A stretch of 53,999 nt of DNA from a candidate division TM6 bacterium UASB340 (GTDB taxonomy: Bacteria > Babelota > Babeliae > Babelales > UASB340), in assembly GCA_001468925.1 (NCBI GenBank), contig LDIX01000001.1, positions 4,258-58,256 on the forward strand, read 5' to 3'. Below, in pieces: positions 1 to 53,999 of this stretch. Below the pieces are notes generated by a model that did not search any database, had not been told where the DNA came from, and was given only the letters and a program-made list of their open reading frames with translations. Numbering within the stretch: the stretch's first letter is position 1; each line of letters begins with the position of its first letter. The position numbers and the translations under genes are program-made.

Positions 1-88
1 TTTTTTAAAAAAAAAAAATATTATAAAAAAAATAAAAAAAAATTATTATTTATTTTTTTTTTTTTTTAAAATTTAAAAATACAAAATT

Positions 89-661
89 TTATTTTTTTTT
101 ATTTAATAAATTTTTTAGCAATAAATAATTTTTGATATATTTTTTAGATAAATAATTTTTATAATTATTTATCTGAGTAGACAAAATTTGTTTTTTTGAA
201 AAAAAATTAAAAAATGGAGTATAAACTTTATATATTTTCTTGTTTGTGTCTAAATCATGTAACAAAAAATCATGAAACGATTTGAATTCCAAATTATTTT
301 TTTTACATAATTTTAAAATTTCTGATTCTTGTTTTACATGCAATGGATGATACAATTTATTAATATAAAAGGCTTTAATGCCATATTTATTTATAATAGA
401 TTCTAAGTCTTTAATATTTTTTATTATTAAAAGTTTGGAACCCAATTTATCAAGCTTTAAATCAAGATCTATTAATGATTCAACTATAAATTGCTGATTA
501 TTATAATTATTTTTACAAAATAAATTCAGATTTTCAGCCAAATATACCGGTAAAACATTACTCTTTGTTTTTAAGGCTTCTATCAATCCTAAATTATCAT
601 CCAATCGTAAATCATTACGAAATATAAAACAAATCGATCTATTTTCAATATTTTCTTTCAA
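89..661 (-). pseudogene. Truncated DNA photolyase/cryptochrome (N-terminal domain only)
   Basis: The 190-residue product matches the N-terminal alpha/beta (antenna-binding) domain of the photolyase family: it opens with an IC(F)IFRNDLRLDDN stretch, the family's typical start. Known photolyases are about 450-480 residues and carry a C-terminal FAD-binding helical domain that does the repair chemistry; that domain is absent. The frame ends in a lysine-rich tail from an A/T homopolymer (about 92-100), and all three frames downstream hit stops within a few codons. It is divergent from the hydrolase gene at 736. I read it as a decayed or truncated gene without light-driven repair activity; a stand-alone domain protein is less likely. 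Confidence 0.7.
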
Positions 662-735
662 ATTAAGCTCTCTTTCTCTATAATTACAACAAAAATAATT
701 ATGAAAAATAATTTTAACTCTTTTGGGGATAAAAT

Positions 736-1899
736 ATGAAGAAAATAATTTTTATTAAAATAATCTCAATTAATTTAATATTTGTATCAATAAATTGTAT
801 GATGCCAAGCAGCTCAACTTTTTCAAATAATATAGAAATAAGCATAAGACAAGTTTGTGTGCCATTTACCAACTTACAAAAAAAACCTACAAAAAATAAT
901 TTTAAGCAAGAATATCCGGTCCTATCAACTGATTCACCGGATATAGAATCTCAACTTTTATTTGGCGAATATCTATTTTTTGAAAATAAAAAACAAAAAA
1001 TTGATCAGGAAAAATGGATATTTGTTTACTGTTTAGAACAATTCGATGCAAATTTGACGCCATTAACAGGGTGGATTAAGAAAAAAGATTCTATTAGAAT
1101 TAGCGACTGTAATTATGATATTTATGATAGTATAAAAAAAGATAATTTTATCACTACAACAAAACCATGGAGTCAAATCAGTTTAATAAATAGAGACTTT
1201 TTAATAGATATTCCAATAGGCACCAAATTGGATTTTATTTCAGTATCAACTAAAAATTTTTTACCTGTAATGTTTACAACAACTGCAGTAGGAAAAAAAG
1301 CATACATATATTCGCAAAATATTATGCAACATTTAAAAAAGCCATTTAAATCAATACCAAAAATTGCAAATATTCGAAAAAATATAAAAAAAATTGCATC
1401 AGAATTTTTAGAAATGCCATACGCATGGGGAGGACGCACTCCATATTGTGAAAATTCTTACTATCAAACAAGTATAGATTGTTCCGGATTTGTTAATCTA
1501 CTGTATAGATCCTGTGGGCTTGCAATTCCAAGAAATTCAGAAGAACTATATAAATTTTGCAACAAACTATCTTTAGGTAAAGAATTAGAAACCGGAGATT
1601 TTGTATTTTTGGCTGATACTAAAACAAAAAAAATAAACCATGTCTTATTATTTTTAAAAAATCAAAAATTACAAGAATCTATAGGCTCTGAAAAACCATA
1701 CGCAAATAGAATAATAGATTTTAATACCCGTTTTGGTAAAAACAAAGAAAATATTAAATCCGGAGATGTAATTGGAAAAAAAATTATATATTTCGGTTCT
1801 GTATTAAATAATCAAGAAAAAATAAAACAAATAAATGAACTATTTTTAAACTGTGAACTAATTTTAGTAAATAAAGATAATGTAAAAATTAACGATTAA
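736..1899 (+). CDS. SH3-domain NlpC/P60 peptidoglycan endopeptidase, exported
   Basis: A cell-wall hydrolase of 387 residues. Residues 1-20 are a hydrophobic signal segment; Cys21 could be lipidated, although the preceding residues (SIN) are a poor lipobox. Residues about 35-190 look like two bacterial SH3 domains, and about 215-340 is an NlpC/P60 domain with YAWGGRTP, the nucleophile Cys249 in IDCSGF and the catalytic His302 in INHVLLFL. This architecture resembles the YkfC-type enzymes that cleave gamma-D-glutamyl-diamino acid bonds in peptidoglycan stems. The ATG at 736 follows a GGGGA ribosome site. dapF in the same window fits a DAP-containing wall. The exact substrate is inferred. Confidence 0.85.
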   Translation: MKKIIFIKIISINLIFVSINCMMPSSSTFSNNIEISIRQVCVPFTNLQKKPTKNNFKQEYPVLSTDSPDIESQLLFGEYLFFENKKQKIDQEKWIFVYCLEQFDANLTPLTGWIKKKDSIRISDCNYDIYDSIKKDNFITTTKPWSQISLINRDFLIDIPIGTKLDFISVSTKNFLPVMFTTTAVGKKAYIYSQNIMQHLKKPFKSIPKIANIRKNIKKIASEFLEMPYAWGGRTPYCENSYYQTSIDCSGFVNLLYRSCGLAIPRNSEELYKFCNKLSLGKELETGDFVFLADTKTKKINHVLLFLKNQKLQESIGSEKPYANRIIDFNTRFGKNKENIKSGDVIGKKIIYFGSVLNNQEKIKQINELFLNCELILVNKDNVKIND

Positions 1900-1911
1900 A
1901 AATTTGATAAA

Positions 1912-2097
1912 TTAAATCAAATTAGTTTTTTTAAGCAATGATTTTATCCATTTAACTTTGGTTTTTGCAAGCCACGAATTAGAATCTATAGTTAAACAAA
2001 AAGATTTTCCAAATAGATTAATTAATAAGAAAAAAACAATAGGTAATACTACTACAATAGAAATAAACAAAAAAGCGGCCTTCAATATAATAAACAT
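1912..2097 (-). CDS. Small single-span membrane protein, unknown function
   Basis: A 61-residue protein with one strongly hydrophobic segment at about residues 2-28, followed by a basic tail ending in KWIKSLLKKTNLI. It starts at an ATG whose ribosome site (AAAGGG) lies in the last codons of the upstream lipoprotein gene (stop at 2106), so the two are probably translationally coupled. It ends about a dozen bases from the stop of the convergent hydrolase gene. I recognise no family. Tight spacing, a good ribosome site and clear membrane topology make it a likely real gene rather than a chance frame. Confidence 0.6.
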   Translation of the reverse strand: MFIILKAAFLFISIVVVLPIVFFLLINLFGKSFCLTIDSNSWLAKTKVKWIKSLLKKTNLI

Positions 2098-2105
2098 ATA
2101 TAATG

Positions 2106-2672
2106 TTACCCTTTTTTAAATCCGTTAAAATCTGAATCATTTACAGGCTTAGAATTGATAACATCAACGCTGGATCCAATTTTAAGGGACTGCTCAAAAT
2201 TATTTTTAATAAATAAACACAATTTAGTTTTTTTATCTTCAAGAGATCTTATAGAAATTACAACCTGTTTTTTAGGTTTATCACAAATTAACAAACCTTC
2301 ATATTCATTTGATAAATCGCTAATCTTCCAGCCATCACGCTCTAGATTTTTTTTATAAAATATCAAAAGATCTACAATTCCAGATTCACCATGATAAGCT
2401 AAGAAATCAGTTTTATTTTCAAACAAATATACATCATTTTCAGCTTGATCAATAAGATCAAAACCAATAGGTACTGGCATATATGAATATTTAGCCTGAT
2501 TTACCAAAGCATCAGTCATAATTAATTCAGATTTAGGTATAACATCCAAAGCGATAGTAGAACTATTTTTAAATTTATGCTTGCCACATGATGATAAAAT
2601 TATCAAAGTTAAAACCAAAATCATAAAGCGGCCAAAAGGCCGCCACAAATTTTCTTTTAAAAATAAATGCAT
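2106..2672 (-). CDS. Putative lipoprotein, unknown function
   Basis: An exported protein of about 188 residues. A hydrophobic stretch ILVLTLIILSSC ends in a good lipobox (L-S-S-C) with Gly-Lys after it, so lipid anchoring is likely. I chose the ATG at 2672; a TTG two codons upstream and an internal ATG just before the hydrophobic segment are alternatives, and none has a convincing ribosome site. The mature part has no motif I can name; residues about 90-150 alternate charged and aromatic residues like a small alpha/beta domain. It lies directly downstream of rplS and upstream of a small membrane protein, with which it is probably co-translated. Confidence 0.65.
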   Translation of the reverse strand: MHLFLKENLWRPFGRFMILVLTLIILSSCGKHKFKNSSTIALDVIPKSELIMTDALVNQAKYSYMPVPIGFDLIDQAENDVYLFENKTDFLAYHGESGIVDLLIFYKKNLERDGWKISDLSNEYEGLLICDKPKKQVVISIRSLEDKKTKLCLFIKNNFEQSLKIGSSVDVINSKPVNDSDFNGFKKG

Positions 2673-2686
2673 AAGCAATATTAATA

Positions 2687-3091
2687 TTACTCTTTGCTCA
2701 AAGCTGCTTTAGCTTCTTTTTGTTCTTTTGTTAAAACCATTTCTTTAATTCTTGCCATCTTACCAACTTTATCTCTTAAATAATAAAGTTTAGCTCTTCT
2801 TACATCACCAGTTTTAACAATTGCAACGCCATCAATCATTGGAGAATAATATGGAAATATTCTTTCAACAAAAACACCGTCAGCACTAAGCTTTCTGACT
2901 GTAAATGTAGATGAAATTCCGTTATTGCTGATAGCAATAACATCACCCTTGTAAAGCTGGACCCTTTGTTTATTACCTTCTTTTACAATTTGGCCAACTT
3001 CTATAGTATCGCCAACTCTAAATTCAGGAAATTTTCTATCTTTTATCTCATAATCGAGAATAGTCTCTTTTGTAAGAACTGTAGCCTTCAT
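2687..3091 (-). CDS. rplS: 50S ribosomal protein L19
   Basis: The product matches bacterial L19, which sits at the 30S-50S interface of the ribosome. The core VGDTIEVGQIVKEG, QLYKGDVIA and VERIFPYYSP is intact. The frame stays open 17 codons further upstream, but the start is placed at the ATG at 3091 (MKATVL) because an AAAGG-type ribosome site precedes it and the resulting 134 residues is close to the family's usual length. It follows trmD, the classical neighbour, and has a strong hairpin in its leader (3139-3178). Confidence 0.95.
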   Translation of the reverse strand: MKATVLTKETILDYEIKDRKFPEFRVGDTIEVGQIVKEGNKQRVQLYKGDVIAISNNGISSTFTVRKLSADGVFVERIFPYYSPMIDGVAIVKTGDVRRAKLYYLRDKVGKMARIKEMVLTKEQKEAKAALSKE

Positions 3092-3138
3092 CTTGTTAAT
3101 ACCTTTATAAAAATATTTTATAAAATAAACTTTTAAGT

Positions 3139-3178
3139 ACAAACTAAATAATAGGTATTTTACCTTTATTTAGTTTGT
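3139..3178 (-). promoter_or_regulatory. Long hairpin in the rplS leader
   Basis: Between the trmD stop and the rplS start lies a near-perfect inverted repeat. The outer arms ACAAACTAAATA and TATTTAGTTTGT pair fully, and the inner AGGTA/TACCT closes a three-base loop. There is no uridine run after it on the minus-strand transcript, so it does not look like a terminator. It could be a processing or regulatory structure that separates trmD from rplS expression; that role is inference. Confidence 0.5.
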
Positions 3179-3188
3179 TTATCAACTA

Positions 3189-4541
3189 TTATTCAACACG
3201 GTTTTTTAAACCCAACCATCTATCCAAAATTATAGCAGCTGCAGACCGAACAGACAAATGGTTATAATCGGATAACCCCTTTATTGGTAATAGCAAGTAA
3301 TCGCTTCTATCTAAAATTTCATTAGATAAACCCTGCCCTGTACCAAAAACAAATAAAATTGGTCTTTTTTGTGAAAAAATTTCGCCTTGAGAATTATAAT
3401 CTATTATTTTAGGCCCATTATTATTTAGATTCGATGTTTTTGCTGAAGTTGTAATTACTATAGGCTCAAGACCTTCTATTCCTTTAATTTTATCAATAAC
3501 ATCTGAAAAACTTAATGCTGGAATAATTCTATTCACGGCTTGAAATCTACTAAAATTATAATCTATTCCATCCTCAGACTTCCAAAAATCCAAGAAAGTA
3601 TTCAATATTTTTTGCTGATCTTTCAATCCGGACACTACAAAATAGTTTTTAATATCATAAGTAGCACTACTTCTTGCAATATCATGAATATCAAGAGATG
3701 TAATCGAGGTATCGCCTACTTTATCACCTTGAACTAACACTTGCGAATGCATCAATGCAACGTAATGTTTTGGTATAAATTTTTTTGCTGTTTTTATTTC
3801 ATTAATATTAGGATTTGATGATATAAACCAATCAAATCGCTTAAATATAGTTTTTTTTACTGCTTCATTTTGTCGCCACTCATCAATTAAAGCATGATTG
3901 CCTGATAATAAAACTTCAGGAACCTCAATATTTTTCCATTTTTTTGGCAAACAATAGCTTGGATAGTCTAAGAAAGCACCATAGAAAGAATCTTTTTCAA
4001 CAGATTCTGATTTTCCAATAATTCCGGGTACCAATCTTAAAAAACTTTCAATAAAAAGTTGCGCCGGTAAATCACCGCCCATCAAAACATAATCACCAAC
4101 AGACAAAACCAAATCAGCATAAAAATCTTCAACTCGTTGATCTATACCTTCATATCTTGCACAAACCAGAATTATATGATCATTATTAAATTTAGAATTA
4201 TATTCATCTTTTTTACTATCTTTTATTAAAAAATTATTTGCTAAATTCTTTAATAAAATTTGATCCATTTTTTCACCCTGAGGCGAAAAAAATATTTTAA
4301 ATCCTCGCCCCCAAAGATTCTCTGCCTTTTCTATGGCATATTGAACAACTTCAGGTTTTATAAGCATTCCCACACCTGGGCCACAAATTTGAGTATCAAT
4401 TCGCTCCTTAGGCTCACACATATCCGAAAATTTTATAAAATTTACAGATAAGATCCCACTCTGCAAAGCTCTTGAAATAAGACTATGCTTAAAAAACGAA
4501 TCATAAAATTCAGGAAAAACAGTAATGATAGTAATTTTCAT
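3189..4541 (-). CDS. trmD: tRNA (guanine-37-N1) methyltransferase TrmD fused to a second SPOUT-like RNA methyltransferase domain
   Basis: Residue numbers count from the GTG three codons upstream; the ATG at 4541 is preferred because it gives the standard MKITIITVFPEF start. Residues 4-245 are TrmD, which methylates N1 of G37 in tRNA: SPQGEKMDQ, ARYEGIDQRV, GDYVLMGGDLPA and LLSGNH are present, as are Arg172 and Asp187, equivalent to the catalytic Arg154 and Asp169 of the enterobacterial enzyme. The usual GGGPGM loop reads GPGVGM. Residues about 255-453 form a second domain with FVFGTGQGL and YNHLSVRSAAAIILDRWLG, typical of a SPOUT knot and like the stand-alone family (Pfam Methyltrans_RNA) found beside trmD elsewhere. 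Usual TrmD is about 240-250 residues, so this is a fusion. Substrate of the second domain is unknown. Confidence 0.92.
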   Translation of the reverse strand: MKITIITVFPEFYDSFFKHSLISRALQSGILSVNFIKFSDMCEPKERIDTQICGPGVGMLIKPEVVQYAIEKAENLWGRGFKIFFSPQGEKMDQILLKNLANNFLIKDSKKDEYNSKFNNDHIILVCARYEGIDQRVEDFYADLVLSVGDYVLMGGDLPAQLFIESFLRLVPGIIGKSESVEKDSFYGAFLDYPSYCLPKKWKNIEVPEVLLSGNHALIDEWRQNEAVKKTIFKRFDWFISSNPNINEIKTAKKFIPKHYVALMHSQVLVQGDKVGDTSITSLDIHDIARSSATYDIKNYFVVSGLKDQQKILNTFLDFWKSEDGIDYNFSRFQAVNRIIPALSFSDVIDKIKGIEGLEPIVITTSAKTSNLNNNGPKIIDYNSQGEIFSQKRPILFVFGTGQGLSNEILDRSDYLLLPIKGLSDYNHLSVRSAAAIILDRWLGLKNRVE

Positions 4542-4553
4542 AATTTTCACAAT

Positions 4554-4614
4554 AAAAAAAACCCACGATTGAATAAACTTACAAATAAAGATAAGCCATA
4601 TTAAATTCGTGGGT
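4554..4614 (-). terminator. Rho-independent terminator or attenuator between khpA and trmD
   Basis: On the minus strand the arms ACCCACGA and TCGTGGGT (eight perfect pairs, loop of about 38 bases) are followed directly by a run of eight T. It should end, or partly attenuate, the rpsP-khpA transcript before trmD-rplS. The long loop is unusual for a simple terminator and could hold an alternative structure. Confidence 0.6.
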
Positions 4615-4637
4615 AATATTTAGATATAAATTCGTAA

Positions 4638-4874
4638 TTATTCTAAAATTTCAAGAACGGCTCTTTTGCGTTCTTTACTTGCAGCAGCATGAACTAAAGT
4701 TCTAATAGCTCTCGCAGTTTTACCTTCTTTTCCAATAACCTTACCTAAATCCTCAGCAGCTACACGTAACTCAATTATAGTGGCCTGTTCTCCGCTTATT
4801 TCCGTAACAACGACTTTTTCAGGTTTATCTACCAGCTTCTTAACTATATATTCAACAAGTTCCTTAAGCATCAT
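4638..4874 (-). CDS. khpA: KH-domain RNA-binding protein KhpA
   Basis: A 78-residue single KH domain protein with the RNA-binding [14 protein letters not shown] loop, the right length and the right place (rpsP-khpA) for KhpA, a small RNA chaperone that in other bacteria works with KhpB/Jag. Two ATG codons in tandem follow TAGGAG; the second (4871) has the better spacing, so the first methionine may not be the initiator. The gene is separated from rpsP by 43 bases and from trmD by a terminator-like hairpin. rimM, usually next, is missing. Confidence 0.9.
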
Positions 4875-4917
4875 TTAACTCCTAGCTCATAATAATTACG
4901 GGATGTAACCAACTAAA

Positions 4918-5151
4918 CTACTTAGATATTTTAATAAGTTTTTTAACGGCAGGAGAGCAAATAGCTCCTTTTAAAACCCAATCATTAATACGATCAGTAT
5001 GAAGCTGTAATACATCATGTTTTATTGGATCGTAACTTCCAAGGTTTTCCAAAAACGCGCCATCTCTCTTTTTTCTTGAATCAACTGCAACAACTCGCCA
5101 ATATGGTCGATTATTCTTTCCCATGCGACTAAGACGAATTTTAACTGACAT
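4918..5151 (-). CDS. rpsP: 30S ribosomal protein S16
   Basis: A 77-residue match to bacterial S16, an early-assembly 30S protein: VKIRLSRMGKNNRPYWRVVAVDSR at the start, then ENLGSYDP and a basic C-terminus. The ATG at 5151 follows an AAGGGA ribosome site. It leads the block rpsP-khpA-(terminator)-trmD-rplS and lies about 100 bases downstream of ffh. The ffh-rpsP-trmD-rplS order is widely conserved, which supports all four calls. Confidence 0.96.
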   Translation of the reverse strand: MSVKIRLSRMGKNNRPYWRVVAVDSRKKRDGAFLENLGSYDPIKHDVLQLHTDRINDWVLKGAICSPAVKKLIKISK

Positions 5152-5249
5152 AAAAAAATCCCTTCAACTAACAATAATCGGTGTAATAGACCAAATTAAT
5201 TAACACTGTAATATACCATTAAATTCAATAAAGCAAAACCCCACAAAGA

Positions 5250-6566
5250 TCAAAATGGTTTAAACTTTCTAAACATTTTAGCAAATTGCTTACTTTGTTC
5301 AAATTTTTGTAACAAAATATTGATATCGGATACTAAAACCCCTGATCCCAAAGCTATTCTTTTTTTTCTTGATGCATCCAATATTTGCGGCAAAAAACGT
5401 TCTTTTTTTGTCATAGAAGAAATAATTGCTTTGAATTTCTTCATCTCTTCCTGGCTTTTTTCAAGCATTTCAGGAGAAATTGTGTTTGCTCCGGGCAAAT
5501 ATTTAGCTATTTTCTGCAAAGATCCCATTTGGGAAACCATTGAAATTTGATCCAAAAAATCTTGTAATGAAAAATTACCGGCCATTAAATTATTGGCTAC
5601 ATCACCGGACTTTTTTTCATCTATCAAATCTTGCGATTTTTCTATTAATGTTAAAATATCACCCATCCCTAAAATTCTTGAAGCCATTCTCTCCGGAATA
5701 AAACTTTCAATATCGTCAATCTTTTCACCTGATCCCACAAATATTATATTTTTTTTAAGTTCATATTTGAAAGAAAAAGCAGCACCGCCTCTGGTATCGC
5801 TATCCATTTTAGTTAAAATCGCCGAATTAAAACCAACCGATTTATCAAAAACTTTAGCAACATTAAGCGATTCCTGACCTGTCATGGAATCTAGAACTAA
5901 AATTTTATATTTTGGCTCTAAATTTTTATCAATTTGCTTCAATTCTTCAATCATATCTTGGTCAATATGCAAACGTCCGGCTGTATCTAAAAATAAAAGT
6001 TGATAACTATTTTTTTTATAATAATTGTATATATCGTAAGCTGCTTTTAATGAGTCACCGGTATCCGGAGCATAAAAGTCAACTCCAACTTGTTTTGCCA
6101 ATATTTTTAATTGCTCAATTGCAGCCGGTCTATAAAAATCTACCGAAGCAAGAAGTATTTTTCTGTTTTTTCCATTTTTTTTAGCCTGCTTTAAAATATA
6201 ATTTGCAAGCTTAGCTACAGTAGTTGTTTTACCGGAACCCTGTAAGCCCATAACCATTATTACAGATGGAATTTGAAAAGAATCAACAACAAAATTATTT
6301 TCACCTCCGAGAAATTCTAAAAGCTTGTCATAGACTATTTTTATAAATTTTTCACCCGGTCTCAATCCGGACTGAAGTTTTGTATTTATAATCTCACTCT
6401 TAATTCCGGATAAAAAACTTTGTACCAATTCATAAGGTACATCAGCATCTAATAATGCATTTTGCACCTGATTTACGGCATCCTGTATATTTTCTTCCGT
6501 CAAACGACCTTTATCCTTCATCCATCCCAAAATTCCGGAAAATTTTTGTGATAAAAAATCAAACAT
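5250..6566 (-). CDS. ffh: Signal recognition particle GTPase Ffh/SRP54
   Basis: A 438-residue Ffh, the protein part of the signal recognition particle that carries nascent membrane and exported proteins to FtsY. The N domain is residues 1-95. The G domain has GLQGSGKTT (P-loop, about 107-115), LLASVDFYRPAAIEQL, LFLDTAGRLHID and ILTKMDSDTRGGAA. The M domain from about 300 carries the RNA- and signal-binding helices and ends with SKQFAKMFRKFKPF. The length is near normal, with little of the methionine-rich tail seen in some species. Its partner ftsY is at 32272-33171. Confidence 0.96.
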   Translation of the reverse strand: MFDFLSQKFSGILGWMKDKGRLTEENIQDAVNQVQNALLDADVPYELVQSFLSGIKSEIINTKLQSGLRPGEKFIKIVYDKLLEFLGGENNFVVDSFQIPSVIMVMGLQGSGKTTTVAKLANYILKQAKKNGKNRKILLASVDFYRPAAIEQLKILAKQVGVDFYAPDTGDSLKAAYDIYNYYKKNSYQLLFLDTAGRLHIDQDMIEELKQIDKNLEPKYKILVLDSMTGQESLNVAKVFDKSVGFNSAILTKMDSDTRGGAAFSFKYELKKNIIFVGSGEKIDDIESFIPERMASRILGMGDILTLIEKSQDLIDEKKSGDVANNLMAGNFSLQDFLDQISMVSQMGSLQKIAKYLPGANTISPEMLEKSQEEMKKFKAIISSMTKKERFLPQILDASRKKRIALGSGVLVSDINILLQKFEQSKQFAKMFRKFKPF

Positions 6567-6621
6567 AACAAGTTCTTTCAGTATTTAAATTTTAAAATTA
6601 AAGAAATTTATAGAATAAATT

Positions 6622-6695
6622 GGTGCCGGGAGGCAGAATTGAACTGCCGACACAAAGATTTTCAGTCTTTTGCTCTACCACTGAGCTACCCCGGC
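6622..6695 (-). tRNA. tRNA-Phe (anticodon GAA), CCA encoded
   Basis: The minus strand folds as a full cloverleaf: acceptor GCCGGGG pairs with TCCCGGC, discriminator A, then an encoded CCA. The anticodon loop CTGAAAA gives GAA for phenylalanine, and the T-arm contains GTTCAATTC. It stands alone between ffh and the ankyrin-like gene, about 1.4 kb from pheS on the other strand. Confidence 0.96.
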
Positions 6696-6789
6696 ACAGA
6701 AAATTTTTAATAATGATTGTATGGTACAAATAAGATGATTTTATGTCAATAGAATATCTGTATTTTTTTTAATATTTATATTCCAATAA

Positions 6790-7959
6790 CTAATCTTTGT
6801 ATATTTGAGATAGCATATTAATTAACTTTGTATAACAATCTACATGTTTTTGGATTTCGTTTTGTTTAATAAGAGATATATTAGATTTCGCCTTTTCCAA
6901 ATCTAATAATTTCTTATATTCGTTTAATTTTTCCATAGCCAAATCAGTTGCATATTTATCCTGTCTATTTCTATAAAGAGCAGTAATATCTTTTTCTTTT
7001 AAAATTAATGCTACAAACTCACATTTATCTTCTATTTTTTCATATTTTTCGGTCTCAATTACCACATGTATTGGTGTATTTTTATTAAAATCCCAAAGCT
7101 GTACCAAAACACCCTCTTTCAATAAAATTTTTAACCAATTTAAATTACAGTAAATTGCAACATAGTGAATAAATGCCTTTAATATATAATCAGGATTTCC
7201 CAAATGTTCCACCAACTTATCACGTTGTTCTAAAAATGTTTGCAATAAACTAACTGATTTAATAACCGTTATAAATTTTTGAATTTTCTCGATATCTTTC
7301 ACTTGTGCAATATTTTCAAAATATTTTACTATCAATTTATCATCGGGAATAAATTTACATTTTTCAATTAATGAAGTAAGAATTTCAAGAGATCCATATT
7401 TTAAAGACAAATTTAACAACATATCTTTTAGACTGGCATCAATATTATTTAAATTTAATAAGTTATAATAAGTCTTTAAAATTTTTTCGCTATCCAAACT
7501 TACGACATAATTTATTATTGTTTCTTTATCATTATTAAATATATAATTTAAAACTTTACTTAATTCAAAACTGGATACAATATTTCCTAATAAAGCTTTT
7601 TGTTTTTCTATATCATTATTTAAAATTGCCGAAACAATATCTGCCAAATGTAAATCTCTTAAATCCGGCGTTAAATTATCTAATTTATATATTTCAGAAG
7701 TTTTTTGTGTAAAATTTGTAGATAATAAATCTTTTAAATTTATAAGCCCACTTTTTACCATATTGTCTTGAACTATAGATCCAATTTCTGATGCATTTTG
7801 CTGTCCACCGGAAAAACCGGAAATATCAACTTGAGTTATTACGCTAGGAACGACAACCGGCTGAATTATCGGTAAAGATTGTGCATTATTATTTTTTGAT
7901 ATAAAAACAATCAAATAAAAGAATAAAAAAAATAATAAGACTTTTTTTAATCTATCCAT
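6790..7959 (-). CDS. Exported protein with C-terminal ankyrin-like repeats
   Basis: A 389-residue protein with a clear signal peptide (residues about 5-27, a phenylalanine/leucine-rich core ending before AQS), so it is exported. Residues about 60-270 are helical with no motif I can name. Residues about 275-370 look like ankyrin repeats: LNWLKILLKEGVLV, NKNTPIHVVIE, VALILKEKDITALY and NRQDKYATDLAMEKL follow the helix-turn-helix spacing and the TPIHVV version of TPLHLA. Ankyrin proteins bind other proteins, and exported ones in intracellular bacteria are often effectors; that role is only an inference. Upstream on its own strand there is a GGGG-containing ribosome site. Confidence 0.7.
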   Translation of the reverse strand: MDRLKKVLLFFLFFYLIVFISKNNNAQSLPIIQPVVVPSVITQVDISGFSGGQQNASEIGSIVQDNMVKSGLINLKDLLSTNFTQKTSEIYKLDNLTPDLRDLHLADIVSAILNNDIEKQKALLGNIVSSFELSKVLNYIFNNDKETIINYVVSLDSEKILKTYYNLLNLNNIDASLKDMLLNLSLKYGSLEILTSLIEKCKFIPDDKLIVKYFENIAQVKDIEKIQKFITVIKSVSLLQTFLEQRDKLVEHLGNPDYILKAFIHYVAIYCNLNWLKILLKEGVLVQLWDFNKNTPIHVVIETEKYEKIEDKCEFVALILKEKDITALYRNRQDKYATDLAMEKLNEYKKLLDLEKAKSNISLIKQNEIQKHVDCYTKLINMLSQIYKD

Positions 7960-8123
7960 AAAATCCCCCCAGAAAAATAAATATTCTAGAAAGATATTAT
8001 CATTTTTACAAATAGGAAATCAATATATTTAAAAAAAACCAAAAACATATTTGGGTAAAATCAAAAAAAATGATAACATTTCAGAATAAAGCCAAATAAA
8101 TATTTATTGTTTTAGGATATATA

Positions 8124-9158
8124 ATGGCAAATATTGATAATAAAATAGAAGAAATAAGAAAAAGTTTAAATATAGAAATAGCAAATTGTTCAGATTCTAG
8201 AGAATTTGAAAATATAAAAATTAAATATTTGGGTAAAAAAGGTTTTATAACCGATCTTATGGCCCAAATAAAAAATTTTTCGCTTGAAGAAAAAAAAGAA
8301 TTCGGTCCAAAACTCAATGAATTTAAAAAACAAACTGAAGAATCAATAAATCTTGCAAAAGAAATTTTAATAAAAAAAGAAATAAATGCAAAAATAATTA
8401 AAAAACAAAATTTCGACGTTTCACTTTATCAGCCAAATCATTTGATTGGCCATAAACACCCATATTCTCAATTTATTGAAGAAATAGAAAATATTTTCAT
8501 ATCTATGGGTTTTGATTTATTTGATGGCCCGGAGGTTGAATCTGATTTTTTCAATTTTACAGCATTAAATATACCTGAAAATCATCCTGCTAGAGACATG
8601 TATGATACTTTTTGGTTAAACAAAAAAAATATGCTTTTAAGAACTCACACATCACCTATTCAAATTCGTGCAATGCAAAATAAATCTTTGCCGATCGCAG
8701 GAATAGCTATCGGAAGAACTTTCAGGCACGAAGCCGTAGACGCTTCACATGATTTTGCATTTATGCAATGTGAAGGCATGGTAATAGATAAAAATATTAC
8801 ATTGTCACATCTATTTGCCATAGCAAAAAAATTTTTACAAACATTGTTTGATAAAAAAGACCTTGATATAAGAATAAGACCAGGTTTTTTTCCATTTGTT
8901 GAGCCTGGAGTTGAAATTGATATGCGATGCCCTTTTTGCAAAAGCGGCTGTTCCGTATGTAAACAATCTACATGGGTAGAAGTTTTTCCGGGTGGATTAA
9001 TTCATCCAAACGTGTTAAAATACGGCGGTATTGATAGCGAAAAATATTCGGGATTTGCATTTGGATTTGGGCTTACAAGGCTAGCAATGCTTAAATACGG
9101 AATAAATGATATTAGACATTTTTACAGCGGCAAATTAAAATTTTTAGAACAATTTTAA
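8124..9158 (+). CDS. pheS: Phenylalanyl-tRNA synthetase alpha subunit
   Basis: A 344-residue PheS, the catalytic subunit that activates phenylalanine and charges tRNA-Phe. An N-terminal coiled coil (about 1-85) contacts tRNA. Class II motifs follow: HPYSQFIEEIENIFISMGF, the motif 2 region RTFRHEAVDASHDFAFMQCEG, and motif 3 in FAFGFGLTRLAMLKYG. The ATG follows AGGA. The beta subunit gene pheT, normally next door and required for activity, is not here: the next gene is galU. tRNA-Phe is 1.4 kb away. Confidence 0.95.
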   Translation: MANIDNKIEEIRKSLNIEIANCSDSREFENIKIKYLGKKGFITDLMAQIKNFSLEEKKEFGPKLNEFKKQTEESINLAKEILIKKEINAKIIKKQNFDVSLYQPNHLIGHKHPYSQFIEEIENIFISMGFDLFDGPEVESDFFNFTALNIPENHPARDMYDTFWLNKKNMLLRTHTSPIQIRAMQNKSLPIAGIAIGRTFRHEAVDASHDFAFMQCEGMVIDKNITLSHLFAIAKKFLQTLFDKKDLDIRIRPGFFPFVEPGVEIDMRCPFCKSGCSVCKQSTWVEVFPGGLIHPNVLKYGGIDSEKYSGFAFGFGLTRLAMLKYGINDIRHFYSGKLKFLEQF

Positions 9159-9200
9159 AATAAGACAATTTTATATAAAAAGTTTTTCGGAGAGTTCTTT

Positions 9201-10127
9201 ATGAAAATAAAAGCTATTATTCCCGCCGCGGGTTTTGGCACAAGATTCCTTCCAACAACTAAATCTGTGCCTAAAGAATTATTACCTATCGTAGATAAAC
9301 CTGCAATACAATATGTTGTTGAAGAAGGAATTAATTCGGGAATAAAAGATTTTGTTATGGTTACAAGCAAAAATAAAAAAGCAATTGAAGACCATTTTGA
9401 TAATTTTTCCGAACTTGAAACAATATTAAAAAATCATAAAAATGAATCTCTTCTAGAAATATCTCAAATAATAGAAAAATCTAATTTTTTATTTATAAGA
9501 CAAAGAGAACAACTTGGCCTTGGTCACGCAATATGGACCGCTAGATCTGCATTTAATGATGAACATGTTGCCGTATTTTTACCTGATGATATATTTACAT
9601 GCGAAATTCCGGCAATGGCACAACTCATAAAAATAGCAACACAAGAAAAATGTAATGTTATAGCTGTTCAAGAAGTACCAAAAGAAGATGTTTCTAGGTA
9701 TGGAATTATAGATGTTAGAAGACAATTGTCTCCGAATTTATTTCATGTAAAAGATCTAATTGAAAAACCTGCAATCAATAAAGCACCCTCAAATTTAGCC
9801 ATTATTGGCAGATATGTTTTATCTCCAAATATTTTTTCATCTTTAGATAATTTACAATTTGGTGCCGGTGGTGAAGTGCAATTAACCGATGGAATACAAA
9901 ATTTATTATTATCAGGAGAAAAAGTATTTGCTTACAAAGTTCAGGGGCAAAGATTTGATGCCGGAACAATTTTCGGATGGCTTAAAACAAATATTGAATT
10001 TGCTTTAAAACACCCAAAATATTCAAAAGATACTATAGAATATCTTTCTATGCTTGATAAAGAATTTTTAATAATGCAAAGTAAAGCAGATGCATTAAAA
10101 AAGAGGGTAACAAAATTAAGTTTTTAA
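9201..10127 (+). CDS. galU: UTP-glucose-1-phosphate uridylyltransferase
   Basis: A 308-residue nucleotidyltransferase making UDP-glucose from UTP and glucose-1-phosphate, which feeds envelope polysaccharide and lipid glycosylation. It has the signature start AAGFGTRFLPTTKS, the sugar-binding PKELLPIVDKPAIQYVVEE, the LPDDIF metal/nucleotide region and the GGEVQLTDGI and GQRFDAGTIFGWLKT motifs. The ATG follows CGGAGAG with ideal spacing. It is 42 bases after pheS, so the two are probably co-transcribed, and a strong bidirectional terminator follows. Confidence 0.94.
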   Translation: MKIKAIIPAAGFGTRFLPTTKSVPKELLPIVDKPAIQYVVEEGINSGIKDFVMVTSKNKKAIEDHFDNFSELETILKNHKNESLLEISQIIEKSNFLFIRQREQLGLGHAIWTARSAFNDEHVAVFLPDDIFTCEIPAMAQLIKIATQEKCNVIAVQEVPKEDVSRYGIIDVRRQLSPNLFHVKDLIEKPAINKAPSNLAIIGRYVLSPNIFSSLDNLQFGAGGEVQLTDGIQNLLLSGEKVFAYKVQGQRFDAGTIFGWLKTNIEFALKHPKYSKDTIEYLSMLDKEFLIMQSKADALKKRVTKLSF

Positions 10128-10130
10128 AAC

Positions 10131-10164
10131 AAAAGAGGGCTTAAAAAATATTAAGCCCTCTTTT
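10131..10164. terminator. Bidirectional terminator between galU and folC
   Basis: Arms AAAAGAGGGCTTAA and TTAAGCCCTCTTTT form a symmetric hairpin with A-runs and T-runs outside, so it can stop galU transcription rightward and folC transcription leftward. It sits exactly between two convergent genes. Confidence 0.9.
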
Positions 10165-10187
10165 ATTTATTTTTTATTTTTGATTTT

Positions 10188-11588
10188 TTATATCTTTTTT
10201 ATTCCTCTGTTTTCCCAGTATTGAGATACAATTCCCATAGAACCGGTAATACAAAGTAAACCATCTCTTTGGTCAACAACAGATTTTGCAGCTTCAAAAG
10301 CAACATCAAAAGAACTGTAACCTTTGGCTTTTATATCCAGAGCCTTAGCTTTTTGTTCCAGATCATTTACATCTTTACTTTGTCTATCTTTTAAAGGTAC
10401 AAAATAAACATAACCGCTAATTTTTTTACTAAAATATCGAATTAGTTTTAATAACTCAAGTTCATCAACATTTCTATCAACACCAATTATTAAAGCAAAA
10501 TCTTTTAATGGTTTTTGGTAATGCAATAAACGAAGACCTAAAAATAAGTTCTCAAAACCATCAATATTATGAGCACAATCAAGCAAAATGGTTGGTTTTT
10601 CTTTATCCAATATTTCAAATCTGCCTTTTAACAAATTGAATTGAGCTGTCCAAAAACTTTTCAATGTTTTTATTGGATTAATTTCTGCATTTCGTTTAGC
10701 TTCCAATGTAGGTCTACCGCGTTGTCCCTTTTGAGTTGCAAGTAAATTACCCCTAAGTAACGGCGAAAATTTTTGTTTTATATTTTCAACATAAATTTGA
10801 GCAATTCTTTCACCCAAAGAAACTGTTCTTCCATATAACTGTTCATAAATATATGGTAAATTTGCAAGCTTTCTTATAGGCATAGACCATTTGCCACCTT
10901 TTTCTTCAACAATTTGCTTCATTTTTTGCAAGCGTAATTTGCTCTGCTCTGCAGAAATAAACCAGGCATTAGGTCTTACTATTTCAAGCATTTCTTTTGA
11001 GATTTCATCTAAATCGTTACCAAGTAATTCTGCATTGTCTTGAGCAATTCTGGTAACCGAAGATATTATTGGATTACAAAAATTAGTTGCATCATATCTT
11101 CCACCAACACCAACTTCCATTATTATTAAATCAATATTTTGACTTGCAAAATAAACTAACGATGCCATTGTTAATATTTCAAATGCCGTCGAATCGATTG
11201 CATTTTCAATAGCAACATCCAAAACAGTATTTAAAGCATCTGTAAAATCTTTATTTGATATTTGCTGATTATCTAAAATAAATCGTTCATTATAATTTAA
11301 AAAATGAGATGAATATGCAACACCGGCATTAAATCCCTCATCTTTTAAAAGTTTTGTTGCAAAATGTATGGATAAACTTTTACCTGTAGCTCCACCAACA
11401 AGAATTATATCCTTTTTAGTAGAAACATTATCTAAAAGTAGATCCAATTTTTTCATTCTTTTTATAACTTCAGGTGTATAATCATAAGGACGTAAAGAAT
11501 CAAGCAACTGTATTATTTGACCATAACTTCTACTTTTCTCCATTCCGGTCTTATTTATTTTTTTTATTACTTGAGTTGATGCGTCCAT
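10188..11588 (-). CDS. folC: Folylpolyglutamate/dihydrofolate synthase-like Mur-ligase family enzyme
   Basis: A 466-residue protein of the ATP-dependent ligase family that adds glutamate to folates. The family marks are YSSHFLNYNERF (usual SPHL..NERI), the EVGVGGRYDATN block, and LKGRFEIL followed by ILLDCAHN (usual GR..ILDGAHN). The nucleotide loop, normally GTNGKGS, reads GGATGKSLS, so the phosphate-binding site is altered. There is also an unusual basic insertion at about residues 290-315 (KGQRGRPTLEAKRN). The ATG at 11588 follows GAAGGAA. No other folate gene is nearby. Orthology to FolC is likely; activity with this loop is uncertain. Confidence 0.8.
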   Translation of the reverse strand: MDASTQVIKKINKTGMEKSRSYGQIIQLLDSLRPYDYTPEVIKRMKKLDLLLDNVSTKKDIILVGGATGKSLSIHFATKLLKDEGFNAGVAYSSHFLNYNERFILDNQQISNKDFTDALNTVLDVAIENAIDSTAFEILTMASLVYFASQNIDLIIMEVGVGGRYDATNFCNPIISSVTRIAQDNAELLGNDLDEISKEMLEIVRPNAWFISAEQSKLRLQKMKQIVEEKGGKWSMPIRKLANLPYIYEQLYGRTVSLGERIAQIYVENIKQKFSPLLRGNLLATQKGQRGRPTLEAKRNAEINPIKTLKSFWTAQFNLLKGRFEILDKEKPTILLDCAHNIDGFENLFLGLRLLHYQKPLKDFALIIGVDRNVDELELLKLIRYFSKKISGYVYFVPLKDRQSKDVNDLEQKAKALDIKAKGYSSFDVAFEAAKSVVDQRDGLLCITGSMGIVSQYWENRGIKKI

Positions 11589-11797
11589 AAAAATTCCTTC
11601 TATTAAAAAAAATTTCCAATTTGTTTAATTCTTTTTAAAATTAATTAGATTTATTATATAATATTTTGTAATCTTTCACAATCGGAGTTAAATACACACA
11701 AATAGAATTGAATTTGTTACAAATAAAAATAAATATTTACAACAAGATGCTAAATTTAGACAATATTTTTGTTGTTTTATTAAAAAAATAGGGTTTT

Positions 11798-12472
11798 ATG
11801 AATATATTTAAAAATAAAATTATCCATTGGTCAGAAGACGAATCTATAAAAAAACTTTACGATTCTATTTGTAAAGATGAGATATCCATCAGCTCTACAG
11901 ATACTATTTTGGGTTTTTTAGGTAACACAACACAGAATAGCTTTGATAAAATAGTTAAACTTAAAGGACGCAAAGAAGATAAACCTTTTTTAATATTAAT
12001 AGATTCTTATGATAAAATTTTCAATTTTGTAGAAAAAGAAACTATGGATAATCCAAAAATTTTAAATATTATTAAAAATTTTTGGCCGGGTCCTTTAACA
12101 ATAATTTTTAATGCAAAAAAAAACATACCCGATTTTTTATGTTCAAAAGAAAAAACTATTGCATTAAGATGGCCAAAACATGATGGATTACAAAAAATTT
12201 TAAAATTTTTTGATGGATTATTTTCAACAAGCGCAAATAAATCGAATGAACCGGTTGCAGCCAATTTAGAAGATATAAATATAGATATTATTAATAATAC
12301 AAAATATATTGTTATAGATAAAAATAATATTGACACAAATCACAAATTAGATCAGACTCTACCCTCTACAATCTTAGACATTACAAATAGAAACTATATA
12401 AAAGTGGTCAGAGAAGGAGCCATTTCAGTAAAGGAGCTAAAAAAAATTTATGGAGAAGATTTTGTCAAATGA
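11798..12472 (+). CDS. tsaC: Threonylcarbamoyl-AMP synthase (Sua5/YrdC/TsaC)
   Basis: A 224-residue YrdC-fold enzyme that makes threonylcarbamoyl-AMP for the t6A modification at position 37 of ANN-decoding tRNAs. Visible marks are SISSTDTILGFLG, IVKLKGRKEDKPFLILI (the KxR...KP substrate-binding signature), FWPGPLTIIF, TIALRWPKHDGLQ and FSTSANKSNEP. It overlaps the next gene by 23 bases, which implies translational coupling. It is divergent from folC across a 209-bp AT-rich gap that should hold both promoters. Confidence 0.9.
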   Translation: MNIFKNKIIHWSEDESIKKLYDSICKDEISISSTDTILGFLGNTTQNSFDKIVKLKGRKEDKPFLILIDSYDKIFNFVEKETMDNPKILNIIKNFWPGPLTIIFNAKKNIPDFLCSKEKTIALRWPKHDGLQKILKFFDGLFSTSANKSNEPVAANLEDINIDIINNTKYIVIDKNNIDTNHKLDQTLPSTILDITNRNYIKVVREGAISVKELKKIYGEDFVK

Positions 12473-13391
12473 TGATGCATATCAATTAATTAATAATGTA
12501 AACAAAATAACGCTTTTAACTCACTATAGACCGGATGGTGATGGGATATCTGCCTGTTGCGCACTTGAATCTTTTTTAGAAAAACTAGGTAAACAAGTTG
12601 AAACAGTATTTCCAAATAATCCGGAATTTCAATTTAAACGAACTCCAAAAATTGTTTACATAAATAAACACGTTATTACTCCGGAATTATTAATAGCTGT
12701 TGATACTGCAAATTATGAACGATTATATTATCCAAAAGAATTTAAAAACATTCCAATAATTAATATAGATCATCATATAAGCAATACAATAAAGGGTAAA
12801 TATAATTTTATAAATGCAAATACATCAAGTACCTGTGAAATTTTATTTGATTTACTTAAATATTGGAATAAAAATTTAATAGATAAATATATAGCAGAAT
12901 GTTTATTATTTGGAATACTTTATGACAGCATGGTTTTTCACACTCAATCAACATATCCGGCAACATTACGCATATCAGCAGAATTAATGGAATTAGGCGC
13001 CGATCTTTATAAACTTAAAACAGAACTAATAAGTGATAAAGATCCTAAAATAATAAATCTTTGGGGAAAAGTATTAAGCAATATTCAAATATCAAAAAGC
13101 GGCAAAGCCGCTTGGGCAAAAATTACACAAGATGATTTGAAAAAAAATAATCTTTCCATTGCATCGCTAATTGGATTTAATAATTTTTTATCTCAAATTT
13201 CCGGCGTAGAATATACATTACTTTTCTATCAAACAGAATCCGGACAAACAAAAGTTTCCTTAAGATCTAAAACTGAAGATGTAAACAAACTGGCTCTTCC
13301 GTTTGGCGGAGGCGGCCATAAAAATGCCGCTGGAATTTTAAGCAATGAACCAATTGATAGTTTAATAGAAAAAATAACCTCTAATTTATAA
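12450..13391 (+). CDS. nrnA: DHH/DHHA1 phosphoesterase (NrnA-like nanoRNase/pAp phosphatase)
   Basis: A 313-residue DHH-family phosphoesterase. The metal site is visible as His25, Asp29 and Asp31 (HYRPDGDGIS), Asp85 (DTANYE) and Asp107-His-His109 (NIDHHISN). The C-terminal DHHA1 domain ends with the substrate-binding LPFGGGGHKNAAGI. Family members degrade 2-5 nt RNAs and can dephosphorylate pAp; some act on cyclic dinucleotide products, so the exact substrate is inferred. It starts inside the 3' end of tsaC and is followed by a long hairpin terminator. Confidence 0.85.
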   Translation: MEKILSNDDAYQLINNVNKITLLTHYRPDGDGISACCALESFLEKLGKQVETVFPNNPEFQFKRTPKIVYINKHVITPELLIAVDTANYERLYYPKEFKNIPIINIDHHISNTIKGKYNFINANTSSTCEILFDLLKYWNKNLIDKYIAECLLFGILYDSMVFHTQSTYPATLRISAELMELGADLYKLKTELISDKDPKIINLWGKVLSNIQISKSGKAAWAKITQDDLKKNNLSIASLIGFNNFLSQISGVEYTLLFYQTESGQTKVSLRSKTEDVNKLALPFGGGGHKNAAGILSNEPIDSLIEKITSNL

Positions 13392-13410
13392 AAAATTTGA
13401 TTTAAAATAT

Positions 13411-13471
13411 AAAAATTTGCAAAACTAAACCATAGATTTAATTGGTTTTAGTTTTGCAAATTTTATTTTAT
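13411..13471 (+). terminator. Strong terminator between nrnA and the pilin gene
   Basis: Arms of about 20 bases, TTGCAAAACTAAACC and GGTTTTAGTTTTGCAA at their cores, pair around a 12-base loop and are followed by a T-rich tail. It isolates the pilin gene, which begins about 10 bases downstream after a GGGGGAG ribosome site. A promoter for the pilin must then lie within or just after this element, or pilin is made by readthrough. Confidence 0.8.
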
Positions 13472-13481
13472 AGGGGGAGTA

Positions 13482-13964
13482 ATGAAAAAATATGGTTTTA
13501 CAATGATCGAACTTATGATTGTTGTTTCTATTATTGCATTTTTAGCAACTATTTCCATTCCAAGATATTTTAATTATTATGCAAAAGCTAAGCAAGCTGA
13601 AGTTTCAGTAAATTTGGCATCACTGCATACAGCTCAGGAAGCATATTTTGCAGAACATGGACAATATGGCAAAGAACTTTCAGGACCAAATGGAATAGGC
13701 TGGAAACCTCAAGGATATAAAGGTGGTGGTAAAAATGAAAACTTCTATTACACCTATGGATTTAATTTTGACGGAGCTCAAGAAGGTATACATTATTTTA
13801 CCGGAAAATTAGGTGCAGGAAAAGAAAATTTAGGTAATACTTGTGCGGATAAAGCTAATTTTACAGCTAGTGCTGCCGGTGATATTTCCGGAAAAAATAA
13901 AATAGATTTATGGCAAATTGATCAAGATAGAAATATAAAACACGTTCAAAATGGAATTGAATAA
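13482..13964 (+). CDS. Type IV pilin (prepilin)
   Basis: A 160-residue prepilin. The short leader MKKYG is followed by FTMIELMIVVSIIAFLATIS: cleavage after Gly5 leaves an N-terminal phenylalanine with glutamate at mature position 5, the rule for prepilin peptidase substrates. The hydrophobic helix is followed by a linker and a globular domain (about 40-160) rich in Gly, Lys and Asn. Only one cysteine is present, so the usual C-terminal disulfide loop of Neisseria-type pilins is missing. Its very strong ribosome site suggests high expression. The convergent gene at 13946 is the peptidase that should process it. Confidence 0.9.
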   Translation: MKKYGFTMIELMIVVSIIAFLATISIPRYFNYYAKAKQAEVSVNLASLHTAQEAYFAEHGQYGKELSGPNGIGWKPQGYKGGGKNENFYYTYGFNFDGAQEGIHYFTGKLGAGKENLGNTCADKANFTASAAGDISGKNKIDLWQIDQDRNIKHVQNGIE

Positions 13965-14758
13965 TTAAACAAAAAATTTATTAAATAAGATTTAAAAAAA
14001 AAGTATAAAATAGCCCCTAAAACTAAAAATGGGCCAAATGGAAATCTAATGTCTTTTTGTTTTTTTGTAAAATATATATAAATCCCCATGACAATAACAC
14101 CAATTATGCTGGATATCAAAATAGTAAACCAAACACCAATAATACCCAGATATGCCCCAATTAAAGCTAAAAGTTCCATATCGCCCTGTCCTAAACCATC
14201 TTTTTTCGCAAATAATTTAAACATTTTTGCAACAAACCATAAAACAAAATATCCAACAAAAGCACCTACAAAACTCTGAATAAAAGATATTTCCAAAAAA
14301 TTAAAATATGATAAAAACAATGCAACAGGAACGATATAAATAGAAAAAAATTGTGGTATTACCATTTCTTCCAAATCAGTTCTTGTAGAAACTATTAATG
14401 CTGAAAAAAATATAAAATAAGATAAAAAAGAAAAAATATTTCTTTTAATAAAAATAAAATTGTTTTGATCATAAAAAAAATAAAAAAACAAACAAGATAA
14501 AATCACAGAGGTTAAAATCTCTATAAATGGATATAAATATGATATTTTGCTTTTACAATTTCGACATTTGGCTTGCAAAATAAACCAAGAAATTACAGGA
14601 ATATTATCATACCAAACAATTAAACCATTACAATTATTACATGTAGACCGTTTTTGCCAAAAAGATTTATCATGAATAGATCTGTAGGCAATAACATTTA
14701 AAAAAGATCCCCAACAAAGAAAAAATATCATAATTATAAAAATAGCAATAGCCAACAT
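13946..14758 (-). CDS. pilD: Prepilin peptidase / N-methyltransferase (A24 family)
   Basis: A 270-residue polytopic membrane enzyme that cleaves the pilin leader and methylates the new N-terminus. The cytoplasmic zinc-binding pairs Cys40/Cys43 (CNNC) and Cys65/Cys68 (CRNC) are intact, as are the catalytic aspartates Asp128 (STRTDLEEM) and Asp193 (GLGQGDMEL). About eight hydrophobic segments follow the family pattern. Its 3' end overlaps the pilin gene by 19 bases in convergent orientation. The pilus motor and secretin genes are not in this window. Confidence 0.93.
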   Translation of the reverse strand: MLAIAIFIIMIFFLCWGSFLNVIAYRSIHDKSFWQKRSTCNNCNGLIVWYDNIPVISWFILQAKCRNCKSKISYLYPFIEILTSVILSCLFFYFFYDQNNFIFIKRNIFSFLSYFIFFSALIVSTRTDLEEMVIPQFFSIYIVPVALFLSYFNFLEISFIQSFVGAFVGYFVLWFVAKMFKLFAKKDGLGQGDMELLALIGAYLGIIGVWFTILISSIIGVIVMGIYIYFTKKQKDIRFPFGPFLVLGAILYFFFKSYLINFLFNYSIPF

Positions 14759-14770
14759 AAAAACTCTTAA

Positions 14771-15775
14771 TTACTTTACTATTCCGGCTTTTAAAATATC
14801 ATGTACATGAACTAGCCCTACAACTTTTTTAAAATCATCAATTACCACCAAATTTGTGATATTGAAATTTTCCATGACTAAAAGTGCATCATATGCCAAA
14901 ATATCTTTATTGATAACTTTTGGATTTATCGTCATTATGTCTTTTGCTGTTTTTTCAAATATGGATACTCCACTTTGCATAGCACGCCTTAAATCTCCAT
15001 CTGTAATAATACCCAAAAGATTTTGTTTTGAATCAACAATAATTCCAACACCCATTCTTTTACTTGATATAACAAATAATAAATCTTCAAATTTTGTATC
15101 CAAACTTATAAATGGCAAATCTTGATTAATTATCAAATTACTTACTTTTAATAAAAGTTTTTTTCCCAATGCTCCTGCCGGGTGAAATAAAGCAAAATCA
15201 TTTTTATCAAATTTTTTTAATTTACTAACAGTTACACTTAAAGCATCTCCAAATGCCATTGTAAGAGTAGAACTTGTTGTTGGTGCCAAATTCATTTGGC
15301 AAGCTTCTTGAGTAAATGGTAAAGTTACAGGCAAATCGACAAGTTTACTCAAAACTCCGGTTCCGCAACTGATTAAAGCTGTAAAATTTCCAAAATTTTT
15401 TAATATTTGTATAATTTGCTCTAATTCAACACCTGAACCACTTTTAGAAAGCGCTATAAAAATATCATCTTTTTTTACCATCCCCAAATCACCATGCAAA
15501 GCTTCTGCGGGATGCAAAAATATAGCCGGAGTTCCGGTACTTGAAAATGTTGCTACCAATTTTTGGGCAATAAGACCAGATTTTCCCATTCCTGAAAAAA
15601 CAACTCTGCCATTCGAATTTAAAATTTTTTCGACTAAATTAATTGAAGATATTGGAAAATTATTAATTAAATTAATTATTGCCTGAGATTCAATATTTAA
15701 AACATTTAGCATTTCTGTTTTAATATCATTTGAATATTTTGCAGGCAAAAGTTTTTCTTGTGACTGCACAAACAT
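14771..15775 (-). CDS. kdsD: Arabinose-5-phosphate isomerase (Kdo pathway)
   Basis: A 334-residue SIS-domain sugar isomerase that converts ribulose-5-phosphate to arabinose-5-phosphate, the first committed step to Kdo in LPS. Residues about 35-190 form the SIS domain (FSGMGKSGLIAQKLVATFSS, HPAEALHGDLGMV, ALSKSGSG), and about 205-330 hold two CBS domains (GVGIIVDSKQNLLGIITDGDLRR). This is the KdsD/GutQ architecture at the usual length. Only 2 bases separate its start from the rbfA stop. With the lptE-like gene it argues for an LPS-bearing outer membrane. Confidence 0.92.
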   Translation of the reverse strand: MFVQSQEKLLPAKYSNDIKTEMLNVLNIESQAIINLINNFPISSINLVEKILNSNGRVVFSGMGKSGLIAQKLVATFSSTGTPAIFLHPAEALHGDLGMVKKDDIFIALSKSGSGVELEQIIQILKNFGNFTALISCGTGVLSKLVDLPVTLPFTQEACQMNLAPTTSSTLTMAFGDALSVTVSKLKKFDKNDFALFHPAGALGKKLLLKVSNLIINQDLPFISLDTKFEDLLFVISSKRMGVGIIVDSKQNLLGIITDGDLRRAMQSGVSIFEKTAKDIMTINPKVINKDILAYDALLVMENFNITNLVVIDDFKKVVGLVHVHDILKAGIVK

Positions 15776-15777
15776 AA

Positions 15778-16149
15778 TTAATCCTTTGGTAAATCTTTTA
15801 CAGCTTCATCCAAAAGAGCATTGATCTTTCGCTCTTTATCCTTTGTTTCATCATAAAGAAATACTAAATTCGCAGCATATCTTGATGAAATAATTTGAGC
15901 CAAAGTCTTTCTTAATGAATTTTTATACAATTTTAGAATTGGTAAAGCTTTATCAAAATCTGATTTATCTGCATATGTTGAAAAATAAACAAAACAAATT
16001 CCATAATCATTAGATAAAGTTACTCTTGTGACAAAAACCTTCATTAAATCAGGTTCATCAAGAGCTAATGTTCTAATTAAATTAGATATTTCATGAAAAA
16101 AAAGGGAGGTTTTTTGCTCCCTTTTTTTATTTGATGGTTTAAAGTCCAT
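15778..16149 (-). CDS. rbfA: Ribosome-binding factor A
   Basis: A 123-residue RbfA, a small KH-fold protein needed for late 30S maturation and 16S 5'-end processing. FFHEISNLIRTLALDEPDLMKVFVTRVTLSNDYGICFVYFS matches the family (in pieces: HEISNLI, VTRVTLSND, VYFS), followed by the LRKTLAQIISSRYAANLVFLYDE region. The first dozen codons contain a perfect 12-bp terminator-like hairpin (see 16097-16128). It lies 4 bases downstream of rpsU and just upstream of kdsD. Confidence 0.9.
   Translation of the reverse strand: MDFKPSNKKREQKTSLFFHEISNLIRTLALDEPDLMKVFVTRVTLSNDYGICFVYFSTYADKSDFDKALPILKLYKNSLRKTLAQIISSRYAANLVFLYDETKDKERKINALLDEAVKDLPKD
16097..16128 (-). promoter_or_regulatory. Terminator-like hairpin inside the rbfA 5' coding region
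   Basis: AAAAAAAGGGAG and CTCCCTTTTTTT pair perfectly over 12 bp with an 8-base loop; on the rpsU-rbfA transcript the stem ends in a run of U. It has the shape of an intrinsic terminator yet lies within codons 7-18 of rbfA. It could attenuate transcription between rpsU and rbfA, or act through coupling with translation. Confidence 0.5.
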
Positions 16150-16153
16150 AATT

Positions 16154-16363
16154 CTACTTTAAGTATGCTTCAGGATTTCTCATGAAGTTATTTTTTATGG
16201 CACGCATTAATTTTTTGCGTTTTTTTTGAGTAGTTGGTTCATGATAAACCACTCTCTTCATATCTCGAATTACACCTTCACGCTCAATTTTTTTCTTGAG
16301 TTGTCTAAGACTTCTTTCAAGATTTTCGCCAACGCCAACTTCTATGTTGTAAACCTTTTTCAT
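16154..16363 (-). CDS. rpsU: 30S ribosomal protein S21
   Basis: A 69-residue S21, matching the family in VGVGENLERSLRQLKKKIEREGVIRDMKR and the basic C-terminal tail KKRKKLMRAIKNN. The open frame extends 17 codons further upstream, but S21 begins MKKVYNIEV, so the ATG at 16363 is chosen; a GGCGGTG-like stretch lies about a dozen bases upstream. S21 aids initiation by contacting the platform of the 30S subunit. It is followed at 4 bases by rbfA, a sensible ribosome-assembly pair. Confidence 0.92.
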   Translation of the reverse strand: MKKVYNIEVGVGENLERSLRQLKKKIEREGVIRDMKRVVYHEPTTQKKRKKLMRAIKNNFMRNPEAYLK

Positions 16364-16465
16364 AGGTTGAAAACACCGCCTTTTAAAATGTTTATATTTT
16401 AATAAAACTAACAACGGTCTAATTATATGTTAGTTTTATCATTTATACAAGGTTTTAATCAAAAT

Positions 16466-17929
16466 TTAGAATATAAAGGATATTGTTCCCATAATTGTTG
16501 TATTTCTATAAACCAATCTACCGTTCATATGAGTTTGAAAACCAAGTCCCACTTGCAATCCCGGGGTAAATTCATAGTTTACGCCACCTTGAAACATAGT
16601 GCTTCGCCATTCAGCATTTTTTTCATTAACTTCGGGCAAAAAATAAGCATTTCTTGAAGAATCACTTTCATTCATTTTTATTTCATCTCTATGATGTTTT
16701 AAATAAATAACATCAAGATATGCTGAAAAATCATCTATAAAGTATGGAGCATAAACCGATGCATTAAAATACCATGTAATTCCAGGATCAATCGTTACTC
16801 TTGCCTTCCATGGAAAAATACCCTGCTGATTTTTATCATTTGCTATTCGCTGATTATTTAATGTGCGTTTAAAAAAATGAGCAAAACCTCCACCGACGCC
16901 AAGTTGTACCGCGTCAGGGATATCAAAATTTATTGAACCGTCGGCTGTAATTCCCCAAAAGCCATTGTTACCGGTAGGAAGAGAAAATGCTACATCCGGA
17001 TTTTTTTCTTTACCGGTTGGCAGCCAAGCGCCTACAGCTAAATATGGGACCAAATTTACAACATGCTCGTCATCTCTATCCATTAATTTAAAAGCATCTC
17101 GGTAGTAAAGTTGTACAAACGTATCTTCCAAATTTATCTCTTGTCTTTGAGCAATATCAAGTCCCAATTCTTTACAAATTGCATCCATTTTTTCATATTT
17201 TGTTAAATATTTTTGTATATAAATTTTATCAACATCTTCACCTGGCGTTGGTAAATAAAATGATGGTGTCGTTCTGTAATCAACCAATCCTGTTTTTATA
17301 TTAAGTCCAAGCCCAATTTTTGATACAAAATTTAATTCCAAACGAATTCCCATCTTTTCAGTATCAACATAAGTTGTTGGCATTTTAGTTTTAAATACTG
17401 TTTCGTCAAAATTTTCAGATTTTGTATAATCGATAGAAATTGTTTTTAAATCAAAATCAGTTGCACCACCTTCACTTTGATCATCCAAAACTCTCCAAGC
17501 ATCACTTAATCTTGGGTAATATCCTTGCGTTGTGGCGTCCGGAATATATGGCTGATCACCGCCGGCAGCTTGCGCTAATGCAAAGGGTTTGCTAGAAGGA
17601 GATGCACTAATTAATGTTTGCGCATTATTGCGACCATAAAAAAGTCCCGCCATATTCCACCAGCCAAAAATATCACCTTCCGGCGTTTTTTCACCCTCTT
17701 TATTTCTGGCATGAGAAGTAGTTTGATAAAAAGGCGAGATATGCAATCCGGCTTCAATCGAGCCACTTTCTATTTTTTTATAATATTTATTGGTACCTTG
17801 TATCGTATGATAGGCAAACGGATCATATTGATTATACATTAATGTTGAATAAACAAATTCAGGAACAAACACAATCGATAGCGAAATAAATAATAATTTT
17901 GAAAAAAAATTTGAGAAAAAAAATTTCAT
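16466..17929 (-). CDS. Outer-membrane beta-barrel protein (paralogue of 27642-28970)
   Basis: A 487-residue protein with a signal peptide (about 1-28, LLFISLSIVFVPEFVYS) and alternating aromatic/polar beta strands ending in the terminal phenylalanine typical of barrels inserted by the Bam machinery (GTISFIF). It shares a signature with the protein at 27642: LPTGKEKNPDVAFSLPTGNN followed by FWGITADGSINFDIP and a GVGGGFAHFF stretch here, versus CPTGERV, SIPTGYNHHWGLTGSLELDFG and GGFTWFF there. The two are therefore paralogues. Function is unknown; porin or adhesin are both possible. Confidence 0.75.
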   Translation of the reverse strand: MKFFFSNFFSKLLFISLSIVFVPEFVYSTLMYNQYDPFAYHTIQGTNKYYKKIESGSIEAGLHISPFYQTTSHARNKEGEKTPEGDIFGWWNMAGLFYGRNNAQTLISASPSSKPFALAQAAGGDQPYIPDATTQGYYPRLSDAWRVLDDQSEGGATDFDLKTISIDYTKSENFDETVFKTKMPTTYVDTEKMGIRLELNFVSKIGLGLNIKTGLVDYRTTPSFYLPTPGEDVDKIYIQKYLTKYEKMDAICKELGLDIAQRQEINLEDTFVQLYYRDAFKLMDRDDEHVVNLVPYLAVGAWLPTGKEKNPDVAFSLPTGNNGFWGITADGSINFDIPDAVQLGVGGGFAHFFKRTLNNQRIANDKNQQGIFPWKARVTIDPGITWYFNASVYAPYFIDDFSAYLDVIYLKHHRDEIKMNESDSSRNAYFLPEVNEKNAEWRSTMFQGGVNYEFTPGLQVGLGFQTHMNGRLVYRNTTIMGTISFIF

Positions 17930-18142
17930 TTGGCAATCCCTTCTACTTTTTTATTAAAGTCACAATGTTTTATATCAATATTAAAGTTAATAGGTCAAGA
18001 TCTTCAAAATTTATCACCTAAATATTGATATTGTATAAGAATTTAAAATAACAAAATTTAACCCAGTTTCAAATAAAGTTTTTTTTTGTTATTTTAATTG
18101 TTATTAAAAGCAAACTATTATTTAAAATAAATATTAAAAAAC

Positions 18143-18379
18143 ATGTATTGTAAATATTATCAAGCAAATAGCTTAAAACATATGACCTGGTTCGTTTTTG
18201 GAACATTTAGAAATGAAGAAAATGTTGCCTTTGGCCGAACATTAGATAAAAAAGAATCTTTGTTGGAATTTTTTGTAGCCCCTGCATATGAAGAAAGATT
18301 TTTAAAAATAATGAAATATCTTTCAAGCAAAGGCTACATTTTTAATCTTAAAGAAGCTGAAAACAGATTAAAAGACTAG
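18143..18379 (+). CDS. Small conserved-looking protein, unknown function
   Basis: A 78-residue soluble protein with a beta-rich first half and a helical second half (PAYEERFLKIMKYLSSKGYIFNLKEAENRLKD). The layout recalls the small DUF4911-type proteins, but I cannot confirm this. Its stop overlaps the gltX stop by 4 bases in convergent orientation. The ATG lacks a strong ribosome site, which lowers confidence; codon use and the well-formed amphipathic helix favour a real gene. Confidence 0.6.
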   Translation: MYCKYYQANSLKHMTWFVFGTFRNEENVAFGRTLDKKESLLEFFVAPAYEERFLKIMKYLSSKGYIFNLKEAENRLKD

Positions 18380-19806
18380 CTTATTTTTTTAAGCCTTACA
18401 GAAATCTCTTTATCCGGCAAAATCTCAAATAAATCATGAACCGAGACACCATTAAACTTTCCTGTCAGTAAATATCTTACAGTTCCAAAAATCTCTTTCA
18501 TTGAAAGTTCATAATCTTTAGCATCTGCTTTTATATTTTGTAAAAATATTTCAGTTTTATCGCAAACATCGCAATGCTTATTAATAATTTTTAGTATAAA
18601 TTTTGTTTTATCGTCACCAAATTGCTTTTTAATTTCGTCTATTGACACTTTAGGCTGATTAAAATAAAAATTTAAAACTTCGCCAATATCTTTTAGTGTT
18701 CTTAAATCTGTTTTTATTTTTGATAAAATAAATTCCAAACTTTTATCATCTAAAGTTACGCTTTCTTCTATTTGTTCATGTAAAAACGGTTTTACCAACC
18801 GTACAAGTCTGTCTGCAGGTGTACGCTCAATCCATTTATGATTAACCCAATGAAGTTTTTCCAGATCAAATTTAATAGAACCTGTAGATGATACTTTTTC
18901 AAATTCAAAATTTTGTGTAAGTTCACCAATACTTTGAATTTCATCTTTAAAAGAATTTCCCAATAATGCAACAAAATTTAAAATTGCCTCAGGTAAGAAT
19001 CCGGCCTCTTTTAACTCTTGTATGCCAAAACCAAAATCACGTTTTGACATTTTTTTACCATCCGAATTCAATAACATTGGTAAATGCCAGAATTTTGGCA
19101 ACGGATATGAACATGCATAAAATAAAGACGCTTGCATTGCCGCATTTGTAAGATGATCTTCACCTCTTATAACATGTGTAATTTTCATTAAATAATCATC
19201 TACAAAATTGGAGAATAAAAATGTAAAAGATCCATCTTGTCGAGTTAATGCAAAATCTGAAAAATTTTTCATTTCAAATTTTATAATACCGCGCTCCATA
19301 CTATCTATTTCTACAACCGAATCCTGATTAACTTTAAATCTCCAAATAAATGGAATGCCGGCAACAATTTTTTCTTTTATTTTATCATCTGATAAATGCA
19401 AACAAGTTCTGTCATATCTGGGAGGCATATTGTTGGCAATTTGTGCTTCACGCTTTTCTTCAAGTTCTTCTTTACTACAAAAACATCTATAAACAAGCTG
19501 ATTGCGAATCATATCATCAAGCTGTTTTTGGTACTTTGCTGTACGTTCAGACTGAAAATATGGCCCAAAATCTCCTCCAATCATAGGACCTTCATCATAT
19601 TTTAAAGATAGCCATTTTAAAATTTCAACTATATTTGATCCTGATTCGTCTATATTTCTATTTTGATCAGTATCTTCTATTCTTAAAACAAATGTTCCCT
19701 TTTTTTGATGCGCAAAAAGATAGTTAAGTAGAGCAGCACGCACATTTCCTATATGCATAAATCCCGTAGGGGATGGTGCAAATCTAACTCTTATTTTTTT
19801 TAACAT
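18376..19806 (-). CDS. gltX: Glutamyl-tRNA synthetase
   Basis: A 476-residue class I synthetase charging tRNA-Glu. The HIGH-type motif is SPTGFMHIGNVRAALLNYLF near residue 10, and the KMSKS motif is KKMSKRDFG near residue 240. The zinc-binding pattern is visible as CFC at about 106-108 and YDRTC further on. Whether it is Glu-specific or also charges tRNA-Gln cannot be read safely from the sequence. It is divergent from the cysteine synthase-like gene. Its length is normal for the family. Confidence 0.95.
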   Translation of the reverse strand: MLKKIRVRFAPSPTGFMHIGNVRAALLNYLFAHQKKGTFVLRIEDTDQNRNIDESGSNIVEILKWLSLKYDEGPMIGGDFGPYFQSERTAKYQKQLDDMIRNQLVYRCFCSKEELEEKREAQIANNMPPRYDRTCLHLSDDKIKEKIVAGIPFIWRFKVNQDSVVEIDSMERGIIKFEMKNFSDFALTRQDGSFTFLFSNFVDDYLMKITHVIRGEDHLTNAAMQASLFYACSYPLPKFWHLPMLLNSDGKKMSKRDFGFGIQELKEAGFLPEAILNFVALLGNSFKDEIQSIGELTQNFEFEKVSSTGSIKFDLEKLHWVNHKWIERTPADRLVRLVKPFLHEQIEESVTLDDKSLEFILSKIKTDLRTLKDIGEVLNFYFNQPKVSIDEIKKQFGDDKTKFILKIINKHCDVCDKTEIFLQNIKADAKDYELSMKEIFGTVRYLLTGKFNGVSVHDLFEILPDKEISVRLKKIS

Positions 19807-19896
19807 TTTTTACCTTTTCAAATAAAAGAAAAAATTCTAGACTAGCCCTTGTATATAAAGTTATTTTATCCATTTATTTAAAAAAAAATAATTATC

Positions 19897-20916
19897 ATGA
19901 AAAAAAATATAAAATTTAAAAATATATTGGATTCAATAGGCAACACGCCCATAGTTCATTTGGACTTTTTAAACTCTGAATTTGGAATTAAGCCCACAGT
20001 TTTGGCAAAGCTTGAATTTTTAAACCCGGGCGGAAGTGTTAAAGATCGCTCTGCTTTTTTTATGGTGGAGCAAGCTGAAAAAGAAGGTTTATTAAAACCG
20101 GGCGGAACTATCATAGAAGCAAGTTCGGGAAATCAAGGTATTGCACTTGCAATGATTGGTGCAGTTAAAGGTTACAATGTAATTATAACCGTACCGGACA
20201 GAACAAGTGAAGAAAAAGTTGATGCACTACGCGCTTACGGTGCAACAGTTTATTTATGTAAAAATACGGATAAGCTTGAAGATCCTGAAGGTTACCACAC
20301 AAAGGCAGAAATTTTGCATAAACAAATTCCAGGCTCTTTTATGCCCAATCAATATTACAATAAAGCTAATCCAAAGGCTCACTATGCAACAACCGGAAAA
20401 GAAATTTGGGAACAAACTGAAGGCCAAGTAACTCACGTTATAGTTGGAGCCGGAAGCTGCGGAACAATTTCAGGTGTTGGCAAATATTTAAAAGAAAAAA
20501 ATAAAAATATAAAAATTATAGGTGCCGACGCTGCAACAAGTGCATATTCAAGTAAAAATCCCAAAGCATACATGTCTGAAGGAATTGGAATCGACATAAT
20601 AACTGATACATTTGACGCGTCAGTTATAGATCAAATAATTCCGGTAACTGATGAAAAAGCGTTTGCCACAACAAGATTTTTGGCTCAAAGAGGTTTTCTT
20701 GTTGGTATAAGTAGCGGTGCAGTAATGGATGCTACATTAAATTATTGCAAAGATTTAAAAGAATCTGATATTGTAGTAATAGTTTTCGGAGATTCGGGAA
20801 GATCTTATTTAAAAAAGGTTTTTGGATCAAGTGCTTTATTTAAAGATGCTATATTTCCAAAGGACTGGATCCTTAATCAAGTTCAGGATGACAAAAAAGA
20901 AGAGAAAGAATTTTAA
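19897..20916 (+). CDS. Cysteine synthase / cystathionine beta-synthase-type PLP enzyme with repeat-derived tail
   Basis: A 339-residue fold-type II PLP enzyme. The PLP lysine is Lys49 in NPGGSVKDRSA; EASSGNQGIALA binds the substrate carboxylate and VGAGSCGTISGVGKYLKE binds the phosphate. GIGIDIITDTFD, RGFLVGISSGAVMDA and GDSGRSYLKKVF are closer to cystathionine beta-synthase-like and CysM-like enzymes than to CysK; no CBS domains follow. Cysteine synthesis or transsulfuration is inferred. The last 15 residues (KDWILNQVQDDKKEEKEF region) are encoded largely by a dispersed palindromic repeat (20863-20892), so the natural C-terminus was probably replaced or extended. Confidence 0.85.
   Translation: MKKNIKFKNILDSIGNTPIVHLDFLNSEFGIKPTVLAKLEFLNPGGSVKDRSAFFMVEQAEKEGLLKPGGTIIEASSGNQGIALAMIGAVKGYNVIITVPDRTSEEKVDALRAYGATVYLCKNTDKLEDPEGYHTKAEILHKQIPGSFMPNQYYNKANPKAHYATTGKEIWEQTEGQVTHVIVGAGSCGTISGVGKYLKEKNKNIKIIGADAATSAYSSKNPKAYMSEGIGIDIITDTFDASVIDQIIPVTDEKAFATTRFLAQRGFLVGISSGAVMDATLNYCKDLKESDIVVIVFGDSGRSYLKKVFGSSALFKDAIFPKDWILNQVQDDKKEEKEF
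20863..20892 (+). repeat. Dispersed palindromic repeat inside a coding 3' end
   Basis: These 30 bases match the reverse complement of 36771-36800 at 29 of 30 positions. The element is a hairpin (ATCCTTAA...TTCAGGAT, one mismatch in the arms). Here it is read in frame and gives DWILNQVQDD. A related element with GC-rich arms lies at 32013-32040. Confidence 0.85.
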
Positions 20917-20932
20917 TATAATAAAGAAAAAA

Positions 20933-21766
20933 ATGGCTGAAAATTTTTACAAGTACGAATCACTTGGTAACGATTTTATTTTAATAGATTATTTTTATAA
21001 AGATGCTGATTTTTTAAAAGAAAAGCTTAATGATCCTGTTTGGAAAAATTTTGTTATAGATTCGTGCAATAGACATTTTGGAATTGGTGCCGATGGAGTT
21101 TTGGTTTTAAAAAAAGATATTTCCGGCAATTATCCGGAACTTTTAATTTTTAATTCCGACGGAAGCCAAGCGGAAACATGTCTTAATGGTTTACGCTGTG
21201 CAGCGCTTCACCTTAGAGAGTATCATGATATTAATAAAATTTTTACTTTTAAAATGGGTAAAAAGCTTATTAATTGCACAATAAATAAAAATATTATTAC
21301 AACAAAAATTTCAGGCCTAGTTTATTCCGGTTCAAGGCAAATAACATTAAATAACAAGTCAGAATTTCATGGTCACGTTGTTAGCGTTGGGAATCCGCAT
21401 TTTATAATTACAAAAAAAGTTACGCCTGATTGGGTAGAAAAATATGGGAAATTTATAGAATCTCATGAACTATTTTTAAATAAAACAAATGTAGAATTCG
21501 TTTGGCCAAATTTTTATCAAAATAAAAATACAAAATCTATTTCCAATTATAATGTTCTTGTATATGAAAGAGGTGTTGGTCCAACACTTTCTTGCGGTTC
21601 CGGAGCAAGTGCCATTTGCTGGTTTTTATACAAAACTAGAAAAATAGTAACTTCTCAAAAAATAACCTTAAACTTTTTAGGCGGATACATAATTTGCTGG
21701 GTCGATAAAAATGAATTTGTAAATCTACAAGCTAAGGCTAGATTGGTATTCAAAGGGCAAATATAA
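20933..21766 (+). CDS. dapF: Diaminopimelate epimerase
   Basis: A 277-residue DapF, which converts LL- to meso-diaminopimelate for lysine and peptidoglycan. The two catalytic cysteines are Cys83 (ETCLNGLRCA; usual CGNG has become CLNG) and Cys221 (PTLSCGSGASA). SLGNDFILID, RHFGIGADGVLVL, FNSDGSQAE and SVGNPHFII are conserved. The frame is open for 37 codons upstream, but that part overlaps the preceding gene and its repeat; the ATG at 20933 gives the family start (FYKYESLGNDF). The ribosome site is weak (A-rich). It begins 17 bases after the upstream stop. Confidence 0.93.
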   Translation: MAENFYKYESLGNDFILIDYFYKDADFLKEKLNDPVWKNFVIDSCNRHFGIGADGVLVLKKDISGNYPELLIFNSDGSQAETCLNGLRCAALHLREYHDINKIFTFKMGKKLINCTINKNIITTKISGLVYSGSRQITLNNKSEFHGHVVSVGNPHFIITKKVTPDWVEKYGKFIESHELFLNKTNVEFVWPNFYQNKNTKSISNYNVLVYERGVGPTLSCGSGASAICWFLYKTRKIVTSQKITLNFLGGYIICWVDKNEFVNLQAKARLVFKGQI

Positions 21767-21867
21767 AAAACCCTTTTACTTAAAAGCACAAATTCTGGTA
21801 TTATATAAAAAATAAATTTAAAATTTAATTAAATTCAAGCTCAGACCCTTATGAAAGGTAAAATTAA

Positions 21868-23490
21868 ATGCAAGATAGTATCATTACGCTATTGCCTCCA
21901 ATTATTGTAATAACTTTGGCATTTTTTACACATAGAATTATTTCATCTTTAATTATTGGTCTTTTAACAGCAAGTTTAATTTACAATAACTTTGCAATTA
22001 TAGATTCAATCAAAAACGTAATAAAAGTTATTTGGGACACATCTCAATTACAAAATTTAACATCTATAAATGGATTATTTGAAAGTAACAGTATTTTACT
22101 ATTTTTATTTTTAATAATTTTAGGAATACTTATAACATTATTAAGTCATTCCGGAGGGTCTCAAGCTTTTCAAAATTATATAAACAAAAAAATAAAAACA
22201 TCACAAGGCGCTCAGATGGCAAGCCTTTTACTTTCAAAACTATTTTCGATTGATGATTCGTTTAGTTGTGTTTCAGTTGGCTCAATCATGCGACCAATAT
22301 CAGATAAATTTAAAGTATCAAGAACAAAATTAGCTTTTTTAATAAACTCTTTGGCTCCAGCTTTAGCTGTACTAATTCCAATATCAAGTTGGAGTGCCAT
22401 AATAATTCTTAATATAAATAATGCAAAAATATCAGATATATTAAAAACCAAGCCATTAATATATTGCGATCCATTTTATTTATATCTTGGTGTAATACCA
22501 TTTACATTTTATTCTATCATAACAATATTATCTTCATGGTTTATAATAAAAAAGAATATATCATTTGGTATTCTTAAAAAACATGAAACTATTGCCAGTT
22601 CGACAGGAAATTTATTTGGCGGAAAAGAACCGGATAAAATTAAAGATCAAGAATTAACAACGCCGGAAAATCAAGCTCATATTTTTGATTTTATATTTCC
22701 AATAATATCTTTGATTTCATCAATAGTTATATTCATGCTTTACACCGGAAAGTTTTTTCTTTTTGGCGGATCCAATAATTTTATAGCAGCTATAAAAGAT
22801 AGTCACCCGGTATTGGCATTAATGCTTGGATCTTTATTTACATTATTATTAACACTAATTCTTTTAAAGATTAGAAAAACAATTAAATTGAAAAATTTAG
22901 GTCTAATAACATATGAAGGCGCAATGCTTTTGGCCCCTGCAATTATAACGCTAATTCTTGCATGGTCTTTTTCAGAAATTTTAAATAGTCAATTATTAAC
23001 CGGAAAATATTTGGCTTCTGTTTTATTAAAATATGTAAATTTAAAATTTTTACCTTTAATGATGCTATTAATTACAACAATAATATCGATAGGAATTGGT
23101 TCAGCTTGGGGTGCAATGGCAATCATGATTCCAATAGCAGTAAATATGCTTGCTTCATTTACAAGTATTAAAAGCCCTATACCGGTTCAACAATTACCTA
23201 TGATTTATCCACTTTTGGGCGCTATTCTTTCCGGAGCCGTATCTGGAAATCATTTGTCACCAACATCAGATACTATAATAATTTCATCAAGAAGTTGTGG
23301 AATAAAATTAATTGATTTGGTTAAAGCTCAAGCCGCTTATAGTTTTCCTGTTTTATTTTCAAGTGCAATTGCATTTTTATTGTCAGGATTAATTATAGAA
23401 ATAGCACCGCTACCGTTTGTGTTTGCAATATCACTATTTTTCGGATTATTTACAAATTTTATAATTTTAAAAATTAGAAACAAAAACTAA
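21868..23490 (+). CDS. NhaC-type Na+/H+ antiporter family membrane protein
   Basis: A 540-residue polytopic protein with about a dozen hydrophobic segments. The family marks are FSIDDSFSCVSVGSIMRPI near residue 130, and SGAVSGNHLSPTSDTIIISS near 460, which corresponds to the GNHCSPISDT block of NhaC-like carriers. It is likely an inner-membrane Na+/H+ antiporter for pH and sodium balance; some family members instead exchange amino or organic acids, so the substrate is inferred. The ATG follows AAAGG. The gene ends 4 bases into the convergent HAS-barrel-like gene. Confidence 0.85.
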   Translation: MQDSIITLLPPIIVITLAFFTHRIISSLIIGLLTASLIYNNFAIIDSIKNVIKVIWDTSQLQNLTSINGLFESNSILLFLFLIILGILITLLSHSGGSQAFQNYINKKIKTSQGAQMASLLLSKLFSIDDSFSCVSVGSIMRPISDKFKVSRTKLAFLINSLAPALAVLIPISSWSAIIILNINNAKISDILKTKPLIYCDPFYLYLGVIPFTFYSIITILSSWFIIKKNISFGILKKHETIASSTGNLFGGKEPDKIKDQELTTPENQAHIFDFIFPIISLISSIVIFMLYTGKFFLFGGSNNFIAAIKDSHPVLALMLGSLFTLLLTLILLKIRKTIKLKNLGLITYEGAMLLAPAIITLILAWSFSEILNSQLLTGKYLASVLLKYVNLKFLPLMMLLITTIISIGIGSAWGAMAIMIPIAVNMLASFTSIKSPIPVQQLPMIYPLLGAILSGAVSGNHLSPTSDTIIISSRSCGIKLIDLVKAQAAYSFPVLFSSAIAFLLSGLIIEIAPLPFVFAISLFFGLFTNFIILKIRNKN

Positions 23491-24071
23491 AAAATATTTT
23501 GAACCCTTTTTAAAAAGAGTTTCAATCTTTTATAGTCATTTCCACTTAATAAAGAAAAATCATAACAAAAATTTTCTATATATTTTTGTGAAATTAATTT
23601 TTTATTATTTAAATTACTAAGAATAACTAAAAGTAACTCATCAATATTATCTATATTATTAGAAAATAAAACATATAAAAAATTTGTTTGTGAATAAACA
23701 ACTCGCTCAACTTCAGGCTCACATTTTTTTACAAACGTATGTATTTTTACTGCAGAATCAGGTATTTGATAATATATTTTTGAATTGTTTTCAGAATATC
23801 CAATAATAGATACATTAAAAATTGTTTTTAAAAATTCAAAAATTTGCGGCTGATCTCGCTTTAATTCTTCTTCTGTTTTTTTATAAATAAACGGATAATG
23901 TGTGGAGTCTATGGATTTAGTAGCAACAGAAGTTACTATGCCATAAATTTTTTTATTATTTGTTTCAACTTCAACCAAAGATCCAAAGATAGGTGGTTTT
24001 TCAATATCCCAAGCTTGTGCTAAATAATTACCAAGATTTGATTCAATAATTTCAGCAAAAGACTGTTCCAA
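23487..24071 (-). CDS. HAS-barrel-like protein, unknown function
   Basis: A 194-residue soluble protein. Residues about 22-75 (FGSLVEVETNNKKIYGIVTSVATKSIDSTHYPF) look like the small beta-barrel called HAS-barrel, which forms the N-terminus of HerA-type ATPases and also occurs alone. No ATPase domain follows. The C-terminal half is mixed alpha/beta and ends in a leucine/lysine-rich helix. It lies just downstream of rnhB (17 bases), so they are probably co-transcribed. The assignment rests on pattern only and the function is unknown. Confidence 0.55.
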   Translation of the reverse strand: MEQSFAEIIESNLGNYLAQAWDIEKPPIFGSLVEVETNNKKIYGIVTSVATKSIDSTHYPFIYKKTEEELKRDQPQIFEFLKTIFNVSIIGYSENNSKIYYQIPDSAVKIHTFVKKCEPEVERVVYSQTNFLYVLFSNNIDNIDELLLVILSNLNNKKLISQKYIENFCYDFSLLSGNDYKRLKLFLKRVQNIF

Positions 24072-24088
24072 ACTCTCTCCAATTAATT

Positions 24089-24751
24089 TTAAAAAATAGT
24101 ATTCTGTTTTTCTCCATTCTTATTAACAATATTATTCAAAAAAGTTTTTCTGTGAATTATAGTTACGCCGGAATTTTGTATCGCCGATACATGATCTTGC
24201 GTTCCATAACCTTTGTGCGAATCAAATTTATATGCCGGAAAAATTTTATCTATCTTGTCCATTAAATTATCTCTGAAAACTTTAGCCACTATTGAAGCTG
24301 CAGCAATCGACGGTGAGATAGATTCACCTTTGGGAAAATAAAATAATTTTAAATCTTGTTGTAAAAAACTTATATCTATTGGCATAGCATCCGTAAGTAC
24401 AAATTCTATATTTTTTATATTAAGCGGAATAGTATAAAACAACTGAATCAAAGCTTTTTCCATAGTTATTTTAGTAGTTTGATAAATATTTAGACTATCA
24501 ATTTTTTTATGATCAGAAATTGCAACAGAATAAAAACAATTTTTTTCAATCCAAGTAAATGCAGTTTCTCTTTCTTGCTGCGTCAAAATTTTTGAATCTT
24601 TTAATAACTCATAACTACTACTCAATGGCAATATACAGGCCGCAGTAACAACAGGCCCGGCAAGACACCCTCTTCCGACTTCATCTATTCCACAAACATA
24701 TTTTTTATTTTCCCAAGCTTGATTTTCGTAAAAGTTTTTTGTTAGCTTCAT
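24089..24751 (-). CDS. rnhB: Ribonuclease HII
   Basis: A 220-residue RNase HII, which removes misincorporated ribonucleotides and RNA-DNA hybrids from the chromosome. The active-site acidic residues are visible in CGIDEVGRGCLAGPVV (Asp and Glu), in VLTDAMPID and in the SIAAASIVAKVFRD region. The C-terminus has HKGYGTQDH, typical of the family. It is the first gene of a two-gene minus-strand unit with the HAS-barrel-like protein and is divergent from the XRE regulator at 24872. Confidence 0.95.
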   Translation of the reverse strand: MKLTKNFYENQAWENKKYVCGIDEVGRGCLAGPVVTAACILPLSSSYELLKDSKILTQQERETAFTWIEKNCFYSVAISDHKKIDSLNIYQTTKITMEKALIQLFYTIPLNIKNIEFVLTDAMPIDISFLQQDLKLFYFPKGESISPSIAAASIVAKVFRDNLMDKIDKIFPAYKFDSHKGYGTQDHVSAIQNSGVTIIHRKTFLNNIVNKNGEKQNTIF

Positions 24752-24803
24752 TTAATTCAACTAGGACGGTTTAAAAAATAAAAAAATTATTTAATTATTC
24801 TAT

Positions 24804-24832
24804 TTGACACAATTTATTTAAATTATAATAAT
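24804..24832 (+). promoter_or_regulatory. Candidate sigma-70 promoter for the regulator at 24872
   Basis: A perfect TTGACA lies at 24804-24809. Seventeen bases further is AATAAT (24827-24832), and a perfect TATAAT overlaps it with a short 14-base spacer (24824-24829). The start codon is about 40 bases downstream, after AAGGAG. Confidence 0.55.
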
Positions 24833-24871
24833 ATCATAAATTATATTTTTTAAAAATTAAGGAGTACTTTA

Positions 24872-25552
24872 ATGGCATCAACTCAACTAAGAGTGAAAGA
24901 GCTTCTGCGCGAAAGAGGTTGGACTACTAAAGTTTTAGCTGAAAAGACAGGTATGTCTGAAAGTTATTTGACTCATATAAAAAACGGAACAAGACGTTGG
25001 AATGAAGATTCTTTAAAAAAATTAGCTGTAGCTTTTGATCTTTCACCCATAGATCTTTTTTTATACAAAAAATCCAGAACTGATGATGTCGACAAAAATG
25101 TAAAACTACCTGAAACTACAGGTGTTGATTTGCAATTAAAAGTAGTTCCTGTTGTTGGTCAAATTCCTGCAAATCCATCAGCCTATAACAATCAAATGGT
25201 CCAAGTTACATCCGGATTTAAAGATGTTTTCGTTCCTGTATTTAACATTGCTGATGATTCCATGTTTTGCCTTTTTGTAAAAAGCAATAACATGGCACCC
25301 AATTTTGTAAAAGGCGATTATTTAATAATTTCTCCTGAAAGCTGGACTAGATCGGGCGATATAGCTGCCGTTGAATATACCGCGGGCAATAATTCATCAC
25401 CAACAATTGGCATAATGCAAATAACTTATATGGACGATTTTATAGTTTTAGAATCCGTAAACCATAAAACTGCACCGGTTGCTCTTGTTAATGGAAAAGA
25501 TAATTTTAGAGTTATCGGTAAAGTAATACATAGATACCAAAAATTAGGTTAA
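24872..25552 (+). CDS. XRE-family regulator with inactive S24-like C-terminal domain (copy 1)
   Basis: A 226-residue DNA-binding regulator. Residues about 5-65 are an XRE helix-turn-helix (VLAEKTGMSESYLTHIKNG as the HTH). Residues about 90-226 match the LexA/CI-like S24 fold (VKSNNMAPNFVKGDYLIISP, GDIAAVEY). The nucleophile position that reads Ser in GDSM is Asn140, and the general-base lysine region (IGIMQITYM) has no lysine, so self-cleavage is not expected; the domain likely only dimerises or senses a ligand. It is a close paralogue of the protein at 26535, with an identical recognition helix. The ATG follows AAGGAG. A strong terminator follows. Confidence 0.85.
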   Translation: MASTQLRVKELLRERGWTTKVLAEKTGMSESYLTHIKNGTRRWNEDSLKKLAVAFDLSPIDLFLYKKSRTDDVDKNVKLPETTGVDLQLKVVPVVGQIPANPSAYNNQMVQVTSGFKDVFVPVFNIADDSMFCLFVKSNNMAPNFVKGDYLIISPESWTRSGDIAAVEYTAGNNSSPTIGIMQITYMDDFIVLESVNHKTAPVALVNGKDNFRVIGKVIHRYQKLG

Positions 25553-25561
25553 TAGAAACAA

Positions 25562-25594
25562 AAAAAAGCCCGGTAAAAATTACCGGGCTTTTTT
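25562..25594. terminator. Bidirectional terminator between the XRE gene and rpsR
   Basis: AAAAAAGCCCGGTA and TACCGGGCTTTTTT pair perfectly over 14 bp around a 5-base loop. The A- and T-runs on both sides let it stop transcripts from both convergent genes. Confidence 0.92.
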
Positions 25595-25609
25595 AATATA
25601 AAACTCTTT

Positions 25610-25894
25610 TTATCTATTTATTGTGCAATAAGCTAGAAGAGCCATAGATCTTGCTATTTTAATCTGATTGGAAAGTTCTCTTTGATGATGAAAACAATTT
25701 CCGGAAACTCTTGAAGGAAGAATTTTACCACGTTCAGTTAAAAAACCTCTAAGCATATTTACGTTTTTATAATCCAAAAATTGTTCTTGCTCTTTATCCG
25801 AACAGAATCTGCAATGTTTTTGGCCTAAAAAACCTTGTTTTCTAATTTTCTTTTTCAAAAGTCTTGAACTTACTTTTAATTTAAATTTTGACAT
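25610..25894 (-). CDS. rpsR: 30S ribosomal protein S18
   Basis: A 94-residue S18 with the zinc-type cysteines in HCRFCSD and the core [27 protein letters not shown] ([16 protein letters not shown]), then [22 protein letters not shown]18 binds S6 on the 30S platform, and here the S6 gene is directly upstream, 41 bases away, without the ssb gene that lies between them in many bacteria. The C-terminal end is standard. Confidence 0.96.
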
Positions 25895-25935
25895 ATTTAC
25901 CTTTTAAAAATTAATTATTTTTCAAAAAATTAAAC

Positions 25936-26355
25936 TTAATCTTGCTCATCTGAATCTAAAAACTTATCCATTTTATTTTCTCTTATAAAAGAGTCCAAAT
26001 TACCGGATCTTGAAGTTACCGATTCAGGTTTTCTGTACTCCAATGTTTTCTTTGGATCAAGTTTTACAGTCACATTACGCAAAACTATTTCATTACATTT
26101 AATTTTAAAAAATGAATCCAATTCTTTAAAAAAGCCTGTCAATGATTCAAGCGGAAGCTCATATCTTACAAGAACATAAGTTCCGTAATCATTTTTTTTG
26201 ACGGTATAAGCAAGACGTTGCTTATCCCAATTATCAAATGCAAACATCTTTCCACCAAAATTAGCTGCCAGCTTATCAAAAAAGCTTTCAAGCATATTAA
26301 TTTCGTCTTTTGTTATGTGGCTATTTGTTAGCATCAACGTTTCATAACGTAGCAT
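25936..26355 (-). CDS. rpsF: 30S ribosomal protein S6
   Basis: A 139-residue S6: MLRYETLMLTNSHITKDEI, then FDNWDKQRLAYTVKKNDYGTYVLVRYE (WDKQRLAYTVKK) and a C-terminal extension of about 40 residues rich in charged residues (SGNLDSFIRENKMDKFLDSDEQD). The ATG follows TAGGAG, a very good ribosome site that can be hidden by a leader hairpin (26364-26388). S6 and S18 form a complex that in several bacteria represses its own mRNA through the leader. Confidence 0.95.
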   Translation of the reverse strand: MLRYETLMLTNSHITKDEINMLESFFDKLAANFGGKMFAFDNWDKQRLAYTVKKNDYGTYVLVRYELPLESLTGFFKELDSFFKIKCNEIVLRNVTVKLDPKKTLEYRKPESVTSRSGNLDSFIRENKMDKFLDSDEQD

Positions 26356-26363
26356 ATATAGAT

Positions 26364-26407
26364 TCTCCTAAAAAATCTTGAAAGGAGATAGTCAAACTAT
26401 TTGACTA
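26364..26407 (-). promoter_or_regulatory. Structured rpsF leader with possible ribosome-site sequestration
   Basis: Two inverted repeats lie back to back in the leader. TAGTCAAA and TTTGACTA (26389-26396 and 26400-26407) pair perfectly with a 3-base loop. TCTCCT and AGGAGA (26364-26369 and 26383-26388) pair over a 13-base loop and include the Shine-Dalgarno sequence. The layout fits an S6:S18 feedback site, but its sequence has not been compared with known ones. Confidence 0.5.
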
Positions 26408-26482
26408 ATGGAATCCTTTAAAAACACTAAAACATGTGAATAATATTAACAAAAATGAAAGTTTATGCAACCTGATTTGAAT

Positions 26483-26513
26483 AAAAAAAGGCCCAATTTA
26501 TGAGCCTTTTTTT
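26483..26513 (-). terminator. Terminator downstream of the second XRE gene
   Basis: AAAAAAAGGC and GCCTTTTTTT pair over 10 bp with an 11-base loop; on the minus strand the stem ends in a T-run just after the regulator's stop. It separates the regulator from rpsF. Confidence 0.75.
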
Positions 26514-26534
26514 ATTTTTTATAAAAATTTAATT

Positions 26535-27224
26535 TTAAGACATCTTTTGATATCTATAAATAACTTTACCGATAATTCTAAAGTTATCCTTGCCACGAAC
26601 AAGGGCTTTAGGAGCATTTTTATGATTTACAGATTCTAAAACTACAAAATCTTCCATGTAATTTACTTGCATGATTTCTCTAGTTTTAGTTTCTTGACCA
26701 TACTCAACGGCTACTATATCACCCGATCTTGTCCATACGGCAGGAGATATAATTAATAAATCACCTTTTACAAATTTTGGCGACATACCGTTATCTTGAA
26801 CTTCCAATGCAAAAACATTTTCGTCATCAGCACCAATAACCGGTACAAATTTATCCTGATTTCCAGAAGCAACCTGCATTAATCTATTATTATAGCTTGT
26901 AGGTTCAGATGGAATTTCATTAACAACCGGAGCTAAACGTAATTTAACATCAACCGTTTTTTCCAAATCCGCTAAACCTTCAATATTTGGCATAGCAACA
27001 TTTGTCTGAATCTCTCCGGATTCTTTTCTTAATAAAAGTAAATCTGAAGGATGCAATTCAAAAGCTAACGCAAGCTTTTTTAAAGCATCTTCGTTCCAAC
27101 GTCTTGTTCCATTTTTTATATGAGTCAAATAACTTTCAGACATACCTGTCTTTTCAGCGAGTACTTTTGTGGTCCAACGCTTTTCACGTAAAAGTTCTTG
27201 AACCCTTAATTTTGTAGAAACCAT
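26535..27224 (-). CDS. XRE-family regulator with inactive S24-like C-terminal domain (copy 2)
   Basis: A 229-residue paralogue of the protein at 24872. The N-terminal HTH segment (KVLAEKTGMSESYLTHIKNG and TRRWNED) is identical, so both should recognise the same DNA. The S24-like domain has QDNGMSPKFVKGDLLIISP: glycine replaces the catalytic serine, and the lysine position lies in REIMQVNYM without lysine. The start is the ATG at 27224, placed 5 bases after GGAGGT; the upstream ATG would overlap that site. It is divergent from the outer-membrane/978-residue surface locus, with a perfect 17-bp inverted repeat between them, so it is the obvious candidate regulator of that locus. Confidence 0.85.
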   Translation of the reverse strand: MVSTKLRVQELLREKRWTTKVLAEKTGMSESYLTHIKNGTRRWNEDALKKLALAFELHPSDLLLLRKESGEIQTNVAMPNIEGLADLEKTVDVKLRLAPVVNEIPSEPTSYNNRLMQVASGNQDKFVPVIGADDENVFALEVQDNGMSPKFVKGDLLIISPAVWTRSGDIVAVEYGQETKTREIMQVNYMEDFVVLESVNHKNAPKALVRGKDNFRIIGKVIYRYQKMS

Positions 27225-27382
27225 GATAACCTCCAAAGATTTATATCTACTATTTTAGTCTTTTTCAATAGTAATTCTTTTGTTTCTGTTAGGCAACCGC
27301 ACCCCCAAATATGTATAAAAAACTTAACAATGTGAAAAAAAACGCTGTTTTTCTTTATTTTTGTAATAAAAAATAGTAAATA

Positions 27383-27419
27383 CGTGTAAAAAATGACAGC
27401 AACTGTCATTTTTTACACG
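27383..27419. promoter_or_regulatory. Perfect 17-bp inverted repeat, candidate operator
   Basis: CGTGTAAAAAATGACAG and CTGTCATTTTTTACACG flank a 3-base CAA spacer with no mismatch. The core TGACAG...CTGTCA has the symmetry expected of a dimeric repressor site. Because genes on both sides are transcribed away from it, it is not needed as a terminator, although its A/T runs would allow that role. This 405-bp gap (27225-27641) also contains an 8-bp repeat AGCTTTTT...AAAAAGCT near 27453 and the nested hairpin described next. Confidence 0.6.
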
Positions 27420-27525
27420 AAACTAACAATTTATTGTATAAAACAGCACAAATAGCTTTTTTATAAAAAGCTTTATATTAAAAATAATATTATATAGGCT
27501 CACATCATAAATAATGCTTTTTATG

Positions 27526-27605
27526 ACAAAAAACGTAACGGATAAGAAAGTGTGTTTCTTATCATCAAAAAAAATAGAGTTATAATTATACACTACGTTT
27601 TTTGT
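27526..27605 (+). promoter_or_regulatory. Nested inverted repeats upstream of the surface-protein locus
   Basis: ACAAAAAACGTA (27526-27537) pairs perfectly with TACGTTTTTTGT (27594-27605). Inside it GATAAGAAA (27541-27549) pairs with TTTCTTATC (27555-27563). A perfect TATAAT at 27581-27586 lies between the inner hairpin and the outer right arm, so the arms may bracket a promoter whose transcript starts at about 27593. The coding start at 27642 follows AAGGGGAG. Confidence 0.5.
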
Positions 27606-27641
27606 TTGTTTGTTTAATCTTTTTACGTAAGGGGAGTATTA

Positions 27642-28970
27642 ATGAGACGACAAAATCTCAAGTTGCTCTTTATCGGTCTTTTGATAGCTCAAGGCCTGAG
27701 AGCAACAGATAACGCACACTTTTATAAGAGTGCAAACCTACACAGAAATCCTACTGCTTGTTGGTTCGATGATAAACAATATTATGGAATTTCGGACTGG
27801 CTATGGAAAGTAGACGATAATTTGATGTATGGCGATGCACATTCCGGTTGGGACAAAAACGGTAACACAACAAATATTTTAAATGACACCGGTGCTTACA
27901 ATATGTTATGGTTGTTTGAAAACGTTCAAAAAGTTGACGCCGACATTCAAAATTATGCAAATTTTATGTCAAGCATAACAAGCGATGTTGCGTATGATCC
28001 AAACCAAACTTATGGAACGCTCAAATTTGACGGCAAATTTGAGATGTGGGAATCAAACTATCAAGTTCGCAAAAATCTTAAAAAAGGATTTTTTCTTGAA
28101 GCCCGAGTTCCTGTAAGAGAAGTAAAAATCAAAAATATATCATACACGGATCTATCTCAAGATTATGGACCTTTTTCAAAAGAAAATGCTACTTGGGTTC
28201 AATTTAAAAATCAGTTGAACTCGGTTTTAAACAAGTATGGCTACAAAGATTATAGTACGCCATACGGCAAAACAGGTTTAGGTGATATTAGTTTGTTACT
28301 TGGTTGGGAAGATATTTTTGAAAAACGCAATGACGAAGGTGAAGATGTATTTACATTGGATCTTTCAGCTCGTTTGGGATTTTTATGTCCAACCGGCGAA
28401 CGTGTAAAAACCGATTATATTTTTTCAATACCTACAGGATATAATCATCACTGGGGTTTAACCGGATCTTTAGAACTTGATTTTGGAGTTCTAAGATGGT
28501 TAAGCATAGATTTATTCGGTGGATTTACATGGTTCTTTGACGAAAATAGACGTGAAATGAGAATGCAAACATTTAGTGAACAAAATGGTCACATAATGCT
28601 TGCAAAAGGTTTGGCTAAAGAAGAAAAAGGTACACTTTGGTACTTAGGTGCAGACATAAAGTTTGACCACTTCTGGAAAGGCCTTTCAGGTATATTTGGA
28701 TATTCTTACAATAGACAAGAAGAAGATTCCATAACACCTGATGACACAACTCTTTTTGATAAAACTGCTGTAAATAAAAATAGCATGTTACACGGTTGGT
28801 ATACGCATGTATTGCATTTCATGCTTGATTACGATTTTTCAATTCATATGAAAGAAACAACCAAATGGGCTCCAAGAGTCAATGTATTTTATGAATTACC
28901 TATAGACGGTAAAAATTCATATAAAACGGATCCGTTTGGTGTAGGAATTGGTGTTGATCTATTGTGGTAA
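27642..28970 (+). CDS. Outer-membrane beta-barrel protein (paralogue of 16466-17929)
   Basis: A 442-residue exported protein with a short signal peptide (LLFIGLLIAQGLRA, about 8-21) and a C-terminus in aromatic tryptophan (DLLW), as expected of a beta barrel. Strands alternate in GTLKFDGKFEMWESNYQVRK, FTLDLSARLGFLCPTG and HWGLTGSLELDFG. It shares the PTG...S.PTGYN..WG signature with the other barrel in the window. It has a strong ribosome site and is followed 36 bases later by the giant exported protein, so the two are probably one operon. Function is unknown; I suggest a surface or export role. Confidence 0.75.
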   Translation: MRRQNLKLLFIGLLIAQGLRATDNAHFYKSANLHRNPTACWFDDKQYYGISDWLWKVDDNLMYGDAHSGWDKNGNTTNILNDTGAYNMLWLFENVQKVDADIQNYANFMSSITSDVAYDPNQTYGTLKFDGKFEMWESNYQVRKNLKKGFFLEARVPVREVKIKNISYTDLSQDYGPFSKENATWVQFKNQLNSVLNKYGYKDYSTPYGKTGLGDISLLLGWEDIFEKRNDEGEDVFTLDLSARLGFLCPTGERVKTDYIFSIPTGYNHHWGLTGSLELDFGVLRWLSIDLFGGFTWFFDENRREMRMQTFSEQNGHIMLAKGLAKEEKGTLWYLGADIKFDHFWKGLSGIFGYSYNRQEEDSITPDDTTLFDKTAVNKNSMLHGWYTHVLHFMLDYDFSIHMKETTKWAPRVNVFYELPIDGKNSYKTDPFGVGIGVDLLW

Positions 28971-29006
28971 AAGCCATAATAAATTTTTAAATTATAGGAG
29001 AATTAA

Positions 29007-31943
29007 ATGAGACGAATAAGGATAATGCTGCTGGCACTATTATGTGTCGGCTTATCTTCCCCCTTGTTTGCTGTTGAGACTGTAGAAAAAACTACTGGAA
29101 ATAATTTTACAGCGAATATTGTTGCAAAGGCATTTGACAGATACACCGGAGATTTTTATATAGGCCTTGGCGCAGCCGAAGCTGCTTATACAATTTCTAA
29201 AGCAGGAAGATCTGCTCTTACATTTACAGGTATAGCAGATGGCGCTGATGTACCGGTTGCAAGAGCAAATGGTTATTTTGGGTTAGCAAGTACAAATGGA
29301 ACAAATGCAAATTATGTAGGATTTAATACTTTAGCAACAACAGGAAATACTGGGCTATCTGCAATCGCGACAACAGGTGGAGCAAAGTTTGATGCAGCTC
29401 TTGGAACAGCTGCAGCCCAAATTAATTTGACGGATGGAACAGCTGCGACAACAATAAGTAAAATTACCGGAGGATATTATGATGGATCTGCTGGCGATTT
29501 AGGCGGTTCTGCTGGTGCTTACTTTTTTGTTAGGGCAAGAAAAGCCGCATTTGATGGCATAGATTTTACAGCTACAAGCGGCATTAAAGCATTTCGTGTA
29601 AATACCGCAACGCCTGCATTTGTGGGTGTTGGAGTCACTACTGCAAATGAACATGCTGTAAAATATGATGCTGCAATTGGCGCTGCTGGAGACGGATCAC
29701 CCGCAAGACATACCAGTGTAATTGCCCTTGCAAACGATACTGATTCGCATATAAACGATATGTATTGGGATCAAAAATTAAATACTTTGTTTTTATGTTC
29801 AACAATTAAAGGTGGCGATGGTGCATCAAAATTAATGGCCATATCAAAGGTTAAATTCAAAAATTTAGCAGAAGAAAAACTTGTTATTTCTGATATCGTA
29901 GGATCTGGAATAAACCCACTTGCAGATGACACTTCAACAATTTTTATAAAAAATACAACAGCAACAGATACAATATCAATTCTAAAAATCAGAACGATGC
30001 AAACAAGTACCGGCAAATGGTACTTAATAGTCAACGGAGATATAGGAGCTGAAAACACTGTTGGCAATAAATTTTATGCATTACGCTATGATAAAGATGC
30101 ATCATTAGGAGCTGATCCGTTAGACACAGCTCCATACTTAGGAAAAATAGTACAAAATAATACAGCCGGATCTGCACTTGCTGCAGATTTCACACTTGAC
30201 GCTGCTAATAATGCTTTAGATGGTGGCAATACAGGTTCGCTACAGGTTGGTGGACAAGTTGCTCCATGGCAACCAGCATATACAGCTTCAGATATGGAAG
30301 TTGTAGGTGATACGGTTTATGTATCTATGTCCGGATCTGTAAGAGATGCAAATAATGATCCTGGAGTCTGGGCTTCAACAGCCATGTTTGATAAAGATGG
30401 TGTAATTATCGGTTGGACCGCCTGGGAAAGAGTAATGCCTTCTCAAGGTGCAACTTTTTATGACAGAACAAACTTTTTTGCAATTGATGCAGTAAACAAC
30501 AAGATTTGGGCCGCACCTTATTCTGCCGAAGATGAGTATAAAAAAGTTGTTCGTATGGGTTGGGTAGATGGAGTAGCTACAGCATTCACGGCAAATTCAT
30601 TACCAGCATCTTTATATAATAAATTTAGTGCATTAACATATAAAAATTGTGTATGCACTTTAGACCTACCGGCACTAACTCCAGGTTTAGCTAAGGCAAC
30701 ACATGATGCAGCACAATTAGCATCTATTGCATTATTCGGCGGATATGAAAAAGTTTGCTTCGCTAGAACTTCTACATGGGGTAAAACAAGCGCAACAGAA
30801 CATGCTCAAGTTCCTACAGCAATAGCAGGCTTTGCAGCCGGAGCTAACTTTATAGAAACATCTCTACCTTCCGGTGCAGCAACAGTAAGATGCCTAGGCT
30901 ATTCACGTCGTGTTGACAATAGCGCCTCATCATACTTTTTTGCCGGAACAGACAAAGGTCTTTGGGCATATTGCCATCCTACAACATTTGCAGGTTTCAA
31001 CGGTAGTACAGGTTTAACAACATTAGCAGCAGCTCCATTTACAGATGGTGCTAATTCATTTGCATGGAAACAACTCTTTGCATCCGATATAAAAGGTGCA
31101 GTAACTGCCATAGATGCTGATGGAACATATGTTTATGTTGTAGAACAAGACTTAACAACAGTTGGTGGATTTACATCAAAACTATGGAGATTGCCACTTG
31201 GAGCAGTTGCAACATCAATGACCCCAGTATTAATTGCTCAATCCGGTTCAGATGAAATTCCAGCCAACACAATTTTTACAGGCTTTAAATTTATCACGGA
31301 TGCTCAAGGTGTAAGAGCAACAGGAGCTCATCGCGGTATCATATCAACCAATCTAGGTTTGATACAATCCAGCGAAGCTCTAAAAAACTTAACAACAGCA
31401 GGTAACAATGCACCGAACACATGGATTGCCGTAAGCTCAAGTAGAGCATACAGATCTTTATACTCGCCAAAACGAGTACCGGCAACGCCTGCAACCAATG
31501 ATGGTGCATGCCACAAAGTATTTGCCAATGCGTTTATCGATGCAGAAAACAATTGGTACCAAAATAGTTCATATCACCAATTCGGATCAAACGTAACAAT
31601 GAACGACACCGGTGAAAATACCAGAAATGCCAGTGGCTACATAAATTATACAAACAGAGATATGGCAAACGGAACCAGAAAAAATTATGTAGACAGATCC
31701 ATGAATTTCTGGACAGACGGCGGACGTCGCTTCTACACAAGATTTAATGCATCTGAATGGGTAGCAGATAAAACAAAACCAAATATGCTTGAATCTTTAC
31801 CATTTGATGCTCAACAATGGAATATGAGCACACCATATAAAACATCCGATGTTGAAACAGAAAATATACACTGGATAGAAAATATTTCAGGTCTTGGAAT
31901 AATTCTTGCCGGTACAGGCAATGGTGTAATTGCATTAGAGTAA
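29007..31943 (+). CDS. Large exported Ala/Gly/Thr-rich protein, probable beta-propeller-like surface protein
   Basis: A 978-residue protein with a classical signal peptide (MLLALLCVGLSSPLFA, cleavage after about residue 22). Composition is rich in alanine, glycine and threonine, and base composition is visibly less AT-rich than the neighbours. Segments such as NDMYWDQKLNTLFLCS, MEVVGDTVYVSMSG, FAIDAVNNKIWAAPY, AIDADGTYVYVVEQ and IENISGLGIILAGTGNG look like repeated beta blades of a propeller. I see no catalytic motif and no family name. The ATG follows TAGGAGAA. It likely works with the barrel protein upstream, perhaps as a surface-layer, adhesion or secreted factor; that is inference. Confidence 0.75.
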   Translation: MRRIRIMLLALLCVGLSSPLFAVETVEKTTGNNFTANIVAKAFDRYTGDFYIGLGAAEAAYTISKAGRSALTFTGIADGADVPVARANGYFGLASTNGTNANYVGFNTLATTGNTGLSAIATTGGAKFDAALGTAAAQINLTDGTAATTISKITGGYYDGSAGDLGGSAGAYFFVRARKAAFDGIDFTATSGIKAFRVNTATPAFVGVGVTTANEHAVKYDAAIGAAGDGSPARHTSVIALANDTDSHINDMYWDQKLNTLFLCSTIKGGDGASKLMAISKVKFKNLAEEKLVISDIVGSGINPLADDTSTIFIKNTTATDTISILKIRTMQTSTGKWYLIVNGDIGAENTVGNKFYALRYDKDASLGADPLDTAPYLGKIVQNNTAGSALAADFTLDAANNALDGGNTGSLQVGGQVAPWQPAYTASDMEVVGDTVYVSMSGSVRDANNDPGVWASTAMFDKDGVIIGWTAWERVMPSQGATFYDRTNFFAIDAVNNKIWAAPYSAEDEYKKVVRMGWVDGVATAFTANSLPASLYNKFSALTYKNCVCTLDLPALTPGLAKATHDAAQLASIALFGGYEKVCFARTSTWGKTSATEHAQVPTAIAGFAAGANFIETSLPSGAATVRCLGYSRRVDNSASSYFFAGTDKGLWAYCHPTTFAGFNGSTGLTTLAAAPFTDGANSFAWKQLFASDIKGAVTAIDADGTYVYVVEQDLTTVGGFTSKLWRLPLGAVATSMTPVLIAQSGSDEIPANTIFTGFKFITDAQGVRATGAHRGIISTNLGLIQSSEALKNLTTAGNNAPNTWIAVSSSRAYRSLYSPKRVPATPATNDGACHKVFANAFIDAENNWYQNSSYHQFGSNVTMNDTGENTRNASGYINYTNRDMANGTRKNYVDRSMNFWTDGGRRFYTRFNASEWVADKTKPNMLESLPFDAQQWNMSTPYKTSDVETENIHWIENISGLGIILAGTGNGVIALE

Positions 31944-31944
31944 T

Positions 31945-31976
31945 TCTTTACGTAGGGGACGGCTATCGCCGTCTCC
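31945..31976. repeat. Hairpin repeat, unit 1 of the 31944-32271 gap
   Basis: TCTTTACGTAGGGGAC is followed by a hairpin GGGGACGGC/GCCGTCTCC (8 of 9 pairs, loop TATC). The same 16-base lead occurs again at 32081. It lies directly after the stop of the large exported protein, so it could also end that transcript. Confidence 0.7.
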
Positions 31977-32012
31977 ACAATATTATTAACTTAAGAAATT
32001 ACGAAGAATCGT

Positions 32013-32040
32013 GTCATCCCGGCCACCGAGCCGGGATCTC
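32013..32040. repeat. GTCATCC-type palindromic repeat (GC-rich version)
   Basis: ATCCCGGC (32016-32023) pairs perfectly with GCCGGGAT (32030-32037). The outer GTCATCC...GGATCTC frame is the same as in the elements at 20863 and 36771, though the arm sequence differs. Short palindromes of this form are found between genes in many bacteria. Confidence 0.65.
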
Positions 32041-32080
32041 TTATTTATGCATTCTTTTTTGTAAATAATTTAATTCAAAG

Positions 32081-32116
32081 TCTTTACGTAGGGGACTTTG
32101 TTTGAAAGTCCCCTAC
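32081..32116. repeat. Hairpin repeat, unit 2 of the 31944-32271 gap
   Basis: TCTTTACGTAGGGGAC repeats the lead of unit 1, and GTAGGGGACTTT (32088-32099) pairs perfectly with AAAGTCCCCTAC (32105-32116) around a 5-base loop. Confidence 0.75.
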
Positions 32117-32129
32117 AACCCCTGCAAAT

Positions 32130-32186
32130 CTAGGGGAACCCTAGAAACCCCTAACGACTAAACTCACATCGCCCACCTTCAGTGGG
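32130..32186. repeat. Two small hairpins completing the intergenic repeat island
   Basis: CTAGGG/CCCTAG (32130-32144, loop GAA) and CCCAC/GTGGG (32172-32186, loop CTTCA) are both perfect. From here to 32271 the gap is AT-rich, and I see only a short match to the 36582-36885 element (TAATTTTA...GCGAACTC). Confidence 0.5.
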
Positions 32187-32271
32187 ACAATTGTTCGGTT
32201 AGTCTAATAAAGATTTCAAATTTTAATCATGTAATTTTAACGCGAACTCGAAGTTGGAATCTGTAAAAATT

Positions 32272-33171
32272 TTAACCCAATAACTCTTTTACAAAATCTT
32301 TTGAATCAAAAGTTTTTATATCGGCTAAATCTTCGCCAAAAGTAATATAAACAATTGGCAAATCAAGTTGAGATACAATGGAAAAAACAATTCCTCCTTT
32401 TCCGGTGCCGTCAAATTTGGTCAAAACTATCCCGTCAAGTTTTGTAACTTCTTTAAACACTTTTACTTGTTCAAATGAATTTTGCCCAAGCATTGCATCA
32501 ACAGTTATAAAACTTGATATTGTTTTTTGGTGATTTTCACCTAATGCTTTTGAAATAACTCTATAAATTTTTTCCAGCTCTTTTAAAAGATTAACTTTAG
32601 TTTGCAATCTACCTGCAGTATCTATAATTATATGATCATAATTGTCTTTTTTAAATTTTATAAGAGCATCAAATATTACAGCTGACGGATCTGAAGAATT
32701 TGTCGGCACAAAGATTTGAACACCAATTTTTTTTGCCCAATTTTCAAGTTGCTCAACCGCCGCAGCTCTAAAAGTATCAGCTGCGACAAGTAAAACTTTT
32801 TTACCATCATTTTTTAACTTATTTGCAATCTTTGCTGCAAAAGTTGTCTTGCCTGTGCCGTTAATACCTACCAACAATAAAATTTCAGGGCTTGCATTAA
32901 TTACACTTCTTTCTTGCAATAAATCAATTAAAATAGTTTCAAGCTCAGATTTTACTAAATTCATATCACTAATATTTTTACTTTTTATATTTTCTTTTAG
33001 CTTATTAATAATAAAAGCTGTGGTCTTAACTCCCGTATCTGCAGATATTAGCAAAACCTTAAGTTCTTCTAAAAATTTTTCATCAGGATTATTATTTGAA
33101 AAAATAGAGGTTATTTTTGACGTAAATTCACTATAAACTTTTTTAATCTTGTCTTTTATAAATTTAAACAT
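32272..33171 (-). CDS. ftsY: Signal recognition particle receptor FtsY
   Basis: A 299-residue FtsY, the membrane-side SRP GTPase that docks Ffh-ribosome complexes at the translocon. It has a short basic N-terminus (MFKFIKDKIKKVY) in place of the long acidic A domain of enterobacteria, an N domain, and the G domain motifs VGINGTGKTTFAAKIA, LLVAADTFRAAAVEQL, IIDTAGRLQTK, VLTKFDGTGKGG and FGEDLADIKTF. The frame is open 44 codons upstream, but the ATG at 33171 with a GGGA ribosome site gives the expected start and keeps it clear of the divergent gene at 33267. Confidence 0.95.
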   Translation of the reverse strand: MFKFIKDKIKKVYSEFTSKITSIFSNNNPDEKFLEELKVLLISADTGVKTTAFIINKLKENIKSKNISDMNLVKSELETILIDLLQERSVINASPEILLLVGINGTGKTTFAAKIANKLKNDGKKVLLVAADTFRAAAVEQLENWAKKIGVQIFVPTNSSDPSAVIFDALIKFKKDNYDHIIIDTAGRLQTKVNLLKELEKIYRVISKALGENHQKTISSFITVDAMLGQNSFEQVKVFKEVTKLDGIVLTKFDGTGKGGIVFSIVSQLDLPIVYITFGEDLADIKTFDSKDFVKELLG

Positions 33172-33266
33172 TATATTTCCCAAATAACTGTATAAATTAA
33201 CTGTAAAACTAAACTTAATACATAATATATTACATATCAAATTATACAAATTACAAAGGGTAAAGC

Positions 33267-33488
33267 ATGAAACTAATAGTAACTTTTTTAATCGTGGTAG
33301 CAACTATGAGTTCAAATATTAATGCAGAAAAAAAATCAACACTTGCTCTGCCAAAAAGACCTAGCAGTTTACCTATAGAAACATATGGAAATAAATTTAA
33401 TCCGGAAAAAAATGATTTAAACAAATTTTTAAAAGAGCGATATAAAAAATTAGAAAAATTAGAAAAAGCACTTGAAAAAAAAGATTAA
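33267..33488 (+). CDS. Small exported protein, unknown function
   Basis: A 73-residue protein with a signal peptide (LIVTFLIVVATMSSNINA) and a short mature part that is proline-containing and then strongly helical and charged (LNKFLKERYKKLEKLEKALEKKD), likely a coiled coil. The ATG follows AAAGGG. The next exported gene begins 21 bases later, so they form a unit with prmC. I recognise no family. Confidence 0.6.
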   Translation: MKLIVTFLIVVATMSSNINAEKKSTLALPKRPSSLPIETYGNKFNPEKNDLNKFLKERYKKLEKLEKALEKKD

Positions 33489-33509
33489 ATTAAAAACAAA
33501 GGGGAATAT

Positions 33510-34124
33510 GTGAAAGTAAATAATTTTATACGATCTATAGTAATAATAGTAATGTTAAACCCAATTACCGGCTGTTTTGCGGGTGTAAATATGCCCGGAA
33601 TTACAAGAATAAAAAATAAAATAGAACAAAATGTTAGTAATATAACCAAACTTACAAAAGAAAATTTCAAAAAATTTGTTACAAAAGCAGATGGTTATAA
33701 ATATACAAAAGAAAATATTCTAGACAATTTATTAACTCCAAAAAAAATATTTATCGACGAAATGAATAGTAAAATAAAAACGCTTGTTTGGGCCACAGAT
33801 CAATTTGTAGTTAACAAAATTAATAATAAAGAAATAAAAATTATAGAATATCTAAATCAAAAAGCTTGCTCCATGCACACAAGTAGTCTTTTATCGCCAA
33901 TACTACTTATAAGTAATGATCTTAGTGAAGAACTAAAAGTAATAGATCAGTATATTATAGAAATTCAAGCATTTATGGAAGAAGAAAAAAAGGTAACTTT
34001 TAAAGTTCAATTTGATGCTTCAAATCAAGATTTAAATAGTTATTTTAATAAAATGCTCGAACTTAAAAATAATATTTTTGTAATTGCTAATTATCTAAAT
34101 AGTTTACTTACAATTAAAAGTTAA
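33510..34124 (+). CDS. Putative lipoprotein, helical, unknown function
   Basis: A 204-residue protein starting at GTG (33510) five bases after AAGGGG; the overlapping ATG is immediately followed by TGA, which settles the start. Residues 1-21 are a signal segment with lipobox ITGC, so Cys22 is probably lipidated. The rest is helical with regular hydrophobic spacing and no motif I can name. It sits between a small exported protein and prmC. Function is unknown; the co-location with another exported helical protein suggests an envelope role. Confidence 0.65.
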   Translation: MKVNNFIRSIVIIVMLNPITGCFAGVNMPGITRIKNKIEQNVSNITKLTKENFKKFVTKADGYKYTKENILDNLLTPKKIFIDEMNSKIKTLVWATDQFVVNKINNKEIKIIEYLNQKACSMHTSSLLSPILLISNDLSEELKVIDQYIIEIQAFMEEEKKVTFKVQFDASNQDLNSYFNKMLELKNNIFVIANYLNSLLTIKS

Positions 34125-34135
34125 AAGCAATCACT

Positions 34136-35023
34136 GTGAATTATAATTTAATAGATTTCTTAAATAATTTAAAAAACAATCTTACTCCGGCCTGCAGCTC
34201 ATCACAAGAAGCTGAGCAACAAGCTTATTGGATACTTGAAGAAATAACACAAAAAAATAAACTAAAATTATTATTGGAAGATACGATCAATTTAAACAAA
34301 GAACAAATAGAAACAATTGATAATTGGGTTGAGCAAAGAGTAAAAAACAGAAAACCATTACAATATATATTTGGCTATGTAAACTTTTTGAATCTCAAAA
34401 TATTGGTTGAACCACCAATTTTAATTCCACGACCTGAGACTGAAGAATGGTTAGATTTTGTATTGAAAAATTTACAAAAAATAAAACATGAAAAAATAAA
34501 AATTTTAGATATTGGAACAGGAAGCGGTTGCATTGCGCTTTCATTGGCCAAAAACTTACCAAACGCAGAAATTACAGGAATTGATATAAATCAGGCAGCA
34601 ATAAATTTGGCAAATAAAAACAAAAAATTAAATAATATTAAAAATACAAATTTTATAGTTTCTGATTTTTATAAAAATTTAGAAAATCAAAAATTTGATA
34701 TAATAGTCAGCAATCCACCATATATTTGTGAAAATGAATGGGAGCATCTAGATAAAACCGTAAAAGATTGGGAAGATAAAAAAGCGCTTGTAGCAAACAA
34801 CGATTGCTTACATGCATATAAAATTATAATAAATCATGCAAAAAATCACTTATTACAATCTGAAATGTTTAAAAAAAATTATATAAATAATATCTATTTA
34901 GAAATAGGAAAGGGGCAAGAATTAGACATAAAAATACTACTGGAAACAAATGGCTTTAAAAATATAACTTTTTATAAAGATTTGCAAGGAATAATTCGAC
35001 TAATTCACGCAATTTTACATTAA
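34136..35023 (+). CDS. prmC: Peptide chain release factor glutamine methyltransferase
   Basis: A 295-residue PrmC (HemK), which methylates the glutamine of the GGQ motif in release factors. The SAM site is ILDIGTGSGCIALSLA; the signature NPPY catalytic motif is in IVSNPPYICENEW, and the N-terminal helical domain has PLQYIFGYVNFLNLKI and LIPRPETEEW. The start is GTG at 34136. It normally follows prfA, which is not here; the preceding genes are exported proteins of unknown function. Confidence 0.93.
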   Translation: MNYNLIDFLNNLKNNLTPACSSSQEAEQQAYWILEEITQKNKLKLLLEDTINLNKEQIETIDNWVEQRVKNRKPLQYIFGYVNFLNLKILVEPPILIPRPETEEWLDFVLKNLQKIKHEKIKILDIGTGSGCIALSLAKNLPNAEITGIDINQAAINLANKNKKLNNIKNTNFIVSDFYKNLENQKFDIIVSNPPYICENEWEHLDKTVKDWEDKKALVANNDCLHAYKIIINHAKNHLLQSEMFKKNYINNIYLEIGKGQELDIKILLETNGFKNITFYKDLQGIIRLIHAILH

Positions 35024-35077
35024 AATTCGCAAAAATGGCTTTAAATCACATATTTTAACACTTAAAGCTTCACTTAA

Positions 35078-35106
35078 TTGACATGGAAGCTAAAATTTAA
35101 TAGATT
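35078..35106 (+). promoter_or_regulatory. Candidate sigma-70 promoter for the gene at 35152
   Basis: A perfect TTGACA (35078-35083) is separated by 17 bases from TAGATT (35101-35106). Transcription would start near 35113 and leave a leader of about 40 bases with AGAGGA before the ATG. Confidence 0.55.
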
Positions 35107-35151
35107 ATTTGTATCAGAAAGCTAAAAATTAGACAGTAAGAGGATTAATTT

Positions 35152-35571
35152 ATGAAACATAGTTTTTTAAAAACAACCTATGCGCTAATCGTAGCCGCGA
35201 TAATTTATCAATCTCCCGTGACAAGTGCAGCTTTTCAAAATTCTCGTTTTAATATCACAGATAACGCAATATCAACAGTTAACAATAAGATAAAAAACCA
35301 TGATGACTTGTACAAAGCTTCAATTACATATGGTATTGGAAATAACGAAATTTCTATAAAAACAAGAATTTATCATGCCGGTTATAGAAAAAAACCTGAA
35401 TTTTTTGAAGAAAAATTACATACAAATACATCTTTAATAAATGCAAAAGAAGTTGTATTTGTTTATAATCCTAAAAAAGATAAATCTCATATAAATCAAA
35501 CTATTAAAGGTTCTAAAAAGAACGTTAAAATAGCTTTAAGTGATACTTACAAAAAAATATTTAGTATCTAA
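35152..35571 (+). CDS. Small exported protein, unknown function
   Basis: A 139-residue protein with a signal peptide (about 1-27, TYALIVAAIIYQSPVTSA, cleavage likely before AFQ). The mature part has beta-type alternation (ASITYGIGNNEISIKTRIYHAG, AKEVVFVYNP) and a basic tail. I recognise no family. It has its own good promoter and ribosome site, and sppA follows 63 bases later, so it may be an envelope protein co-expressed with the signal peptide peptidase. Confidence 0.65.
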   Translation: MKHSFLKTTYALIVAAIIYQSPVTSAAFQNSRFNITDNAISTVNNKIKNHDDLYKASITYGIGNNEISIKTRIYHAGYRKKPEFFEEKLHTNTSLINAKEVVFVYNPKKDKSHINQTIKGSKKNVKIALSDTYKKIFSI

Positions 35572-35634
35572 ATACGTTTAATATCTGTATAATTTTATTC
35601 ATATAAGTTTTCTATATAAAAAAAGGGCTTTACT

Positions 35635-36570
35635 TTGGAAACAGAAAATAAAAAAAGATCAAAAAGCTTTATCACGATAATTAAAAATATTTTTATAATT
35701 ATTATTTTATTACAATTTGTTCCCAGTGCAATTTCAAATATCAAAAAATATTATAATAAAGCAATTACACCAACAACTTATGTTGGTAAACTTAACATAA
35801 AAGGCGTTATCAGCGATTCGACTTTTTATGTAAAAAAAATCAAAAGTTTCTTAAAGGATCCTGAAATTAAAGCTTTACTTGTAAAAATAGAATGTCCGGG
35901 AGGAACTCCGGGCTCAAGCCAAGCAATATATGAAGAATTAAAAAAATTTAAAAAAGAAAAGCCGGTTGTAGTTTTAGTTGAAAATCTTTGCGCATCAGGT
36001 GCATATTATGTTGCAAGTGCCGCCGATCAAATTATATCACCAGCAAGTGCCCTGATTGGTAGTATTGGCGTATACCTTCAAGTTCCTAATGTAAAAGAAC
36101 TTTTGGATAAATGGAATATTAAATTCAAATTTATTCAGTCAGGTAAATTTAAAACAACAGGAAATCCATTAAAAGATTTGACTTCTGAAGAAGAAAGTTA
36201 TTTACAAGAATTAGCCGATCAAAATTACACACAATTTGTTGCTGATGTTGCAAATTCAAGAAATTTAGATCCTAAAAATAGTAATATCTGGGCTAATGGA
36301 CAGATATTTATAGCAACAAAAGCCAAAGAGCTAAAATTAGTAGATAAAATAGGAACGTTGACTGATGCTGAAGATGCTATTAAAGAATTAGCCAAGATAG
36401 ATACTGAAATTAAATTTATAACGCCAAAACGTCAAACAAGTTTAATCAGAATGTTTACAGCAGATGATGAAAATGGTGATGATGATTCTGATTTTGCATC
36501 AAAATCCGCAAATTTTCTACATGCAGTTTATTCAAATTTGATGAATAAACAAAATAACTTAATATCGTAA
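35635..36570 (+). CDS. sppA: Signal peptide peptidase SppA (S49 family)
   Basis: A 311-residue single-domain SppA that clears cleaved signal peptides in the inner membrane. A membrane anchor is at about residues 15-30. The catalytic serine is Ser121 in CASGAYYVASAADQI and the lysine is probably Lys173 in SGKFKTTGNP; GSIGVYLQ is the conserved strand. ECPGGTPGSS matches the family. The start is TTG at 35635 after AAAGGG. The C-terminus has an acidic stretch (DDENGDDDSDF) not typical of the family. Confidence 0.9.
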   Translation: METENKKRSKSFITIIKNIFIIIILLQFVPSAISNIKKYYNKAITPTTYVGKLNIKGVISDSTFYVKKIKSFLKDPEIKALLVKIECPGGTPGSSQAIYEELKKFKKEKPVVVLVENLCASGAYYVASAADQIISPASALIGSIGVYLQVPNVKELLDKWNIKFKFIQSGKFKTTGNPLKDLTSEEESYLQELADQNYTQFVADVANSRNLDPKNSNIWANGQIFIATKAKELKLVDKIGTLTDAEDAIKELAKIDTEIKFITPKRQTSLIRMFTADDENGDDDSDFASKSANFLHAVYSNLMNKQNNLIS

Positions 36571-36581
36571 TATTAAATATC

Positions 36582-36885
36582 GCCCAGCGCATACGCACTG
36601 GGCTACAGCAAAAACGCCTGCTTATGCAGGCTCAATAAATTAAAATTTAATATTAATTTTATGCGAACTCAATAATTAATTTTTAGCAAAAAGTAGCTGA
36701 AATGTTCAAAAAAATATCTAAAGTGCGCCGCAGGCTTTTGCCTGCCCGTCGAAGCTTTATGCGTAGTCGGGTCATCCTGAACTTGATTCAGGATCCAGTC
36801 TTTATATAAAAAATTATTTACTAAAAAAATATTGAGCCTGCGTAAGCGGGCTATTTTATTGTAGCCCAGTGCGTATGCGCTGGGC
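36582..36885. mobile_element. MITE-like element with 56-bp terminal inverted repeats
   Basis: The left end (36582-36637) and the reverse complement of the right end (36830-36885) agree at about 50 of 56 positions; the outer 26 bases are identical. Each end contains two small hairpins (GCCCAG...CTGGGC and GCCTGC...GCAGGC). The interior carries another hairpin (GCAGGC/GCCTGC, 36730-36745) and the 30-base palindromic repeat. No transposase frame is present. It fills the convergent gap between sppA and the Fis-like gene. Flanking AATAT on both sides may be a target duplication, but this is weak. Confidence 0.6.
36771..36800 (-). repeat. Dispersed palindromic repeat, second copy
   Basis: Its reverse complement matches 20863-20892 at 29 of 30 bases. 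The arms ATCCTGAA and TTCAGGAT pair perfectly around a 5-base loop. It is non-coding here, whereas the other copy encodes the end of a protein. Confidence 0.85.
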
Positions 36886-36908
36886 AATATAAACAAAATA
36901 GATCTTTT

Positions 36909-37187
36909 TTAAAATTCTTGCTCTCTATTTTCTGTAATCATTAAAGCAGGTTTTTCTCCGTCAATATTCAAATTTTTAATCTTTTGATAAAGCGTACTTC
37001 TACTAATTCCTAAAACCTGCGCTGCTCTAAAATAATTGTAATTCACCTCTTCTAAAACAACTTGAATTACATATTTTTCTACTTCTTCAACTATTAATGG
37101 ATAAATATTACCTTTTTCATATTTAGAAATACCAAAAACCATCTTTTTTACATCGCGTTTTAGTAAATCGTACAACGATACAGACAT
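36909..37187 (-). CDS. Fis-type helix-turn-helix DNA-binding protein
   Basis: A 92-residue protein whose residues about 30-75 match the Fis-family HTH (YPLIVEEVEKYVIQVVLEEV, then NYFRAAQVLGISRSTLYQKIKNL). This is the form found in Fis and at the C-terminus of NtrC-type activators. No AAA domain precedes it. It could be a nucleoid protein or a local regulator. The ATG follows GAGGGG. It is the last gene of the long minus-strand run and lies 24 bases after holA. Confidence 0.8.
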   Translation of the reverse strand: MSVSLYDLLKRDVKKMVFGISKYEKGNIYPLIVEEVEKYVIQVVLEEVNYNYFRAAQVLGISRSTLYQKIKNLNIDGEKPALMITENREQEF

Positions 37188-37211
37188 AAATCCCCTCTTT
37201 TTATATGTTGA

Positions 37212-38159
37212 TTAACAACTAAAATGATTTAGATAAAAAAGATCCATAAAACAAAAAGTAGATCCTGTTTTTACCCTGAAGTCATTAGTGTAAAGGAAAT
37301 CATGATAGTTTGACAATACATTTGGTAAATTTTTTTTCCATTCACCTTTTAAAAATGAATATGGCAAACCGAAGCTTAAAGATCGTGCAGTAGCATAATC
37401 ATTTTTATTTAAAAAATTAATAACAAAATATGCTCTGTAGACTTTATCCGCCCAAAAAGATATCCAAAACATTTCAGGATACTCATTATATACTTGTGTC
37501 CATATTTTAAAAAATTCATTTTGTTTTTTTTCAAAAAAATACGTTGCCAATAAATTCAACGATGGCAAGCCATTATTCAATACGGAAAAAATATATTCTA
37601 TTACATCTGCTTCTTTATCTACTCTTATTAAATCAATATAATTTATTAACATTATAATCTGATCAAGAGTAAAATTTTTATTTAATTCTGAATATATTTT
37701 TTTTATTATTGATAACTTTTGTGATGATATTTTTATTTCTAAAATTTCTGTAATTTTTACAAAATCTTCAAATTTTATTTCTTCATCTATTTCCACGAAA
37801 ATAAATTTATTATTATCTGTAGATTTAGGAACTTTTTCTTTATTCAAATAAAAAGATATATAGTGCGGTGATTTATAATTTAACAAATATTCAATATCTT
37901 TAAATGAACTGGCATCAGAAAGCCAATAAAAATATTTTTCTCCCAAAAAAGTTTGGGTTAAACTAGTGTGAATCTCATTTTTATCAGCAGATTCAATTAT
38001 CAAATTTTTATATTTTGCCGGTAAATATTTTTTATTTTCAAAAAAATAAAATAATCTTTGAAAAAATAAAAATTGATAATCAGACCCTAAAAAACATATA
38101 TTTTTTTCTTGCAAAATATTTGCAGTTTTGACTTGATTTAAAAAATCTAAAATTTTCAT
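37212..38159 (-). CDS. holA: Divergent DNA polymerase III delta subunit (HolA-like)
   Basis: A 315-residue soluble protein without strong motifs. Its layout, an alpha/beta N-terminal part (ICFLGSDYQFLFFQRLFYFF), a helical middle and a C-terminal helical bundle ending in NDFRVKTGSTFCFMDLFYL, fits the clamp-loader delta subunit, whose C-terminus typically has D..LKTG. The main support is synteny: it directly follows an lptE-like lipoprotein gene, the order lptE-holA seen in many Gram-negatives. Sequence similarity alone would not be enough, so this is a probable call. Confidence 0.55.
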   Translation of the reverse strand: MKILDFLNQVKTANILQEKNICFLGSDYQFLFFQRLFYFFENKKYLPAKYKNLIIESADKNEIHTSLTQTFLGEKYFYWLSDASSFKDIEYLLNYKSPHYISFYLNKEKVPKSTDNNKFIFVEIDEEIKFEDFVKITEILEIKISSQKLSIIKKIYSELNKNFTLDQIIMLINYIDLIRVDKEADVIEYIFSVLNNGLPSLNLLATYFFEKKQNEFFKIWTQVYNEYPEMFWISFWADKVYRAYFVINFLNKNDYATARSLSFGLPYSFLKGEWKKNLPNVLSNYHDFLYTNDFRVKTGSTFCFMDLFYLNHFSC

Positions 38160-38200
38160 ATTTTATGTCCTAATAATAAGACATCTTGACATAACAATAG

Positions 38201-38713
38201 TTATTTTTCAAATAAATATTTTCTAAAATAGCGCTCTATTTTTATTGATAAATAAGATATAAGCTGTCTATATTCATAATCAAAATAACTTGAACTATTT
38301 AAAGGATCATCAGGAATTGAAACCAAACGTGAAAGTTCAAATTTCTTTTTTTTAATCAATATATTTTGTAAGTTAAACAGCTCACAAATAACTACCAAAT
38401 TTACTCTAACATTATAAACCAATAAATCTTTTGAAATAAAATTTTCAATTGGTGATAAAGTTTTAATTTTTATATTCAAATTAAATGCATACTCTTTATC
38501 TGTTGCGATTCTATATCCCAATCTAAGATATTGTTTAAATACACTTTCATATAATATTGGAGAAATATTTTCAAATGCAAGACTATTTTGAACCATTGAA
38601 ATAAAAATAGGGTTTTTAATTTTCTTAATTACAATATTTTTTGAAAAATTTTTATAAGTACAAGAAGGTAATAATCCAATCAAAAATATAAAAAAGAGAA
38701 ATCGCTTAAACAT
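38201..38713 (-). CDS. lptE: LptE-like LPS-assembly lipoprotein
   Basis: A 170-residue lipoprotein with signal peptide and lipobox LPSC at Cys18 (MFKRFLFFIFLIGLLPSC). It has the LptE plan: a tyrosine after the lipid cysteine, an early IFISMVQNSLAFENISPILYESVFKQYLRLGY segment (short beta strand then helix), and a beta region ending in a C-terminal helix. LptE plugs the LptD barrel that places LPS on the outer leaflet. It lies between rph and a holA-like gene, matching lptE-holA synteny. The residues themselves are too divergent for certainty. Confidence 0.55.
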   Translation of the reverse strand: MFKRFLFFIFLIGLLPSCTYKNFSKNIVIKKIKNPIFISMVQNSLAFENISPILYESVFKQYLRLGYRIATDKEYAFNLNIKIKTLSPIENFISKDLLVYNVRVNLVVICELFNLQNILIKKKKFELSRLVSIPDDPLNSSSYFDYEYRQLISYLSIKIERYFRKYLFEK

Positions 38714-38714
38714 G

Positions 38715-39530
38715 TTAAATATTATTTAATCTATTAGCAATACTAAATAAAGGTATTTTATTTTCTTTCAAATTTTGATTTGAATTATTTTTTATCAATT
38801 CTTTAATTTGAATATCTTTATCGATTGAATCAAAAACCTGCTGAATTCCTGATAATGCAACTTTTTTCAACTCTTCAAACATTTCTAAAGATAGTGGCTC
38901 TTTTTCCGCAGTACCTTGAATTTCAATTAATTTTAGAGATCTCGTTACAATAAAATTAAAATCAGTACTTGCATTACTGTCTAATGCATAATCCAAATCC
39001 AAGTGAATTTTATCATTTACTACACCGACAGAAATAGCTGCAATATCTTCTTTTAAAAAATTTTTTGAAATTTTACCTGAATTTATCCAACGTGATTGTG
39101 CAATTTTTAATGCCAAACTTGCAGCTGTTATAGACGCAACCCTAGTTCCACCATCTGCAGATAAAACATCACAATCAATCCAAACGGTTTTATCCGGAAA
39201 TGCATAAACATCAACAACCGATCTTAACGATCTTCCAATAAGCCTTGAAATTTCAACGCTACGCGAATTTTTATTTTGTTGAGAAGATTCTCTGACCACA
39301 CGCTTTTGAGGCGCACAAGGAAGCATAGAATATTCAGCAGAAAGCCATCCCTGTTTTTGACCTTTTAAAAAAGTAGGAACACCGTCTTGCAATGTAACAC
39401 TTACAAGAATTTTTGTGTTACCTTGCATCAATAAAACTGAGGCATCTGCATTGCCAAATACATCATACTGTAAAACAATCGGACGAACCATATCATTGGC
39501 TCGTCCGACGAAACTATTGTTTAAATTCAT
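38715..39530 (-). CDS. rph: Ribonuclease PH
   Basis: A 271-residue phosphorolytic 3'-5' exonuclease that trims tRNA and rRNA ends. VRPIVLQYDVFGNADASVLL, GWLSAEYSMLPCAPQKR, SRLIGRSLRSVVD, IDCDVLSADGGTRVASI and EIQGTAEKEPLS are conserved. The region usually DxDYxED...DMN reads DLDYALDSNASTDFN, keeping the aspartates. A C-terminal extension of about 30 residues goes beyond the usual 238-245. It starts 5 bases after the stop of pnp, so two related RNA-decay enzymes are co-transcribed. Confidence 0.94.
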   Translation of the reverse strand: MNLNNSFVGRANDMVRPIVLQYDVFGNADASVLLMQGNTKILVSVTLQDGVPTFLKGQKQGWLSAEYSMLPCAPQKRVVRESSQQNKNSRSVEISRLIGRSLRSVVDVYAFPDKTVWIDCDVLSADGGTRVASITAASLALKIAQSRWINSGKISKNFLKEDIAAISVGVVNDKIHLDLDYALDSNASTDFNFIVTRSLKLIEIQGTAEKEPLSLEMFEELKKVALSGIQQVFDSIDKDIQIKELIKNNSNQNLKENKIPLFSIANRLNNI

Positions 39531-39535
39531 AAAAA

Positions 39536-41638
39536 CTACTTATCTGATTTTTTAAATTCAGGAGCAAATAAAGAAATTCTACCGGAATCTCTATCATAGT
39601 TTAAAACTTTTACTCTTAAACTATCCCCAACTTTGTATTTTTCAAGAATATTTTTTTGCAAATTTTTATCTATGTTGGAAATATGTAATAATCCATCTTT
39701 TCCGGGAACAATTTCAACAAAAATTCCAAAATCGGTAAATCTTCGTATTATTCCATCATGAAAAGAACCAACTTCAAGATCTCCTGCCAAAATTTGAACC
39801 CAATCTTGAGCACGTTTTGCACCAGATCCGCTTCTTGAGTAAATCATAACTGTGCCATCATCCTGAATATCTATTTCAGACTCTGTTTGAGCAATTATGT
39901 CTTTAATAATTTTTCCGGCAGGCCCAATAATTGCACCAATTTTATCTACAGGAACTTTAAATGTAGTAACTCTAGGAGCTAACAATGAAAGTTCTTTTCT
40001 TGGGGCTTCCAACACAGCACTCATTTTATTCAAAATAAAAAGTCTTCCGTCCTTAGCTTGAGATAAAGCCGTAGTTAAAACTTCTTTTGTTAAACCGGAT
40101 TTGGCCTTTATATCCATTTGTATTGCCATAATTCCGCTTTTAGTTCCGGTAACTTTAAAATCCATCAATCCAAAAGCATCTTCCATACCTAAAATATCAC
40201 TTAAAACATGGAATTTACCTTTACTGTCTTTTATAAGACCCATTGCTATACCACTGACAGAATCTTTTACAGGAACACCGGCATCCAATAAACCCATATT
40301 TGTAGCACAAACTGTTGCCATAGATGATGAACCATTTGATTCCAAAACATCAGAAACAGCTCTGATTGTATATGGAAAAATATCAAGTTCAGGCAACACA
40401 TTTGTAAAAGATTTTTCAGCTAAATATCCATGCCCAATTTCTCGTCGTCCTACGCCACGAATAGGTTTAACTTCACCCGTGGCATATGGAGGAAAATTAT
40501 AATGAAGCATAAACTTCTTTTCTATAATTCCACCGGCCAAATGCTCTATTTTTTGAGCATCCTGAGCAGTGCCAAGAGTAATACTTGCCAAAGCTTGTGT
40601 CTGACCTCGTGTAAATAAAGCCGATCCATGAGCACATGGAAGATTTGATACTTCTACATCAATTGGTCTTATTTCCGTTAATTTTCGACCATCAACTCTA
40701 TGCCCTTTTTCCGCAATCATATCAGGCAGATCTTCTTTTAATAAAGAATCGAATATATAAACAAGTACTGATTCTGAAATTTTTTCTTCTTTTAAGCTTT
40801 CACTAAAATTTTCTATCAAATCTTTTTGCAATTTTGCCATAACGGCATCACGTTCTTTTTTACCATCAACAAAAAGAACTTTTGAAAATCCGGGTTTGTA
40901 AAAATCGCCTACGGCTTTCTTCCAATATGCAAAATCTATAGATGGGACAATTTCGTTATCAACAATATCTAATTCTTTTTTAATATTATGCTGCCACTTA
41001 ATTTGCTCTTTTATAAGTTCATGTGCATTAAACATTAAATCAATAAACTCAGATTCCGGTAAATTATTTGCATAACCTTCAACCATACAGATACCATCTT
41101 GCGTTCCGGCAATTACTATATGAGAATTCGAAGATAATAAATCTTTGTATGAACTATTAAATTTCCATTCACCATTTAATTTGCAAGCTTGAACAGCACC
41201 AATAGGACCCATAAATGGAATATTTGGCGCTAAAAACAAAGCTAATGAAGATCCAATTATGGACAATACGTCAGTTGGAAATTCTCCATCATACGAAAAA
41301 ACTGTAGATAATAATTGTACTTCATTAAAATATGTTGTCGGAAACAATGGACGAATAGGTCTATCAATAAGACGAGATATTAAAACTTCATGATCGGATA
41401 ACTTACCTTCTCTTTTTATAAAACCACCCGGAATTTTTCCGGAAGCTGCAGTTTTTTCTCTATACTCAACGGTTAATGGGAAAAAACCCATAAAATCTTT
41501 TACATTATTATCTGCTACTGCTGTAGACAGAACAACATTATTTCCAGCCTTTATCCAAACTGAGCCATCAGCTTGTTTGGCATATTTTCCAATCTCTACT
41601 TCTAATCCAGCAGACTCTAACTTAAAAATTTTTTGCAT
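39536..41638 (-). CDS. pnp: Polyribonucleotide nucleotidyltransferase (PNPase)
   Basis: A 700-residue PNPase, the phosphorolytic exonuclease of mRNA decay. Two RNase PH-like domains (DRPIRPLFP in the first, RGVGRREIGHG in the second) are joined by a helical linker. A KH domain (VDKIGAIIGPAGKIIKDI, about 565-620) and an S1 domain (GIIRRFTDFGIFVEI, about 630-695) follow. All expected domains are present at normal length. It directly follows rpsO, the classical rpsO-pnp pair, which in other bacteria allows coordinated and autoregulated expression. Confidence 0.97.
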   Translation of the reverse strand: MQKIFKLESAGLEVEIGKYAKQADGSVWIKAGNNVVLSTAVADNNVKDFMGFFPLTVEYREKTAASGKIPGGFIKREGKLSDHEVLISRLIDRPIRPLFPTTYFNEVQLLSTVFSYDGEFPTDVLSIIGSSLALFLAPNIPFMGPIGAVQACKLNGEWKFNSSYKDLLSSNSHIVIAGTQDGICMVEGYANNLPESEFIDLMFNAHELIKEQIKWQHNIKKELDIVDNEIVPSIDFAYWKKAVGDFYKPGFSKVLFVDGKKERDAVMAKLQKDLIENFSESLKEEKISESVLVYIFDSLLKEDLPDMIAEKGHRVDGRKLTEIRPIDVEVSNLPCAHGSALFTRGQTQALASITLGTAQDAQKIEHLAGGIIEKKFMLHYNFPPYATGEVKPIRGVGRREIGHGYLAEKSFTNVLPELDIFPYTIRAVSDVLESNGSSSMATVCATNMGLLDAGVPVKDSVSGIAMGLIKDSKGKFHVLSDILGMEDAFGLMDFKVTGTKSGIMAIQMDIKAKSGLTKEVLTTALSQAKDGRLFILNKMSAVLEAPRKELSLLAPRVTTFKVPVDKIGAIIGPAGKIIKDIIAQTESEIDIQDDGTVMIYSRSGSGAKRAQDWVQILAGDLEVGSFHDGIIRRFTDFGIFVEIVPGKDGLLHISNIDKNLQKNILEKYKVGDSLRVKVLNYDRDSGRISLFAPEFKKSDK

Positions 41639-41664
41639 CTTTTTTTTACCTTTACAAAAATAGC

Positions 41665-41934
41665 TTATGCTTGAACTTCTTTTAATTTTGAAACAAGCTG
41701 ATTATAAGCTACCTTGTCTGTTCTTTCCAAATATTTTAAAAATGTTTTTCTTTTTCCAACCAATTTCAATAAACCCAATTTAGAATGCATATCTTTTGGA
41801 TTTTTTTTCAAATGCTGCGCAATTTGATCAATTCTTTCTGTAATAAGAGCTATTTGAACTTGAGATGATCCTGTATCATTTGATGATATCTTATATTTAT
41901 TTATAACATCTTGTTTTAATTGTTTATTTAACAT
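41665..41934 (-). CDS. rpsO: 30S ribosomal protein S15
   Basis: An 89-residue S15 that binds the central domain of 16S rRNA. TGSSQVQIALITERIDQI, HLKKNPKDMHSKLGLLKLVGKRKTFLKYL (in pieces: KKNPKDMHS, GLLKLVGKR) and the C-terminal YNQLVSKLKEV are typical. The gene lies just downstream of tRNA-Val and 26 bases upstream of pnp. Confidence 0.96.
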   Translation of the reverse strand: MLNKQLKQDVINKYKISSNDTGSSQVQIALITERIDQIAQHLKKNPKDMHSKLGLLKLVGKRKTFLKYLERTDKVAYNQLVSKLKEVQA

Positions 41935-41993
41935 TGATTAAATACTCCGAATAGAAAAACGCCTACTAACTATAACTTTTTATGAAAATTTTA

Positions 41994-42069
41994 TGGTAGG
42001 CGCGAACGGATTCGAACCGATGACCCTTGCTACGTCAAAGCAATGCTCTACCAACTGAGCTACGCGCCT
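41994..42069 (-). tRNA. tRNA-Val (anticodon GAC), CCA encoded
   Basis: The minus strand gives acceptor AGGCGCG/CGCGCCT, a standard D-arm, and an anticodon stem TTGCT/AGCAA with loop TTGACGT, so the anticodon is GAC (valine). The T-arm has GGTTCGAATCC and the CCA is encoded. It lies between rpoC and rpsO within the same minus-strand run. Confidence 0.95.
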
Positions 42070-42081
42070 ACACAAACCTAT

Positions 42082-45000
42082 TTATTCCAATGAAATACTT
42101 TCCAAACTTACTTCAAGCTCTTCTTCTTCTTGAGCTCTCTTTTCAAATTCAGAAACGTCTTCACCTATATATTTCTTCTTAAAGGATGAAACACCTGTTC
42201 CAGCTGGTATAAGTCTACCAATTAGAACATTTTCTTTCAAGCCATAAAGATTATCTACCTGTCCAACAACGGACGCCTCCGTTAACACTCGGGTTGTTTC
42301 CTGGAATGATGCAGCAGACAAGAAGCTTTCTGTACCCAAAGATGCTTTTGTTATACCCATCAAAATAGGTTTTGCAACAGCAATCTTTTTACCATCTTTT
42401 GCAATAAGATTATTAATTTCTTGCAATTGACGTTTGTCAACTCTTTCCCCAACGGCAAAGTTGGTATCTCCGGAATCAACAATAACAACTTTTCTAAGCA
42501 TCTGTCTTGCTATAAGCTCAATATGTTTATCATGAATTTCAACACCTTGAAGCCTATATATCTCTTGAATTTCTTTAACTAAGTAGCTCTGCAATTCGTC
42601 AGGTCCCAATATTCTTAAAATATCATGAACATTAGGTATTCCGGATGTTAATGAATCACCCGCATGAATATGTTCACCATCTTCAACATTTAAATGTTTA
42701 TTTCTAGGTACATTATATTCAAAAACTTCACCATCATCTGTTGTAACGGTTATTCTTCTCTGACCTCTATGTAAACCGCCAAATTTAACAATACCATCAA
42801 CATCACTTAATACTGCGGTATCTTTTGCCACTCTTGCTTCAAATAATTCTGCTACTCTTGGCAAACCACCAGTTATATCTTTAGTTTTCTTTTCTTCTCT
42901 TGGCAATTTAGCAATGATGTCGCCTTCTACAACAACATGCCCCTCTTCTATCAATAAAGTGGCATTTGTTGGTAAGTAATAACGAGCAATTTCTTCTCGT
43001 GATGGATCAGTAATTACAATAGACGGTTGACGTTTTTCATCTCGTCTTTCAAGAATAACTCTACTTGACTGACCGGTAGCTTCATTGTATTGGACTTGAT
43101 AAGTAACATTTTCAATAATATCTGAATACTCAATAGTTCCTGATTTATCAGTCATTATTACTTTTTCAAGATCCCATTCGGCTAATTTTTGATCTTTTTT
43201 GATGATTTCATTATCCGAAACAAATAAACGAGTTCCATATTCTATATTAAACTCTTCCAACTCTCTTCCATCATCAGAAAGAATCGCCAATCTACCTCTA
43301 CGGTTCATCACAACAAATTCATTTTTTCTATTTTTTATAGTAAAAATTTCTTTAAATTTAATTTTACCTGCAAATTTTGATCTGTAATAATTTTGTTCAA
43401 CAAGACCACTAGCTGTACCACCAATATGGAATGTTCTCATTGTAAGCTGTGTTCCAGGTTCACCAATAGATTGTGCTGCAATAATACCAACAGCAAGACC
43501 AACATCAACCAATTTCTGAGTTGATAAATCCATACCATAACATTTAGCACAAACTCCGCGTTTTGCCTGGCATGTCATTGTAGATCTAACTGCTATATTA
43601 GAAACAGCAGAATCGGCAATTCTTTCTACAGCATCACTATCAATCAACTCACCTTGGCTTACAACTAATTTACCGCTAACAGGATCCATTACATCTTCAG
43701 CAGCAATTCTTCCAAAAGCACGCTCTTCAAGAGGTTCTATTATTTCACCGGATTCTTTAATATCTGAAAGAACTACATAACCTAATGAATTACAATCGCT
43801 AATAGTTACAACAACATCTTGAGCAACATCGATTAAACGTCTAGTCAAATAACCAGAGTTTGCAGTTTTTAATGCTGTATCCGCAAGACCCTTTCGAGCA
43901 CCGTGAGTAGAAATAAAATATTCAAACACATTTAAGCCTTCTTTAAAGTTGGCTATAACAGGAGTTTCCAATATTTCACCTGATGGTTTAGCCATCAAAC
44001 CTCTCATTGCAGCAAGCTGTCTTATCTGTTGTCTTGAACCTCTAGCTCCGGAATCTAACATCATAAATATTGGATTGAACGGTGTACGTTCTCCGGATTG
44101 ATTCAAATATGCTTGATTATCTGTTTTTTCTAAAGCATTCAACATTTCAACAGTAACCGCCTCAGTTGCTTTTGCCCAAATTTGTATAACTTTATTAGAT
44201 CGTTCTTTATTTGTAATAGCACCATCTTTATAAAGTTGTTCTATTTTTTCAACTTCTTTTTTAGCTAAATCAACTATTTCTTTTTTAGCTTCAGGAATAA
44301 CCATATTGTCTACATTTAATGATATTCCACCAAATGTAGCTTGCGAAAATCCTAATGCTTTTATTTTATCTAGAGTTACTGCAGTTTTTTCTTGCCCAAA
44401 AAATCTAAATAATCTTGAAACTAGTTTTGCTAAATCTTTTTTCTTTACAGCTTTATTGATCCATTCAAACTCAGCGCCCTCAGGTAATGCTGAATAAAGT
44501 AAAGTTCGGCCGACAGTTGTATCAATCAAATTACCTGAACTTAATCTTAATTTTATTGGAGCTTGAATATCAACTTTTTCATGCTGATGAGCAAATATAA
44601 CTTCTTGTATACTTGAAAAAACAAGACCTTCACCTTTTACATTTTTTCTTGCTTTAGTCATATAATAAAGACCTAAAACCATATCCTGTGAAGGTGTAGC
44701 CAAGGGTCTTCCACTCGCAGGAGATAAAAGATTTTTAGAAGAAAGCATCAATGCATCAGCTTCTTTTCTTGATTTTTCACTTAACAATACGTGTACTGCC
44801 ATTTGGTCACCATCAAAGTCTGCGTTAAATGCAGCGCAAACTAAAGGATGAATCTTAATAGCCTTACCCTCAACCAATATAGGATAAAAAGCTTGAATAC
44901 CAAGTCTATGTAATGTTGGGGCTCGATTCAATAACACAGGTAAGCCTTTAACAACTGCTTCTAATGCTTCCCATGATTCATCCGTCATATTTTCAACCAT

Positions 45001-46206
45001 ACGTTTTGCAACTCTTAAGTTTGGAGCTAGCTCTCTTCTTTGCAATTCTACATAAACAAACGGTTTAAATAATTCCAACGCCATAAGTTTTGGCAATCCA
45101 CATTGATGAATTTGTAATTCCGGTTCAACTACAATTACCGATCTACCGGAATAGTCAACACGTTTACCAAGTAAATTTTGTCTAAATCGCCCTTGCTTAC
45201 CTCTAAGCATTTCACTTAAAGATTTCAATGGACGTTTATTAGAACCCCTAACCGGTTGACCTCTTCTACCATTATCGATAAGAGCATCAACAGATTCTTG
45301 CAACATTCTTTTTTCGTTTTTAATAATTACATCAGGAGCCTGAAGTTCTATTAAACGTTTTAATCTTATATTTCTGTTTAAAACTCTTCTATACAAATCA
45401 TTTAAGTCAGAACTAGCAAAACGTCCACCTTCCAATGGAACTAATGGTCTCAAATCAGGTGGAATTACCGGTAAATCTTCAAGAATTATCCATTCAGGTC
45501 TTTGATTTGATGTTAGCATTCCTGATAAAATTTTATATCTTTTTGCTAATTTACTTTTTTGTGTTAATGAAACTGTGCTGGATAACTCTTCATCCATTCT
45601 TCTAACTTCAAATGAAAGATCCATCAAAGAAAGAATTTGTCTAATTGCCTCAGCACCCATTTCAGCTCTGAATGATAAATCCTGAACATTTGCTGAAACA
45701 TAATCTTCATATTCTTGTGCAGATAATAATGTTTTTGATGCATATGGCGAAGAACCTTGATTTATAACCATATAGCTATCAAAGTATATTACACGTTCAA
45801 GATCTCGAACAGTCATATTAAGAATTAAACTTAAATAACTTGGTATACCCTTTAAAAACCAAATATGACATACGGGAGAAACCAAATGGATATGCCCCAT
45901 TCGTTCTCTTCTAACTTTTGCTTGAATAACTTCAACACCGCACTTTTCACAAGTAATACCGCGATGTTTCATTCTTTTGTACTTACCGCAATTACATTCC
46001 CAATCTTTTACGGGACCAAATATGCGAGCACAAAACAAACCGTCACGTTCCGGTTTTAATGTTCTATAGTTAATAGTTTCTATTTTTTTTACTTCACCAT
46101 AAGAAAGCGAGCGAATCTTTTCAGGAGAAGCTAAACCAACCTTAATTGCGTTAAACTGAGATGGATTAATATATTCTCTAAAGCGCTCAAGTATTCTATT
46201 ATTCAC
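42082..46206 (-). CDS. rpoC: DNA-directed RNA polymerase beta' subunit
   Basis: A 1374-residue beta' subunit. The N-terminal zinc site is [20 protein letters not shown]; the clamp has [11 protein letters not shown]; the catalytic magnesium loop is [12 protein letters not shown]; and the second zinc site is [13 protein letters not shown]. The bridge helix/trigger loop region ([11 protein letters not shown]) and the C-terminal LLGITKASL-type segment are present. The start is GTG at 46206, overlapping the rpoB stop by 8 bases, so translation is probably coupled. Length is close to the E. coli protein. Confidence 0.97.
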
Positions 46207-49200
46207 TGACTTGCTCCTTGCTTGCTTTAAATAGATCTACTTGTAAACCTAAACTTTGCAATTCTTTTACTAACACATTAAATGACTCTGGAATACCCGG
46301 TACAGGTACATCATCACCTCGAACTATTGCCTCATAAGCCTTTATACGACCATTTACGTCGTCTGACTTAACCGTCAACATTTCTTGTAATGTATATGCA
46401 GCACCATAAGCATACAATGCCCAAACTTCCATCTCACCAAGTCTCTGTCCACCAAATTGAGCTTTACCACCCAAAGGCTGTTGCGTAATTAATGAGTAAG
46501 GACCAACAGATCTTGCGTGAAGTTTATCATCAGCCAAGTGATTTAATTTCATCATATAAATATAACCAACGGTTACAGGCTGATCGAAACGCAGTCCGGT
46601 TTTACCATCAAACAATGTATATGCTCCATTAGTCGACATTCCAAGATCTTTTAATAATGGAATAATCACATTTTGATAACTAGCTCCGTCAAATATCGGT
46701 GTCTTAAATGCTAAACCATTTTTAACCGTTTTTTCCGCAAGCTCTTTTACAGCATCTTGACCTTGATTCTTTTCAATAGAGTCAATTAATTCACCCGAAT
46801 ATAATTCGGTAAGCTGTTTTTTAAGTTCTTTATAACTAAGTTCATTAATATTTTTAGCCAAATTTGCAGATATTTTTTTACCTGCAAAACCAAGAATTGT
46901 CTCTAAAATCTGCCCAACGTTCATACGACCCGGAACACCAAGCGGATTTAAAACTATATCAACAGATGTTCCATCATCCATAAATGGCATATCTTCAATA
47001 TTAACAATTTGTGATACCACACCTTTATTTCCATGTCGTCCGGCCATTTTATCACCAACCGATACATGTCTTTTTGCAGCTACATAAACTTTTACCATCT
47101 TTAATACTCCTGATGGTAAATCATCACCTTTTCTTAATCTTGTGAACATGTCTGCTTTTATAGACGTTAAAACTTGGATCTGATCGCTCAACATTATTGA
47201 AAAATCTTTAATCTTGGAATCAATATTTTTATTACCCGACTCCAAAGTTAATAACATATCAATATCCAAATTTTCTAATTTTGAAACAGAATATTTTGTA
47301 TCCTGTATTTTTACATTAGAAATAGAATTTTCAGAAAGCAACGCATTAATTTTGTTTTTTACACCTTTTTGAAGTATCGAAATTCTTGAAGCATAATCAT
47401 CTTCAATAATTTCTGTTTGCTTTTGCACAAAATCTTTATAACGTTTATCTTTTCTTATTCCACTTTTTGAAAATACTTTTACATCAAGAACTGTTGCTTC
47501 AACTCCTGGTGGAACTCTTAAAGACGTATCACGAACTTCTCTTGATTTTTCACCAAAAATTGCTCTTAATAATTTTTCTTCAGGAGAAACTTGTATATCA
47601 CCTTTTAATGTAACTTTACCAACTAAAATATCCCCAGGTTTTACTCTTGTTCCAATTCGTACAATTCCATCTTCATCCAAGGCTGCCAGATCTTTTTCTC
47701 CAACATTTGGAATATCTCTAGTTATTTCTTCAGCACCCAATTTGGTATCTCTGGCTTCTACTATAAATTCTTCAACGTGTACAGATGTAAATACGTCATC
47801 ACTTACCAAACGTTTGCTCAAAACTATAGCATCTTCAAAGTTATATCCGCGCCAAGGCATAAATGCAACCAAAACGTTGCTTCCCAAAGATAAATCACCA
47901 TCCAATGTTGCAGCACCATTTGCAATTACATCGCCCTTTTGAATTTTATCTCCAACTTTAACAACAGGTGTATAATGAATCCATGTGCTATGAGAAGATC
48001 TGGCGAATTTTTTCAATTTATAAACATCAACAGGTCTTGAAAACCATCTTTTTTCACTCTTAGTTGTATCAAAAAGACCTATTTCTATTTTTTCACCAGA
48101 AACGTATTCGACTACACCTGAACGTTGAGCTAATAGGGCAATGCCTTGAGTAGTTCCAATTTCACGTTCCATACCAGTTCCTACAAGCGGATACTGACAT
48201 TTAACAAGCGGAACAGCCTGGCGTTGCATATTAGATCCCATCAACGCTCTATTTGCGTCATCATGCTCTAAGAATGGAATTAATGCTGTTGCAACAGAAA
48301 CCAACTGTTTTGGTGATGCATCCAAATAATCAACATTTTTTGATTCAGTTCTAAATATATTTTCATCATTACGAACAAGAAGCATATCTTCTTTAATTTT
48401 ATTTTTACTATCAAGTTCAACTGATGCTTGGGCGATATTTTTTCCAGTTTCCAAGTATGCATCCAAATATTTTATATCTTCAGATACAACGCCATCATTA
48501 ACTTCTCTATATGGAGTTTCTATAAATCCAAGATCGTTAACACGAGCATAAGTAGATAGAGATGAAATAAGACCTATATTTTGTCCTTCAGGAGTTTCTA
48601 TCGGACAAATTCTTCCATAATGTGAAGGATGAACGTCACGAACTTCAAAACTGGCTCTTTCTCTTGTCAAACCACCGGGCCCAAGAGCGGATAATCTACG
48701 CTTATGTGCCATCTCTGCTACAGGATTAGTTTGATCCATAAATTGCGATAATTGTCCTGTGCCAAAAAATTCTCTAAATACAGCTGCAATTGGTTTAACA
48801 TTTAATACATCATAAGGCATCATTGTTGCATAATTATCTTGTAATCTAAATCGCTCTTTTACTATTTTTTCAACTTTTGTTAAACCTGAATACAATTGAG
48901 ATTGCAATAATTCACCGACTAATCTAACAGCTCTATTGCCAAGGTGATCAATATCATCCAATATACCTTGACCGCTCTCTTTTAATCCAATCAAATATTT
49001 TATTGTAGCAACGATATCATCTTGAGTTAAATACGTAATTTCAGTATCAACATTTAAACCAAGTTTTCTATTTGTTCTAATACGACCAACAACTGTTAAA
49101 TCATAAAATCTTGAATTAAAAAATAAATTATGAAAATATTCTTCCATAATTTTTAGAGAAGGAACATCCCCCGGACGCAATTTTGTATAAATTTCTTTTA

Positions 49201-50518
49201 ATGCATCTTCTTTAGAATTTACATTATCATGAGCAAACGTTACAGCTAATGTTGGTTGAACTAAAAGTCCTGAAGACTTTACAACTTTCAACTCGACAAT
49301 ACCAGAAAGATTTGCAACTTGATCAACTAATTCCTGAGTTAAAGCCATACCTTGCTGAGCTATAATTTCTCCGGAATTTTGATCTATCAAATCACCGGCC
49401 AAAATTTTATTAACTACGCTGCTTTTTCTGACTATTAACTCTTTTACGCCTTCTTTTTTTAACTTTTCTATTAAATTTTTATTAAATCTTTGTCCTACAA
49501 CAAATTTTTCTTCTAATTTTTTAGATAATGCTCCAGAAGCAAGTCTTTGACCAATTAAATGGTCCCCTATTTTATTATAGAATTCTCCGGATTTTGCATA
49601 AATAGTTTCAAAATCATAAAACATTGAAAGAATAGAATCTTTTGCAATCCCCATAGCTTGCAAAAATGTTGTTGCCAAAATTTTCTTTTTTTTATCTATT
49701 CGAACATTTAATACATCATTGCTATCAAATTCAAAATCTATCCAAGAGCCTCTCGCCGGAATAATTCTTGCAATATGACAAGGTAAACCCTTAAAATCTT
49801 TTGTCTTTTTACTTAGGGTAAATATGGCACCAGGAGCTCTATGCAACTGACTTACAACAACCCTATCAACACCATTAATAATAAATGTTCCATTGTTACC
49901 TAATTTATATGAACCTTCATCATCTTCAAATAAATCAACCATTATAGGAAGATCCGCAAAAAAGACTTCCTGTTCTTTTATGTCTTTTACTGATTTTTTA
50001 GAAGTTTTAGGATCAATATCCCAAGAAACGAGTTGCATTTTTAATTTTAAAGGCATTGAATAAGTTTTGCCGCTATATCTAGCCTCATCGGCAGTAATTT
50101 CATTTTTTACAAATACTCGAGCAGAACATTTTTTGCATACGACATAACTTGCAGTATGTTTTCCGCATTCAGGACAAACATCTTCATTTAATCGCCCAGA
50201 TCCATTTTTTTTACAAGAAGAACAACTCCACTTATACCTATTTTCTATACCTTTTACACTGCCGCAAGCACACTCCCAATCACCTAATTCATAACTTACG
50301 TATTCTAAAGATATTTTATCAGTATTTTCAATTGGAAATGTATCTCGCAAAACTTTTTCCAATCCAATATTCTTGCGTTCAGATGGCAAAAAATCCAACT
50401 GAGCAAAATCATTAAAAGATTTTGATTGTATTTCTATAAGATCAGGAAGTTGAACAACCTCTTTAATTTTCCCAAAAGATTTTCTAAAGACACCTTTACC
50501 TAAATGCACTTGAGCCAT
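46199..50518 (-). CDS. rpoB: DNA-directed RNA polymerase beta subunit with N-terminal cysteine-rich insertion
   Basis: A beta subunit of 1439 residues; the start is the ATG at 50518 (MAQVHLGKG) with TAGGAG before it, not the 22-codon open extension upstream. The rifampicin region is standard (QLSQFMDQTNP, HKRRLSALGPGG), as are the catalytic and C-terminal motifs (GDKMAGRHGNKGV, GQRLGEMEVWALYAYGA). Unusually, after the conserved LEYVSYELGD at residue 79 an insertion of about 65 residues carries eight cysteines in four pairs (83/85, 99/102, 115/118, 128/131), probably two zinc ribbons, before the sequence resumes with TYSMPLKLKMQL. A C-terminal overlap couples it to rpoC. Confidence 0.97.
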   Translation of the reverse strand: MAQVHLGKGVFRKSFGKIKEVVQLPDLIEIQSKSFNDFAQLDFLPSERKNIGLEKVLRDTFPIENTDKISLEYVSYELGDWECACGSVKGIENRYKWSCSSCKKNGSGRLNEDVCPECGKHTASYVVCKKCSARVFVKNEITADEARYSGKTYSMPLKLKMQLVSWDIDPKTSKKSVKDIKEQEVFFADLPIMVDLFEDDEGSYKLGNNGTFIINGVDRVVVSQLHRAPGAIFTLSKKTKDFKGLPCHIARIIPARGSWIDFEFDSNDVLNVRIDKKKKILATTFLQAMGIAKDSILSMFYDFETIYAKSGEFYNKIGDHLIGQRLASGALSKKLEEKFVVGQRFNKNLIEKLKKEGVKELIVRKSSVVNKILAGDLIDQNSGEIIAQQGMALTQELVDQVANLSGIVELKVVKSSGLLVQPTLAVTFAHDNVNSKEDALKEIYTKLRPGDVPSLKIMEEYFHNLFFNSRFYDLTVVGRIRTNRKLGLNVDTEITYLTQDDIVATIKYLIGLKESGQGILDDIDHLGNRAVRLVGELLQSQLYSGLTKVEKIVKERFRLQDNYATMMPYDVLNVKPIAAVFREFFGTGQLSQFMDQTNPVAEMAHKRRLSALGPGGLTRERASFEVRDVHPSHYGRICPIETPEGQNIGLISSLSTYARVNDLGFIETPYREVNDGVVSEDIKYLDAYLETGKNIAQASVELDSKNKIKEDMLLVRNDENIFRTESKNVDYLDASPKQLVSVATALIPFLEHDDANRALMGSNMQRQAVPLVKCQYPLVGTGMEREIGTTQGIALLAQRSGVVEYVSGEKIEIGLFDTTKSEKRWFSRPVDVYKLKKFARSSHSTWIHYTPVVKVGDKIQKGDVIANGAATLDGDLSLGSNVLVAFMPWRGYNFEDAIVLSKRLVSDDVFTSVHVEEFIVEARDTKLGAEEITRDIPNVGEKDLAALDEDGIVRIGTRVKPGDILVGKVTLKGDIQVSPEEKLLRAIFGEKSREVRDTSLRVPPGVEATVLDVKVFSKSGIRKDKRYKDFVQKQTEIIEDDYASRISILQKGVKNKINALLSENSISNVKIQDTKYSVSKLENLDIDMLLTLESGNKNIDSKIKDFSIMLSDQIQVLTSIKADMFTRLRKGDDLPSGVLKMVKVYVAAKRHVSVGDKMAGRHGNKGVVSQIVNIEDMPFMDDGTSVDIVLNPLGVPGRMNVGQILETILGFAGKKISANLAKNINELSYKELKKQLTELYSGELIDSIEKNQGQDAVKELAEKTVKNGLAFKTPIFDGASYQNVIIPLLKDLGMSTNGAYTLFDGKTGLRFDQPVTVGYIYMMKLNHLADDKLHARSVGPYSLITQQPLGGKAQFGGQRLGEMEVWALYAYGAAYTLQEMLTVKSDDVNGRIKAYEAIVRGDDVPVPGIPESFNVLVKELQSLGLQVDLFKASKEQVSE

Positions 50519-50670
50519 CCACAAACTCCTAAAGCGTAATTTTACCGCAACAAACCTTTTAAGTTTCCACCCACAAAATCGCAAAGCAAAAAGGCCGTTT
50601 TAAACGTTTCTACCCAAACACCAAATATATTTTAACATTTAAATAAAAACATTTAAAACGGTAATAAGTT

Positions 50671-50713
50671 AAAAAATAAAATAAAAACAACTGTTTTTGT
50701 TGTTTTTTATTTT
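50671..50713 (-). terminator. Terminator or attenuator between rplL and rpoB
   Basis: Arms AAAATAAAAACAAC and GTTGTTTTTTATTTT pair with one bulge around a 7-base loop, followed on the minus strand by a T-run. It begins at the rplL stop codon. Partial termination here would set the usual excess of L7/L12 over RNA polymerase. Confidence 0.6.
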
Positions 50714-51089
50714 ATGATAGCTCTACTTTTGCGCCGGCAGCTTCTAAAGCTTCTTTGATTTTTTTAGCATCATCCTTAGATGCAGCTTCAGAAACAACCC
50801 CAGGAGCACCTTCAACTAAATCCTTGGCTTCTTTTAAATTCAAAGCAGTTACGGTTCTTAATGCTTTGATTACTTTAATTTTATCAGCGCCGGAATCTTT
50901 TAATGTAACCTTAAATTCGGTCTTTTCTTCTGTAGGAGCTGCTGCTGCTACAGGAGCTGCTGCTGCTGCAACAGGCATAGCTGCAGAAACGCCAAACTTT
51001 TCTTCTAACGCTTTAACAAGCTCTGCAACTTCCAATAAAGACATATTGCTTACTTGCTCAACTATCTGATTAATATTTGATGTAGCCAT
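50712..51089 (-). CDS. rplL: 50S ribosomal protein L7/L12
   Basis: A 125-residue stalk protein: N-terminal dimerisation helices ([19 protein letters not shown]), an alanine/proline-rich hinge (residues about 36-55) and the C-terminal factor-binding domain ([37 protein letters not shown]). Several copies bind each ribosome, which fits the strong expression implied by the terminator just after it. It is 64 bases after rplJ. Confidence 0.97.
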
Positions 51090-51153
51090 GAAGCCCTCAC
51101 CTTTAAACTATAAAAAAACAATATTTAATTAATATTTACTATACAAAACAACC

Positions 51154-51648
51154 TTATACTTGTGCCTGATCCTTTTTGGCAACGACATTTAACAATCTTG
51201 CCAAGCTCGCTATTGGAGCCTGTAAAGTTCCTGCCAATATAGCCAAAAGAACCTCACGTGAAGGCAACGATGCCAAATATTTAATCTGTTCCTTTGACAT
51301 AGATTTAGATTCAAAAAAACCTGAAACTATATCAAGCTGCTCATTACTAGTTGAAAAATCAACCAATACTTTTGCTACAGATGGAACATCTTTTTTAACA
51401 AAAACAAGACCTACCTGATTTTTGAATTCATCTTTAAATCCATCAATACCAGAAAGATCATGTGCCGCTAATTTCATTAAACGTGCTTTTGTAACCTTAA
51501 AAACACCATCAACATTGCGCAATTGAGCCTTTAAGCTCTGAATTTGCGCAACAGATAAACCTTTATATCCAACCAAAAATGATGCATTGGCAGTTTTTAA
51601 TTGGTCGTTTATATTTTTTATAACTGATTCTTTTTGTTGACGATTCAT
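51154..51648 (-). CDS. rplJ: 50S ribosomal protein L10
   Basis: A 164-residue L10, the base of the ribosomal stalk that holds L7/L12 dimers. NASFLVGYKGLSVAQIQSLKAQLR, FKVTKARLMKLA and the C-terminal region ILAGTLQAPIASLARLLNVVA match the family. It normally controls rplJL translation through its leader; the gap from rplA is only 24 bases, so any such site would lie inside the 3' end of rplA. Confidence 0.95.
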   Translation of the reverse strand: MNRQQKESVIKNINDQLKTANASFLVGYKGLSVAQIQSLKAQLRNVDGVFKVTKARLMKLAAHDLSGIDGFKDEFKNQVGLVFVKKDVPSVAKVLVDFSTSNEQLDIVSGFFESKSMSKEQIKYLASLPSREVLLAILAGTLQAPIASLARLLNVVAKKDQAQV

Positions 51649-51672
51649 TTTAATAAACCTCTTATGCTAAAC

Positions 51673-52365
51673 CTAAACAACTTCATCAGGGTTTACAACA
51701 ACACCAACACCCATTGTAGATGAAATAACAATTTTCTTTATAAACTTACCTTTTGAACTTGCCGGCTTTGCAGCTCTTATAGATTTTATCAAAGCTATAA
51801 GATTTTCTTCTAATTTATCTGCACCAAATGAAACTTTACCGAATGCAGCGTGAACCGCACCATTTTTATCATTTCTAAATGATACACGGCCTTTTTTCAA
51901 ATCAGTAATTATAGCAGTTACATCATCAGTAACAGTTCCAACTTTTTTGTTAGGCAACAAACCTTTTGGTCCCAAAATTTTTGCTAATTTACCAATTTTT
52001 CCCATAAGATCTGTAGTTGCAACAGCAACATCAAATCCTATCCAGCCGCCTTCAATTTTTTCAATTAAATCTTCCAAACCGACAAAATCTGCGCCTGCTG
52101 CCTTTGCTTCCTGCTCTTTTTCTCCGGTTGCAAAAACTAAAACTCGCAAGCTCTTTCCGGTACCATGAGGTAAAAGCGCTGAGCCTCTAACTGTTTGCTC
52201 ACCTTTAGATGCATCAATACCCAAAACAGTGCTCAGATTAACAGATTCATCAAATTTAGCAGATGCGTTTTTAACAACAAATTCAAGACCCTTTTTCAAG
52301 GTATCAATATTTGCCGCAACGAGTGCTTCTTGAGCTTTTTTAATTCTTTTGCCTGTTTTAATCAT
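51673..52365 (-). CDS. rplA: 50S ribosomal protein L1
   Basis: A 230-residue L1, which forms the mobile L1 stalk at the ribosomal E site. FDESVNLSTVLGIDASKGEQTVRGSALLPHGTGK in pieces (NLSTVLGID, GSALLPHGTGK), GADFVGLEDLIEKIEGGWIGFD, ILGPKGLLPNKKVGTV and a C-terminal strand VISSTMGVGVVVNPDEV are typical. L1 usually represses the rplK-rplA mRNA. The stop lies 53 bases from the start of the downstream genes in the normal order K-A-J-L. Confidence 0.97.
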   Translation of the reverse strand: MIKTGKRIKKAQEALVAANIDTLKKGLEFVVKNASAKFDESVNLSTVLGIDASKGEQTVRGSALLPHGTGKSLRVLVFATGEKEQEAKAAGADFVGLEDLIEKIEGGWIGFDVAVATTDLMGKIGKLAKILGPKGLLPNKKVGTVTDDVTAIITDLKKGRVSFRNDKNGAVHAAFGKVSFGADKLEENLIALIKSIRAAKPASSKGKFIKKIVISSTMGVGVVVNPDEVV

Positions 52366-52418
52366 AAAAAATCCAATTTCAACTAATCAACATAAACATA
52401 TAACAAATATAAGCAAAA

Positions 52419-52844
52419 CTAATCCCTAATTTGTAATCCCATACTTCTGGCACTACCTGCAACAACTTTTTTTGCTGCTTCCATATTAAAAGCATTCAAA
52501 TCAGGCATTTTAATTTTTGCTATTTCTTCTATATCTGCCCAAGAAATTGTTCCAGCAACGTCTTTACTTGGATTGCTAGACCCTTTTTGTATTTTTGCTT
52601 TTTTTCGCAAAAGCTCAGATACTGGGGCTGTCTTTAAAACAAAATCAAATGTTTTATCAACATAGATAGTAATCATGACAGGAACAGTTTCTCCTTTGCG
52701 ATTAGCAGTAGCTGCATTGAATTTTTTACAAAAATCCATAATAGCAACACCATGCTGACCCAAACAAGATCCTACCGGAGGAGCTGGAGTTGCCGCCCCT
52801 GCAGGAATTTGAAGCTTCACATTTGCTTTAACTTTTTTTGCCAT
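52419..52844 (-). CDS. rplK: 50S ribosomal protein L11
   Basis: A 141-residue L11 of the GTPase-associated centre. KLQIPAGAATPAPPVGSCLGQHGV (in pieces: LQIPAGAATPAPPVG, LGQHGVAIM), FCKKFNAAT, and the C-terminal RNA-binding domain KTAPVSELLRKKAKIQKGSS and MPDLNAFNMEAAKKVVAGSARSMG are conserved (shown as fragments). The length is standard. It lies 20 bases after nusG and before rplA, in the usual gene order. Confidence 0.97.
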   Translation of the reverse strand: MAKKVKANVKLQIPAGAATPAPPVGSCLGQHGVAIMDFCKKFNAATANRKGETVPVMITIYVDKTFDFVLKTAPVSELLRKKAKIQKGSSNPSKDVAGTISWADIEEIAKIKMPDLNAFNMEAAKKVVAGSARSMGLQIRD

Positions 52845-52864
52845 ATTTAAAACCTAAATTTAAA

Positions 52865-53383
52865 TTACCTTTTTACTTGATCAAAACCTAACTCAACAGG
52901 AGTTAGTCTTCCAAAAATACTTACCATTACTGTAAGCTTTCCACGTTCCTCATCAACCTTTTCAACGATACCAACAAAACCTGAAAATGGTCCACTTGAT
53001 ATGTTAACCTCGCTGCCCTCCACAAAAGTAACTACTTCTTGAGCAACTGGTAATTGACCACTCATTTGAGCAAAAATTCGCTCAACTTCTTTGTTGGAAA
53101 GCGGAACCGGCTTTTCACCGCCTAAAAAACGTGTAACCCTAGGGTTTGAAGCGACAACCTTATAGGATTCACCGGTCATTTCCAGTTGTATTAGTAAATA
53201 TCCAGGAAAAATTTTTTCTTTTTTATCTTGCTCTCCAGATATCAATGAAACTACCTGTCCTCTTGGGACCAATATTTCGCCAAATAAATCTTGAAGACCT
53301 TCTTCAATAATGCGCTTATCAAGATCAGCTTTCACAACCTCTTCAAAGCCTGTATATATTTGAACTACATACCAACGTTTCAT
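52865..53383 (-). CDS. nusG: Transcription termination/antitermination protein NusG
   Basis: A 172-residue NusG with the RNA polymerase-binding NGN domain (MKRWYVVQIYTGFEEVVKADL, YLLIQLEMT, RVTRFLGGEKPVPL) and the C-terminal KOW domain (VNISSGPFSGFVGIVEKVDEERGKLTVMV, here abbreviated; SGPFSGFVG is the key piece). NusG aids processivity and couples RNA polymerase to Rho or the ribosome. It follows secE, the standard pair, with 29 bases between. Confidence 0.97.
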   Translation of the reverse strand: MKRWYVVQIYTGFEEVVKADLDKRIIEEGLQDLFGEILVPRGQVVSLISGEQDKKEKIFPGYLLIQLEMTGESYKVVASNPRVTRFLGGEKPVPLSNKEVERIFAQMSGQLPVAQEVVTFVEGSEVNISSGPFSGFVGIVEKVDEERGKLTVMVSIFGRLTPVELGFDQVKR

Positions 53384-53412
53384 AATAAATCCATCAATTC
53401 GAATCCAAATTA

Positions 53413-53598
53413 CTATATTAAAGTAATTTTTCTTAACAATAAACTAAATAAAGCATCCATACCGCCAAGAATCAAAGCCGCAACTAGAGTCAGAATACAG
53501 ACAATTATCACTGTCCCAATTAGATCATCCCGCCCCGGCCAAGTTATCTTATAAATTTCACCTTTAACTTCATGTAAAAAAGTCAAAATTTTACTCAT
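53413..53598 (-). CDS. secE: Preprotein translocase subunit SecE
   Basis: A 61-residue SecE with an amphipathic helix (FLHEVKGEIYKITWPGRDDL, where the KITWP motif is diagnostic) and one transmembrane segment (about 28-48). It is the short single-span form. SecE clamps SecY in the Sec translocon. The start is the ATG at 53598 following AAGGGA with good spacing; the 9-codon upstream extension is not needed. It lies between tRNA-Trp and nusG as in many bacteria. Confidence 0.95.
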   Translation of the reverse strand: MSKILTFLHEVKGEIYKITWPGRDDLIGTVIIVCILTLVAALILGGMDALFSLLLRKITLI

Positions 53599-53633
53599 TA
53601 TATCCCTTAATTTATAAGATTTCAAACAGTTAG

Positions 53634-53709
53634 TGGCAGGCCAGGAAGGACTTGAACCCTCAACCTACGGATTTGGAGTCCGTCGCTCTACCAGTTGAGC
53701 TACTGACCC
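53634..53709 (-). tRNA. tRNA-Trp (anticodon CCA), CCA encoded
   Basis: The acceptor GGGTCAG pairs with CTGGCCT, discriminator G, followed by an encoded CCA. The anticodon stem ACGGA/TCCGT holds the loop CTCCAAA, giving CCA (tryptophan). It lies directly before secE, the usual position of tRNA-Trp. Confidence 0.96.
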
Positions 53710-53717
53710 ACTAAAAA

Positions 53718-53876
53718 CTATTTAATCTCTTTATGCATATTATGTACACGACACTTAGAACAAAATTTCTTTAGATTTAATTTTTCAAATTTTCTTTTTT
53801 TTGAAACCATCTTACTGTAATTACGTTCTTTACACTCGGTACACTCTAAATGTATTATAGTTCTCGCTTTTGCCAT
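53718..53876 (-). CDS. rpmG: 50S ribosomal protein L33
   Basis: A 52-residue protein read on the minus strand: MAKARTIIHLECTECKERNY at the start, then a lysine-rich middle and KKFCSKCRVHNMHKEIK. The two CxxC pairs (ECTEC and FCSKC) form the zinc site of the cysteine-containing form of L33. It starts with ATG after GAAGAG and ends 8 bases before tRNA-Trp. The order rpmG, tRNA-Trp, secE, nusG is common and supports the call. Confidence 0.95.
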   Translation of the reverse strand: MAKARTIIHLECTECKERNYSKMVSKKRKFEKLNLKKFCSKCRVHNMHKEIK

Positions 53877-53967
53877 AATCTTGCTCTTCTATTAAAAAAC
53901 CAACATCCATTTAACTCTAAACTTATAAACGCAAAAAACATTTTATTCAAGGTGTATTAATTTTAAG

Positions 53968-53999
53968 TGGAGCCCGCGACCGGATTTGAACCGGTGACC
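53968..53999 (-). tRNA. tRNA, 3' part only (cut by window edge)
   Basis: The minus strand gives the T-arm ACCGG TTCAAAT CCGGT, acceptor 3' strand CGCGGGC, discriminator T and an encoded CCA. The anticodon lies outside the window. A T discriminator before CCA suggests Gly, Thr or Cys; the position upstream of rpmG-tRNA-Trp-secE would fit Thr or Gly, but identity cannot be fixed. Confidence 0.85.

Follow-up and report, generated by a model that had tools for sequence, protein, structure and literature searches.

The locus at positions 27642-31943 of the window, the whole 53,999-nucleotide stretch of DNA analyzed here, raises the question of what a barrel-type protein and a very large exported protein, encoded side by side, do together in a genome of Ca. 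Dependentiae (TM6, Babelota). The first gene (27642-28970, + strand) was recognized from its open reading frame, a family match and its C-terminal signal. It encodes 442 amino acids and is preceded by the ribosome binding site AAGGGGAG (27629-27636, + strand), 5 nt before the ATG. Exactly 36 bases separate its stop from the start of the second gene (29007-31943, + strand), and a ribosome binding site, AGGAG (28996-29000, + strand), lies within this gap, 6 nt before the ATG. The second gene, assigned on its open reading frame, family match and weak repeats, encodes a large exported propeller-like protein of 978 amino acids, 34% of which are Ala, Gly or Thr. It starts with a cleavable-type signal peptide (29007-29072, + strand; MRRIRIMLLALLCVGLSSPLFA/VE), and the sequence 3' of the gene contains a terminator-like hairpin (32016-32037, + strand). 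The arrangement given in the preliminary description, a barrel gene with a strong ribosome site followed after 36 bases by an Ala/Gly/Thr-rich exported partner, is thus present.

The same description proposed a search for the pair in related genomes. We examined its spread across 101 genomes, which make up both the order set and the phylum set. The barrel family, searched with a 30-row profile, was found in 98 of the 101 genomes and in all 68 of good quality. With a 29-row profile the large-protein family was detected in 93 of the 101, including 65 of the 68 good-quality ones. The two genes were adjacent on one strand in at least 75 of the 88 genomes with listed matches. Among these matches the large protein came first in at least 75 adjacent pairs and the barrel in at least 30, and the median intergenic gap was about 44 bases. 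The adjacency counts are lower bounds, in part because some contigs end at the pair. Adjacency at this level is far beyond chance, and the results confirm that the two genes form a real conserved module of phylum-wide families. A failure of the genes to occur together elsewhere, named in the preliminary description as a refuting result, was thus not observed. A scan of GTDB genomes with short segments taken from the large protein returned one relative, a Ca. Dependentiae MAG. A single barrel query gave no match on viral contigs, and the barrel had none on plasmids.

Outer-membrane barrels have an aromatic C-terminal residue. In the barrel family the last residue was F, Y or W in 93 of 100 members, compared with 30 of 227 other proteins, and a beta-signal-like end was present in 87 of 100 members compared with 10 of 227. 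A hydrophobic, signal-like N-terminus was found in 97 of 100 members by a simple heuristic, distinct from SignalP. The window's barrel had the highest beta-amphipathicity of the window proteins longer than 180 residues, a score beyond the 99th percentile of the proteins used for comparison. These strong signals suggest that the 442-residue protein is an outer-membrane barrel. No Pfam match was assigned to the family (OMP_b-brl matched weakly, in 2 of 86 members, with E 0.03 at best), NCBIfam and PHROGs returned nothing, and profiles of 30 and 86 rows had no credible match in PDB. AlphaFold2, run on the single barrel sequence only, gave a pLDDT of 29.9, too low to define a fold. The genome contains two Omp85 genes, both located away from the pair, and no match to LptD was found in the assembly, which is 91% complete.

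Consistent with the idea of an undescribed locus, the large protein matched no known family. It had no match in Pfam (29 members), NCBIfam or PHROGs, and no credible one in PDB with profiles of 29 or 88 rows. A signal-like N-terminus was present in 91 of 99 members, and 48 of 60 additional members end in E or Q. The best-conserved stretch among six near relatives was formed by the C-terminal 28 residues. Comparison of the large-protein profile with itself revealed weak internal repeats, mostly spaced about 330 residues apart (417-515 with 747-853; 628-655 with 955-971), for which the best probabilities were 30-52%; a control with reversed columns did not exceed 8%. These repeats fit tandem propeller-like units, and a propeller fold may be proposed on this basis; no known propeller family or solved propeller was matched in the Pfam and PDB profile searches. 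Structure prediction with one relative as an extra row gave a pLDDT of 29, again too low to define a fold. The 29 members examined with Pfam contained no SLH or other known anchoring domain of S-layers.

The pair resembles several known arrangements of a barrel and a partner. Two-partner secretion (TpsB/TpsA) also combines a barrel with a large exported protein in two genes. It was rejected because the 442-residue barrel has no POTRA or ShlB-type domain and the large protein has no TPS or haemagglutination-activity domain. BamA/BamB, in which a propeller (BamB) docks on an outer-membrane barrel, was rejected as well, since the barrel gave no POTRA or Omp85 match and the large protein, which is not a lipoprotein, lacks a PQQ-repeat match. 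Propellers are nevertheless common periplasmic docking modules. The large protein might stay in the periplasm and dock beneath the barrel as a scaffold, chaperone or binding protein, with the barrel acting as a porin or transporter that feeds an energy-poor intracellular parasite. A signal peptide with no lipobox or further sorting signal seen beyond it would fit such a location, and so would a barrel that is conserved and can stand alone. On the other hand, a periplasmic accessory of this kind is not supported by any PQQ/BamB-type Pfam match or by a lipobox. We consider this joint picture, the main rival to the reading proposed below, somewhat unlikely.

The nearest mechanistic precedent is found in Bacteroidota, where in PorP/PG1035 and SprF/SprB a barrel anchors a large surface partner (PMC9143113). 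PorP/SprF with its type B CTD partner shares with our pair the outer-membrane barrel and the large exported partner, but it belongs to another phylum and its T9SS C-terminal domain is unmatched here. Membership of this system was rejected, as PF11751 (PorP_SprF) had no match in the genome or in any barrel member. Supported by this precedent, we tentatively favor a cognate envelope module, with a chance of being right that we put a little short of even. The barrel would serve as a fixed anchor and the large protein as a variable surface passenger directed toward the protist host. The adjacency of the two genes in so many genomes and in both gene orders argues for this anchor model, as do the aromatic C-terminus and beta-signal of the barrels and the presence of Omp85 in the genome.

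To the same model we relate the finding that the barrel tree (n = 42) and the large-protein tree (n = 39) each split into the same two types. Both were quick trees without bootstrap, and the type-splitting branch had 100% SH-aLRT. In type I the large protein precedes the barrel and in type II the barrel precedes the large protein. The only type II case with another order is a tandem array with one barrel between two large proteins (L048), which suggests a route for the flip in gene order. Barrels and large proteins of different types were not paired at any locus. The window carries a type II pair, and a type I pair lies on contig 23 of its genome (L043); profile matches showed that the single-contig genome G051 also carries a type I pair (C1:708656-712794). 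The common split without mixing supports the anchor model, as part of which types I and II would be paralogous versions of ancient origin, each holding on to its own partners, a proposal made with the same reserve. Matching trees are also expected from tight linkage alone, which counts against the model.

The surroundings of the pair bear on how the large protein might be exported. Among the fetched loci, type I pairs often follow Lon, an ABC ATPase and MurJ, or adjoin a ComM-type gene. A GspF/GspG/pseudopilin cluster is found within about three genes of the type I pair in 7 of 17 loci. The type II site outside the window's family adjoins GrpE, with SSB farther along. Within the window's family the barrel sits in an RNase HII-FtsY-PrmC neighborhood, and in genome G002 it is alone there (L074). 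Type II secretion-like machines export folded Sec substrates, and because of the GspF/GspG neighbors a type II-like route is possible for type I; it is not favored for type II. If such a type II secretion or type IV pilus-like machine carried the large protein in general, the barrel would be only a co-regulated major outer-membrane protein. We find this quite improbable: the window's type II pair is far from the GspF/GspG cluster, the gene between pair and cluster has the opposite orientation, and the type-specific pairing of the barrel would be left without explanation.

The ratio of barrels to large proteins varies between loci. On the GrpE side, barrels occur without a large protein (L075-L080) or are followed by one (L050, L051, L052, L069), and in L069 two large proteins follow a single barrel. 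In the type I locus L061, three large proteins precede one barrel. Both the lone barrels and the other loci, in which a single barrel is accompanied by one, two or three large proteins, argue for the anchor model. Many genomes keep a type II barrel without an adjacent large protein, which counts against it. Between the two nearest genomes (G000 and G004), sequence identity was 64.5% for the type II barrel and 45% for its large protein, and 66% and 59%, respectively, for type I. Linked genes were 30% to 86% identical, most of them above 52%. The large protein diverges faster than its barrel and than most linked genes, as expected for a variable passenger in the anchor model. Faster evolution would also be expected of a relaxed periplasmic protein, and this point weighs against the model, as does a propeller fold resting on weak internal repeats. 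Still, several large proteins per barrel combined with faster change suit a variable passenger better than a periplasmic accessory.

The preliminary description placed the pair under a dedicated regulator and a complex control region. The divergent gene upstream is real (26535-27236, - strand) and encodes an XRE-S24 family regulator with Pfam HTH and Peptidase_S24 domains; we judged it to lie outside the module. A homologue is present in 48 of 49 genomes of the order, mostly with 56-77% identity and largely at about 60-67%. Among the fetched pair loci, it occurs near the pair in two genomes only, the window's and that of its closest relative. In the latter (L042), RNase HII and HAS-barrel genes, both unrelated to the pair, separate it from the pair. 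A dedicated role was rejected, because XRE-S24 is a near-universal core gene and its divergent position next to the pair is peculiar to the window. This core regulator neighbors the pair here by happenstance. The control region does contain a near-perfect inverted repeat upstream of the barrel gene (27383-27419, no strand assigned), with 17-bp arms and a 3-base loop, which is terminator-like or operator-like. Further complexity was not borne out, since promoter-like sites were at shuffle level (20 found vs 19.1 expected). The core of the hairpin has no second copy in the genome and no counterpart was found upstream of the relative's genes (L042), so that it marks no shared regulon, and its interpretation as a regulon operator was discarded.

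Base composition had led to the suggestion of selection for abundant expression or of transfer. The large gene is indeed richer in G+C than its surroundings (0.40 vs about 0.30). By codon position its G+C content is 0.48/0.50/0.22, and the third-position value compares with about 0.18, close to the window's other genes. The excess at position 2 is explained by the content of Ala, Gly and Thr. With ribosomal and rpo genes as the reference, the two genes have low codon adaptation values of 0.60 and 0.62. Composition therefore gives no support for selection on expression. It gives none for transfer either, as GC3 is near normal, the family is phylum-wide and the trees match; horizontal transfer was rejected on the codon-position pattern together with the phylum-wide distribution.

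Low codon adaptation also bears on the possibility that both proteins are abundant coat proteins of an LPS-less envelope, with no specific interaction and co-transcribed for stoichiometry. The strong ribosome sites would agree with such bulk products, as would a large protein rich in Ala, Gly, Thr, Ser and Asn. The missing LptD match also fits, and Chromulinavorax (C. destructans) has no LPS genes and has surface antigens without known function (PMC6561590). We regard this explanation as highly improbable, given that both genes score low in codon adaptation for this genome, that the large protein is missing from some genomes and that no S-layer domain was matched.

Under the anchor model, both proteins would be exported via the Sec-type signal peptides seen in their sequences. 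A BamA-type Omp85 would most likely insert the barrel, using its aromatic C-terminal signal. The barrel would then hold its own large protein at the outer membrane or pass it through, and the large protein would be displayed outside as a fast-changing contact protein toward the protist host. The surface location of the large protein is an inference. The model is in line with the lifestyle of the phylum, as all known Dependentiae infect phagotrophic protists, and besides Dependentiae only Chlamydiota have been described as a phylum made up entirely of parasites (PMC12172432).

Secreted proteins of a similar kind have been noted in the same phylum: Babela massiliensis has many secreted beta-propeller proteins with unassigned roles, and the passages on these proteins describe no conserved barrel partner, two types or phylum-wide conservation (PMC4378268). 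Full-text searches of open-access literature on Dependentiae/Babelota returned no description of the barrel/large-protein pair. The pair probably belongs to the basic, as yet undescribed equipment of the phylum's cell surface. A more far-reaching proposal, which we consider unlikely as a whole, is that it serves this entire phylum of intracellular parasites as the main protein coat and as the apparatus for host contact. Dedicated barrels would then stud an LPS-less outer membrane, and each would present a fast-evolving propeller-like protein of its own; the two versions of the pair would be ancient and non-interchangeable. As an envelope module present in more than 90% of the genomes of the phylum, and without a match in Pfam, NCBIfam or PDB, the pair offers a concrete candidate for the host interface.

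The type I pair, in which the large-protein gene precedes the barrel gene, has a cluster of GspF, GspG and pseudopilin genes a short way downstream in 7 of 17 loci (L053 151-2778; also L054, L056, L057, L066, L072 and L073). An exported protein of about 370 aa and unknown family is encoded between the pair and this cluster, on the opposite strand. In the UASB340 genome itself, the type I pair on contig 23 is followed about 1.6 kb downstream by a second Omp85 protein of 940 aa with a POTRA domain (L043 515-3334, -); no Omp85 with POTRA was seen at this position in other genomes. At locus L047, a type I pair is immediately followed by a gene (3248-5146, -) for a protein of 633 aa that has matches to WD40-type propellers.

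Around the window's own type II pair, a near-perfect inverted repeat with 17-bp arms (27383-27419), the core of which occurs once in the genome, separates the XRE and barrel genes. Directly 3' of the large gene, the 14-mer TTTACGTAGGGGAC is present in two copies with a spacing of 136 bases; both genome copies are confined to this stretch (31947-32097), which gave no match in Rfam.

The XRE-S24 regulator is near-universal across the order and in some cases occurs as a tandem pair. The window's two paralogues (24872-25552 and 26535-27236) lie on either side of rpsR/rpsF. Because inspection by eye showed Gly or Asn at the usual S24 catalytic serine position, their self-cleavage is unlikely.

The window also encodes a 487-aa protein (16466-17929, -) that is distantly related to the barrel (E about 1e-14) and has the second-highest beta-amphipathicity among window proteins. 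Several of these relatives of the barrel, each about 400-600 aa long, are found per genome. For the large protein, profile matches within open frames of 1,300-2,100 aa in some families (genomes G069, G073, G023, G008 and G074) suggest that larger multidomain versions exist.
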